Shown here piece after piece: positions 1 to 39,326 of a stretch of DNA of 39,326 nucleotides; within the stretch, counting starts at the first letter, position 1, and each line of letters opens with the position of its first letter. Origin of the DNA: Olavius algarvensis associated proteobacterium Delta 3 (GTDB lineage Bacteria > Desulfobacterota > Desulfobacteria > Desulfobacterales > CAFBRK01); the NCBI GenBank assembly GCA_903231505.1, contig CAFBRK010000041.1, forward strand, positions 1 through 39,326. The letters run 5' to 3'. The translations under genes were made by a program, and so were the position numbers. A model generated the notes under the pieces. The model was not told the DNA's origin, did no database searches, and worked only from the letters and a program-made list of their open reading frames with translations.

Positions 1-85
1 TCAGTGTCGTCTTGCCATGGTCAATGTGACCGATCGTCCCTACGTTCACGTGCGGCTTGGTGCGCTGAAACTTCTCCTTCGCCAT
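1..85 (-). CDS. tuf: Elongation factor Tu, N-terminal fragment (runs off window)
   Basis: Only the first 28 codons are in the window. They read [20 protein letters not shown] followed by IDHGKTTL, the EF-Tu N-terminus with its GTP-binding P-loop (GHIDHGKTT). EF-Tu delivers aminoacyl-tRNA to the ribosome in the cytoplasm. The gene is the last member of a minus-strand cluster of four tRNA genes, the gene order of the tRNA-tufB operon in Escherichia coli, so it is probably the tufB-type copy. The start ATG is at 85-83. Partial only because the window ends. Confidence 0.96.
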
Positions 86-193
86 GGTCTCACCCTCCCG
101 TGATTTTCCTCTTTTGCCATCTCCGAAGTCCTCGGAGAGAAACGCGTTCTCTGCGCTCGCTGCCGTATGGGTCGTCGCAGACAATTTAAGTGG

Positions 194-270
194 TGGAGCC
201 CACGACCGGAATCGAACCGGTGAACCTCTTCCTTACCAAGGAAGCGCTCTACCGACTGAGCTACGTGGGC
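194..270 (-). tRNA. tRNA-Thr (GGT)
   Basis: The reverse complement begins GCCCACG and ends CGTGGGC-T-CCA, so the acceptor stem is perfect and CCA is encoded. The anticodon loop reads TTGGTAA, anticodon GGT, and the T-loop TTCGATT is canonical. It is the tRNA closest to tuf, the thrT position of the E. coli thrU-tyrU-glyT-thrT-tufB operon. Confidence 0.96.
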
Positions 271-325
271 AATAAACGCCATGACCTCCCGTCGTCGAAG
301 GCATCAACCCTGCTTGCCAAGGGTT

Positions 326-401
<76 letters not shown>

Positions 402-546
402 GCGTTTTCCTTCATGTCGATGTGCCGCCGGGGGGCAAACGGAACTATCCGTTCTCCTGTGTGTTGTCGTAAGACGCATGCAGGGCAGCCTTGTAGTACA
501 AATACGACCCTACTTCAGGATCTCCTACAGGGACTTACTTCAGGGC

Positions 547-631
547 TGGTGGTGGGGGGAGGATTCGAACCTCCGAAGGCATCGCCGACAGATTTACAGT
601 CTGTTCCCTTTGGCCACTCGGGAACCCCACC
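547..631 (-). tRNA. tRNA-Tyr (GTA)
   Basis: At 85 nt with a long variable arm this is a class II tRNA. The acceptor GGTGGGG pairs with CCCCACC, followed by A-CCA. The anticodon loop ACTGTAAAT gives GTA. Second tRNA of the operon. Confidence 0.96.
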
Positions 632-692
632 GCATGAAAATGGACCAGGGACACGATAGGCATACCGCCCCTGTATTCCAAAACCTCTACCG

Positions 693-768
693 TGGAGCCA
701 GCGAAGGGACTCGAACCCCCGACCCACTGATTACAAATCAGTAGCTCTACCAACTGAGCTACGCTGGC
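693..768 (-). tRNA. tRNA-Thr (TGT)
   Basis: The acceptor GCCAGCG pairs with CGCTGGC, followed by T-CCA. The anticodon loop TTTGTAA gives TGT. First transcribed tRNA of the operon, about 100 nt downstream of the predicted promoter start. Confidence 0.96.
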
Positions 769-876
769 CCGTAATCATTTGAAAGAATTTTCGCTTTCAA
801 AAAAATGTCAAAGAAAACACGCCGCCGGAACAAACGCTAATACCTAGTCGGCCCCCACATAAACCACAACCTGAGG

Positions 877-905
877 AATCTATGATTGTTTTAAATTATT
901 GTCAA
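877..905 (-). promoter_or_regulatory. Predicted sigma70 promoter of the tRNA-tuf operon
   Basis: On the minus strand a perfect -35 TTGACA (905-900) is followed by a 17-nt AT-rich spacer and -10 TAGATT (882-877). It points at the tRNA cluster with no other gene between, as expected for a strong stable-RNA promoter. AT-rich sequence further upstream (906-930) could act as an UP element. A second TTGACA on the same strand near 814-819 lacks a good -10. Confidence 0.7.
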
Positions 906-1110
906 TTATTTTTTTAATATTACTAAAAACGTGGATTTCCATTCCTTTTCGCCGTCTCTCTATTCGCAGACCGCTGAATCGGTTCTGACAACCATGCGAT
1001 CTCACACTTTTTCGAGAGGCGCATGTCTCCCGGGCAAGGAAACATCGTCGCCAAGGGGATACCCGGAATGATTGGAAACCTCATGATGGGAAAATCGATA
1101 GAAAAGCCGC

Positions 1111-1159
1111 CACCAAACACCAAACACCAAACACCAAACACCAAACACCAAACACCAAA
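1111..1159. repeat. Tandem heptamer CACCAAA x7
   Basis: Seven exact, uninterrupted copies of CACCAAA lie about 200 bp upstream of the lytic transglycosylase. A 7-bp unit is out of phase with codons and translates to a rotating low-complexity peptide on the minus strand, so it is not coding. It is likely prone to slippage and copy-number variation. Confidence 0.95.
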
Positions 1160-1174
1160 CGCAAGATATCCTAA

Positions 1175-1212
1175 TAGAATATGAATAATCAAGTAGAATA
1201 TGAATAATCAAG
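1175..1212. repeat. Exact 19-bp tandem duplication
   Basis: The unit TAGAATATGAATAATCAAG occurs at 1175-1193 and again, directly abutting, at 1194-1212. It lies upstream of the mltD start and brings in an ATG that extends the frame artificially. Confidence 0.95.
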
Positions 1213-1355
1213 ATTTATTCGGCTCGATATCAAATTCGGCCCGAAATCTGCATGCAGATGGATCAACTGACGGAAAACCCGTCGACAGCTTGACAATGCA
1301 TAAGCGTTTGCGATATCAAAGCCTGACCAATTCGGACCGGCACCCATATACTGAA

Positions 1356-3218
1356 ATGAGACGACCAACGCCATTACCCCTTCTTGCAGCATTCATCATT
1401 CCGCTGATCCTTATTGCCGGCGGCTGTGTACAGACGTCACAGCGATCTGCAAATTCGCCGTCCAGTTCTTCCGGGTTCGGCGATGGGAATTCGACGACGG
1501 CGAAACCGCAAAATCCGGAAACATCAGAAGCAAAAATGACGCCGTTGGACGACAATTCTGTCGCCGCCCTGTATGAATCAGGCGATACCGTCTATTCCAA
1601 CAGCTGGCCTCCCCAGGACCCGGTAACGGAGGATTTTCCCCCAGGGGAGAACCCCGGGAAAAAGGTCCAATCCTACATCGCCGAAGCCCTGGATTACATT
1701 CAGATTGCACGGGATTTCTGGGAGAACGGCGAATTGGAAAACGCTCTGGAAGCCCTGGATCAGGCCTATTCACTGGTCCTTAAGGTTGAGACCTTCGATG
1801 CTCCCGGGCTCATCCAGCAAAAGGAGGATCTGCGGTTCACCATCTCCAAGCGGATTCTTGAAATTTATGCCTCGCGGAATCTTGTGGTCAACGGCACCCA
1901 CGACGAGATCCCGGTGGAGATCAACCGCCATGTGAAGGCGGAAATCAAGCGTTTTACGAAGGGCGGGGAGAAAACATTTTTCAAGCAGTCCTACCAGCGA
2001 TCCGGTCGATATCGCCCCTATATCGTGGCGAAGTTAAAGGCTGCCGGGCTTCCCGAGGAGCTGTCATGGCTACCGCTGATTGAAAGCGGGTATAAGGTCA
2101 GAGCGTTATCCAAGGCCCGGGCCCTCGGCCTCTGGCAATTTATCCCCTCCACAGGTTACAAGTTCGGGCTCAAACGGGACATGTATATCGATGAACGGCT
2201 CGACCCGGAAAAAGCCACCCGGGCGGCCATCAAGTACCTCCAGGAACTGCATAAAATGTTTGGGGACTGGACGACGGTGCTGGCGGCCTACAACAGTGGA
2301 GAGGGCCGTGTGCTTCGGGTGATCCGCGATCAAAACATCAACTACCTGGATAATTTCTGGGATCTTTACAAGCGGCTGCCGCTGGAGACGGCCCGGTATG
2401 TGCCCCGATTTCTGGCGACCCTGCACATCATCAACAACCTCGAGAAATACGGCCTGGCGGATATCCGTCTCGATGAACCGCTGGATTTCGAGACGGTGAC
2501 CGTCTCCCGGAGGATGCATCTCAAAAACGTGGCCAAAGCGCTCGATGTTTCGGAAAAGGAATTGCGGGCGATGAATCCCGAGCTGCGCTACGGTGTCCTG
2601 CCGCCCGAGAATTACGAAATAAACGTACCCCGGGGATTTTCCACCCAGCTCCTGGCCAAACTCGGCGAGATACCGATTACCACCCCACCGCAGCGGGCAT
2701 TTGTCTACCATCGGGTCCGGCCGGGAGAAACCCTGTCCACCATCGCAGAACGATATCGCACCAGCGTTCGCAGCATCCAGATCGCCAATAATATCCGCCG
2801 GAAGAATTTCATCCGGGCCGGGCAGAGACTGAAAATCCCCCAGAAGGGCACTCGTGTCTACCCGGCCAAGGCCAAATCAAACCGGCCTCAGACCTACCCG
2901 AGCGTGCACGTGGTCCGAAGCGGGGAATCCCTGTGGATCATCGCCCGCCGATACGGAACAACCATCAACGCCATCCAGGCCGAAAACAGTCTCCGAAGCA
3001 CATCACTGCATATCGGTCAGGAGTTGAGTATCCCGGGAACCAAACCGCCGGTCACCGCCAAGCCGACGGAAGGGGGCCGCACCTACACCGTGCGAAACGG
3101 TGACAGCCCGTACACCATCGCGCTGAAACACAATCTGCCCCTCAAGAAACTCCTTGAACTCAACCAGCTGAACCCCCGCAGCCGGATCTATCCCGGCCAA
3201 ACACTCTATATAGAATAG
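1356..3218 (+). CDS. mltD: Membrane-bound lytic murein transglycosylase, MltD type, with three LysM domains
   Basis: A 620-aa lipoprotein that cleaves the peptidoglycan glycan backbone in the periplasm. The chosen start gives MRRPTPLPLLAAF, a hydrophobic stretch and lipobox IAGGC with cysteine near residue 24; the frame is open 52 codons further upstream, but that extension covers repeat DNA and buries the signal. The transglycosylase SLT domain spans about 210-370: LPLIESGY carries the probable catalytic Glu243, followed by GLWQFIPSTG and AAYNSGEGRV, all typical of the MltD branch. Three C-terminal LysM modules begin at VYHRVRPGE (~450), VHVVRSGE (~518) and TYTVRNGD (~576). No strong ribosome binding site precedes the start. 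It is flanked on both sides by repeat-rich spacers and appears monocistronic. Confidence 0.93.
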   Translation: MRRPTPLPLLAAFIIPLILIAGGCVQTSQRSANSPSSSSGFGDGNSTTAKPQNPETSEAKMTPLDDNSVAALYESGDTVYSNSWPPQDPVTEDFPPGENPGKKVQSYIAEALDYIQIARDFWENGELENALEALDQAYSLVLKVETFDAPGLIQQKEDLRFTISKRILEIYASRNLVVNGTHDEIPVEINRHVKAEIKRFTKGGEKTFFKQSYQRSGRYRPYIVAKLKAAGLPEELSWLPLIESGYKVRALSKARALGLWQFIPSTGYKFGLKRDMYIDERLDPEKATRAAIKYLQELHKMFGDWTTVLAAYNSGEGRVLRVIRDQNINYLDNFWDLYKRLPLETARYVPRFLATLHIINNLEKYGLADIRLDEPLDFETVTVSRRMHLKNVAKALDVSEKELRAMNPELRYGVLPPENYEINVPRGFSTQLLAKLGEIPITTPPQRAFVYHRVRPGETLSTIAERYRTSVRSIQIANNIRRKNFIRAGQRLKIPQKGTRVYPAKAKSNRPQTYPSVHVVRSGESLWIIARRYGTTINAIQAENSLRSTSLHIGQELSIPGTKPPVTAKPTEGGRTYTVRNGDSPYTIALKHNLPLKKLLELNQLNPRSRIYPGQTLYIE

Positions 3219-3636
3219 GTATTGGGTACTTGGTATTGGGTATTAGTGACTCGATACTGGATGCTCGATACTGGATGCTTGCCCGCCTCTGGCGGGCTGG
3301 ATACTGGTTTCCCGGGTTGCCCGTGTGCCCGTTGGCCGGTTTGCCCGTTAGCCGGTTTAAAACAGGGAGTAATGGAGTACGGGAATACTGGATCATTGGA
3401 GGCCGGATGTGAGCCGAAGATCTGCCGCCCTCCACCACTCCATCACTCCAGTCAACTTTTTCCCGAGCCCTATCACCCGACACCTTATACCCAACACCGA
3501 GCATCCAGTATCCAGGATCCAGGATAGGATAATGCCTCTTGCATCTTGCACCAACTATCTTGTATCCAGGATCCAGGAACCAGTAAGAATTACCCAATTC
3601 CAACTATCAAATACCCAATACCTAGTATCCAATACC
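3219..3636. repeat. Long imperfect palindromic spacer built of short repeats
   Basis: No gene in about 420 bp. The left part has GGTATTGGGTA-type repeats and a tandem TCGATACTGGATGC (3251-3279); the right part carries their inverted counterparts, for example CGAGCATCCAGTATC near 3498-3512 and AATACCCAATACC near 3610-3622. The middle has repeated TTGCCCGTT/GCCGGTTT blocks (about 3320-3360). The arms would let the transcript fold back on itself. Open frames here have biased composition and resemble no protein. It starts right after the mltD stop and ends just before tRNA-Arg. Confidence 0.75.
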
Positions 3637-3646
3637 CGTTGTGATT

Positions 3647-3722
3647 GCCCCCGTAGCTCAGTGGATAGAGCACCGGATTCCTAATCCGGGTGCCGCAGGT
3701 TCGATCCCTGCCGGGGGCACCA
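3647..3722 (+). tRNA. tRNA-Arg (CCT), integration target
   Basis: GCCCCCG pairs with CGGGGGC, followed by A-CCA. The anticodon stem-loop CCGGA-TTCCTAA-TCCGG gives CCT, and the T-loop is TTCGATC. All 76 nt are intact. Its 3' part from position 3677 is duplicated at 15914-15962, so this gene is the attachment site of the integrative element; insertion restored a complete tRNA gene. Confidence 0.96.
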
Positions 3723-3725
3723 ATA
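3677..3725 (+). other. attL: 49-bp direct repeat within tRNA-Arg
   Basis: These 49 bp, from the anticodon loop through CCAATA, are identical to 15914-15962. The match breaks abruptly on both sides, which defines the crossover segment of a tRNA-targeting tyrosine integrase. Confidence 0.93.
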
Positions 3726-3733
3726 TTTAAAAG

Positions 3734-3770
3734 GGTTTGCAGAATCTATACTCTGCAAACCTTTATTATT
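3734..3770 (+). terminator. Hairpin downstream of tRNA-Arg
   Basis: A perfect 10-bp stem GGTTTGCAGA (3734-3743) / TCTGCAAACC (3752-3761) with an 8-nt loop is followed by TTTATTATTT. It lies inside the element and would terminate the tRNA-Arg transcript after integration, replacing the backbone terminator displaced to 15962-16009. Confidence 0.75.
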
Positions 3771-3850
3771 TGATTAATTAAGGAGCACATAGCGCTGAAA
3801 ACTATGTGTATAAAGAAGTTTTAGAAGTCCTAACTTTAGAAAAATCAGAT

Positions 3851-3871
3851 TTGGTCAACTATTTGGTCAAC
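3851..3871. repeat. Paired TTGGTCAAC repeats near attL
   Basis: TTGGTCAAC at 3851-3859 and 3863-3871 are spaced 12 bp start to start. The same paired motif with 11-bp spacing lies about 140 bp from attR at 15752-15771 and, degenerate, at 7811-7830. Position near both ends and helical-turn spacing suggest integrase arm-type binding sites. Confidence 0.55.
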
Positions 3872-3950
3872 ACTGTGGGATTGAGTGGCATCAGACACCC
3901 TGTGTTGATGTATTCATAAGTTCAGTATAAAATCTTTACATCTTCAATTT

Positions 3951-4003
3951 GGGGGATAGCTGGACGCAGCGAAAACCCGGAACGTCCGCACCGGGCCTCC
4001 CCC
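3951..4003 (+). ncRNA. Structured RNA resembling C4/CI-type phage antisense RNA
   Basis: An outer stem GGGGGA (3951-3956) / TCCCCC (3998-4003) encloses two interleaved helices: GGACG (3962-3966)/CGTCC (3983-3987) and CCCGG (3976-3980)/CCGGG (3991-3995). The helices either alternate or form a tight pseudoknot. The element lies about 40 bp before the first gene of the element's early operon. In P1/P4-type phages and satellites a short RNA of this kind (C4 or CI RNA) blocks expression of the downstream operon. The family name rests on recall of that arrangement and is tentative; the pairing is visible in the sequence. Confidence 0.45.
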
Positions 4004-4043
4004 GTATCACCTCCTGCGGAAAAAGTGTTTAGCGGAGAGCACT

Positions 4044-5309
4044 GTGGAGATCTTAGACAATTGGCAGGAGTTTTATAGGCGCAACCGAGACCCAGAACCA
4101 CTCAGGCGTTTTGTTTCTGAAGACCCTATTCTCGTAAAAACGTACAATTTCACTTTTTTACCTTTTATTTTTACCGACCTTAAGGCTTACCCGTTCAACG
4201 AGAAACTTCAGAAATTGGAAAAATTCAAGCCGGAAGAAATTTCAAAACTTCAAGATCTGGTGATTACAGACTCCGATCACCATGATTTTTTAGATCACCT
4301 TAAAGAAGCTTTTTACGCCACTGAGCGTACCCTGAAGTGGTATAAAACCCTTAGAGAACAGGGACATCCAAATGCACTGGAGGAGACACGGGCGGCATTT
4401 AGGAAAGTTATTTCGATTGATACAACGGTCAAATATAAAGACGACTCGGGCAGGATGATTACCAAAAGATATATTGGACGTCACTTCCCCTTTTTTATGC
4501 TCTGCTTCATCAATCAGGATGCCGAAATCTATTATCCGTCAATGGGGCCAATTCCAAGCGATGATCAGCTATCGTTAGACACATACACTGTGCTCAGTTT
4601 TCAAAAATACGGATCTGTCGTTAAGGAGACTTGTTTCAGTTCCGATACCCCAAACAGGGTGTTTTTTTATCATAGAGGGGACATGTTGACAGATCCGTTC
4701 GTCTTCCAGACAGCGCAACGGTATGACCCTCTGCTCGATAGGGTGGCAAAGATTGCGGACCAGAAGCGCGAAGAAACCACCCGCCTGGATGAATACGCTT
4801 CTGCGTTTATTAAGTTGCGGGAAAAGTGCAACAGCTATGCAGGCGGAAAGGGTGTGAACCCATCAGGATATTTCAATGATTATTTTAAAAAAAGGTTTCT
4901 ACGGGAACGGAAGCCCGAATTGCTGGTCACACAGGGCAAGTTTTCCAGCTTTGACGAGATGTCAATAGATGAAAAAGAGAATATCGGGAGACCCCGGAGT
5001 CGCCAAGCGCTCCCTGGAGAAGAACAAGAAATCACGGCAGGCTTACTGCACAAAGAAGCAATGGAGCGATGTGTTGCCCTGTTCCCTGATCCGTTGGAAG
5101 CCAATATCATGAGGATCATACTAGCAGGCGTTGGACTATTTAAAGACGGAAAGGCAAACCAGAGTGGGCTTGCCAGGCATTACGAAATTCAACACGGGGT
5201 AAGCGTCTCATACCGGACCATTGCGAGGCGATTGAAAAAGATCGCTCAAACGCTTGAAGGATGCCCAGATCTGCTTGAGGACATCCCAGCACTGAAAAAA
5301 ATTATCTAA
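4044..5309 (+). CDS. Unknown 421-aa element protein with C-terminal helix-turn-helix
   Basis: First gene of the element, starting at GTG with GGAGAG five bases upstream. I do not recognise the family. The protein is hydrophilic and without signal peptide or membrane segments. Residues ~250-300 are rich in charged residues (KIADQKREETTRLDEYASAF), and the last 60 residues contain a probable DNA-binding helix-turn-helix (NQSGLARHYEIQHGVSVSYR, then TIARRLKKI), so it may be a regulator or replication accessory protein. It is preceded by the structured RNA and followed by a terminator at 5337-5380, so it forms its own transcription unit ahead of the regulator-primase genes. Confidence 0.75.
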   Translation: MEILDNWQEFYRRNRDPEPLRRFVSEDPILVKTYNFTFLPFIFTDLKAYPFNEKLQKLEKFKPEEISKLQDLVITDSDHHDFLDHLKEAFYATERTLKWYKTLREQGHPNALEETRAAFRKVISIDTTVKYKDDSGRMITKRYIGRHFPFFMLCFINQDAEIYYPSMGPIPSDDQLSLDTYTVLSFQKYGSVVKETCFSSDTPNRVFFYHRGDMLTDPFVFQTAQRYDPLLDRVAKIADQKREETTRLDEYASAFIKLREKCNSYAGGKGVNPSGYFNDYFKKRFLRERKPELLVTQGKFSSFDEMSIDEKENIGRPRSRQALPGEEQEITAGLLHKEAMERCVALFPDPLEANIMRIILAGVGLFKDGKANQSGLARHYEIQHGVSVSYRTIARRLKKIAQTLEGCPDLLEDIPALKKII

Positions 5310-5336
5310 TAATCCATTTTTTTGTCCAATTTCGAG

Positions 5337-5380
5337 AACCGCAGCTCATCTATTTACTTAGAGGGCAGCGGTTTTTTTTT
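5337..5380 (+). terminator. Rho-independent terminator
   Basis: AACCGC (5337-5342) pairs with GCGGTT (5368-5373), with a partially paired interior and a run of nine to ten T. It ends the 421-aa gene's transcript about 30 bp after its stop. Confidence 0.8.
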
Positions 5381-5433
5381 GCCCCGTCGAATAGGTAACC
5401 AATCATCAACAACGTAAACAATGGGGAGCAATG

Positions 5434-5652
5434 ATGGACGGGCGATTCAAACTAACCACAGGTCAGGTGGCAAGGGTGGCTGGTTGTCATCCAAACACGG
5501 TGCTTCGGTACGAGCGTGAGGGCTTCATAGAGTCGCGACGGGATTTGAACAACTATAGACGATTCACCCGGCAGGATGCTGAGAAACTCCGAGAGCTTCT
5601 GTCAATTCGCCGGCCAGCAGACGCACCGGCAGCATTGGGAGCGGAGGCGTAA
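5434..5652 (+). CDS. Small MerR-like helix-turn-helix protein
   Basis: 72 aa. MDGRFKLTTGQVARVAGCHP then NTVLRYEREGFIESRRD matches the MerR-type winged helix (LTTGQVARVAGCHPNTVLRYEREG) followed by the YRRFTRQDAEKL segment. It is too short for an effector domain, so it probably acts as an excisionase or regulator of the element. There are two adjacent ATGs (5431, 5434); GGGGAG at 5423-5428 is better spaced for the second. The stop is 3 nt before the GTG of the replication gene, so translation is probably coupled. Confidence 0.85.
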   Translation: MDGRFKLTTGQVARVAGCHPNTVLRYEREGFIESRRDLNNYRRFTRQDAEKLRELLSIRRPADAPAALGAEA

Positions 5653-5655
5653 GGA

Positions 5656-7383
5656 GTGGGCTTTGGTGAAGCCAATGGGCGTTTAGCGGCGGCACAGGGT
5701 TACCGTGGGAAGGATTACTCCGTAATTCCCTGCCACAGTAACAAAAAGCCCTGCATTGACAGTTGGGCTCCACATCAATCCGAGGCGGCGAGGAAATACC
5801 AACTTGAAGAGTGGTGGTCAAATTACCCCGATGCTAATCCGGCGATTGTGACCGGGGAAGTTTCGGGCGTTATGGTTGTTGATGTGGATTCGGAAGAAGG
5901 CCGGAAGGCACTTGAAGAGTTCCTGCCTGAAAACTATGCGACACCGATAGCTCGAACCCCTTCAGGAGGATTGCACTACTACTTTAAATATCGGCCAGGG
6001 CTGAGGAACAGGGTTAGAGCCATTTCCGGTTGCGACATCCGCACAGATGGGGGCTACGTGCTTGCGCCCCCCGGTAATAACGGAAACGGAAGAAGCTACG
6101 AATGGTTACCAGACCTCGACCTATTCAATGTGGAACCGGCAGAGATGCCGGAGATTCTATTCGACGTCCTTAGGCAAGGGGTTAAATGCTCGCCGACAGA
6201 AACCTCCGCCGAACAACAAACCCTAATTTTAGAGGGCGTCTGTGAAGGTCAAAGGAACTCGACAGCCGCCAAACTTGCTGGGCGATACTTCAATATGGGT
6301 TTGGCCACCGAGGAGGTTACCGCACTCCTCGAAACATGGAACGACCACAATATCCCGCCACTCTCTGACAAAGAGCTTCACACAACCATAGAGAGCATTA
6401 AGAGGACTGACGAGCGTAACAATCCAAAAAGGCAAGCAACTCAAGAGATTACTGGTTATTCGGCGTCGGATCTAATCTGTAAGGAGTTTACCGATCCTCG
6501 GTGGATTATTCCAGGGATCATTCCCGAGGGGTATGGTGTTTTGTCTGGAAAGCCAAAGCATGGGAAGTCCATTCTCGGACTAAATATGGGCATATCGGTA
6601 GCATTGGGTTGCACTGCCCTTGGGAGCATTAAAGTGAATGAGGCAGGTGTCCTCTACCTTGCTCTTGAAGACACGGCACGGCGATTACAGCAAAGATTGC
6701 AACAAATTATCCCTGATCGTAGCCCTGTACCGGAGAACCTTTATTTATATCCTCAATGGCCACGCATGGGAAACAGAGGCTTAACGATTCTAAGAGAGTG
6801 GCTTCAAGAGCATTCGGATACAGGGTTTGTGATCATAGATACTCTTGCGAAATTCCGTCCGCCAAAACCCAGAAACACTTCACCGTATGACTTCGACTAT
6901 GAAGTCGGATCTAAGATCAAATCTGTAGCTGATGAGTATGGAATCACAATTATCGCCATTCACCATCTCAGGAAAACTGAATCTGAGGATCGCATGGACG
7001 ACGTATCGGGAACCTTTGGGATCACTGGATCGGCGGACACTACTATGGTGTTGGCACGGAAGTCAGGACAAGCAGATGCCATACTTCATGTGACAGGGCG
7101 GGATGTCGAATCGGCAGAATACGCCCTGCAATTCGATTCTCCAACTCTGTCATGGCAACTGCTGGGCAGGGCGGAAGAGGTTAAAAGCACTGAAAAAATG
7201 CAAGCAGTTTTCAATGCCATTAGAGATCACGGACAGCCTATGTCCCCGAAGGAAATCTTTACCGCAACCGGCTATCGCATCGACTATATATACAAAACAG
7301 TCCCCAAGCTTGTTGAGGATGGCAGTGTCAAAAAAGTTGGAAGGGGGATGTATGTTTGCAAAGAAAGAGGGTTAGATGGGTAG
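5656..7383 (+). CDS. Bifunctional primase-polymerase / RepA-like helicase
   Basis: Replication protein of the element, 575 aa. The N-terminal prim-pol domain (~1-190) has the GVMVVDVDSEEG acidic motif, TPSGGLHYYFKY and the GGYVLAPPG motif. Residues ~205-255 resemble the PriCT region (EGQRNSTAAKLAGRYFNMGL). A RecA-like helicase domain follows: Walker A GKPKHGKS (~297-304), Walker B GFVIIDTL (~390) and IIAIHHLRK. The C-terminus (~510-570) looks like a winged helix (MSPKEIFTATGYRIDYIYK). Start GTG 5656 has GGAGG eight bases upstream; the nearer AAGGAG overlaps the start. Its stop codon lies inside a large inverted repeat that may be the origin. Domain combination is typical of satellites and integrative plasmids. 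Confidence 0.9.
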   Translation: MGFGEANGRLAAAQGYRGKDYSVIPCHSNKKPCIDSWAPHQSEAARKYQLEEWWSNYPDANPAIVTGEVSGVMVVDVDSEEGRKALEEFLPENYATPIARTPSGGLHYYFKYRPGLRNRVRAISGCDIRTDGGYVLAPPGNNGNGRSYEWLPDLDLFNVEPAEMPEILFDVLRQGVKCSPTETSAEQQTLILEGVCEGQRNSTAAKLAGRYFNMGLATEEVTALLETWNDHNIPPLSDKELHTTIESIKRTDERNNPKRQATQEITGYSASDLICKEFTDPRWIIPGIIPEGYGVLSGKPKHGKSILGLNMGISVALGCTALGSIKVNEAGVLYLALEDTARRLQQRLQQIIPDRSPVPENLYLYPQWPRMGNRGLTILREWLQEHSDTGFVIIDTLAKFRPPKPRNTSPYDFDYEVGSKIKSVADEYGITIIAIHHLRKTESEDRMDDVSGTFGITGSADTTMVLARKSGQADAILHVTGRDVESAEYALQFDSPTLSWQLLGRAEEVKSTEKMQAVFNAIRDHGQPMSPKEIFTATGYRIDYIYKTVPKLVEDGSVKKVGRGMYVCKERGLDG

Positions 7384-7435
7384 GAGGGGTAGGAAGATTG
7401 GTATCAGTGTTTGTTGTTCCTACCCCACCTACCCA
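7377..7435. repeat. 19-bp inverted repeat with GGGTAGG iterons at the primase stop codon
   Basis: Left arm 7377-7395 (TGGGTAGGAGGGGTAGGAA) and right arm 7417-7435 (TTCCTACCCCACCTACCCA) pair over 18 of 19 positions with a 21-nt loop. Further CCTACCC units follow at about 7437-7444, and GTAGGGGG lies at 7497-7504. The stop codon of the replication gene is inside the left arm. Iterated G-rich units plus a long palindrome beside a primase-helicase gene suggest a replication origin; a terminator is less likely because no T-run follows. Confidence 0.6.
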
Positions 7436-7555
7436 ACCTACCCCGCTGGTGGTTGTCCCCGTTAGATGGTTGCCCGATAATTCTCCGACCGGGCGAGTAG
7501 GGGGTGGGAAAATTTGTGGGGATTCGTTCGACACACGCACAGGACTCGAAAAAAT

Positions 7556-7747
7556 ATGGAAGAAACATATCTCAAGAGACTTTTGACGGTTGAAGAGACG
7601 GCAGAGCGCTTAGGCATATCGCCCCGGACCATCTACAACAAAATTGGTCGGAAGGCGAAAAAGAAGTTTCCCATCAAACCAAAGCGGGTATGTGGGTCGG
7701 TTCGGTTCGATATTCGGGACATAGATGCCTATATCGAGGCGTTGTGA
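7556..7747 (+). CDS. AlpA/excisionase-type helix-turn-helix protein
   Basis: 63 aa. LLTVEETAERLGISPRTIYN then KIGRKAKKKFPIKPKRVCGS and VRFDIRDIDAYIEAL is the standard small excisionase/AlpA fold: a helix-turn-helix, a basic wing and the closing R-F-D-x-x-D-x-x-A-Y-I motif. Such proteins control integrase expression or excision in satellites and islands. The frame is open 14 codons upstream, but those cover the GC-rich origin-like repeats; ATG 7556 begins at the conserved domain. Its ribosome binding site is weak. Confidence 0.85.
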   Translation: MEETYLKRLLTVEETAERLGISPRTIYNKIGRKAKKKFPIKPKRVCGSVRFDIRDIDAYIEAL

Positions 7748-7810
7748 CACCCGCATGGGCTATCCGTGTGCCGTCTCTCAGGAGTAGATACAGCGCGTGT
7801 TTGCGAATTG

Positions 7811-7830
7811 TTGGTCAACGCTTAGTCAAT
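7811..7830. repeat. Internal copy of the paired TTGGTCAAC motif
   Basis: TTGGTCAAC (7811-7819) and TTAGTCAAT (7822-7830) are spaced 11 bp, as in the pair near attR. Translated in one frame (VGQRLVNLVG) it matches the integrase C-terminus (FGQRLVNMVG), so it could alternatively be a relic of an older integrase end. Confidence 0.5.
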
Positions 7831-7846
7831 TTAGTGGGGAGATATT

Positions 7847-8224
7847 ATGAGTGAAACGGTTAAGAAAAACGGTACCAAACGGGATGTGTTAGGGCGATTT
7901 ACCCCTGGCAATCCAGGCGGGCCAGGTCGGGGGCGCAAGAAAAAGACCAAGGAATACGAGTGCAACCTCGAGGGATTGCGGGCCGTGGTCAAAGAGATGG
8001 TCAACAGCAAAGATGCAATGGAGAGAGGTCGGGGTGTTCGTGCCGGCAAGGCGCTCATTGAACTGGAAGAGAAGCTGAAAAAGAACGCTGCTCCCTCCGC
8101 GATAATTACCCCTATGATGGAGAAGATTCTAAGCGGTGTGTGTCCGCACTGTGGGCGGGGGATTTTTGAGGGTGACAATATTGAGGGTGTAAATATGCAG
8201 GTGGAAATTGTCGACCCCGAGTAG
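7847..8224 (+). CDS. DUF5681-like small basic protein
   Basis: 125 aa. The N-terminus GRFTPGNPGGPGRGRKKKTK matches the glycine/proline/basic motif of the DUF5681 family found in phages and mobile elements, sometimes near small terminases; function unknown. The middle is helical (LEGLRAVVKEMVNSKDAMER, later GKALIELEEKLKKN). The C-terminus has CPHCGRG, a half zinc-knuckle-like motif. GGGGAG lies five bases before the ATG. It starts just after the internal TTGGTCAAC pair. Confidence 0.75.
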   Translation: MSETVKKNGTKRDVLGRFTPGNPGGPGRGRKKKTKEYECNLEGLRAVVKEMVNSKDAMERGRGVRAGKALIELEEKLKKNAAPSAIITPMMEKILSGVCPHCGRGIFEGDNIEGVNMQVEIVDPE

Positions 8225-8724
8225 GCGGGGGTTGGGAGCCGATTGTGACTTTCCCGAAAAATAGATTTCTTAGAGACCGCTCGGCGCACGGGGACCAAAA
8301 AAAGGTGAAATGGGTACAAATGAACCCATAAATCAATACCACCAAAATTATCAAACAATTATAAAGAGATTTGAAAATAGCAAGCCGAGCATGCCAGCTT
8401 AAACCTTAACGATGCGAACTTTTCGAGGCTACAGCAATTTAGCTGTCCAATGGATTGTCTCGAGGCTCTTTGAAAACCCTATCTGTGCTGGATAACAACC
8501 GGGCCGAACAGGTTGTAAGTTGTGGGCAGGCACCGCAAGGAACGGTGCCGAGACACCCTGCTAAGGCAGGTAGGATGCTAAACCGGAAAATGGCTTAACC
8601 ATCTACTCTTAGCTCAAGGCAACTGTTTCATTATACTAAAGTTTAAGGCATTGATAAAAATGCGACTGTTATGCTAACTGATCTAATTGGAACATAGAAC
8701 ATCTACAGTGTTTGCGGACTCGAA
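8225..8724. other. Gene-free 500 bp with a structured, possibly transcribed RNA segment
   Basis: No coding region is evident. From about 8423 to 8600 there is strong local structure: hairpin ACAGC/GCTGT (8431-8446); a direct repeat TCGAGGCT (8423-8430 and 8460-8467); a boxA-like GCTCTTTGAAAA (8465-8476); a perfect hairpin GGCACCG/CGGTGCC (8529-8549, 7-nt loop); and a tight hairpin CCTGC-TAAG-GCAGG (8557-8570). boxA followed by compact hairpins suggests a non-coding RNA. I could not match it to a known family. AT-rich sequence (8620-8700) then leads into the next gene. Confidence 0.5.
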
Positions 8725-10728
8725 ATGAAACGAAAGCGGTTAATTATAACATTTTACGCTTTTATTACCCTCCTGCTTTGTCATTTTGATTTAGCCCGTC
8801 CCGAAACGTCGATACCTGATCTAATTGATAAGGCAAAGCCTTCAATAATTCATATCCTTACTTTTGATTCCAACAAGAAGCCTGTTGGAAACGGAACGGG
8901 TTTTTATATAAGTTCTGATGGTGGGATTCTTACTAACTATCATGTGGTAAACGATTCCGAATATATAGTGATAAAAGATTTAAGTGAGAATTATTTGCCG
9001 ACGTTAATAATCGACTCAAATGAGATTTTGGATATTGCGTTGCTCTCTTTAGTGTTGCCTAATGGAAGTCAAGTGCCACCTTTGAAACTCAGCGAAAAAA
9101 AACCAAGGGTGGGTGAAAAAATCATTGTAGTCGGTCACCCCCGTGGGCTTGAATATACTGCCTCAGACGGAATGGTTTCCGCAATAAGGGAGGGTTTAGT
9201 TCAGTTCACTGCTCCCATATCACCCGGATCCAGCGGCAGTCCCGTTCTGAATATGAATGGAGAGGTGATAGGGATAGTGGCACTCTTTCTTAAGGAATCT
9301 CAAAATCTTAACTTCGCTGTATCATCGAAGGTCATCCTTGAGAAATTTTTGGTTCTTAGTTCTTTAAGAGACGATAAATTTAGAGGAAAGCCAATAAGCA
9401 ACTGTAGACTGTATGTTACCACCAATCCGGAAGATGCAAAAATACGAATTCTCAATATAAAACAGGTATTCTATCAGGGTATAAAATTAGCCGCAGGGCA
9501 ATATCACCTTGAGGTTTCCGCTCCGGCCTACCATACTCACAAGTCATGGATCACAATGGAAGGAGAGCGCCATATATCTATTGATCTAAAACCAATCCCG
9601 GGAAGGCTTTATATATCAACAGACCCAAAGGATGCTGACATAGAGTTTATAGGAACCCCGAATTCTTTTCAGGATGGAATGGACATAGATCCAGGGCGGT
9701 ATTGTTTAAGAATCTCTGCTGATGGATTTCAAATTAAAAAAGAGTGCGTGGAGATTAAGCCGGATAAAGGAAAACTTTTATTTGTAATACTTGAACCATT
9801 TAAGGAACCTAAGGATTATTATTCCACTTATGAGGACAAGCCTACAGAAATTAAATCAAACGGCAACAATGAAAAAAAGATAGAGATAATAGAAAGACCT
9901 TCAAGCACTGGAAACCCTGACGCATTTAAATGGGAAAGAAAGAGCCAGCAAGCGGTTAACAAAGGTGATTGGATAGAGGCAATAAGAACTGCCTCTGTTG
10001 CAATATCATTAGACCCAGGCAGACCTGCACCATATATAAATAGAGCCTGGGCGTATATCAATAAGGGCTATTACCTTAAAGCGACTGAAGATTGTAAAGT
10101 CGCCCTGTTGATAGACTCGTCTCAGATATCTGCTTATATCAACTTATCTAATGCATATATAGGGACTGGTGACTATAGGGAAGCGCTCGAGTCCGCGAGG
10201 AGGGCTATCCTTTTATCGCCCAACAATCCTTTAGCCTTGAACAATCGAGGTCTGGCATATGAACATTTAGGAGAAATAGATTCCGCTAATAACGACTATA
10301 AATCAGCCTGTGAGAAAGGATTAAAATTAGCTTGTGAAAATTTCAAGAAGCTCGTTGGCTATGCTCCCTCTGAGATACCTAAAATGGTCGAAAATTTAAT
10401 AGCAGAAAGCAATTTGGCATTTAATCGTGGCGCCTTTGAAGAGACTCTCAGGCTTTCAAACGAAGCTCTAAAATGGGAATCAGAAAATGTTGAAGCTCTT
10501 ACTAATCGTGCCGCCGCCTATTGTGGGTTGAAGATGCTGAAAGAGGCTTTGGAAGATTGTAATAAAGCGATAATGCTCAATCCAGATTATTGTCTAGCCT
10601 ATAATAATCGTGGCTATGCTTATGAATTATCAGAAAAAATAAGAGAGGCTAAGTTGGAGTACGAAATAAGTTGTGAGCTGGGCTGTGATTTAGGGTGTAA
10701 AAATTATCAAAGACTTAAATTTCAATAG
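8725..10728 (+). CDS. Exported trypsin-like serine protease with PEGA and TPR repeats
   Basis: 667 aa. A basic start and hydrophobic stretch (FYAFITLLLCHF) form a signal peptide or anchor. The protease domain (~30-215) is of DegP/HtrA type: His73 in TNYHVVND, Asp103 in ILDIALLSL and probable nucleophile Ser170 in ISPGSSGSPVLN. Two PEGA-like beta domains follow (starting CRLYVTTNPEDAKI and GRLYISTDPKDADI), then about five TPR units (from ~400; for example PAPYINRAWAYINKGYYLKA). There is no PDZ domain, unlike DegP. Predicted to act outside the cytoplasm, perhaps cleaving an envelope or secreted substrate. The gene is AT-richer than the backbone and is cargo of the element. The ribosome binding site is weak. 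Confidence 0.85.
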   Translation: MKRKRLIITFYAFITLLLCHFDLARPETSIPDLIDKAKPSIIHILTFDSNKKPVGNGTGFYISSDGGILTNYHVVNDSEYIVIKDLSENYLPTLIIDSNEILDIALLSLVLPNGSQVPPLKLSEKKPRVGEKIIVVGHPRGLEYTASDGMVSAIREGLVQFTAPISPGSSGSPVLNMNGEVIGIVALFLKESQNLNFAVSSKVILEKFLVLSSLRDDKFRGKPISNCRLYVTTNPEDAKIRILNIKQVFYQGIKLAAGQYHLEVSAPAYHTHKSWITMEGERHISIDLKPIPGRLYISTDPKDADIEFIGTPNSFQDGMDIDPGRYCLRISADGFQIKKECVEIKPDKGKLLFVILEPFKEPKDYYSTYEDKPTEIKSNGNNEKKIEIIERPSSTGNPDAFKWERKSQQAVNKGDWIEAIRTASVAISLDPGRPAPYINRAWAYINKGYYLKATEDCKVALLIDSSQISAYINLSNAYIGTGDYREALESARRAILLSPNNPLALNNRGLAYEHLGEIDSANNDYKSACEKGLKLACENFKKLVGYAPSEIPKMVENLIAESNLAFNRGAFEETLRLSNEALKWESENVEALTNRAAAYCGLKMLKEALEDCNKAIMLNPDYCLAYNNRGYAYELSEKIREAKLEYEISCELGCDLGCKNYQRLKFQ

Positions 10729-10740
10729 ATACTATTAACC

Positions 10741-10911
10741 TTACATCCTTCCGCCTTTCTTTTGCTTGTCGTATTCTTTCAAACCCCTTTCTAATAACCT
10801 CCGAATCGCCTCAGAACGGGCCTCAATACGGTTCTCAAACCGGAAGTCGTTGATCCGCTCAAACAAATCTTTATCCACGGCAAACGTCAGTATGGGTTTT
10901 TCAGTTGGCAC
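10741..10911 (-). CDS. Small ribbon-helix-helix protein
   Basis: 56 aa, starting at GTG. It reads VPTEKPILTFAVDKDLFERI, NDFRFENRIEARSEAIRRLL, ERGLKEYDKQKKGGRM. A beta strand (PILTFAVD), helix (DLFERINDFRFENR) and second helix (SEAIRRLLERGLKEY) match the Arc/CopG ribbon-helix-helix pattern, so it is a probable DNA-binding repressor. It converges on the protease gene with a 12-bp gap. The start has GGAG overlapping it and no better alternative before an upstream in-frame stop. An inverted repeat at 10945-10971 may be its operator. Confidence 0.75.
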   Translation of the reverse strand: MPTEKPILTFAVDKDLFERINDFRFENRIEARSEAIRRLLERGLKEYDKQKKGGRM

Positions 10912-10944
10912 TCCGAAGCAATAGGGTATCCGGTAAACTAATTC

Positions 10945-10971
10945 AATGATTATTATTGACCTTCAATCATT
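10945..10971. promoter_or_regulatory. Inverted repeat, candidate operator of the RHH gene
   Basis: AATGATT (10945-10951) and AATCATT (10965-10971) form a perfect 7-bp inverted repeat with a 13-bp spacer, 34 bp upstream of the RHH start codon. Small RHH proteins commonly repress their own promoter through such dyads. No clear -35/-10 pair accompanies it. Confidence 0.4.
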
Positions 10972-11161
10972 ACGTTTTTATTTAGTTATTAACTATATAA
11001 AAACATAAATTCTCAACCCACTGGAAAATCAACAATCGATTTCAACTTAAGCGCTTGAAGGGGAAGCGGGTGCATTATCATCGTTTCGATGGGGATCTGG
11101 ATGGGGGCCCGGAAACGGATTCCGACCTTGCCTTGCGTCCCGCTTAAAACAAGGTCTGATA

Positions 11162-11246
11162 GAGCTTAAACCGCTCTTTGAAAATTGAAAACAAAGTGAT
11201 CTAATCGGGCTCAGAGGCGCGGAAAATGTTAACGATTCCGCGCCTC
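11162..11246 (+). other. boxA-like motif followed by a perfect 11-bp hairpin
   Basis: A small hairpin GAGC/GCTC (about 11162-11176) runs into GCTCTTTGAAAATTGAA (from 11173), which resembles rRNA-type boxA antitermination sequence. Forty bases on, GAGGCGCGGAA (11214-11224) pairs perfectly with TTCCGCGCCTC (11236-11246) around an 11-nt loop. No T-run follows, so it is a poor terminator. The rest of 10972-11334 is AT-rich at the left and has a palindrome AAGCGCTT (11049-11056); I see no gene in it. Confidence 0.45.
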
Positions 11247-11334
11247 ATTTCAGCTTATTCGCTGGTGTGTAAAGATAGCCGTTCTCCGTCTCCCGAATCT
11301 GAAAGTAGATAAGCTAGGTTTTTTGCTATAGTAT

Positions 11335-13857
11335 TCAGCTATGTGTACAAGCGAGTTCATCCATCAGATTTGAGATCATATCGTTCAATATGGATACCGC
11401 CGAACCAGTGATAGGATCCTTGGGTTTAGGTTCACCATCACATTTATCATATATGTTATTGAGCTTATTTAAAGCTGTTTTGAACTTTTCACGCTCGATT
11501 ATTTTTTTTGCTTTAACGATTTTATCTCTGACTTTGCTTAATTGGGTATATGGTGATTTACAGTTGCCATTGCATTCGATTGTGCCATTGGCGACAGATT
11601 CATCGTAGAAATCTAAGATTTCATCGATTGCTACGACAATTTTGGGAATAGCAACATATATTCCATATGAACCGTCAGTAAAACGGATTGAAAAAACGAT
11701 TTGATTGCTATCAAAATTATCCCTGGCTTTGTATGAATCAATGCCTATCGAGCGAATGGTTTTACCGTCTAAAGTATCCAGATCAGAAATTATTGCAAAA
11801 AGGTTCTGCCCATCTCCAACATACAGCCCTGAACCATAGAATGACCGACCTGAAAATGCTACCTTGTTATTATCCATTGCCAGATCACCGAAAGAAGTAA
11901 AGGTGCCGAGTCCATCAGGGACGGCAGTGTTTATATCTGCTATCTTCGTTAAGGCACTTTTGTTTACATCCGCAACATATACGCCTTGGTTGCCTGAGGA
12001 AAAAGCTATCTGCTTACCACTCAAAGAGGGTGAGGCAAAATCATCCAAGTTTTCATTAAGATCTGTAGCCATAGTATTATTATCAACAACCGCTCGAAGT
12101 GCTTCAGTTGTCAGATCAAAATAATATATGCCATCCCCTGTTGTCGCATCTCGTCCACGAAAGGCTACACCCCCGTCCTCTGCATTCGAATAAATAAAAT
12201 AACTGAATTTATTCAAGTTTCCCGGTATTAACGTATTTTTATCTGCGATTCGTTTGATATTTGCCCCATTCAAATCAGAGATATAGATGCCCTCTTGACC
12301 ATCGAGGCCACCACCTTTAAACACTAAACTGTTTCCAAACGCATCGATCCCAGCGTATCCCGGGCCAGTGAATCTAGTAAAATTACCAGTTCCCTCAGGA
12401 ATTGGCGTGCTACCGTCAATAATTACGACATTCCCACCAGTTGGAGTGTGAACCAGGATGCTTTCGATACTTTGGCCTGACACACTATCTGTTAACCAGG
12501 CACTATAGGCTATATTCTCTTTTTCAACTGACCGACGGTCAAATCCCCGAAAGCCATAACTTGGCAGAGTGCTATCTTGATTTACAATTACCTCAATTAT
12601 TCCAGTCCTGCCGTTGGCTATATACAAGCCCCGCTGATTATCAGATCCGTTTCCACTAAATATGATTCTTCCTTGGGAAATAGCGGATCCCCATAAAGAT
12701 TTGAACTTTCCGAATCCTTCCGGTATATCGGTGTCTGTGTCACAGATTTTTTTTATGACATAGGGTGATTCGTGAGGAAGGTTGATTGGAAACTGCGGTA
12801 GCTCGGGGATAAAATCTATATCAGTTAGCGGTGTATCTATTTTCGCATACCAAGAAAGCCCTTCACTATTCCAATCTCCGTGTCCAACGAAAGAAAGTCC
12901 ATCATCTGAGACGCCATAAATCCACTTGAGTTGCCAGCCGGACAGGTCAAGATTAAAATATTGTTCTAATATTCCTTGAAAGTATCGCATGCCATGGTTC
13001 TCATCCCAGACAAATGCTTCATTAACAACTCTATTATTAGGAAGAACTGCTAGCGATGCTCCTACGATGACTGAACCATCGTGCGACGCATCGTTAGCAC
13101 CAGATGAAAAATAATTATTGGCTCTTAGAAATCCTAGTCCCACCATCTGCTTAGTTGAATCCCAACGGAAAGCTTCTCCTGAATAATTGGAATCACTGTC
13201 GCCTACTACTACTTTACCATCACCCGAGATTCCTCCCGCACTACTCCACCAACCGTCATCGGCCAGGAATCCGAGACCTTCGATTCCATTTGTCACAGTC
13301 CAACGAAATGCTTCACTGTTATACTGACCAACCATAGCATTTCCATTGTTCGACAAAGCTGTGGGTCTTGCATCGGATATAAATAGAGGAGCCTCACCTT
13401 CAGACCAACGCCATGTGCTACCGCTACTCATTCCTATAATAACTGACCCATCTGCTGAAGCATCTTTTGCAAATCCACCAGCGATTGCACCACCGGATAG
13501 GTCGTACATCTTTTCCATGCCACGCTCTTGAGTCCAGCGAAATGGTTCATCTCTGTAGTAGGAACCTGATGTCGGAAGTCGTATATAGCCTACAACTGTA
13601 TATCCATCAGCAGATATCCCGACACCGTCTGATCTAACCGTTCCACCTGTGAGGTTATCAAGACGTTCGATGCCACCCTCAATCGACCAAAGGGAAGCTT
13701 CATTAGGGTCGTCAAGAGTTTGGCCAACTGCAAAATTTCCGTCTGCCGAAATTTGATTTACACTGAAATTTTCAATTGCTACGAAGACAGATTCCGCGGC
13801 TGTTTGCCGACCTATCAATAATAAAAGGACAAAGATCACAATTTGATACTTTTTCAT
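11335..13857 (-). CDS. Secreted HAF-repeat/beta-propeller-like protein
   Basis: 840 aa with a signal peptide (KYQIVIFVLLLLIGRQTAAE). The first ~350 residues contain repeated S-x-D-G-x-x-V-G units (ISADGNFAVGQT, ISADGYTVVGYI, LSNNGNAMVGQY, ISGDGKVVVGDS, VSDDGLSFVGHG) alternating with EAFRWT/GLGFL segments, the HAF-repeat pattern of probable extracellular proteins. Residues ~375-740 hold a second repeat family (GIYISDLNGANIKRIADKNT-like blade, repeated). The C-terminus is a helical four-cysteine region (CNGNCKSPYTQL ... CDGEPKPKD). Function unknown; surface or matrix role is inferred. GAGGAGG precedes the ATG. Its leader holds a c-di-GMP-I riboswitch and a terminator. Confidence 0.88.
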   Translation of the reverse strand: MKKYQIVIFVLLLLIGRQTAAESVFVAIENFSVNQISADGNFAVGQTLDDPNEASLWSIEGGIERLDNLTGGTVRSDGVGISADGYTVVGYIRLPTSGSYYRDEPFRWTQERGMEKMYDLSGGAIAGGFAKDASADGSVIIGMSSGSTWRWSEGEAPLFISDARPTALSNNGNAMVGQYNSEAFRWTVTNGIEGLGFLADDGWWSSAGGISGDGKVVVGDSDSNYSGEAFRWDSTKQMVGLGFLRANNYFSSGANDASHDGSVIVGASLAVLPNNRVVNEAFVWDENHGMRYFQGILEQYFNLDLSGWQLKWIYGVSDDGLSFVGHGDWNSEGLSWYAKIDTPLTDIDFIPELPQFPINLPHESPYVIKKICDTDTDIPEGFGKFKSLWGSAISQGRIIFSGNGSDNQRGLYIANGRTGIIEVIVNQDSTLPSYGFRGFDRRSVEKENIAYSAWLTDSVSGQSIESILVHTPTGGNVVIIDGSTPIPEGTGNFTRFTGPGYAGIDAFGNSLVFKGGGLDGQEGIYISDLNGANIKRIADKNTLIPGNLNKFSYFIYSNAEDGGVAFRGRDATTGDGIYYFDLTTEALRAVVDNNTMATDLNENLDDFASPSLSGKQIAFSSGNQGVYVADVNKSALTKIADINTAVPDGLGTFTSFGDLAMDNNKVAFSGRSFYGSGLYVGDGQNLFAIISDLDTLDGKTIRSIGIDSYKARDNFDSNQIVFSIRFTDGSYGIYVAIPKIVVAIDEILDFYDESVANGTIECNGNCKSPYTQLSKVRDKIVKAKKIIEREKFKTALNKLNNIYDKCDGEPKPKDPITGSAVSILNDMISNLMDELACTHS

Positions 13858-13872
13858 GGCCCCCTCCTCATC

Positions 13873-13910
13873 AAATAAAAAGCCGAGTCACCATCCAAGG
13901 CAACCCGGCT
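13873..13910 (-). terminator. Riboswitch expression-platform terminator
   Basis: On the minus strand AGCCGGGTTGCC (13910-13899) pairs along all 12 positions, with three G-U pairs, with GGTGACTCGGCT (13892-13881) around a 6-nt loop, followed by TTTTATTT. The 5' arm is the same segment that closes the aptamer, so aptamer and terminator are mutually exclusive. Confidence 0.85.
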
Positions 13911-13995
13911 ATCTCTCACTACGCAGATCTGTGGCTTTCGCCCCTGAGAGATCCGTAGCTTTCCGTCCCTGTCTCACGGCAGGTTTGGCTTTGTC
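13891..13995 (-). promoter_or_regulatory. GEMM-I cyclic-di-GMP (class I) riboswitch
   Basis: Reading the minus strand: GCCAAACC, then a stem with GGGACGGAAAGC (family: GGGACGCAAAGCC), a second stem GATCTCTC/GAGAGAT containing GGGGCGAAAGCC, and the closing AGCCGGGTTGCC segment followed by GGATGG. This reproduces the GEMM-I order of AAACC, tetraloop-receptor stem, GGACGNAAAGC, second stem and GGGUUNCC. Because the closing segment also forms the terminator arm, ligand binding should disrupt the terminator and switch the secreted-protein gene ON. Class-I aptamers bind c-di-GMP; some Desulfobacterota variants bind cGAMP, which I cannot settle by eye. Confidence 0.9.
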
Positions 13996-14001
13996 ATTAT
14001 A
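13996..14001 (-). promoter_or_regulatory. -10 element of the riboswitch transcript
   Basis: A perfect TATAAT on the minus strand lies about 6-7 nt before the first aptamer nucleotides, so the transcript would start right at the aptamer. No good -35 is seen 16-18 nt upstream. The AT-rich 14002-14262 shows no gene. Confidence 0.5.
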
Positions 14002-14262
14002 ATTAAGGGATTTACTGTTAGCTTATGTATGCAAAAATCATGCAAAAACAGTGGTTTATGCGATATCGTGTAAATCTCAATAGTTACTTCAAATCGAGAA
14101 AATGCATGCATATTTAAATGGAAATACAATTCCCGAATTTAGGAATGAATTTACGTAATCGCAGATAGATTAGGTGATAATCACGAAGATTATTTATTCG
14201 TAATGTTCCGATAGGGATAGTAACCTAAACAATCACAATTAAGCATTATTTTGAAAAATGTG

Positions 14263-14290
14263 TTGACATATTTCATAAAATTACTACTAT
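14263..14290 (+). promoter_or_regulatory. Predicted sigma70 promoter of the second RHH gene
   Basis: TTGACA (14263-14268), a 16-nt spacer and TACTAT (14285-14290). The start codon is only 17 nt beyond the -10, giving a very short leader with the AGGTGAG ribosome binding site near its 5' end. Confidence 0.6.
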
Positions 14291-14306
14291 CAAAAAAGGT
14301 GAGAAT

Positions 14307-14519
14307 ATGACGCGAGGTGGAAAACGAGAAGGCGCAGGACGCCCGGCGGAACAAACCAAGCGCCATGTGAACATGAGGCTGCCAGTATGGTTGGCCGATT
14401 GGTTGCAGGAAACCGCACGGAAGAACCGGTATTCTCAAGCCAAACTCGTGGAGGATGCTCTTGTCAGTTTTTACGGCATAACAAGCCCACGGCGTAGGCA
14501 GGTGCGGCCGAAAAGGTGA
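14307..14519 (+). CDS. Small ribbon-helix-helix protein with basic N-terminus
   Basis: 70 aa. It starts with TRGGKREGAGRPAEQTKRH, the G-G-x-R-x-G-A-G-R-P motif often seen on phage-borne DNA-binding proteins, followed by a strand (VNMRLPVWLADWL) and helix (YSQAKLVEDALVSFYG) of the CopG/RHH type. A DNA-binding regulator is likely. AGGTGAG precedes the ATG by three bases. It lies 55 bp upstream of the integrase and probably shares its transcript, so it may regulate integration or the element's promoters. Confidence 0.8.
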   Translation: MTRGGKREGAGRPAEQTKRHVNMRLPVWLADWLQETARKNRYSQAKLVEDALVSFYGITSPRRRQVRPKR

Positions 14520-14574
14520 TCCCCTATCACCTGATCCATGACGGCTTAACAGGGGGGAAGTGGGGGTTTCTAAA

Positions 14575-15783
14575 ATGACAGTTTTAGCAGAATGCCCGGT
14601 ATGTCACAGGAAACAATCTTCAAGGAACAAGGTTTGTAAGTGCGGGGAAAACCTCGACACCGCAAAGCGGTCTAAACGAGTAAGGTATTGGATAAACTAT
14701 CGAGTCGACGGAAAACAGCGCCGTGAGTATGTCAGTAAATCAAAGACTGACGCCGACACAAGGGACCGTGAGCGCAGGAAGATGGTTGATGAAGGCAGCA
14801 GCGCCGAGGACATTGACGCTCAGCGCCATTGGACTTTTCAGAATTTGACCGATTGGTTCCTTGAAAACAAAAAGAGCGACGAGTTCCGATCCTATGACCG
14901 CGCCGAGGGGGCGCTCAATAAATTCAATGAGGTTTTCGGCAGTCGGTTGGTTCGGTCCATCAAACCTCTGGAAATCGAAAAATATCAAAAGGACCGAATT
15001 GAGGTCGGTCGGAAACGTGCAACCGTTGATTATGAAATCACCTATGCCAAACAAGCGGTCAAGGTTGGGTTTGAAAATGACAAGGTTGGGGTGAAGGCTT
15101 TCAAAGCATTTAATCGAATCAAGAAGCTGTTGGTCACCGGAACGAATGCCCGAGACAGAAAATTTTCAGCCAATGAGTTCATAAAGCTGTTGGACAAGGC
15201 TCCGGAGCATTTAAGACACGTCCTTATTGTCGCGATCAATACGGGAATGCGGAAAGGCGAAATCAGAAAATTGAAATGGTCTATGGTTGACCCGGATTTA
15301 AAGTTTTTTCGTTTGCCCGCCGAAATCATCAAAGAGGGACGAAAAACAACTAAACCCAAGGTCATACCTGTTAGCAACAACGTTCGGCGCGTTCTCGTGG
15401 CTCTCAGGCGCCCCCAGGTGGTCAAAACCGGCAGGACCGACCATGTATTCACATATCGAGGGGAACCGATAAAATCATCGGGAGGACTTCGGCGCTCATT
15501 CAAGAAAGCCTGTGAAGACGCTAAGATCCCTTATGGTGCGAAGGTCAAAAACGGGGTTCAGTTCCGAGATATTCGGACCACGGTTAAAACGTGGATGCTG
15601 AACGCCGGCGTTAGAGAGGCATACCGAGACACGATTCTCGGTCACAGTCTCAAGGGTATGGACAAATATTATATCAAGCCGGATGAGACCAACATCGCAG
15701 GTGCGATGACGCTATACACGGATTGGCTAAACGCACAGCTTGGTGACGAGTTTGGTCAACGCTTGGTCAACATGGTCGGATAA
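14575..15783 (+). CDS. int: Tyrosine recombinase (integrase) with N-terminal zinc ribbon
   Basis: 402 aa. The N-terminus has a CPVC ... CKCG zinc-ribbon-like motif (~7-26), then an arm/SAM-like domain (~90-190) and the catalytic domain: Arg in INTGMRKGEIRKLKW, lysine region, QFRDIRTT (box II), ILGHS and final Tyr in GMDKYYIKP. The first box II residue is Arg where His is usual (HxxR), which may affect activity. It ends 130 bp from attR, the expected place for the element's integrase. A GTG at 14560 in the same frame is an alternative start; GGGGG lies suitably before ATG 14575. The last codons contain the paired TTGGTCAAC motif. Confidence 0.92.
   Translation: MTVLAECPVCHRKQSSRNKVCKCGENLDTAKRSKRVRYWINYRVDGKQRREYVSKSKTDADTRDRERRKMVDEGSSAEDIDAQRHWTFQNLTDWFLENKKSDEFRSYDRAEGALNKFNEVFGSRLVRSIKPLEIEKYQKDRIEVGRKRATVDYEITYAKQAVKVGFENDKVGVKAFKAFNRIKKLLVTGTNARDRKFSANEFIKLLDKAPEHLRHVLIVAINTGMRKGEIRKLKWSMVDPDLKFFRLPAEIIKEGRKTTKPKVIPVSNNVRRVLVALRRPQVVKTGRTDHVFTYRGEPIKSSGGLRRSFKKACEDAKIPYGAKVKNGVQFRDIRTTVKTWMLNAGVREAYRDTILGHSLKGMDKYYIKPDETNIAGAMTLYTDWLNAQLGDEFGQRLVNMVG
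15752..15771. repeat. Paired TTGGTCAAC repeats near attR, inside int
   Basis: TTGGTCAAC at 15752-15760 and 15763-15771, 11 bp apart, encode FGQRLVNM at the integrase C-terminus. The match to the non-coding pair near attL (3851-3871, 12 bp apart, a different reading frame) favours a DNA-binding function over protein homology. Confidence 0.55.
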
Positions 15784-15913
15784 TAACCTTTACATGCACC
15801 ATGTTTACCAATTGTTATTTATTTTAGACAACCCGTTGAAATTGAATATAAAAACACTTAAACAGGCCATCACAGATTTTACCTATAGTTATCTCGCAAG
15901 GGGCCTTTTTCGT

Positions 15914-15962
15914 ATTCCTAATCCGGGTGCCGCAGGTTCGATCCCTGCCGGGGGCACCAATA
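15914..15962 (+). other. attR: 49-bp duplicate of the tRNA-Arg 3' part
   Basis: Identical to 3677-3725. It contains the 3' half of tRNA-Arg(CCT), including TTCGATC and CCA, without a 5' half, so it is not a functional tRNA gene. It marks the right end of the element. Confidence 0.93.
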
Positions 15963-16009
15963 AAAAGAAAAAAATCACGGTCAATACTACCCGTGATTTT
16001 TTTCTTTTT
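15962..16009 (+). terminator. Original tRNA-Arg terminator, displaced by the element
   Basis: A perfect 19-bp inverted repeat (15962-15980 and 15991-16009) with core ATCACGG/CCGTGAT, flanked by A- and T-runs. It works in both directions in principle. It lies directly behind attR, where the tRNA terminator would be before integration. Confidence 0.85.
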
Positions 16010-16130
16010 ATGAATTGTTGTTTACACTGTTTTCGGGCTCGATCCCGATTCCGACCCCGATGATCCCGATCTCTTCCGATACGGTGAAACGTCACCCATC
16101 GGAACGGAATTCTGACAATGGCTATAACGC

Positions 16131-16170
16131 AAAAAAAGCGCGGGACGATAATTCGTCCCGCGCTTTTTGT
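16131..16170 (-). terminator. Terminator of the VWA-OmpA gene
   Basis: AAAGCGCGGGACGA and TCGTCCCGCGCTTT form a perfect GC-rich stem with a 4-nt loop and A/T tracts on both sides (16131-16168). It lies 66 bp beyond the stop of the minus-strand gene and can also insulate it from the other side. Between 16036 and 16080 there is a small CCCGAT-rich repeat with no other content. Confidence 0.85.
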
Positions 16171-16233
16171 TTTGATGGGATCCCCCACCTCTCGATGGTG
16201 GAAAACCGAGATACAATCCGGACTTAATGGGTA

Positions 16234-17328
16234 CTACTCCATACCGCCCACGGCGATCTCCACCCGACGGTTGAGGCGCCGGCCGTTTTCCGTGGTGTTT
16301 GGAGCCGTCGGGTTGGATTTACCGAACCAGAGTGGGACGACCCGGAGGGGATCGATATTGTGCATCTGGGTCAGGTAATTGGCCACGGTGAGGGCACGGC
16401 CCTTGGATACCATCAGGTTCACCTCCTCGGACCCGATATTGTCGGTAAAGCCGCTGACCACCGCATAGGCGTTGGGATTTTCCTGGAGAAACATCGCCAG
16501 TTTGCCCAGGTCGTCTTTGAACACCGACTTTACATTGACCTTGTTGAAGTCAAAGAAAATATCGGGCACCTGGAAGCCGACGACCTCACTGACCGGGGTC
16601 AGCTTCACGTAGGAGGTGACCTGCACGGTGAACAGCGCGCCGGTGGTAAATTCCGGCCGGGTGAAGAAGGCCTGCATCGGAACAACCCGGGAACACGCGT
16701 TGATTTCGCTGACCGCCTGCACGATCCTGCGTTCCGTGCGTTCAACGGCAGAGCTGATCACATAAAAACACACATTATGATCACTGGCGATACTTTGGGC
16801 GATCTGTTTGGCACTTTTGGGACCCAGTACGCGCTGGGATCGGCCGTCGGTAAACAGAAACACCGCGGTTCTCCCTGAAAGCCCGGCCAGCACCGACCGC
16901 AGGTTGCTCATAGCGGCCTGGAGTCGGCCCGGTCCGCTGCCCCGTTCCGGCAGGGCATTGAGGGCCCGATCCATCTGGTCCCGATCGTACCGCTGCATCC
17001 CGTAGTAGGCCTTCCAGGGCGTATAGGTATACAGCCCGGCATTGAAACCCAGATCCGGGAGCAACTGGTTCCGCTCGATGAGCAGCTTCCGGGCGGCTTG
17101 GATCCTGGTCATATTGGTCCCTTTAAGCATGCTGTTGGTGGAACTGGAAGAATCGAACAGGATGACAAAATTGTCTGCCGTCTTGATAAAATCGACTTCC
17201 GTCAGAACCTCTTTTTCAATAACGTCGCGGGTGATGACACCGGCGGCCTGGACGGTCATCACGGATGCGCCGATAAGGACCAGGGATAAGGCCAGTGAGA
17301 GTAGTGATGCGCGCTTTTTCAAGCTCAT
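16234..17328 (-). CDS. Periplasmic VWA-domain protein with OmpA C-terminus
   Basis: 364 aa with a signal peptide (KKRASLLSLALSLVLIGASV ... VQAAG). The von Willebrand factor A domain (~50-210) has the MIDAS motif DSSSSTNS and downstream FLFTDGRS, so it likely binds a metal and a protein partner. The C-terminal ~110 residues form an OmpA-like peptidoglycan-binding domain (FFDFNKVNVK ... SGFTDNIGS ... GRRLNRRVEIAV). It probably anchors a partner to the cell wall; the partner is unknown. ATG 17328 is preceded by GGGGG; the frame is open 22 codons upstream without a signal, so that extension was rejected. Divergent from the ABC transporter genes. Confidence 0.9.
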   Translation of the reverse strand: MSLKKRASLLSLALSLVLIGASVMTVQAAGVITRDVIEKEVLTEVDFIKTADNFVILFDSSSSTNSMLKGTNMTRIQAARKLLIERNQLLPDLGFNAGLYTYTPWKAYYGMQRYDRDQMDRALNALPERGSGPGRLQAAMSNLRSVLAGLSGRTAVFLFTDGRSQRVLGPKSAKQIAQSIASDHNVCFYVISSAVERTERRIVQAVSEINACSRVVPMQAFFTRPEFTTGALFTVQVTSYVKLTPVSEVVGFQVPDIFFDFNKVNVKSVFKDDLGKLAMFLQENPNAYAVVSGFTDNIGSEEVNLMVSKGRALTVANYLTQMHNIDPLRVVPLWFGKSNPTAPNTTENGRRLNRRVEIAVGGME

Positions 17329-17493
17329 GATTGCCCCCTTTTTAGATGTTCCTTTTAACATACCGGTTATTAGTCTGCACGGTTTCATTTGCAAACAATG
17401 TTGAAAGGAGGTCTCTTAAGTTTCACTACAATGGTCGGCCCGCGATTTTTAGCGTTTTTGAACGTTACCATAATTTTAGGAGGAGGTAACATT

Positions 17494-19203
17494 ATGACGA
17501 CTGAAGACCAGAAACAGGCCATCAAGAGAGTGCACCCTGGCGTTGAGAAAATGAAGAAAGCGCTTGCCGACGGTAAGTGCTCGCGGCGCGAATTTCTGCG
17601 CACAACCACTTTGCTGGGCGTATCCGCGTCGGCTGCCTACGGTATTGCATCCAAGATACTGGGCGAGAGTGTGTTGCCTGATTTCATTTCATCGGCCATG
17701 GCCGCCACGCAGAAAAAGGGCGGTTCCATAAAGTTTGGCATGCAGGTACAGGAAATGGCCGATCCAGCGACCTACTCATGGACCCAGAAGTCTATCGTTG
17801 CCCGACATATTGTCGAGTATTTAGTGGAAACGGGGCCTGATAACATCACCAGACCCGGTCTGGCAGAAAGCTGGGAGGCATCCGACGATCTGAAGACCTG
17901 GACGTTTCATCTTCGCAAAGGTATCAAGTGGTCTAACGGCGATGATTTCAATGCCGATGACGTGGTCTTTAACTTTACCCGCTGGCTCGACCCGAAAACC
18001 GGATCTTCTAACCTGGGACTGTTCGATGCCATGCTGGAGCAGACCGGCGAAAAAGATAAGAAGGGCAATCCGGTCAAGCGTATGATCAAGAACGCCGTGG
18101 TGAAAGTGGACGATCATACGGTCAGACTCAACCTGAACTCGCCGGTGCTGGCGATTCCCGAAAACCTTTACAATTATCCCACCGCTATCGTTCACCGCGA
18201 TTTTGAGAAAGAGGGCGGGGATCTCTCCAAAAACCCGGTGGGTACCGGCCCCTATACCCTTACCCAGTTCAGGGTTGGTGAGCTGGCGGTATTGACAAAA
18301 AGAAAGGAACCCTACTGGGGCGGGGAGGTTTTTCTGGATGAAATTCGCTTTGTTGACCTGGGCGAAGATGCCGGCGCCTATCTGGCCGCAATCGCTTCAC
18401 GACAGGTGGACGGCATCTATAATCTTGATCTGACAACGCTCGAAGCGGCCAAGAATATCCCCGGAATCAACATTGTCGAGATACCATCGACCCAAACCGG
18501 TGTTATTCGCATGAAGGTAAACAAGAAACCGTTTGACGATGTCCGCGTGCGCCAGGCGGTACAGAAAACCTGCGATGCTCAAAGACAGCTCGACATTGCC
18601 CATCGCGGCCTGGGTATTGTAGCGGAACACCATCATGTCGCCAAGATACACCCCGAATACTTTGCACTGCCCCCGTTCAAACAGGATATTAAAGGTGCCA
18701 AAAAACTGCTGGCCGAGGCCGGTTATCCGAATGGTATCGAAGTAACCTGCAACGTGGGCAATACCGAGGGTGTCTGGGAACAGGATTCGGTCGCCATACT
18801 CAAAGAAGATGCCGCCAAAGCCGGGATCAATATCAAAATGAATGTGATGCCGCAGGCGCAATATTGGGACGTATGGACCAAGGCGCCCTTGAGCCTCACC
18901 TCCTGGACCCACCGGCCGCTGGCCGTCATGGTGCTGGGCCTGGCTTACCGCACCGGTGTACCGTGGAATGAGTCCAGCTATGCCAACCCCGAGTTTGATG
19001 CCGCCCTGGTGGCAGCGGAATCGACCCTGGATGTTGAAAGACGCCGGGTCAAAATGGAGCAGGTAGAGAAGATTCTGCAGGATGACGCCGTTATGGTCCA
19101 GCCTTTTTTCCGGGCGGTATTTACAGCGGTGCGCGATAATGTCGTCGGTTTTGAAATGCATCCAACCCGATACTACCGTTTCCACAAGGTTTCTTTAGCA
19201 TAG
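17494..19203 (+). CDS. ABC transporter substrate-binding protein, family 5, Tat-exported
   Basis: 569 aa, SBP_bac_5 family (dipeptide/oligopeptide/nickel/opine class). SRREFLRTT near residue 30 is a twin-arginine signal, so it is exported folded to the periplasm. The family core is visible in [60 protein letters not shown] and the VGTGPYTL motif. A perfect AGGAGGAGGT precedes ATG 17494, which overrides the 35-codon upstream extension. First gene of a four-gene transporter operon. The substrate is not readable from sequence; neighbouring methyltransferase and amine oxidase genes suggest a methylated amine or amino-acid derivative. Confidence 0.92.
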
Positions 19204-19297
19204 TTAAAACAGCGTGCATTTGGGCGCGGGGAGTGCTGCGGCGCTTCCCGCCCTTGAATCTCTCTTAAAAAAAGTCCACTGTATCAGGAGGCGTCAA

Positions 19298-20233
19298 ATG
19301 GTCACCTTGGTGGTAAAGCGCATCGGATTCATGATTTTTACCATGATTGTCGTATCTCTGATTCTGTTTTTACTTCTAGAGACAGATCTTACGGGAGATC
19401 CGGCCGCCCGGGTGCTGGGCCAATTTGCCAACGAAGAGCAAAAAGAGCTATGGCGCGAGCAGCACGGGTACAATCAACCCGTTATGTTACGTTATGTGAA
19501 GTGGCTGGGAAATTTTGCGACCGGTAACCTGGGCGAGTCGATCCGTTTCAAAGGCCCGGTTGCTGACGTGATGTTGCCCCGGCTGTGGAACACCGTCATA
19601 TTGGGATTTTGGACGTTTGCAGTGATGATCCCGCTATCATTGATCTTAGGTGTCTTGTCGGGAATGAAGGAGGGATCAAAGCTCGATCGATCGATATCGG
19701 TTTTCGGTATTATAACAACGTCCGTGCCGGAATTTGCCAGCGCGGTAATTTTCTCCGCCATCTTTGTATTTACCCTGAAATGGCTGCCGGGCACCAGCAG
19801 CATGTCGGGCGGGTTCGAGTTCAAACAGTTGATCCTGCCCGCTATGGTGTTGATCGTCTATGATTTTGGCTATGTCGCCCGCATGACCCGGGCATCTATG
19901 GCCGAGGTGATGACCTCCCAGTACATAAGAACAGCGGTGCTAAAGGGCCTGCCATACAGGTCGGTGATTTTGAAGCATGCGCTGCGCAACGCACTCATCG
20001 CCCCTTTCACCGTAATCATGCTGCAAATCAACTGGCTGTTGTCCGGAGTTATTGTCGTGGAATTTTTCTTCGCCTATAAGGGATTTGGGGCCCTGATCCT
20101 CGAGGCTTCACTGAATAACGATATCGCCCTTCTGGAAGCCTGCGCCATGGTGGCGGTATGTGTTGCCGTTACGACGCAAACCATTGCCGATATCGGGTAT
20201 ACCTTCCTCAATCCTCGCATCCGTTTTAGCTAA
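19298..20233 (+). CDS. ABC transporter permease, DppB/OppB type
   Basis: 311 aa inner-membrane permease with an N-terminal segment (LVVKRIGFMIFTMIVVSLIL) and about six membrane helices. RVLGQFANEEQKELWREQHG is the typical OppB-family periplasmic insert, and the EAA loop region reads RTAVLKGLPYRSVILKHALR. AGGAGG lies five bases before ATG 19298; the frame extends 28 codons upstream through non-conserved sequence. Second gene of the transporter operon. Confidence 0.93.
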   Translation: MVTLVVKRIGFMIFTMIVVSLILFLLLETDLTGDPAARVLGQFANEEQKELWREQHGYNQPVMLRYVKWLGNFATGNLGESIRFKGPVADVMLPRLWNTVILGFWTFAVMIPLSLILGVLSGMKEGSKLDRSISVFGIITTSVPEFASAVIFSAIFVFTLKWLPGTSSMSGGFEFKQLILPAMVLIVYDFGYVARMTRASMAEVMTSQYIRTAVLKGLPYRSVILKHALRNALIAPFTVIMLQINWLLSGVIVVEFFFAYKGFGALILEASLNNDIALLEACAMVAVCVAVTTQTIADIGYTFLNPRIRFS

Positions 20234-20248
20234 GGAGGCTTGATACTC

Positions 20249-21139
20249 ATGACGACATCTGTAACCGAAATGCGCACAACCGGGTTTGGCCCCGCGCTCT
20301 GGCGCGCTCTGAAATCTTTTGGATTATTGCGGGAAAGCTGGGTCGGCATGGTGGGGGTGTTTCTGGTCGTATTCTGGGTGCTGGTTGCCATCTTTGCACC
20401 GTTGCTGGCACCGTTTGACCCCAACGCGTCTATTCAGCCGTTTGCCGGGCTGGGAGCAGTGTCGGCCAAAGGCGGCACATTCTGGCTGGGCACCGATCAT
20501 ATCGGGCGGGATATCCTCTCGCGCATTATTTGGGGTTCACGAACGGTATTGATCTATGCGCCCCTGGCTACCTTTTCGGCTTACTTCGTGGGTATTCTGA
20601 TGGGACTTGCGGCCGGGTATCGCGGCGGCTGGGTGGATGATGTGCTGTCCCGCATTGCCGATATCATTCTCTCCTTTCCGGTGCTGGTGCTGTATATTAT
20701 CATCATCGCAACGATCGGTGCATCCGGATTTAACATCATTATTGCGATTACCTTTGCCTCTTCTCCCGGGATCATGCGAATCGTGCGTGGATTGGTGCTG
20801 GACCTTCGCAATCGCGACTATGTGGCGGCGGCCCAGACCCGGGGCGAATCCGACTGGCGCGTGATGCTGGTCGAGATCTTGCCCAATGCCCGTGGCCCGC
20901 TTATTGTGGACGCCTGCCTGCGTCTGGGTTACGTTATTATCACTATCGGTGTGCTCGGTTTTCTCGGTCTGGGTCTGCCACCGCCGGATCCGGATTGGGG
21001 CGGCATGGTCAATGAAACACGGCAGATGGCCATGGCCTTTCCACACATGACGCTTTTTCCCTGCATCGCGATATCGACCTTGATCCTGGGATTTAATCTA
21101 CTGGCGGACGGTCTGCGTGAAATCTCGTTGCGTGACTAG
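20249..21139 (+). CDS. ABC transporter permease, DppC/OppC type
   Basis: 296 aa inner-membrane permease. It has the N-terminal OppC-like segment (GMVGVFLVVFWVLVAIFAPL then LAPFDPNA), the FWLGTDHIGRDILSRIIWG motif and an EAA loop (AAAQTRGESDWRVMLVEILP). AAGGAGG is ten bases before ATG 20249; a TTG at 20240 is too close to it. It forms the translocation channel with the OppB-type partner just upstream. Confidence 0.94.
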   Translation: MTTSVTEMRTTGFGPALWRALKSFGLLRESWVGMVGVFLVVFWVLVAIFAPLLAPFDPNASIQPFAGLGAVSAKGGTFWLGTDHIGRDILSRIIWGSRTVLIYAPLATFSAYFVGILMGLAAGYRGGWVDDVLSRIADIILSFPVLVLYIIIIATIGASGFNIIIAITFASSPGIMRIVRGLVLDLRNRDYVAAAQTRGESDWRVMLVEILPNARGPLIVDACLRLGYVIITIGVLGFLGLGLPPPDPDWGGMVNETRQMAMAFPHMTLFPCIAISTLILGFNLLADGLREISLRD

Positions 21140-21153
21140 GAGGTAAACAACAT

Positions 21154-23265
21154 ATGAATCAAGATCAAACACCGGTGCTGGTCTGCAAAGATCTGTGCAT
21201 CTCTTACTATACCCGTGCGGGAGAAATTCCGGCGGTGGTCGATTTTTCGCTGACGGTATTGCCCGGTGAGACGATCGGCATTGTGGGCGAATCGGGCTGC
21301 GGCAAGTCGACCGTCGCAATGGCGATCATGCAGTATATGGGCGCCAACGGCGGCATCAAGAGCGGCAGCATCACGTTTAAAGGCCGCGATTTGACCCAGC
21401 TGTCGGAAGATCAATTGCGTCGCATCCGAGGCTCGGAGATCGCGATGATTTACCAGGAGCCTTTTGCCTCCCTCAACCCAAGCCTCAAAATCAAGACCCA
21501 GCTCATGGAAGTGCCCCTGGCGCATGAAAACATTTCGAAAGATGAAGCGCGGCGAAGAGCGGTGGAGATGCTGTCTGATGTCAAGTTGCCGGATCCTGAG
21601 CGGTTGATGGAATCCTACCCGCACCAGTTGTCGGGTGGACAGCAACAACGGGTGGTTATCGCCATGGGGCTTTTATCTAATCCATCACTGTTGCTGCTGG
21701 ATGAACCCACGACTGCGCTGGATGTTACCGTAGAGGCCGGCATCGTCAAGCTGGTGGCCGATATCAGCAAAAAGTACGGCACATCCCAGATCTATATCTC
21801 CCATAACCTGGGGTTGATTTTAGAAACCTGTGACCGGGTTTTCGTGATGTATTCCGGTGAAGTTGTGGAAGAAGGGACGATTGACTCGCTTTTTACCTGG
21901 CCAAGGCATCCTTACACACACGGCCTTTTTGCCTGTATCCCGCTGCCGACAGCAGATAAACATGCGGCACCGCTGAAACCGATCCGGGGTCAGCTGCCTT
22001 TGCCGTTCGAGAGACCCCGGGGCTGTTATTACCACCCGCGCTGTGATCATTTCAAACCCGGGCTGTGTGACCGTGAGCATATCAAAATGGAACATGTTGA
22101 AGACAGTGCCGCGGACCATCGCGTGCGATGTTTACGCTATAAAGAAATCGACCATCACCTTTTGAAACCGAGTGATGAAGTCAAAGAGCCGATAGCACTT
22201 GGCAAACGGGTTCTCAATGTAGACGGCATGAAAAAGTACTACGAGGTTCGCGACAGCTCACTGCGGGCTTTGTTTAGCGGCAAAAGAATTCGTTATGTAA
22301 AGGCCAATGAGGAGTTGAACTTTACTGCCCAGGAGGGTGAAACGGTAGCCATCGTCGGTGAATCCGGCTGTGGCAAATCAACCTTTGCCAAAGTGCTGAT
22401 GGGATTGGAGTCAGGCACGGACGGCGAAGTGCGCCACAAAGGCAAAGACATATCGGAAGTGGCCGTCAGGGACCGCAGTGACAAACAGATCAGCTCGCTC
22501 CAGATGGTATTTCAAAATCCCTTTGATACCTTGAATCCAAGTCACGGCGTTGGCGGTCAGCTATCACGGGTTATCAAGAAATTCGGAGGAGAAACGGATA
22601 AGAAGAAAATATTCGAGCGGGTGATGACCCTTCTGGATACGGTCAAACTGCCGAGGGATTTTTATTACAGAAAACCAAGGCAGTTGTCCGGTGGACAGAA
22701 GCAGCGGGTCGGTATCGCCCGGGCATTTGCCGGAAACCCGAGTATGGTCATCGCAGATGAACCGATTTCCGCGCTGGACGTCTCGGTTGCGGCGGCGGTG
22801 ACGGAGCTGTTGACGGATATTCAGCGCGAACATAAAACCACGCTGCTGTTCATAAGCCATGATCTGAGTGTGGTGCGTTACCTGGCGGATCGTATTGTTG
22901 TCATGTATCTCGGACATATTCTTGAAAGGGGAACGACGGAGCAGGTCTTCGACCCGCCCTATCATCCCTACACGGAGGCGTTGTTGTCCGCGGTGCCAAT
23001 TGCCGACCCCGAAGTGACCAAGCGTGAAATTGTGCTGGAAGGAAACCTGCCCAGTGCAATGAACCCGCCCAAGGGCTGCCCATTTTGTACCCGCTGCCAC
23101 AGGAGAATCGGCGAAATTTGTGACATCGAGATGCCACCCGATCGAGAGGTTGTCGATCGGCACGTTATCAAGTGCCATATACCGATCGAAGAGTTGAGCA
23201 AGATTGGGCCGGTCATCATCGTGCCGGATGAGTCCGAACGTATTCACGCGACAAAATCAGAATGA
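21154..23265 (+). CDS. Fused double ABC ATPase (DppD-DppF type)
   Basis: 703 aa with two complete nucleotide-binding domains. Domain 1: Walker A GESGCGKS (~49), LSGGQQQR signature, Walker B LLLLDEPTTALD. Domain 2 (from ~345): Walker A GESGCGKS (~404), LSGGQKQR, MVIADEPISALD. Each ends with the oligopeptide-transporter C-terminal extension with cysteines (GCYYHPRCDHF and GCPFCTRCHRR), typical of the peptide/nickel class. The two ATPases are usually separate genes; the fusion is less usual but known. AGGAGG precedes ATG 21154. Last gene of the transporter operon. Confidence 0.93.
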   Translation: MNQDQTPVLVCKDLCISYYTRAGEIPAVVDFSLTVLPGETIGIVGESGCGKSTVAMAIMQYMGANGGIKSGSITFKGRDLTQLSEDQLRRIRGSEIAMIYQEPFASLNPSLKIKTQLMEVPLAHENISKDEARRRAVEMLSDVKLPDPERLMESYPHQLSGGQQQRVVIAMGLLSNPSLLLLDEPTTALDVTVEAGIVKLVADISKKYGTSQIYISHNLGLILETCDRVFVMYSGEVVEEGTIDSLFTWPRHPYTHGLFACIPLPTADKHAAPLKPIRGQLPLPFERPRGCYYHPRCDHFKPGLCDREHIKMEHVEDSAADHRVRCLRYKEIDHHLLKPSDEVKEPIALGKRVLNVDGMKKYYEVRDSSLRALFSGKRIRYVKANEELNFTAQEGETVAIVGESGCGKSTFAKVLMGLESGTDGEVRHKGKDISEVAVRDRSDKQISSLQMVFQNPFDTLNPSHGVGGQLSRVIKKFGGETDKKKIFERVMTLLDTVKLPRDFYYRKPRQLSGGQKQRVGIARAFAGNPSMVIADEPISALDVSVAAAVTELLTDIQREHKTTLLFISHDLSVVRYLADRIVVMYLGHILERGTTEQVFDPPYHPYTEALLSAVPIADPEVTKREIVLEGNLPSAMNPPKGCPFCTRCHRRIGEICDIEMPPDREVVDRHVIKCHIPIEELSKIGPVIIVPDESERIHATKSE

Positions 23266-23740
23266 GCGTCCAAAACATGCAATTGCAGCGTTCAATGGCC
23301 TTGTTGGGGAAAGACACCGTTGATCTGCTTTTGCATGTCCATGGGGATAGTTTGTGGATCCCGTCATCCACAAGGCCGCATAAATGAAAGCCGGCGGGCC
23401 ACCCGGCCTGCCCCCGTGAAACTAAAGACCGGGGCTTTAGACCCGTTCGAATTGGACGCGATTTGTTTTGCCAGAAGCAAGATCTGCTCCGTGCGGACAC
23501 GCAATCTTCCCCCCATGGCCGGCACGGAAGGCACGCTTTCCCATACCCCTGAACCCGAATCACCTCCCCTTGACAGTCATAACGTGAAAGCCGATAACGT
23601 ACCCCCGGAATGCGCTGCTGCCATCGATCGTTCGCGTTGATGTTCGGAACGATTTTACTGGTAAATCCTGTATTCTGGTCTATACTGAATGCTGCCGGAC
23701 AGGAGACCCTATTAAATTTGAAAGGGACGTTATTGGACCC
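23266..23740. other. Gene-free 475 bp with switch-like hairpins
   Basis: No convincing gene; open frames on both strands are short and of unlikely composition. At 23412-23440 CCCCG/CGGGG (23412-23416 with 23430-23434) and CTAAAG/CTTTAG (23422-23427 with 23435-23440) interleave with too little linker to coexist, so the two hairpins are alternatives. A -10-like TATACT lies at 23681-23686, upstream of the AOR gene, without a clear -35. The hairpin resembles ends of IS200/IS605-type elements, but no transposase is present. Confidence 0.45.
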
Positions 23741-25624
23741 ATGAGAATGCTCGGAAAGATTCTTGATATCGATTTAGCCGCGAATACGTGGAAGCTTGCT
23801 GAATATCCACAAGACCTGGCCAGAACGTATCTTGGCGGACGCGGCTTGAATGTTCATTTTCTGTATGAACATTTGCCGGTCAATATTGACCCGCTGGGTC
23901 CCAAAAATCTTCTTGTTCTATCCTGCGGGTTGCTGACCGGAACGGCGGTGCCGTCATCTGCAAGGCTCCATATCAATGCCCTCTCTCCGCTCACCGGACT
24001 TTTGGGTAGTTCCAATATTGGCGGCGATTTCGGCGCCCAGCTCCGCTCGAACGGCATTCAAAGCGTAATCGTCCGGGGAAGGTCTGCCAAACCGGTGTGT
24101 CTGTACATTGATGGCGACTCGATTCAAGTCCGCGATGCCGAACCCCTGTGGGGCCTGGACACATGGGAGACCCAGGACCGGCTCAAAGCGGAGGTGGGCA
24201 GCAGCAAAATCAAAGTGTTGACGATCGGACCAGGGGGTGAAAACGGTGCTTTATTTGGCTGCATTATGTCTGATCGGGATCATGCGGCCGGGCGTACCGG
24301 CATGGGTACCGTCATGGGATCTAAAAATTTGAAAGCCATTGTGGTCAAAAAGAAACGCCAAAAATCACTGTTTCCTTCAAGTGGCAAATTGCATGCGACG
24401 ATTCAACGATATTTCCGGCAAATAATGGAATCCCCCCATTACAAGGGGATTTCAAAACACGGTGGCGCCGGCTTCGTGAAATGGGCTGACCAGTTGGGCA
24501 TTTTAGCAACGCGCAATTATAGGGAAAACACCTTCGAGGCTGCAGAGCGCATCGAAGGTCACAATTTACAAGACAATATCACCCGCAGACGCAGCTGCCC
24601 TCGCTGCCCGGTTCAATGCAAGGCGGATCTTGAATTTTCCCGGGGTAAATTTAAGGGGATGCAGGCTGTTCGGCCCGAATTCGAACCCATGCTTTCTTTG
24701 GGGTCCAAGTGTGGTTTGGACGACCTGGACACGTTGGTTTTTCTCGATAACTTGTGTTCCCGGCTTGGGCTCGATTGTATCTCTGCTGGCAATTCGATCG
24801 CCTTTGCCATGGATCTTTTCGAGCGCGGCATCCTTTCAATGCAAGATACCGAGGGGCTCGATCTTACCTGGGGAAACGGCGATGTAATGGAAACATTGAT
24901 CCGGCAGATGGCCGCTGGTAAGGGCTTTGGCAAGATACTTGCTATGGGTGTGCGCCGGGCCAGTCAAGTGATCGGACGCGGTTCGGATCAGTATGCACCG
25001 CATGTAAAAGGTCTTGAACTGGCCGGTTATCATCCGAACAATATTATGGGGACAGCACTGGGGTATGCGGTTGCCAGCCGGGGGGCGGATTTTAACGACG
25101 TCTTTGCCACGCTGGAGTATAAGTGGCTGCCGGACAAACAGCATGAAGCGTCTGCCACACCCCAAGCGCCGAATCTCCATTCGATCCATGGTAAGGCCGA
25201 GCTGGTCAGAAAGTCGATGATTATCGGAACGGTGCTAGACAGTCTCGGTTTGTGCAAGGTCCCGATTTTGTGTCTTATCTGCGCTTACGACCTGGTCAAT
25301 GAAGCGGAGTTGACTGCCGCAATCACCGGCTGGCCGGTGGATGCACCGTCGCTTTTTACCAGCGGCGAAAGAATCGTCAATATGGAAAGACTTTTCAACG
25401 TAAGACACGGCGGCAGCGCAGCCGATGATCGGCTTCCGAATATGTTTTTTGAAAAAGACTATAATGCCGGCAAGCAACCTTCCAAGCCCCAGGCCTGGAT
25501 GGAGCCGATGATTCATGAATTCTATACCATCATGGGTTGGGATAATCAGGGTCATCCGGGTACAGAGAAATTGATGGAATTGGGCATTTTTGCGCCCCAA
25601 TACGATAATGACTCGGCCGCATAA
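23741..25624 (+). CDS. Aldehyde:ferredoxin oxidoreductase family protein
   Basis: 627 aa, full length for the AOR family, which uses tungsten-bispyranopterin and a 4Fe-4S cluster to oxidise aldehydes to acids with ferredoxin. The family start is LGKILDIDLAANTWKL ... YLGGRGLNVHFLYE, followed by GLLTGTAVPSSAR, LLGSSNIGGDFGAQLR and RTGMGTVMGSKNLKAI. The cluster ligands are probably CPRCPVQC (~286-293) plus a C-terminal cysteine in LCKVPILCLICAYD. In place here it may oxidise an aldehyde released by demethylation or deamination. The start has only a weak GGGA upstream. The MttB-like gene follows 42 bp later and is probably cotranscribed. The aldehyde substrate is unknown. Confidence 0.92.
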   Translation: MRMLGKILDIDLAANTWKLAEYPQDLARTYLGGRGLNVHFLYEHLPVNIDPLGPKNLLVLSCGLLTGTAVPSSARLHINALSPLTGLLGSSNIGGDFGAQLRSNGIQSVIVRGRSAKPVCLYIDGDSIQVRDAEPLWGLDTWETQDRLKAEVGSSKIKVLTIGPGGENGALFGCIMSDRDHAAGRTGMGTVMGSKNLKAIVVKKKRQKSLFPSSGKLHATIQRYFRQIMESPHYKGISKHGGAGFVKWADQLGILATRNYRENTFEAAERIEGHNLQDNITRRRSCPRCPVQCKADLEFSRGKFKGMQAVRPEFEPMLSLGSKCGLDDLDTLVFLDNLCSRLGLDCISAGNSIAFAMDLFERGILSMQDTEGLDLTWGNGDVMETLIRQMAAGKGFGKILAMGVRRASQVIGRGSDQYAPHVKGLELAGYHPNNIMGTALGYAVASRGADFNDVFATLEYKWLPDKQHEASATPQAPNLHSIHGKAELVRKSMIIGTVLDSLGLCKVPILCLICAYDLVNEAELTAAITGWPVDAPSLFTSGERIVNMERLFNVRHGGSAADDRLPNMFFEKDYNAGKQPSKPQAWMEPMIHEFYTIMGWDNQGHPGTEKLMELGIFAPQYDNDSAA

Positions 25625-25666
25625 TGGATTACCAGCCGGTCTCAATTTTCAGAAAGGACGAATTGC

Positions 25667-27109
25667 GTGACCACCACCAGCTCCCCTTTTTATCCAACAT
25701 TGTCTTTTCTTTCCGACCAAGACAAAAAAGGTATCCATCAAGCGGTGCTGACCATCCTGTCTGAGATTGGAATGAAAATATTCCATGATGATGCACTGGC
25801 TCTGTTACAGGCAGCCGGCTGTACGATCGACGGCGATGGAATCGCAAAAATACCCGCAGAGCTGGTTCAACAGGCGATCGAAAGTGCACCGAACAACATA
25901 GCGGTTTACGATCGGACCGGCCGGAATGTCATGGACCTCGGTGAACGGCGCTCCTATTTTGGAACCGGCTCTGATCTTATCTATTCTCTTGATTCTGAAA
26001 CCATGCAGCGGCATCCATGCCTGCTCGAAGATGTCAGCCGTGCGGCCAAAGTGGTCGATGCTTTGCCCAACATCGATTTTGTCATGTCCTTTGCCCATCC
26101 TTCAGACCAGCCGCCCGAGCTGGCCTATCTACTGAGCTTTCACGCCATGACGGTCCATTCCACCAAACCGATTGTCTCTACAGCAAAAGATCGTGAAGAT
26201 TTGAGCGAAATGTACGAAATCGCCCGGATTTTGCGAAACGGAAAAGATGAGCTGCGATCCAAACCTTATTTGCTTCACTACACCGAGCCGATCAGTCCGT
26301 TAAAACATCCTTTTGAAAGTGTTGACAAGCTTATCTACTGTGCCAAAAAATCGATTCCGGTCGTATATTCGCCGGCACCCATTTCCGGTTCCACTGCCCC
26401 GCTGACCATCGCCGGTCACATCGCCCAGGGGCTGGCCGAGTGTTTTTGCGGGCTGGTAATCCACCAGTTGAAAGCCAGGGGTGCACCATTTTTGATGGGA
26501 ACAGGCCCTGCCGTATTGGACATGGCAACCGTCCAGTGCTCTTACAATGCACCGGAATATCTGCTGGGCTATCAGGCGATCGTCGAAATGAGCCACTTCT
26601 ACAATCTTCCCAACTGGGGCTATGCCGGTATCAGCGATTCTCAAATTCCGGACGGACAGGCCACATTTGAAGCCGGTTTGCTGACCTTCATATCAACTAT
26701 GGCCGGATCCAATTTGAATCATGACGTTGGATATCTGGATTTCGGACGCACCGGCAGCCTGGAGATGATCGTCATTTTAGATGAAATGATCGATCAAATC
26801 CGACGGCTGTATCAGGGTGTCCCGGTCAATGCGGAGATGCTGGCGTTGGATGTCATCGGCGAGGTCGGCAGTGAAGGCAATTTCCTCGTGCATGAGCACA
26901 CATTAAAACACCTGCGCAGCACCCAGTGGCGACCGACGTTGATCAGTCGCATGGATCACCCCAATTGGCTCTCCTCCGGCGCTACCACGCTTCTGGAACG
27001 GGCCCGACAGCGCCTGCATCAAATCCTGGAATCCCACGAACCCGTGGCGGTCCCCGATGACCAGGTGGCGAAAATTCAGAATCGGATCGACTCCTTTGCC
27101 CCCAATTAA
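25667..27109 (+). CDS. MttB-family (trimethylamine methyltransferase-like) protein 1
   Basis: 480 aa, COG5598/MttB superfamily. Members transfer a methyl group from quaternary or tertiary amines to a cognate corrinoid protein. Typical blocks: IHQAVLTILSEIGMKIFHDD at the start, SRAAKVVDALPNIDFVMS, HSTKPIVSTAKDREDLSEMY, PYLLHYTEPISPLKHP and the late EVGSEGNFLVHEHTLKHLRS. There is no in-frame UAG, so it is a non-pyrrolysine member like the glycine-betaine and related betaine methyltransferases. Start GTG 25667 has AAAGGA nine bases upstream. Downstream of AOR, with a 269-bp AT-rich gap before the next gene. No corrinoid protein is encoded nearby. Confidence 0.9.
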   Translation: MTTTSSPFYPTLSFLSDQDKKGIHQAVLTILSEIGMKIFHDDALALLQAAGCTIDGDGIAKIPAELVQQAIESAPNNIAVYDRTGRNVMDLGERRSYFGTGSDLIYSLDSETMQRHPCLLEDVSRAAKVVDALPNIDFVMSFAHPSDQPPELAYLLSFHAMTVHSTKPIVSTAKDREDLSEMYEIARILRNGKDELRSKPYLLHYTEPISPLKHPFESVDKLIYCAKKSIPVVYSPAPISGSTAPLTIAGHIAQGLAECFCGLVIHQLKARGAPFLMGTGPAVLDMATVQCSYNAPEYLLGYQAIVEMSHFYNLPNWGYAGISDSQIPDGQATFEAGLLTFISTMAGSNLNHDVGYLDFGRTGSLEMIVILDEMIDQIRRLYQGVPVNAEMLALDVIGEVGSEGNFLVHEHTLKHLRSTQWRPTLISRMDHPNWLSSGATTLLERARQRLHQILESHEPVAVPDDQVAKIQNRIDSFAPN

Positions 27110-27378
27110 GCAAGAAAACCAACCGGAAGACATGCATGCGGCCCTCAGATTGTCGCAGCTCAGATCCAATCAAAACAGGGGTACGGTAGTAAAATTGGTA
27201 TAGATCCACTTCCAATAAACTCTCCCCCACTTCATCATTGTTCTGATTGTCAAATATAGTGTTTGAATAATTAACGCATGGCAGAAGGTTACACAGAAAA
27301 AACAATATCTTATCTATATGTCGAAGGAAAATTTTTGAGAACGACTCTGAATGAGAGGACAATCCGAGGAAAGTTGAG

Positions 27379-28728
27379 ATGGACGCGAATCAACAGATAG
27401 CCCGTTTTGTGTCGCAAATCCGATGGACAGAGCTGCCCGCCAAGGTGCAGGAGAAAGCTCGCATGTGTTTCATAGACAACCTGGGTGCTACAATAGCCGG
27501 CATAAAAACGAGAGTCAGTCAAATCTGCGCCGACTACGCCCAGGCCACATGGGCCTCTGACGCCGCCACAATCCTGCTGCACGGTAAACGCTCATCCCCT
27601 GCTGGCGCGGCATTTGCCAATGCTGCTGCCGCTAACGGGATCGATAGCGACGACAGTGTAAGATACGCATGGGGGCATGGGGGCGCACAGATCTTCCCGG
27701 TAGCCCTTGCTGTGGCGGAGGGCCTGGATCTTGGCGGCGCACAGTTACTGGCCGCTACGGTGGCAGGTTATGAAGTGGCCCACCGCATTGGGGGCTGCTG
27801 GCATGAACATCACCGCGAGTACCAGGCGTGTGGATCCTGGGGCTCGGTGGCCAGTGCCGCGGTAGCCGCCAATTTGATGGGGCTGAGGCCCGCGCAGACA
27901 TCTCATGCGTTGGGCATAGCCGAGTATCATGCGCCGAATGCACCCATGATGAGGGATGTCGATCACCCTGCAATGGTCAAGCATGCCATTCCATGGGGGA
28001 GTATGACGGGTGTTACGGCCGCCGAACTGGCTTTCCGTGGTTTTACCGGGATTCCATTGCTCCTCGGCGAAGAGCGGTATCATCACTGGGTTATGGACAT
28101 CGGTGAGCGATACCTCATGCTTGATGGCGTCAGCTGGAAAATGAAAGGATATGCCTGTTGCGGATGGGCCCATGCCGGTGCTGAAGGCGCCCGGGAACTG
28201 GTTGTGAATCATGGGATCTCCCTGGAGGAGATTGAGCGTATCGTTGTGGATGCGTTTAATGAAACCGTTCTCCTAGGAACCCGGTTGCCTTCAAATACGG
28301 AAGAGGCCCAGTTCAATCTTGCCTGGCCGGTGGCGGCCATGCTGGTGGATGGAGAAATCGGTCCCAATCAAACCGGGGAACACCGCCTCAAGGATCCCAT
28401 CATTCGGGATCTTGCCCGAAAGGTCGAGGTCGTCGAGTCCGAAGAACTCAACGAACTGTGCCGGCTGCACGCCAAAGGAGATCCACGGGGTCGTTTCGCC
28501 AGTGTTGTAACCATAAAACTGAAGGACGGGCGCGAGTATTGCTCAGGGATGAAAGATGGCGGTATGAAGTTCCCTGCACCTGAGTGGACACGGGAAATGA
28601 TGGCTGAAAAGTTTCGCTGGCTGGCGACAGCGGTATTGGACAGTACCGTGATTGATGAACTGCTGGATATGGCCTGGCATCTCGACGAGCTAAACCAGAT
28701 CAAAGAACTGACCGGCAGGTTGAGCTAA
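27379..28728 (+). CDS. MmgE/PrpD family protein
   Basis: 449 aa, the usual length. The family includes 2-methylcitrate dehydratase and cis-aconitate decarboxylase, but many members act on other 2-hydroxy or 2-alkyl acids, so the substrate is open. Typical features: the N-terminal helix, MCFIDNLGATIAGI, SSPAGAAFANAAAANGIDSD, TVAGYEVAHRIG, ACGSWGSVASAAVAANLMGL and the late CGWAHAGAEGA. GAGGAAAG precedes the ATG. AT-rich upstream sequence (27235-27275) could hold a promoter. Its 3' end overlaps the damaged peroxiredoxin on the other strand by 29 bp. Confidence 0.9.
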   Translation: MDANQQIARFVSQIRWTELPAKVQEKARMCFIDNLGATIAGIKTRVSQICADYAQATWASDAATILLHGKRSSPAGAAFANAAAANGIDSDDSVRYAWGHGGAQIFPVALAVAEGLDLGGAQLLAATVAGYEVAHRIGGCWHEHHREYQACGSWGSVASAAVAANLMGLRPAQTSHALGIAEYHAPNAPMMRDVDHPAMVKHAIPWGSMTGVTAAELAFRGFTGIPLLLGEERYHHWVMDIGERYLMLDGVSWKMKGYACCGWAHAGAEGARELVVNHGISLEEIERIVVDAFNETVLLGTRLPSNTEEAQFNLAWPVAAMLVDGEIGPNQTGEHRLKDPIIRDLARKVEVVESEELNELCRLHAKGDPRGRFASVVTIKLKDGREYCSGMKDGGMKFPAPEWTREMMAEKFRWLATAVLDSTVIDELLDMAWHLDELNQIKELTGRLS

Positions 28729-29323
28729 TAAAATCGTTCCACGTCATCTTGCCAGGTTTCCAACCCGATGGTGTCGCTTCCGCCCCCTTCGTATCTCTGA
28801 CCAATTGAAAAGCATGCAGTTGGCGAAATGTTTCATTGACGTTGCGCCCCACCGGTGGGGTCAGTACTTCATATCCCTGAAGTGCACCCTCAGGGTCGAT
28901 AATAAAACGGCCCCGTGTTTCCACTCCCGCGTCTTCATCAAATACCCCATAGGCTTTTCCAACACGGCCGCCCGCATCAGAAAGCATCGGAAATGGGACA
29001 CCGCCATCGACCATCTTGGATAGTTCTTTATCATCCCACATTTTATGCACAAACACGCTGTCTATGCTCATGGAAAGAATCTGAACACCGAGCTTTTGAA
29101 ATTCTGAATATTTTTCGGCAACTGCCGAAATTTCTGTAGCTCAAACAAATGTAAAATCTCCAGGATAAAAGCACAGCAACACCGCAATAAACGGCGAACT
29201 ACAGAACCAATGAGGCGATGTGACGAGTTTGAGACAGTTCAATGCTCGAGATTTCTTGCGCGTGTCACAAATCTGGCTGGAGTTGAGTAATACCAATTCC
29301 ATTGACGATCCGTTTCTTGACAT
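28700..29323 (-). pseudogene. Selenocysteine peroxiredoxin (PrxU-like), probably degraded
   Basis: The frame is open except for one UGA at 29143-29141, exactly where the peroxidatic residue belongs: CFYPGDFTFV-U-ATEISAVAEKYSEFQ, compared with DFTFVCPTE of AhpC/Prx proteins. Downstream it continues LGVQILSMSIDSV, VPFPMLSDAGGRVGKAYGV, RGRFIIDP and TPPVGRNVNETFRQL; the resolving-cysteine segment reads EATPSGWKP without cysteine, as in selenoprotein peroxiredoxins. A 7-bp hairpin with AGUU loop follows the UGA. The N-terminus before CFYPGDF does not look like a peroxiredoxin in this frame, while fragments such as PARFVTRARN and SIELSQ appear in the other two frames, implying indels. The C-terminal motif is cut off after GWKPGK by the end of the PrpD gene. 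Hence likely a relic. Confidence 0.75.
29113..29130 (-). promoter_or_regulatory. Bacterial SECIS-like hairpin of the peroxiredoxin
   Basis: On the minus strand, beginning ten nucleotides after the UGA, TTTCGGC pairs with GCCGAAA around the loop AGTT. The loop lies 18-21 nt after the UGA and has G as its second base. Bacterial SECIS elements need a short stem 16-37 nt downstream with G among the first two loop bases, which this satisfies. Confidence 0.7.
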
Positions 29324-29438
29324 GAAAATATCGTTCAGATAATACGCGACCCATGTGAAAGAAAATAAAATTGGCAGCTCATCTCAAATGGAAAGTGCCA
29401 ACCATACGCAATGGCTCAATATGCGAGGGATGCAAACA

Positions 29439-30746
29439 ATGGACAACACCTATGACGTTTTGATTATCGGCGCCGGCATCATCGGTTGCTGTACGGCGTT
29501 TGAATTGAGCAAGATGGGATATAAAACCCTCAACATGGATAAGCTGCCGGCTGCCGGTTATGGCTCAACCAGCAATTCCTGCGCCATTGTCCGGTTTCAC
29601 TATTCCACCCCGGACGGTGTCGCCATGGCCAGAGAGGGGTACTTCTACTGGTTGGACTGGCCCAAATACCTGGAAACCCGCGACGACAGGGGGCTGGCCG
29701 TTTACAGAAACACAGGTGCGCTGGTTGTCAAAACCGAAACCAATAAATACCTCAAACACGTAATGGCTTCGCTGGATGCCCTGGGCATCGGGTACGTGGA
29801 GGTGGATCCGGCAGATATGGTTAAGTTCGTGCCCAATGCCGACATCCGATCCTATTTTCCATGCCGGACCATGGACGACCCCGCCTTTGGCCAGCCCGGT
29901 GCGGACACCATTAAAGGGGCCATCTGGATACCGGAATCCGGTTATGTGTCCGACCCGCAGCTGTCGACCCACAATGTGCAGGTGGCCGCGGAAGCCAAAG
30001 GCGCTGCGTTTTGTTTCAATGCCGAAGTCGTCGAAATTCTGAAGCGAAAGGGGCGCATCTCCGGGGTTACGCTCAAAGACCAGGGTGCGGTCTTCGCACC
30101 GGTGGTGCTCAATGCCGCGGGACCTCATTCGCATATGATCAACGCCATGGCGGGCGTGTTGGAAGGGATGAATATCCGGACGAGGCCGCTGAAACAGGAA
30201 GTGTGCCACGTGCCGGCTCCCAAGGGGGTCGACTGGGAGCGGGACGGCTTTCTGCTCTCTGACGGCGACATCGGGTGCTATTCCCGCCCGGAGGTGGGCA
30301 ACCACATCCTGATCGGATCGGAAGATCCCCCCTGTGACCAGCTTGAATGGATCGACGACCCGGATGACTATAGCAAAAATTTCAGCCGCCAATGGACCAC
30401 ACAGGTTCTCAGGGAAGCGCAGCGCATCCCCGGGCTTCCGGTCCCCAACCAGCCCCAGGGCATCGTTGATCTTTACGATGTCACCGACGACTGGCTGCCC
30501 ATCTACGATACATCCGACCTTCCCGGCTTCTACCTGGCGGTCGGCACCTCCGGCAACCAGTACAAGAACGCTCCGGTGGTGGGCAAACTGATGGCCGAGC
30601 TGATCCATACCTGCGAAAACGGTCAGGATCATGACAGCAACCCCTATCAGTTTTTTATGGCCTACACCAAGCGAACCTGCGACGTCGGCTTTTTCTCCCG
30701 TCGCAGGAAGATCAATCCCGAATCGAGTTTTTCGGTGATCGGCTAG
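29439..30746 (+). CDS. FAD-dependent oxidoreductase, DAO family (sarcosine/glycine oxidase-like)
   Basis: 435 aa. The N-terminal Rossmann fold YDVLIIGAGIIGCCTAFELS binds FAD; further DAO features are STSNSCAIVRFHYSTPDG, a mid-protein AAEAKGAAF segment, VLNAAGPHS and C-terminal YLAVGTSGNQYKNAPVVGKL. The family oxidises secondary or N-methylated amines (sarcosine, dimethylglycine, glycine). Start at ATG 29439 follows GAGGGA by eight bases; an upstream GTG (29355) would add 28 residues lacking family motifs. It lies just before an MttB-like gene (68-bp gap), which fits stepwise demethylation of an amine. Confidence 0.9.
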   Translation: MDNTYDVLIIGAGIIGCCTAFELSKMGYKTLNMDKLPAAGYGSTSNSCAIVRFHYSTPDGVAMAREGYFYWLDWPKYLETRDDRGLAVYRNTGALVVKTETNKYLKHVMASLDALGIGYVEVDPADMVKFVPNADIRSYFPCRTMDDPAFGQPGADTIKGAIWIPESGYVSDPQLSTHNVQVAAEAKGAAFCFNAEVVEILKRKGRISGVTLKDQGAVFAPVVLNAAGPHSHMINAMAGVLEGMNIRTRPLKQEVCHVPAPKGVDWERDGFLLSDGDIGCYSRPEVGNHILIGSEDPPCDQLEWIDDPDDYSKNFSRQWTTQVLREAQRIPGLPVPNQPQGIVDLYDVTDDWLPIYDTSDLPGFYLAVGTSGNQYKNAPVVGKLMAELIHTCENGQDHDSNPYQFFMAYTKRTCDVGFFSRRRKINPESSFSVIG

Positions 30747-30814
30747 GTTGATATAAAATCTCCAAAAGCTTCCGGATTCGGAAGCGTTATCTCATCACTG
30801 CAGGGGAGATGGCG

Positions 30815-32239
30815 ATGGATCGGATGCAGGTGTTTTCGCGAAACGAAATCAATCAAATCCACAATGCATCGATGGAGATTTTGGCCGAGACCGGCCTGCG
30901 GTTTAATTCCGGTGAAACAATCGATATTTTCGAAAAGCACGGCTTCAAGCGGGACGGAACGAAGGTATATATCACCGAAAGGGATGTGCAGGAAGCGCTG
31001 CAAACCACGCCGTCGCGTTTCGAGGTCCGTGCGCGCAATTCAGCATACAATGTCGATATCGGTGAAGAAAACTTCGTACTGCTGCCCACCGCAGGAGCGC
31101 CATACGTGGTGACCTTTCCCGGTGAAAGACGGCCGGCGACCCTCGATGACTACCATACGTGCTGCAAGCTGGTCCAAACCTCCGATCAGCTCGATATGGT
31201 CGGCCATAAAATGGTCGAACCGATGGATCTTGATCCGCAGACCGCGCATCTGGACATGATTTTCGCCAGCATGGTGCTGTGCGACAAGGCATATCTGGGC
31301 ACCGCAGCGACCCGGCAGGCAACCACCGACAGCATCGAAATGGCGGCGATCGCGTGGGGAGGAGAAGAAAACCTGAGGCGGCAGCCGGTCATGGCTGCCA
31401 TCATTACCGCCTCATCACCGCTCAAATATGCCGCCGAAGAGTCCGAGTCGATCATCGACATGGCCCGTCTGAGACAACCGGTGGTAATTACCAACCTGGT
31501 GATGGCCGGATCCAGCGGCCCCATATCGCTTCCGGGGCTGCTCGCCCTGGCCAATGCGGAGATTCTGGCCGGTCTGGTGCTCGCACAGCTGGTAGGACCC
31601 GGAACGCCGGTGGTGTACGGTTCCATCTCCGCTCCGGCCGATATGCGCACGGTCATATCGGCGGTGGGGGCGCCCGAAGCGGTGGCATTGTCCTCGGCCA
31701 GCATTCAGCTGGCCCGGTTCTATCATCTGCCCTGTCGAACCGGTGGGATGCTGACCAACGCCCACGTTCCCGATGCCCAGGCAGCGGCCGAGGGGGTGCT
31801 GATGATGAGCACGGCCGTGCGCAGCGGGGCCAATTTCATCCTGCAGGCTTGCGGACAGCTGGGCTCCTACATATCGATGAGCTTTGAAAAATGGCTGTTT
31901 GACGAAGAGGTGTGCCGCATGCTGCGAAGGGTGCTGACCGCCATGCAGATCACCGTCGATACCATCGATATCGACACCATCAAAAGTGTCGGCAGCGACG
32001 GCAACTACCTGACCCATCCCACCACCTTCACCCATTGCCGGAATCTGTACCGGCCCCTGCTGTTTACCCGCGATGACTATAAAGACTGGTACGACAACGG
32101 GGCCAAGCAGGTGTTTGAAGCGGCGTTCGAATTGCTGCCCAAGCGACTGGAAGAATACACCAAACCGTCGATCGATGCCGGTCTGGAGCAAGCCCTGCGC
32201 GAGTATGTCAGCCGGCGAAAAAAGTCGCTATCCTCCTGA
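30815..32239 (+). CDS. MttB-family methyltransferase-like protein 2
   Basis: 474 aa. MttB superfamily blocks: INQIHNASMEILAETGLRFN, TTPSRFEVRARN, VTFPGERRPATLDDYHTCCK, ITASSPLKYAAEESESIIDM and the late KSVGSDGNYLTHPTTFTHCR. No in-frame UAG, so no pyrrolysine. It is clearly diverged from the other two copies, so a different substrate is likely. GGGGAG lies six bases before ATG 30815; an ATG at 30809 is too close to it. Its stop overlaps the 3' end of the third MttB-like gene by 12 bp on the opposite strand. Confidence 0.9.
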   Translation: MDRMQVFSRNEINQIHNASMEILAETGLRFNSGETIDIFEKHGFKRDGTKVYITERDVQEALQTTPSRFEVRARNSAYNVDIGEENFVLLPTAGAPYVVTFPGERRPATLDDYHTCCKLVQTSDQLDMVGHKMVEPMDLDPQTAHLDMIFASMVLCDKAYLGTAATRQATTDSIEMAAIAWGGEENLRRQPVMAAIITASSPLKYAAEESESIIDMARLRQPVVITNLVMAGSSGPISLPGLLALANAEILAGLVLAQLVGPGTPVVYGSISAPADMRTVISAVGAPEAVALSSASIQLARFYHLPCRTGGMLTNAHVPDAQAAAEGVLMMSTAVRSGANFILQACGQLGSYISMSFEKWLFDEEVCRMLRRVLTAMQITVDTIDIDTIKSVGSDGNYLTHPTTFTHCRNLYRPLLFTRDDYKDWYDNGAKQVFEAAFELLPKRLEEYTKPSIDAGLEQALREYVSRRKKSLSS

Positions 32240-33700
32240 CGATTCCGCTTTTTCCAACGCAGCGACCCCTTTTTCGCGAATGGACCGGATCGCAGCCAGG
32301 GTCTTGTCCGGCAGCGCGGGCGCTTCATGGGTCTCTAAGATACCCTGAAGTTTTTCATCGATCCGGGCCGCCATATCCTTGGCGCCCGTGCTTTCCCATT
32401 CCACATAGGCCACGTGCGTCATCAGAGATGGGTGCCAGAGCTCGTTTTTAAAATGGCGGTAGGTATGCTCGTCTTCGAGAAAATGTCCGCCGGGTCCGAT
32501 CTTTTCGATCACCTCGCGTGCCAGGGTTTCCCGGTTGACTTCCATCCCGCGGATAAACCGCTTGGTCATGGCGATATTTTCGTCTCCCAGAACCAGCTGG
32601 TGCGCGGAGCAGACCATTCCGTTGTCCATGTAGCCCACATCGTGAATCAGATTGAGACCGCCCAGCCCCTGGGCCAGGATCGAAAAGGCGGACTCGGCGC
32701 CGGCCTGGGCATCGATCGTTTTCGCGTCGGTTGCCCCGGCCAGGCCCCAGGTGGGCAGCCCGAAGGATTGGGCCACCTCCGCCTGGGCGCTGAGGGCAAG
32801 ACTCATTTCCGGTGCGGCCATGGTCAACAGGCCGACGGCCATATCGAAGATCCCGAAATTACACCCCAGGCTGCAGGGGCATCCCGGCTTGCGCAGCTGG
32901 GCCAGCACCAGGCACATCAGCGCCTCGGCCGTACCCTGCACAACGGCGCCGGCCAGCGTCACGGGTCCGGTGGCACCCGGTTGGATGGTAGGACCTTGCA
33001 TTTGGGGCAAATTCAGATCGGCGCACACAAACAGGCGAGCGATGACATCCGCCGGCAGCACCAGCGGAGAAATCGGCTCGGGATAAAAAATAAGAAACGG
33101 TTTTTGTTGCAGGTTCTCCAGCCCGCCGGCCACCTCGGCCGCCATCTCATAGACCAGCTCGACGCCCCGGGGAGTATAGCCGATGAACACCATCGGTTTG
33201 GTGGTGTGGGTAACGACGGCCTCGAATTCGTACAGGTCGGCCGATTCGGGCAGCACATCCTGGGACGAGCCCATGGGCATCACCCAGTCGATATTCGGCA
33301 GGGCGTCGGCCACCTTGGCTCCGATGGCGATGTCGGCCACGCGGGTGGGATGAATTTCTCCGGTCACTGCATCCTTGGTTTTGGGGCTGGCCGTCGAGGT
33401 GCCGTAGTAACTTTTGCGGCCCTCCACCTCCATGGCCCGATTGCCGTCGCGATCATAAATAGTCCAACCTTTGGGTGCCGAACCGAGGCAGGCGGTCACC
33501 ACGTGCTCCGGAACCCGCACGCTTTCTCCCTTGACCAATGCGCCGGCCTGTTTGAGCATTTTGCGGGCACCTTCGTGATAAACGGTAAAGCCCGCCGTGG
33601 ACATGACATCGAAAGCGGCCCGCTTGATTTCCGCGACCTGGTCATCGCTGAGAACCCGAAACCCCACCGATTGTTTTTCCACCGCCCCGGTCTGGATCAT
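32228..33700 (-). CDS. MttB-family methyltransferase-like protein 3
   Basis: 490 aa, MttB superfamily: LSDDQVAEIKRAAFDVMSTA at the start, DRDGNRAMEVEGRKSYYGTS, KVADALPNIDWVMPMGSSQD, THTTKPMVFIGYTP, PFLIFYPEPISPLVLP and the late KIGPGGHFLEDEHTYRHFKN. No in-frame UAG. It is closer in layout to copy 1 than to copy 2. GAGGAGG stands before ATG 33700, which is diverged from the racemase-like gene across a 311-bp spacer. Convergent with copy 2, with overlapping stops. Confidence 0.9.
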   Translation of the reverse strand: MIQTGAVEKQSVGFRVLSDDQVAEIKRAAFDVMSTAGFTVYHEGARKMLKQAGALVKGESVRVPEHVVTACLGSAPKGWTIYDRDGNRAMEVEGRKSYYGTSTASPKTKDAVTGEIHPTRVADIAIGAKVADALPNIDWVMPMGSSQDVLPESADLYEFEAVVTHTTKPMVFIGYTPRGVELVYEMAAEVAGGLENLQQKPFLIFYPEPISPLVLPADVIARLFVCADLNLPQMQGPTIQPGATGPVTLAGAVVQGTAEALMCLVLAQLRKPGCPCSLGCNFGIFDMAVGLLTMAAPEMSLALSAQAEVAQSFGLPTWGLAGATDAKTIDAQAGAESAFSILAQGLGGLNLIHDVGYMDNGMVCSAHQLVLGDENIAMTKRFIRGMEVNRETLAREVIEKIGPGGHFLEDEHTYRHFKNELWHPSLMTHVAYVEWESTGAKDMAARIDEKLQGILETHEAPALPDKTLAAIRSIREKGVAALEKAESSGG

Positions 33701-34011
33701 GTTGCCTCCTCATGGAATACGGGTTGCATTCGCTTTAACGGGTTCGCTATTACGTATGCTGAGATTTGTTGCAAATACCTGTCAGATGGTTCTGGCTTCT
33801 GCCATTGACATCGGGCGGATGATGCAGTGATTGAAACCGGGCGGTCCCGGCGAATCGGTGCAGCGTGAAAAGGGTCGAATTCAAAAGACGCATCACTGCC
33901 CCTGTCCCCTGAACACCAACGGGCCAACTTTTGGGGCAGAACGGCAAATCGAGATGCAGGTACGGACTTTGTCACCAGGTTTTCTGTAGCACAGCCCAAA
34001 GGAGGTGAGCA
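33701..34011. other. Divergent spacer between MttB-like gene 3 and the racemase-like gene
   Basis: 311 bp that must hold both promoters, as the genes diverge. I see no clear -35/-10 pair, riboswitch or gene; large open frames on either strand here are shadows of the flanking genes. AAGGAGG at its right end is the ribosome binding site of the racemase-like gene. Confidence 0.6.
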
Positions 34012-34800
34012 ATGCTTTATCAGCAGCGTGACATGGGTATCAATCGGATGAAAACGCGCAAGCAGCAATGCTGCTACGGGATGGGCCTGGGAATCATCGT
34101 CCTCGACGATGCCTACCCCGGTTTTCCCGGTGATGTGCGCAACGCCAGCGCGTTTCCGTATCCGATCCAGTACGAAATTGCCGAGGGCGTGGACAACTAC
34201 ACCCTGGTTTGGGAGCGGGACAAAAGCCCTTGCCTGGAGCCGATTCGGCGTGCAGCCAGAAAGCTGGAGAAAATGGGCTGCCGGGCCATCGCCGCCGAAT
34301 GCGGTTATTTCGCCTATTTTCAAAAAGAGATCGCCGGGGCGGTGGACGTGCCGGTATTCATGTCGAGCCTGCTCCAGGTGCCCTTTATCCAGCAGCTGAT
34401 CGGTCCAAAAAAGGACGTGGGCATCGTGTGCGCCCAAAAACGCTTCCTGACCGATGATCATTTGCGCAATGTGGGCATCGACCTGAACAGCAATTTCGTT
34501 ATAGCCGGGGCGCAGGATGAATACGGCTGCCCTGAATTCGACAAGTTGTGGGATCATGAAAAGCGGCCCGAACGGCCGGAAGCAGATTATGACAAGGCTG
34601 AAAAGGACATGATCCGAATATGCGTCGAATTCTGTCAGACCCATCCCGGCCTCGCCGCGATCATGCTGGAGTGCACCGGCATGCAGCCCTTTGCCCGGGC
34701 GATTCAGCAGGCGGTCGATCTGCCGGTATTCAGCTGGGGGACACTGCTCGATTATGCCTACTCGGTCGTGGCGCACCGGGATTACTACGGTCACATATAG
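34012..34800 (+). CDS. Aspartate/glutamate racemase superfamily protein
   Basis: 262 aa. The Asp/Glu/hydantoin racemase fold uses two cysteines; here they are probably in AIAAECGYFAYF (first half) and IMLECTGMQPFARA (second half), with VFMSSLLQVPFIQ and KKDVGIVCAQKRFL between. It may racemise or isomerise an amino acid or cleave a related compound; many relatives have no proven reaction. A perfect AAGGAGGTGA precedes the ATG. Located at the end of the methyltransferase region, so probably part of the same catabolic set. Confidence 0.85.
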   Translation: MLYQQRDMGINRMKTRKQQCCYGMGLGIIVLDDAYPGFPGDVRNASAFPYPIQYEIAEGVDNYTLVWERDKSPCLEPIRRAARKLEKMGCRAIAAECGYFAYFQKEIAGAVDVPVFMSSLLQVPFIQQLIGPKKDVGIVCAQKRFLTDDHLRNVGIDLNSNFVIAGAQDEYGCPEFDKLWDHEKRPERPEADYDKAEKDMIRICVEFCQTHPGLAAIMLECTGMQPFARAIQQAVDLPVFSWGTLLDYAYSVVAHRDYYGHI

Positions 34801-34953
34801 ACCGGAAGGCAGCGCCACGGACTGCCGTCATGGGTGGCCAATCTATATCTCCGGGGGGGGGTAGCGGATCCTATCTTTTTGTGTGCTGCGGGGATCTTGG
34901 GGGAATTTTGGGGAATATCTATCCGTGCGGTTCAACCGGTTTCTGTGGTTCCA

Positions 34954-35421
34954 TCACTCGGTCATCAATGGCCGCAGCTGGTATTCGACAACCACTTCAT
35001 CAGACCGTTGATTCGAATAGGAGTCATGTCGAATCCAGAGAAGTACTTTTTGATTGGATCTAACATCTTCCCAGGAAGCAAATAGGAGCCGTACAGCAGG
35101 TTCAATTGGTTTTTTACTGCCGCCAATATCCTGCCAATTTCTCTGGCAGGTCTCAAAAGGCGATATCCAGCCTCTTCCGTTGAAATACCTGTCATAAAAT
35201 TCGAGCACTTCCGCAGCCGGATGCACCGCCTGGACGCGATAGTTTACCGTTACGGTTTGATTGGCCGGATCCAACGACCGGCTCACATGATATCCTTCGG
35301 TAAAGATCGGAATGTCGGCAGCAGGCGCAGGTGTTACCTCTGTGCTGTTTGCGATGCACATGCTGAGGTGAATGCAGAGCAGTTGAATCCATATCGAAAA
35401 AGTTTTGGATCGGGATCTCAT
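34954..35421 (-). CDS. Hypothetical secreted protein
   Basis: 155 aa with an N-terminal signal peptide (FSIWIQLLCIHLSMCIANST). The mature part has a pattern seen in small exported proteins of unknown function: HVSRSLDPANQTVTVNYRVQ, EVLEFYDRYFNGRGW and a C-terminal EVVVEYQLRPLM. I do not recognise the family. It stands alone; downstream at 34851-34860 lies a run of G. No clear ribosome binding site. Coding is supported by composition and the signal peptide. Confidence 0.6.
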   Translation of the reverse strand: MRSRSKTFSIWIQLLCIHLSMCIANSTEVTPAPAADIPIFTEGYHVSRSLDPANQTVTVNYRVQAVHPAAEVLEFYDRYFNGRGWISPFETCQRNWQDIGGSKKPIEPAVRLLFASWEDVRSNQKVLLWIRHDSYSNQRSDEVVVEYQLRPLMTE

Positions 35422-35798
35422 TTCACTTTACCGTTTATTGATCGAATATTTATCCTTAATACCAAGTTTTCAATTTGCAGGGTTTGCGTATACCCGACAA
35501 CGACCAAACTCATCCGTATGTGCGACCTCCTGCCGGTAGGCTTATATCACAAGCAGCTTGACCAAATCAGCAGCAGAGCGGTTCTCCAGCGCCTCGATGA
35601 TATCGATAATCTGCGCATTAATTCGTAATCGGTCCACATCGGACGAAGTCACGCAGTGTAATCCGCCGCATGTCGTTAACCCAATCGACGTGTCCGTTCA
35701 AAAGGCGTTGCGTTGCTTCGCAACGCTCGGTGGGTTATACCCCAAGGGTACTTCCTTCGGGCGCGCAAAAACGCTAACCCACCCTACATTCTATAGCC
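35422..35798. other. Spacer with an interspersed repeat element and a possible gene relic
   Basis: 377 bp without an intact gene. At 35705-35788 there is a repeat-type element: TTGCGTTGCTTCGCAACGC followed by GGTGGGTTA (35729-35737) and its exact inverse TAACCCACC (35775-35783). Such TTGCTTCGCAA/GGTGGGTTA elements are dispersed in many genomes. On the minus strand a 37-codon frame (about 35540-35650, VTSSDVDRLRINAQIIDIIE) looks like the remnant of a small protein but has no start signals. Confidence 0.5.
35705..35788. repeat. Dispersed inverted-repeat element (TTCGCAA/GGTGGGTTA type)
   Basis: A hairpin GCGTTGCTTCGCAACGC is followed by a GGTGGGTTA ... TAACCCACC inverted repeat enclosing 37 bp. 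It lies immediately before the MarC stop codon side, between two minus-strand genes. Confidence 0.6.
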
Positions 35799-36449
35799 CT
35801 ACGCGCCCTTCGGAAATAAGCCAGTCACCCCGGCAATGACCATTTGCGTACCAATGGTCGCTAGTATCAGCCCCATGAGGCGGGTGATGGCGTTGACGGC
35901 ATTTACACCAAGGTATTTGATCATTCGATCACCGGATAGAAAAAAGAAGTACGTGATCAAACACAGCACCGCAAACGCTACTATCGTGACGACAATTGGA
36001 GCCGTGCCACTCCCAGAGGCAAAGTTCATTGCGGCGGCGATCGTACCCGGGCCGGCAAGTATGGGGATGGCCAGCGGCGAGACGGCGACGGCAATCTCGG
36101 CGTCACGGCTCTTCTGCAGGTCGCTATCGCTCGGCTTATGGACGCTTGATTGCGAACCCTGCAACATCTGAACACCAATCAAAAAGATTAAAATTCCGCC
36201 GGTAATGCGAAAGGCGGGGAGCGTGATACCGAACAACTCAAAGATGAGCTTTCCCAGGACGGCGACGATCGCAATGATCACAAAGGTCATTAGCAGCGCA
36301 TTGCGCGCCACCGTTTTCTTAGTGGCCACATCGTCTCCGGTGGTGAGTCCAATAAAGATCGAGGTATTCGCAATCGGGTTCATGATGGCAAAAAAGCCCA
36401 TGAACACCGTCGCCGCATGTATGAGTAGGCTACCCGTTTGGTGATCCAT
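35799..36449 (-). CDS. MarC/YhgN family integral membrane protein
   Basis: 216 aa with six predicted membrane helices. Family features: FMGFFAIMNPIANTSIFIGL, KTVARNALLMTFVIIAIVAV, FRITGGILIFLIGVQML, SPLAIPILAGPGTIAAAMNF and LILATIGTQMVIAGV. The transport role of this family is unsettled. GAGGAACGGTGA lies before ATG 36449. The ~120 residues after position 90 include a hydrophilic loop (GSQSSVHKPSDSDLQKSRD). The gene stands alone. Confidence 0.92.
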   Translation of the reverse strand: MDHQTGSLLIHAATVFMGFFAIMNPIANTSIFIGLTTGDDVATKKTVARNALLMTFVIIAIVAVLGKLIFELFGITLPAFRITGGILIFLIGVQMLQGSQSSVHKPSDSDLQKSRDAEIAVAVSPLAIPILAGPGTIAAAMNFASGSGTAPIVVTIVAFAVLCLITYFFFLSGDRMIKYLGVNAVNAITRLMGLILATIGTQMVIAGVTGLFPKGA

Positions 36450-36537
36450 TCACCGTTCCTCTTATTCAAGTCAAAACCAAAATAGCCAAACACATCATCC
36501 AAGATCGCGGGATCGTTCCGCTCACTTCCCTGATTCG

Positions 36538-36822
36538 TTAGCCGGGAATGCGAGTCGGCTCAAGGTTCGCCTGCCCCAGCAGACTGTCCACAGACCCGGG
36601 TCCGGGAAGGCTGCAGTTATACACGCCAACCGCACAACGCCGCACCGAGCGCCGCGCCACCCCGGCAACGCTCACCGGTGTGAGCGGTCGCCCGACTATG
36701 GCCTCGGCAGTCAGCACCAAACGCTGAGCCTCGGGGATAGAAAACCGCTCTCCAATCTCAGATCCGAGGGTCATGAAGATCCCGGCAATCACAACGACAC
36801 CTAATATTTTTAACGGTTTCAT
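36538..36822 (-). CDS. Small exported protein downstream of DUF2092
   Basis: 94 aa with an N-terminal membrane/signal segment (LKILGVVVIAGIFMTLGSEI) and a segment PLTPVSVAGVARRSVRRCAV, recalling the small companion proteins often found next to DUF2092 genes. Function unknown. Its ATG overlaps the DUF2092 stop (ATGA), a sign of translational coupling. Confidence 0.7.
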   Translation of the reverse strand: MKPLKILGVVVIAGIFMTLGSEIGERFSIPEAQRLVLTAEAIVGRPLTPVSVAGVARRSVRRCAVGVYNCSLPGPGSVDSLLGQANLEPTRIPG

Positions 36823-37628
36823 TTTACGTCTCCTTTCACGAAATGATCCGGCAAATCATCTGCACCCTTTAAATCCTTCAGTTCGACCTTCTCGGCTTTG
36901 GTTGAATTCTTGAAACCAAAATCGGTCGCTGCCACCTCGCCGCCCGTCTTCCAATTTCTGATCTGAATGGTGTATTGCGGCATGCTGTCAAGGTGCTTGG
37001 AAGTGATGACATATCGGCACGGATATGGGCGCTTGCCTTGGGCAATCCAGATCTGCCAATCAACATCCTTGGTTCGAAAACCAAGGTAATCGCTCTCAAT
37101 GCCGCCGACCACACCGCTGCCAAGGTCTTTTACGTCAACGACATCGCGCATCAGCTCATTGTAGGCATTCGACAACAGCAGATCCGCGGCAGGCAGCGGC
37201 CGCTGGTAGGTATCCTTCAATTCGTCGATAAGGTGATCGATCGTGCCTGGCACCTCAATCTGCGTGTAGAGATTGAGGTTCTTGCCCAGCAGGGTCAGCA
37301 ATTTCCCGTCAAAATACATGTCGACATCCGCAAATCCCCCGGCGCGGGTAACCTGGATCTTGTCGGGCCGGTTGAGTGTAAGGGTGCCTGAACTCGCCAG
37401 GGCGAGTTTCTGTTCATCGTATGTGACGACCTCAAGGGTGGCGTCGAATTCAAACGAGATGGACTTCTGCGCCGCCATGTAATCGGACATGGCCTTGAGG
37501 ATCCGCTTGGCATCCGCCTCAGCAGCCCTGGCCCCCGCGGACGTTCCCGATACGATTATCAGGGAAAGCGCCAGGGCGGACAACCAGCGCACGACCAATA
37601 TTAGTGAATCGAGACTTGTCTTGTTCAT
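36819..37628 (-). CDS. DUF2092 family periplasmic protein
   Basis: 269 aa with a signal peptide (LSALALSLIIVSGTSAGARA). The mature part has the LolA/LppX-like pattern of DUF2092: ILKAMSDYMAAQKSISFEFD, GTLTLNRPDKIQVTR, DVDMYFDGKLLTLLGK, and CRYVITSKHLDSMPQYTIQI. Such proteins may carry lipid or bind hydrophobic ligands; activity unproven. AGGAGG precedes ATG 37628 by eight bases. It forms a two-gene unit with the small exported protein. Confidence 0.88.
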   Translation of the reverse strand: MNKTSLDSLILVVRWLSALALSLIIVSGTSAGARAAEADAKRILKAMSDYMAAQKSISFEFDATLEVVTYDEQKLALASSGTLTLNRPDKIQVTRAGGFADVDMYFDGKLLTLLGKNLNLYTQIEVPGTIDHLIDELKDTYQRPLPAADLLLSNAYNELMRDVVDVKDLGSGVVGGIESDYLGFRTKDVDWQIWIAQGKRPYPCRYVITSKHLDSMPQYTIQIRNWKTGGEVAATDFGFKNSTKAEKVELKDLKGADDLPDHFVKGDVK

Positions 37629-37966
37629 CTGGGTGTACCTCCTAATAATTAAGATTTCAGGTGTCAGCCCTGCCGCTGGTCACCGAGGCGCCCCGTTTGA
37701 TCCGAAAGGTGGATGTGGCCTAACGAGTCTCCTACGGGGTTTCGGGTTTCAGTTGGGCCATAACCAACTGGTTTTTTACTGAAACCCGAAACCTGAAACC
37801 TTTTGCGCCGAAGCGTCCGTTTCACATAACCCGGATATTTCATGAAAGCTTTTCTACTGGCGAAACTCTGGCGTCGTTTCCGCAGCCTGGTGTGCTCCTC
37901 GAGTCGTTCGGCTTCAGTCAAGGTCGGCGGCTACGGCCAGCATGACAGTGAACACATCTCTATAAG
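37629..37966. other. Spacer with a 16-bp inverted repeat and nested terminator-like hairpin
   Basis: 338 bp without a convincing gene (the reading frame at 37664-37921 crosses the repeat and is not credible). GGTTTCGGGTTTCAGT (37738-37753) pairs perfectly with ACTGAAACCCGAAACC (37778-37793). Nested within are AGTTGG/CCAACT (37751-37756 / 37764-37769) followed by GGTTTTTTA, resembling a plus-strand terminator. GAAACCTGAAACC units follow at 37781-37800. Confidence 0.6.
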
Positions 37967-39178
37967 CTACCGGTCGAGGTAAACTCGCCTGGTGATTTTG
38001 TGGACCTCATAACGCTGGTCAGGGCTGCCGAGATAGTAACTGAGATCAACGGTGATGTCAGCCGATTTGACACCCTTGGGAAGAACGAATTCTATGGATT
38101 CTGTCTTTGTCTGGTAGGGCTGGATGCTGGTATCGCGAATATTCGCGACCTTGATCTGAGCCCCGTAAACTTGCTTCGAATTTTTTTCGTTGGTTGCCTG
38201 GGGATGATAATGTCGCGTCTGGATGCCGATTTCTTTTCCGTCCGGTGTCCTTGCGGTCACTTCCAGGACCACTCGATTGTGGGACGGTCACCCGTCGGGA
38301 ATCCGATGTCCGGCAGTTGAGGCGACCTTCGTGTTCACGATGACCTTCGGCACATAGGTCTTGGCGTTCTCGAGCCACTCGTAGCCGAGGGTCTGGACAT
38401 CGAGTGAAAGCGCTTCCTGCAGGAGTTTCGTTGTGTGCGGGATATCATCCCAGTTCGGCGCAATCAGATGATCCGCCAGGCCGTCAATTGGCTTCATGTG
38501 GCATTCCTGGCAAGTCTGGGAGCCGCCGGCGGGAATGTAGGCATGCAGGTAGCTGCCATAGAGGTTCGCACACTGCACCGGGTTTTCGAACTCGAGGTTC
38601 GGCCCTAGGCCGTGGCACTGTCCGCACATAAGCGAGTGTTGCATAACGGCACTCTTCTTCACTTTCTCAAAGACCTCATCTTCGTGAGCATCCATTTCGT
38701 TGATACCGTAAAGTGTAGCCGGGTCCGGTTTTCCCTCCTCGAGCCGGTGGATGATCGCCTTTTCGTTGTGGCAGACGATGCAGGTAATCTGAAGCTTGGC
38801 GATCTTGGCCTTGTCCTGCGCAATGATGGCTTCGGTGAACTCAACCGCCACGGAATCTTCAGCATGGGTCAAGGCCTGCGGCAGGTGGCACTTGAAGCAC
38901 GGATAGGTCTTGAGTGTCGCCTGCTTCGGATCGGGAGGCGAAAAAGGCGTTGCGCCGGGTGTAGCCAGCAACGTCATATTCAGGGTGCCCGGGGTTCCCA
39001 TCATAGGGCGCGCGTGTTGGGACTTCTCCCACTGCGCATAGATGACATCATGGCATTCCGCGCAACGCGAAGAGTCGAACATAGCGGCCAGTTCGTCTAT
39101 TGTCTGAGCTTTCTGAGCAAACGCCGGCAGCGGAAACGCAATACAAAGGATAATGCTGAGTAATTTAAACAAATTCAT
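37967..39178 (-). CDS. Five-heme cytochrome c with in-frame UGA (probable selenocysteine)
   Basis: 403 aa when UGA at 38290-38288 is read as selenocysteine. A signal peptide (LFKLLSIILCIAFPLPAFAQ) is followed by five CxxCH heme motifs at residues 39, 94, 133, 185 and 223 (CAECH, CFKCH, CIVCH, CGQCH, CQECH), so it is a periplasmic electron carrier. After TAGHRIPDG the UGA is residue 297, and the same frame continues PSHNRVVLEVTARTPDGKEI and on for 106 residues to YEVHKITRRVYLDR, with conserved-looking beta-domain composition. TGHR-P-type cytochrome C-terminal domains fit this. Without readthrough the protein would lose a third of its length. ATG 39178 follows GGAGGAG; an upstream start lacks a signal. 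A nonsense mutation remains possible. Confidence 0.75.
38253..38272 (-). promoter_or_regulatory. Candidate SECIS hairpin of the cytochrome
   Basis: On the minus strand GTGGTC pairs with GACCGC (six pairs, one G-U) beginning 16 nt after the UGA, with an 8-nt loop CTGGAAGT that can tighten to GGAA with G first. The apical loop is at 24-27 nt, inside the bacterial SECIS distance range. The stem is weaker than that of the peroxiredoxin. Confidence 0.45.
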
Positions 39179-39326
39179 AATCACTCCTCCATTTTCCACG
39201 TGTTGTGCTGGTCCAGCTCTTCCTGCTTAACCCGGACATTGCACCAAATGGAGGCTTTTATGGCCAAGCGCACACCTTAATTTATTCAAACAGATGTGTG
39301 ATCCCGCTCAGCGGGAGGCACTTCGA

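Follow-up and report, generated by a model that had tools for sequence, protein, structure and literature searches.

The minus strand of a contig from Olavius algarvensis associated proteobacterium Delta 3 carries a frame for a multiheme cytochrome with a UGA codon inside it. Does this codon end the protein or encode selenocysteine (Sec), and what might a Sec residue do in such a protein? The DNA analysed, called the window below, has 39,326 nucleotides and is the entire contig C41 of a draft host genome (5.74 Mb in 350 contigs, 94% complete). The gene occupies positions 37967-39178 of the minus strand and has 403 codons plus a stop. It starts with an ATG at 39178, with GGAGGAG just 5' of it, and ends with a TAG (37967-37969). 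The single in-frame UGA is codon 297 (38288-38290), directly preceded by GHRIPDG and followed by 106 codons. An earlier note had described five heme motifs, GHRIPDG, the UGA, 106 open codons and a normal stop, and re-reading of the frame, down to its terminal TAG, showed this description to be exact. The product has a putative N-terminal export signal of about 21 residues ending in AFA, recognised by eye (39116-39178), and five CXXCH heme motifs: CAECH (residues 39-43; 39050-39064), CFKCH (94-98; 38885-38899), CIVCH (133-137; 38768-38782), CGQCH (185-189; 38612-38626) and CQECH (223-227; 38498-38512). The C, C and H of these motifs are kept in 139 of 139 rows of the homologue alignment, as are Cys203 (38570-38572), which lies outside the heme motifs, and His291 of the GHRIPDG loop (38306-38308). 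In an AlphaFold2 model, residues from about 252 to 403 (37970-38425) form a predicted C-terminal beta-sandwich that bears the Sec loop; VIA-align rows span 252-403.

With the UGA read through, the protein matched the ExtKL profile NF040886 at 454.2 bits (cut-off 250) over profile positions 30-422 of 423, and a profile search of the host genome returned an ExtKL match at 447 bits with one TGA inside. The hallmarks of ExtKL are both present: the Sec position is preceded by five CXXCH motifs, and the GH.IPDG loop has a UGA, where Cys would also qualify. A sequence search of the PDB retrieved 9wt8, 9wta and 9wtb, entitled Multiheme cytochrome c selenoprotein (MccSep), and 9wt9 and 9wtc, structures of MccSep U325A, in which the Sec residue is mutated. 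The X deposited for MccSep and the A of the U325A mutant align exactly at the window's UGA. The profile alignment covers almost the full MccSep chain with an identical Sec column, while the single-sequence alignment is limited to residues 26-374. No paper on MccSep was found in a literature search. Geobacter ExtKL (GSU2937-2936) has five CXXCH motifs, the GH.IPDGU loop, the UGA and the C-terminal domain in common with the window's protein; unlike the Geobacter gene, the window's gene was not seen in an extHIJ-KL-MNOPQS cluster. More distant is the penta-heme cytochrome c552 of Thermochromatium tepidum (PDB 5ze8; 20% identity), which has Ala at the Sec position and keeps the counterpart of His291. 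The small pentaheme cytochromes (sPHC) of cable bacteria, known here from their description in the accessible part of PMC11976967, are described as structural homologues of ExtKL.

The family has been met several times in the literature. In the accessible portion of a 2007 paper (PMC1914089), the Geobacter pair GSU2937+GSU2936 was proposed as a selenoprotein candidate. According to that portion, a SECIS element was looked for in the family and none was found, and a true selenoprotein here would be one without non-Sec homologues, none of which were found. The available sections of the 2018 ExtI paper (PMC5877670) name ExtKL and mention preliminary work that ties it to selenite reduction, and those of a 2018 study of outer-membrane conduits (PMC6148476) note the TGA between ExtK and ExtL. 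Homologues are also mentioned in the accessible text of the cable-bacteria paper (PMC11976967) and of a paper on syntrophic sulfate reducers (PMC10553843), and in neither of these texts do the words selenoprotein or selenocysteine appear. NF040886 is among the selenoprotein families listed in the part of a 2026 review (PMC13188914) that was available. The proposal of a candidate selenoprotein at this locus is supported by a match to a named selenoprotein family and by the MccSep structures in which the Sec residue is mutated. The finding is right but not new: the window's gene is one more member of a described selenoprotein family.

The host has what is needed to decode Sec, as the earlier note had supposed. 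Profile searches of the genome gave SelA at 615.7 bits (cut-off 268), SelB at 369.5 bits (cut-off 242), SelD at 369.1 bits (cut-off 125) and tRNA-Sec at 70.1 bits (cut-off 47), the latter with anticodon TCA by ARAGORN; the SelD gene carries an in-frame TGA of its own. The supposition had drawn on a second UGA gene in the window. This gene (28703-29182, minus strand) codes for a PrxU-type peroxiredoxin with the motif FTFVU, and it passes NF040737 (cut-off 270) at 290.5 bits with the UGA read through and scores 207.7 without. Judging from the sequence, the gene may be 5'-truncated, since profile positions 1-67 of 233 are unmatched. The window also holds three MttB-family (PF06253) ORFs (25667-27109, 30809-32239 and 32228-33700) that are full length without an in-frame TAG and are, for this reason, probably not pyrrolysine proteins. 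Elsewhere in the window, a c-di-GMP-I-GGC riboswitch aptamer (13895-13998, minus strand; 66.6 bits) lies just upstream of an 840-codon ORF with DUF7453. A tRNA-Arg, an int-alpA RNA match and an ORF that looks, by eye, like a tyrosine integrase (3647-4019 and 14560-15783) mark a possible integrated element.

To see which residue is found at the Sec position, homologues were collected from several sources. Among 395 genomes of the phylum, 40 had a match over the NF040886 cut-off. An alignment of 50 rows, made of 49 of the 50 over-cut-off genes (the window's included, G113 absent) and one gene below the cut-off, contained 43 UGA codons, four Cys, one Ile, one Val and one row cut by a contig end. 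In named genomes 199 relatives were found; the best 80 all have UGA at this position (80/80), a set that leans to the window's own branch because it was ranked by likeness to the query. The scan itself does not favour UGA, since its patterns were the heme-2 motif and the Cys-coded form of the loop. The phylum set and the named-genome set overlap in some contigs. After two further searches ten non-UGA copies were available; six of them have Cys, and the remaining four have Ile, Val (twice) or Pro. Of the 139 rows of the full alignment, 129 have Sec (UGA), and a quick tree of all 139 calls for a minimum of four switches between Sec and non-Sec. Non-UGA copies occur in eight genomes, all of which except G203 have an over-cut-off UGA copy as well. 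The expectation that homologues would have Sec or Cys here was thus upheld by the UGA and Cys rows and failed in four copies with Ile, Val or Pro. These four are divergent extra copies, and three of their four genomes also have a UGA copy. They are L055 (genome G027), L056 (G203), L194 (G421) and L195 (G420); in G027 and G421 they stand in tandem with a Cys copy, and in G420 beside a UGA copy. The fold can do without Sec, as shown by these four paralogues and by the Ala of the c552 relative.

A hairpin had been noticed 16-35 nt past the UGA, and its position (38253-38272, minus strand) proved exact. It has GG in its loop, as is usual in the family (20 commonest loops), and folds to -7.5 kcal/mol, a stability reached by 1.3% of 300 synonymous recodings (z -2.5). 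In a looser test with a 28-nt stretch, the window's gene on its own gave z -0.55, with a family mean of -2.0 and 54 of 105 sequences under 5%. A stricter test, in which the protein sequence was held and codons were redrawn from each gene's own usage, gave a mean z of -2.63 for UGA forms, with 90 of 119 at or under 5%, versus a mean z of +0.19 and 0 of 10 for non-UGA copies. A full set of five inner pairs is formed by 113 of 119 distinct UGA-form stretches versus 1 of 10 non-UGA copies. The two groups differ with a Mann-Whitney p of 6e-7, which is to be taken as an indication, since rows share descent and the p value overstates their independence. UGA forms preserve the hairpin beyond the demands of the protein; the ten non-UGA copies do not. 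We consider it a SECIS-like element that, judging from these sequence comparisons, probably directs Sec insertion. No report of a SECIS for ExtKL was found in searches of open-licence PMC papers. The evidence thus points to a SECIS-like element in the family and to homologues with Cys, Ile, Val or Pro in place of Sec, two things reported missing in the accessible portion of PMC1914089.

Could the UGA be a nonsense mutation or a read error in a decayed cytochrome gene? The source is a draft assembly of many contigs, and an error at 38288-38290 had been named as a danger in the earlier note. The same UGA is, however, present in a Desulfosarcina MAG (95% protein identity) and in the Olavius Delta 4 symbiont (90%), which makes a read error unlikely, and the sharing of the codon by all 80 of the named relatives kept, from many assemblies, led us to reject this explanation, whose probability we regard as negligible. 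In comparisons with four relatives at 95, 90, 73 and 68% protein identity, dN/dS was 0.11-0.29 before the UGA versus 0.08-0.26 after it. Purifying selection, as judged from these sequences, is acting downstream of the UGA, which again speaks against decay. The same constraint bears on a different explanation, in which the cytochrome really ends at the UGA after 296 residues and the frame beyond it encodes another small protein, the two (once annotated as ExtK and ExtL) lying in a tight operon. The available part of PMC1914089 left the possibility of two separate genes open, and the 120 database relatives listed, of 1,123, are 290-346 residues long and cut near the UGA. Against it, conservation in the relatives' alignment spans the UGA, with GH..PDG before it and P298, V304 and V307-A309 after it, and MccSep chains contain both halves with Sec between them. 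Moreover, five of the six Cys homologues and all four Ile, Val and Pro copies are unbroken single frames; the sixth Cys copy, L058, has an internal TAA elsewhere. Two separate genes were rejected on the strength of the unbroken Cys forms and of the conservation and low dN/dS across the UGA, and we regard them as highly improbable. Since the 120 relatives listed of 1,123 end near the UGA, the C-terminal half, with the proposed active site, is being dropped from the annotation of relatives. Given the family match, the Sec machinery of the host, the coding constraint before and after the UGA and a hairpin that UGA forms keep and the ten non-UGA copies do not, we conclude with high confidence that the gene at 37967-39178 codes for a c-type cytochrome with five hemes that belongs to the ExtKL/MccSep family, and that its UGA very likely specifies Sec.

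The gene neighbourhood was inspected for hints of function. On the upstream side, 148 nt separate the extKL ATG from the contig end; downstream lie a DUF2092 (PF09865) gene, a 94-codon ORF and a NAAT/MarC-type transporter gene. The close relatives L073 and L074 have different neighbours by their ORF lists. The ext-partner search of the host covered ExtH alone and, run without a positive control, yielded no ExtH match in this 94% complete genome. None of 14 arsenic- or DsbD-type exemplars matched the window by tblastn, in which only 148 nt lie upstream of the ATG; the host's ACR3 gene is on another contig, C272. In the family at large, 102 loci were examined, 95 of them with at least 5 kb of flank. 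The arsenic set is the group that was followed from a broad neighbourhood clustering, many other clusters of which were wrong-frame or house-keeping. Within 8 kb, an ACR3 homologue was found in 15 of the 95 loci (13 distinct contigs, as judged by their lengths), and the other neighbours among the 95 were ArsR-like (22), ArsP-like (18), DsbD-like (16) and ArsC-like (10) genes. Two or more of ACR3, ArsR, ArsP and ArsC occur in 19 of the 95. ExtKL genes near ACR3, in arsenic-type islands, are seen at L106, L107, L108, L110, L112, L118, L122, L125, L213, L214 and other loci, and part of the ACR3-adjacent loci also have ArsR, ArsP, ArsC, DsbD-like and thioredoxin genes. ACR3 exemplars scored 462 and 373 bits against TIGR00832 (cut-off 283), and two ArsR exemplars passed NF033788. 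The ArsC, the DsbD and one ArsP exemplar were under the NCBIfam cut-offs, and related ArsP and DsbD exemplars passed Pfam ArsP_1 and DsbD_TM. The ArsP-like count is mixed, because the ArsP exemplar from L083 (7298-8461, about 1.5 kb from extKL) belongs to the SO_0444 family of Cu/Zn efflux proteins (NF033936, 415 bits). Similar SO_0444-type genes lie near L079 and L092, and this efflux family is among the selenoproteins in the accessible part of the 2026 review (PMC13188914).

On the tree, built quickly with no mixture model and subject to a long-branch warning, all 15 ACR3 rows fall in one clade of 23 rows (SH-aLRT 99). Of the loci examined in that clade, 15 of 22 have ACR3; the 80 loci elsewhere, among them L127, which is absent from the tree, have none. 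Even in its own branch the link is intermittent, as the tree requires five changes of the ACR3 label. The window's gene is outside the ACR3 clade, in an adjoining clade of 36 rows, with modest support for this placement (84). By analogy, the arsenic neighbours of the adjoining branch hint at metalloid chemistry. No report of a link between ExtKL and arsenic was found in searches of open-licence PMC papers.

How might such a protein work? The protein would leave the cytoplasm by way of its signal sequence and acquire five hemes, Sec having been inserted at 38288-38290 under the presumed direction of the conserved hairpin just past the UGA. Electrons taken from periplasmic cytochromes would run along the five hemes to a site made of Sec297, its proposed partner Cys203 and a heme for which His291 is the putative distal ligand. 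The substrate envisaged for the selenolate at this site is a small oxidant that it would reduce; a metalloid oxyanion, for example selenite or an arsenic species, seems likeliest. This choice was made on account of the Geobacter selenite reports and of the arsenic neighbours of the related clade; being an argument by analogy, it is put forward tentatively. The support for such a substrate comes from relatives, since the search of the host returned no ExtH match and the window showed no arsenic-type gene. A different possibility is that the inserted Sec just adjusts a heme, or forms a locking selenylsulfide with Cys203, in a protein that simply carries electrons and has no substrate itself. The invariance of Cys203 even in rows where residue 297 is Ile, Val or Pro is consistent with this, as is the Ala at the Sec position of the c552 relative, and a role of ExtKL in extracellular electron transport was proposed in the available part of PMC11976967. 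On the other hand, the presence of Sec in 129 of 139 rows points to chemistry, given the cost of the residue, and arsenic-gene neighbours are frequent in the related branch. We view a plain carrier as a real but rather unlikely outcome. The metalloid reading in its widest form holds that ExtKL proteins are Sec-dependent metalloid reductases with a Sec-Cys pair beside a heme, that the adjoining branch serves in arsenic islands and that the SECIS-like element directs Sec insertion family-wide. Taken as a whole it is speculative, and we offer it with low confidence. The arsenic islands, with ACR3, ArsR, ArsP, ArsC, a DsbD-type membrane protein and thioredoxin, provide a neighbourhood lead to the substrate of ExtKL. 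If the metalloid reading is true, the adjoining ExtKL branch would be a selenocysteine enzyme of arsenic detoxification.
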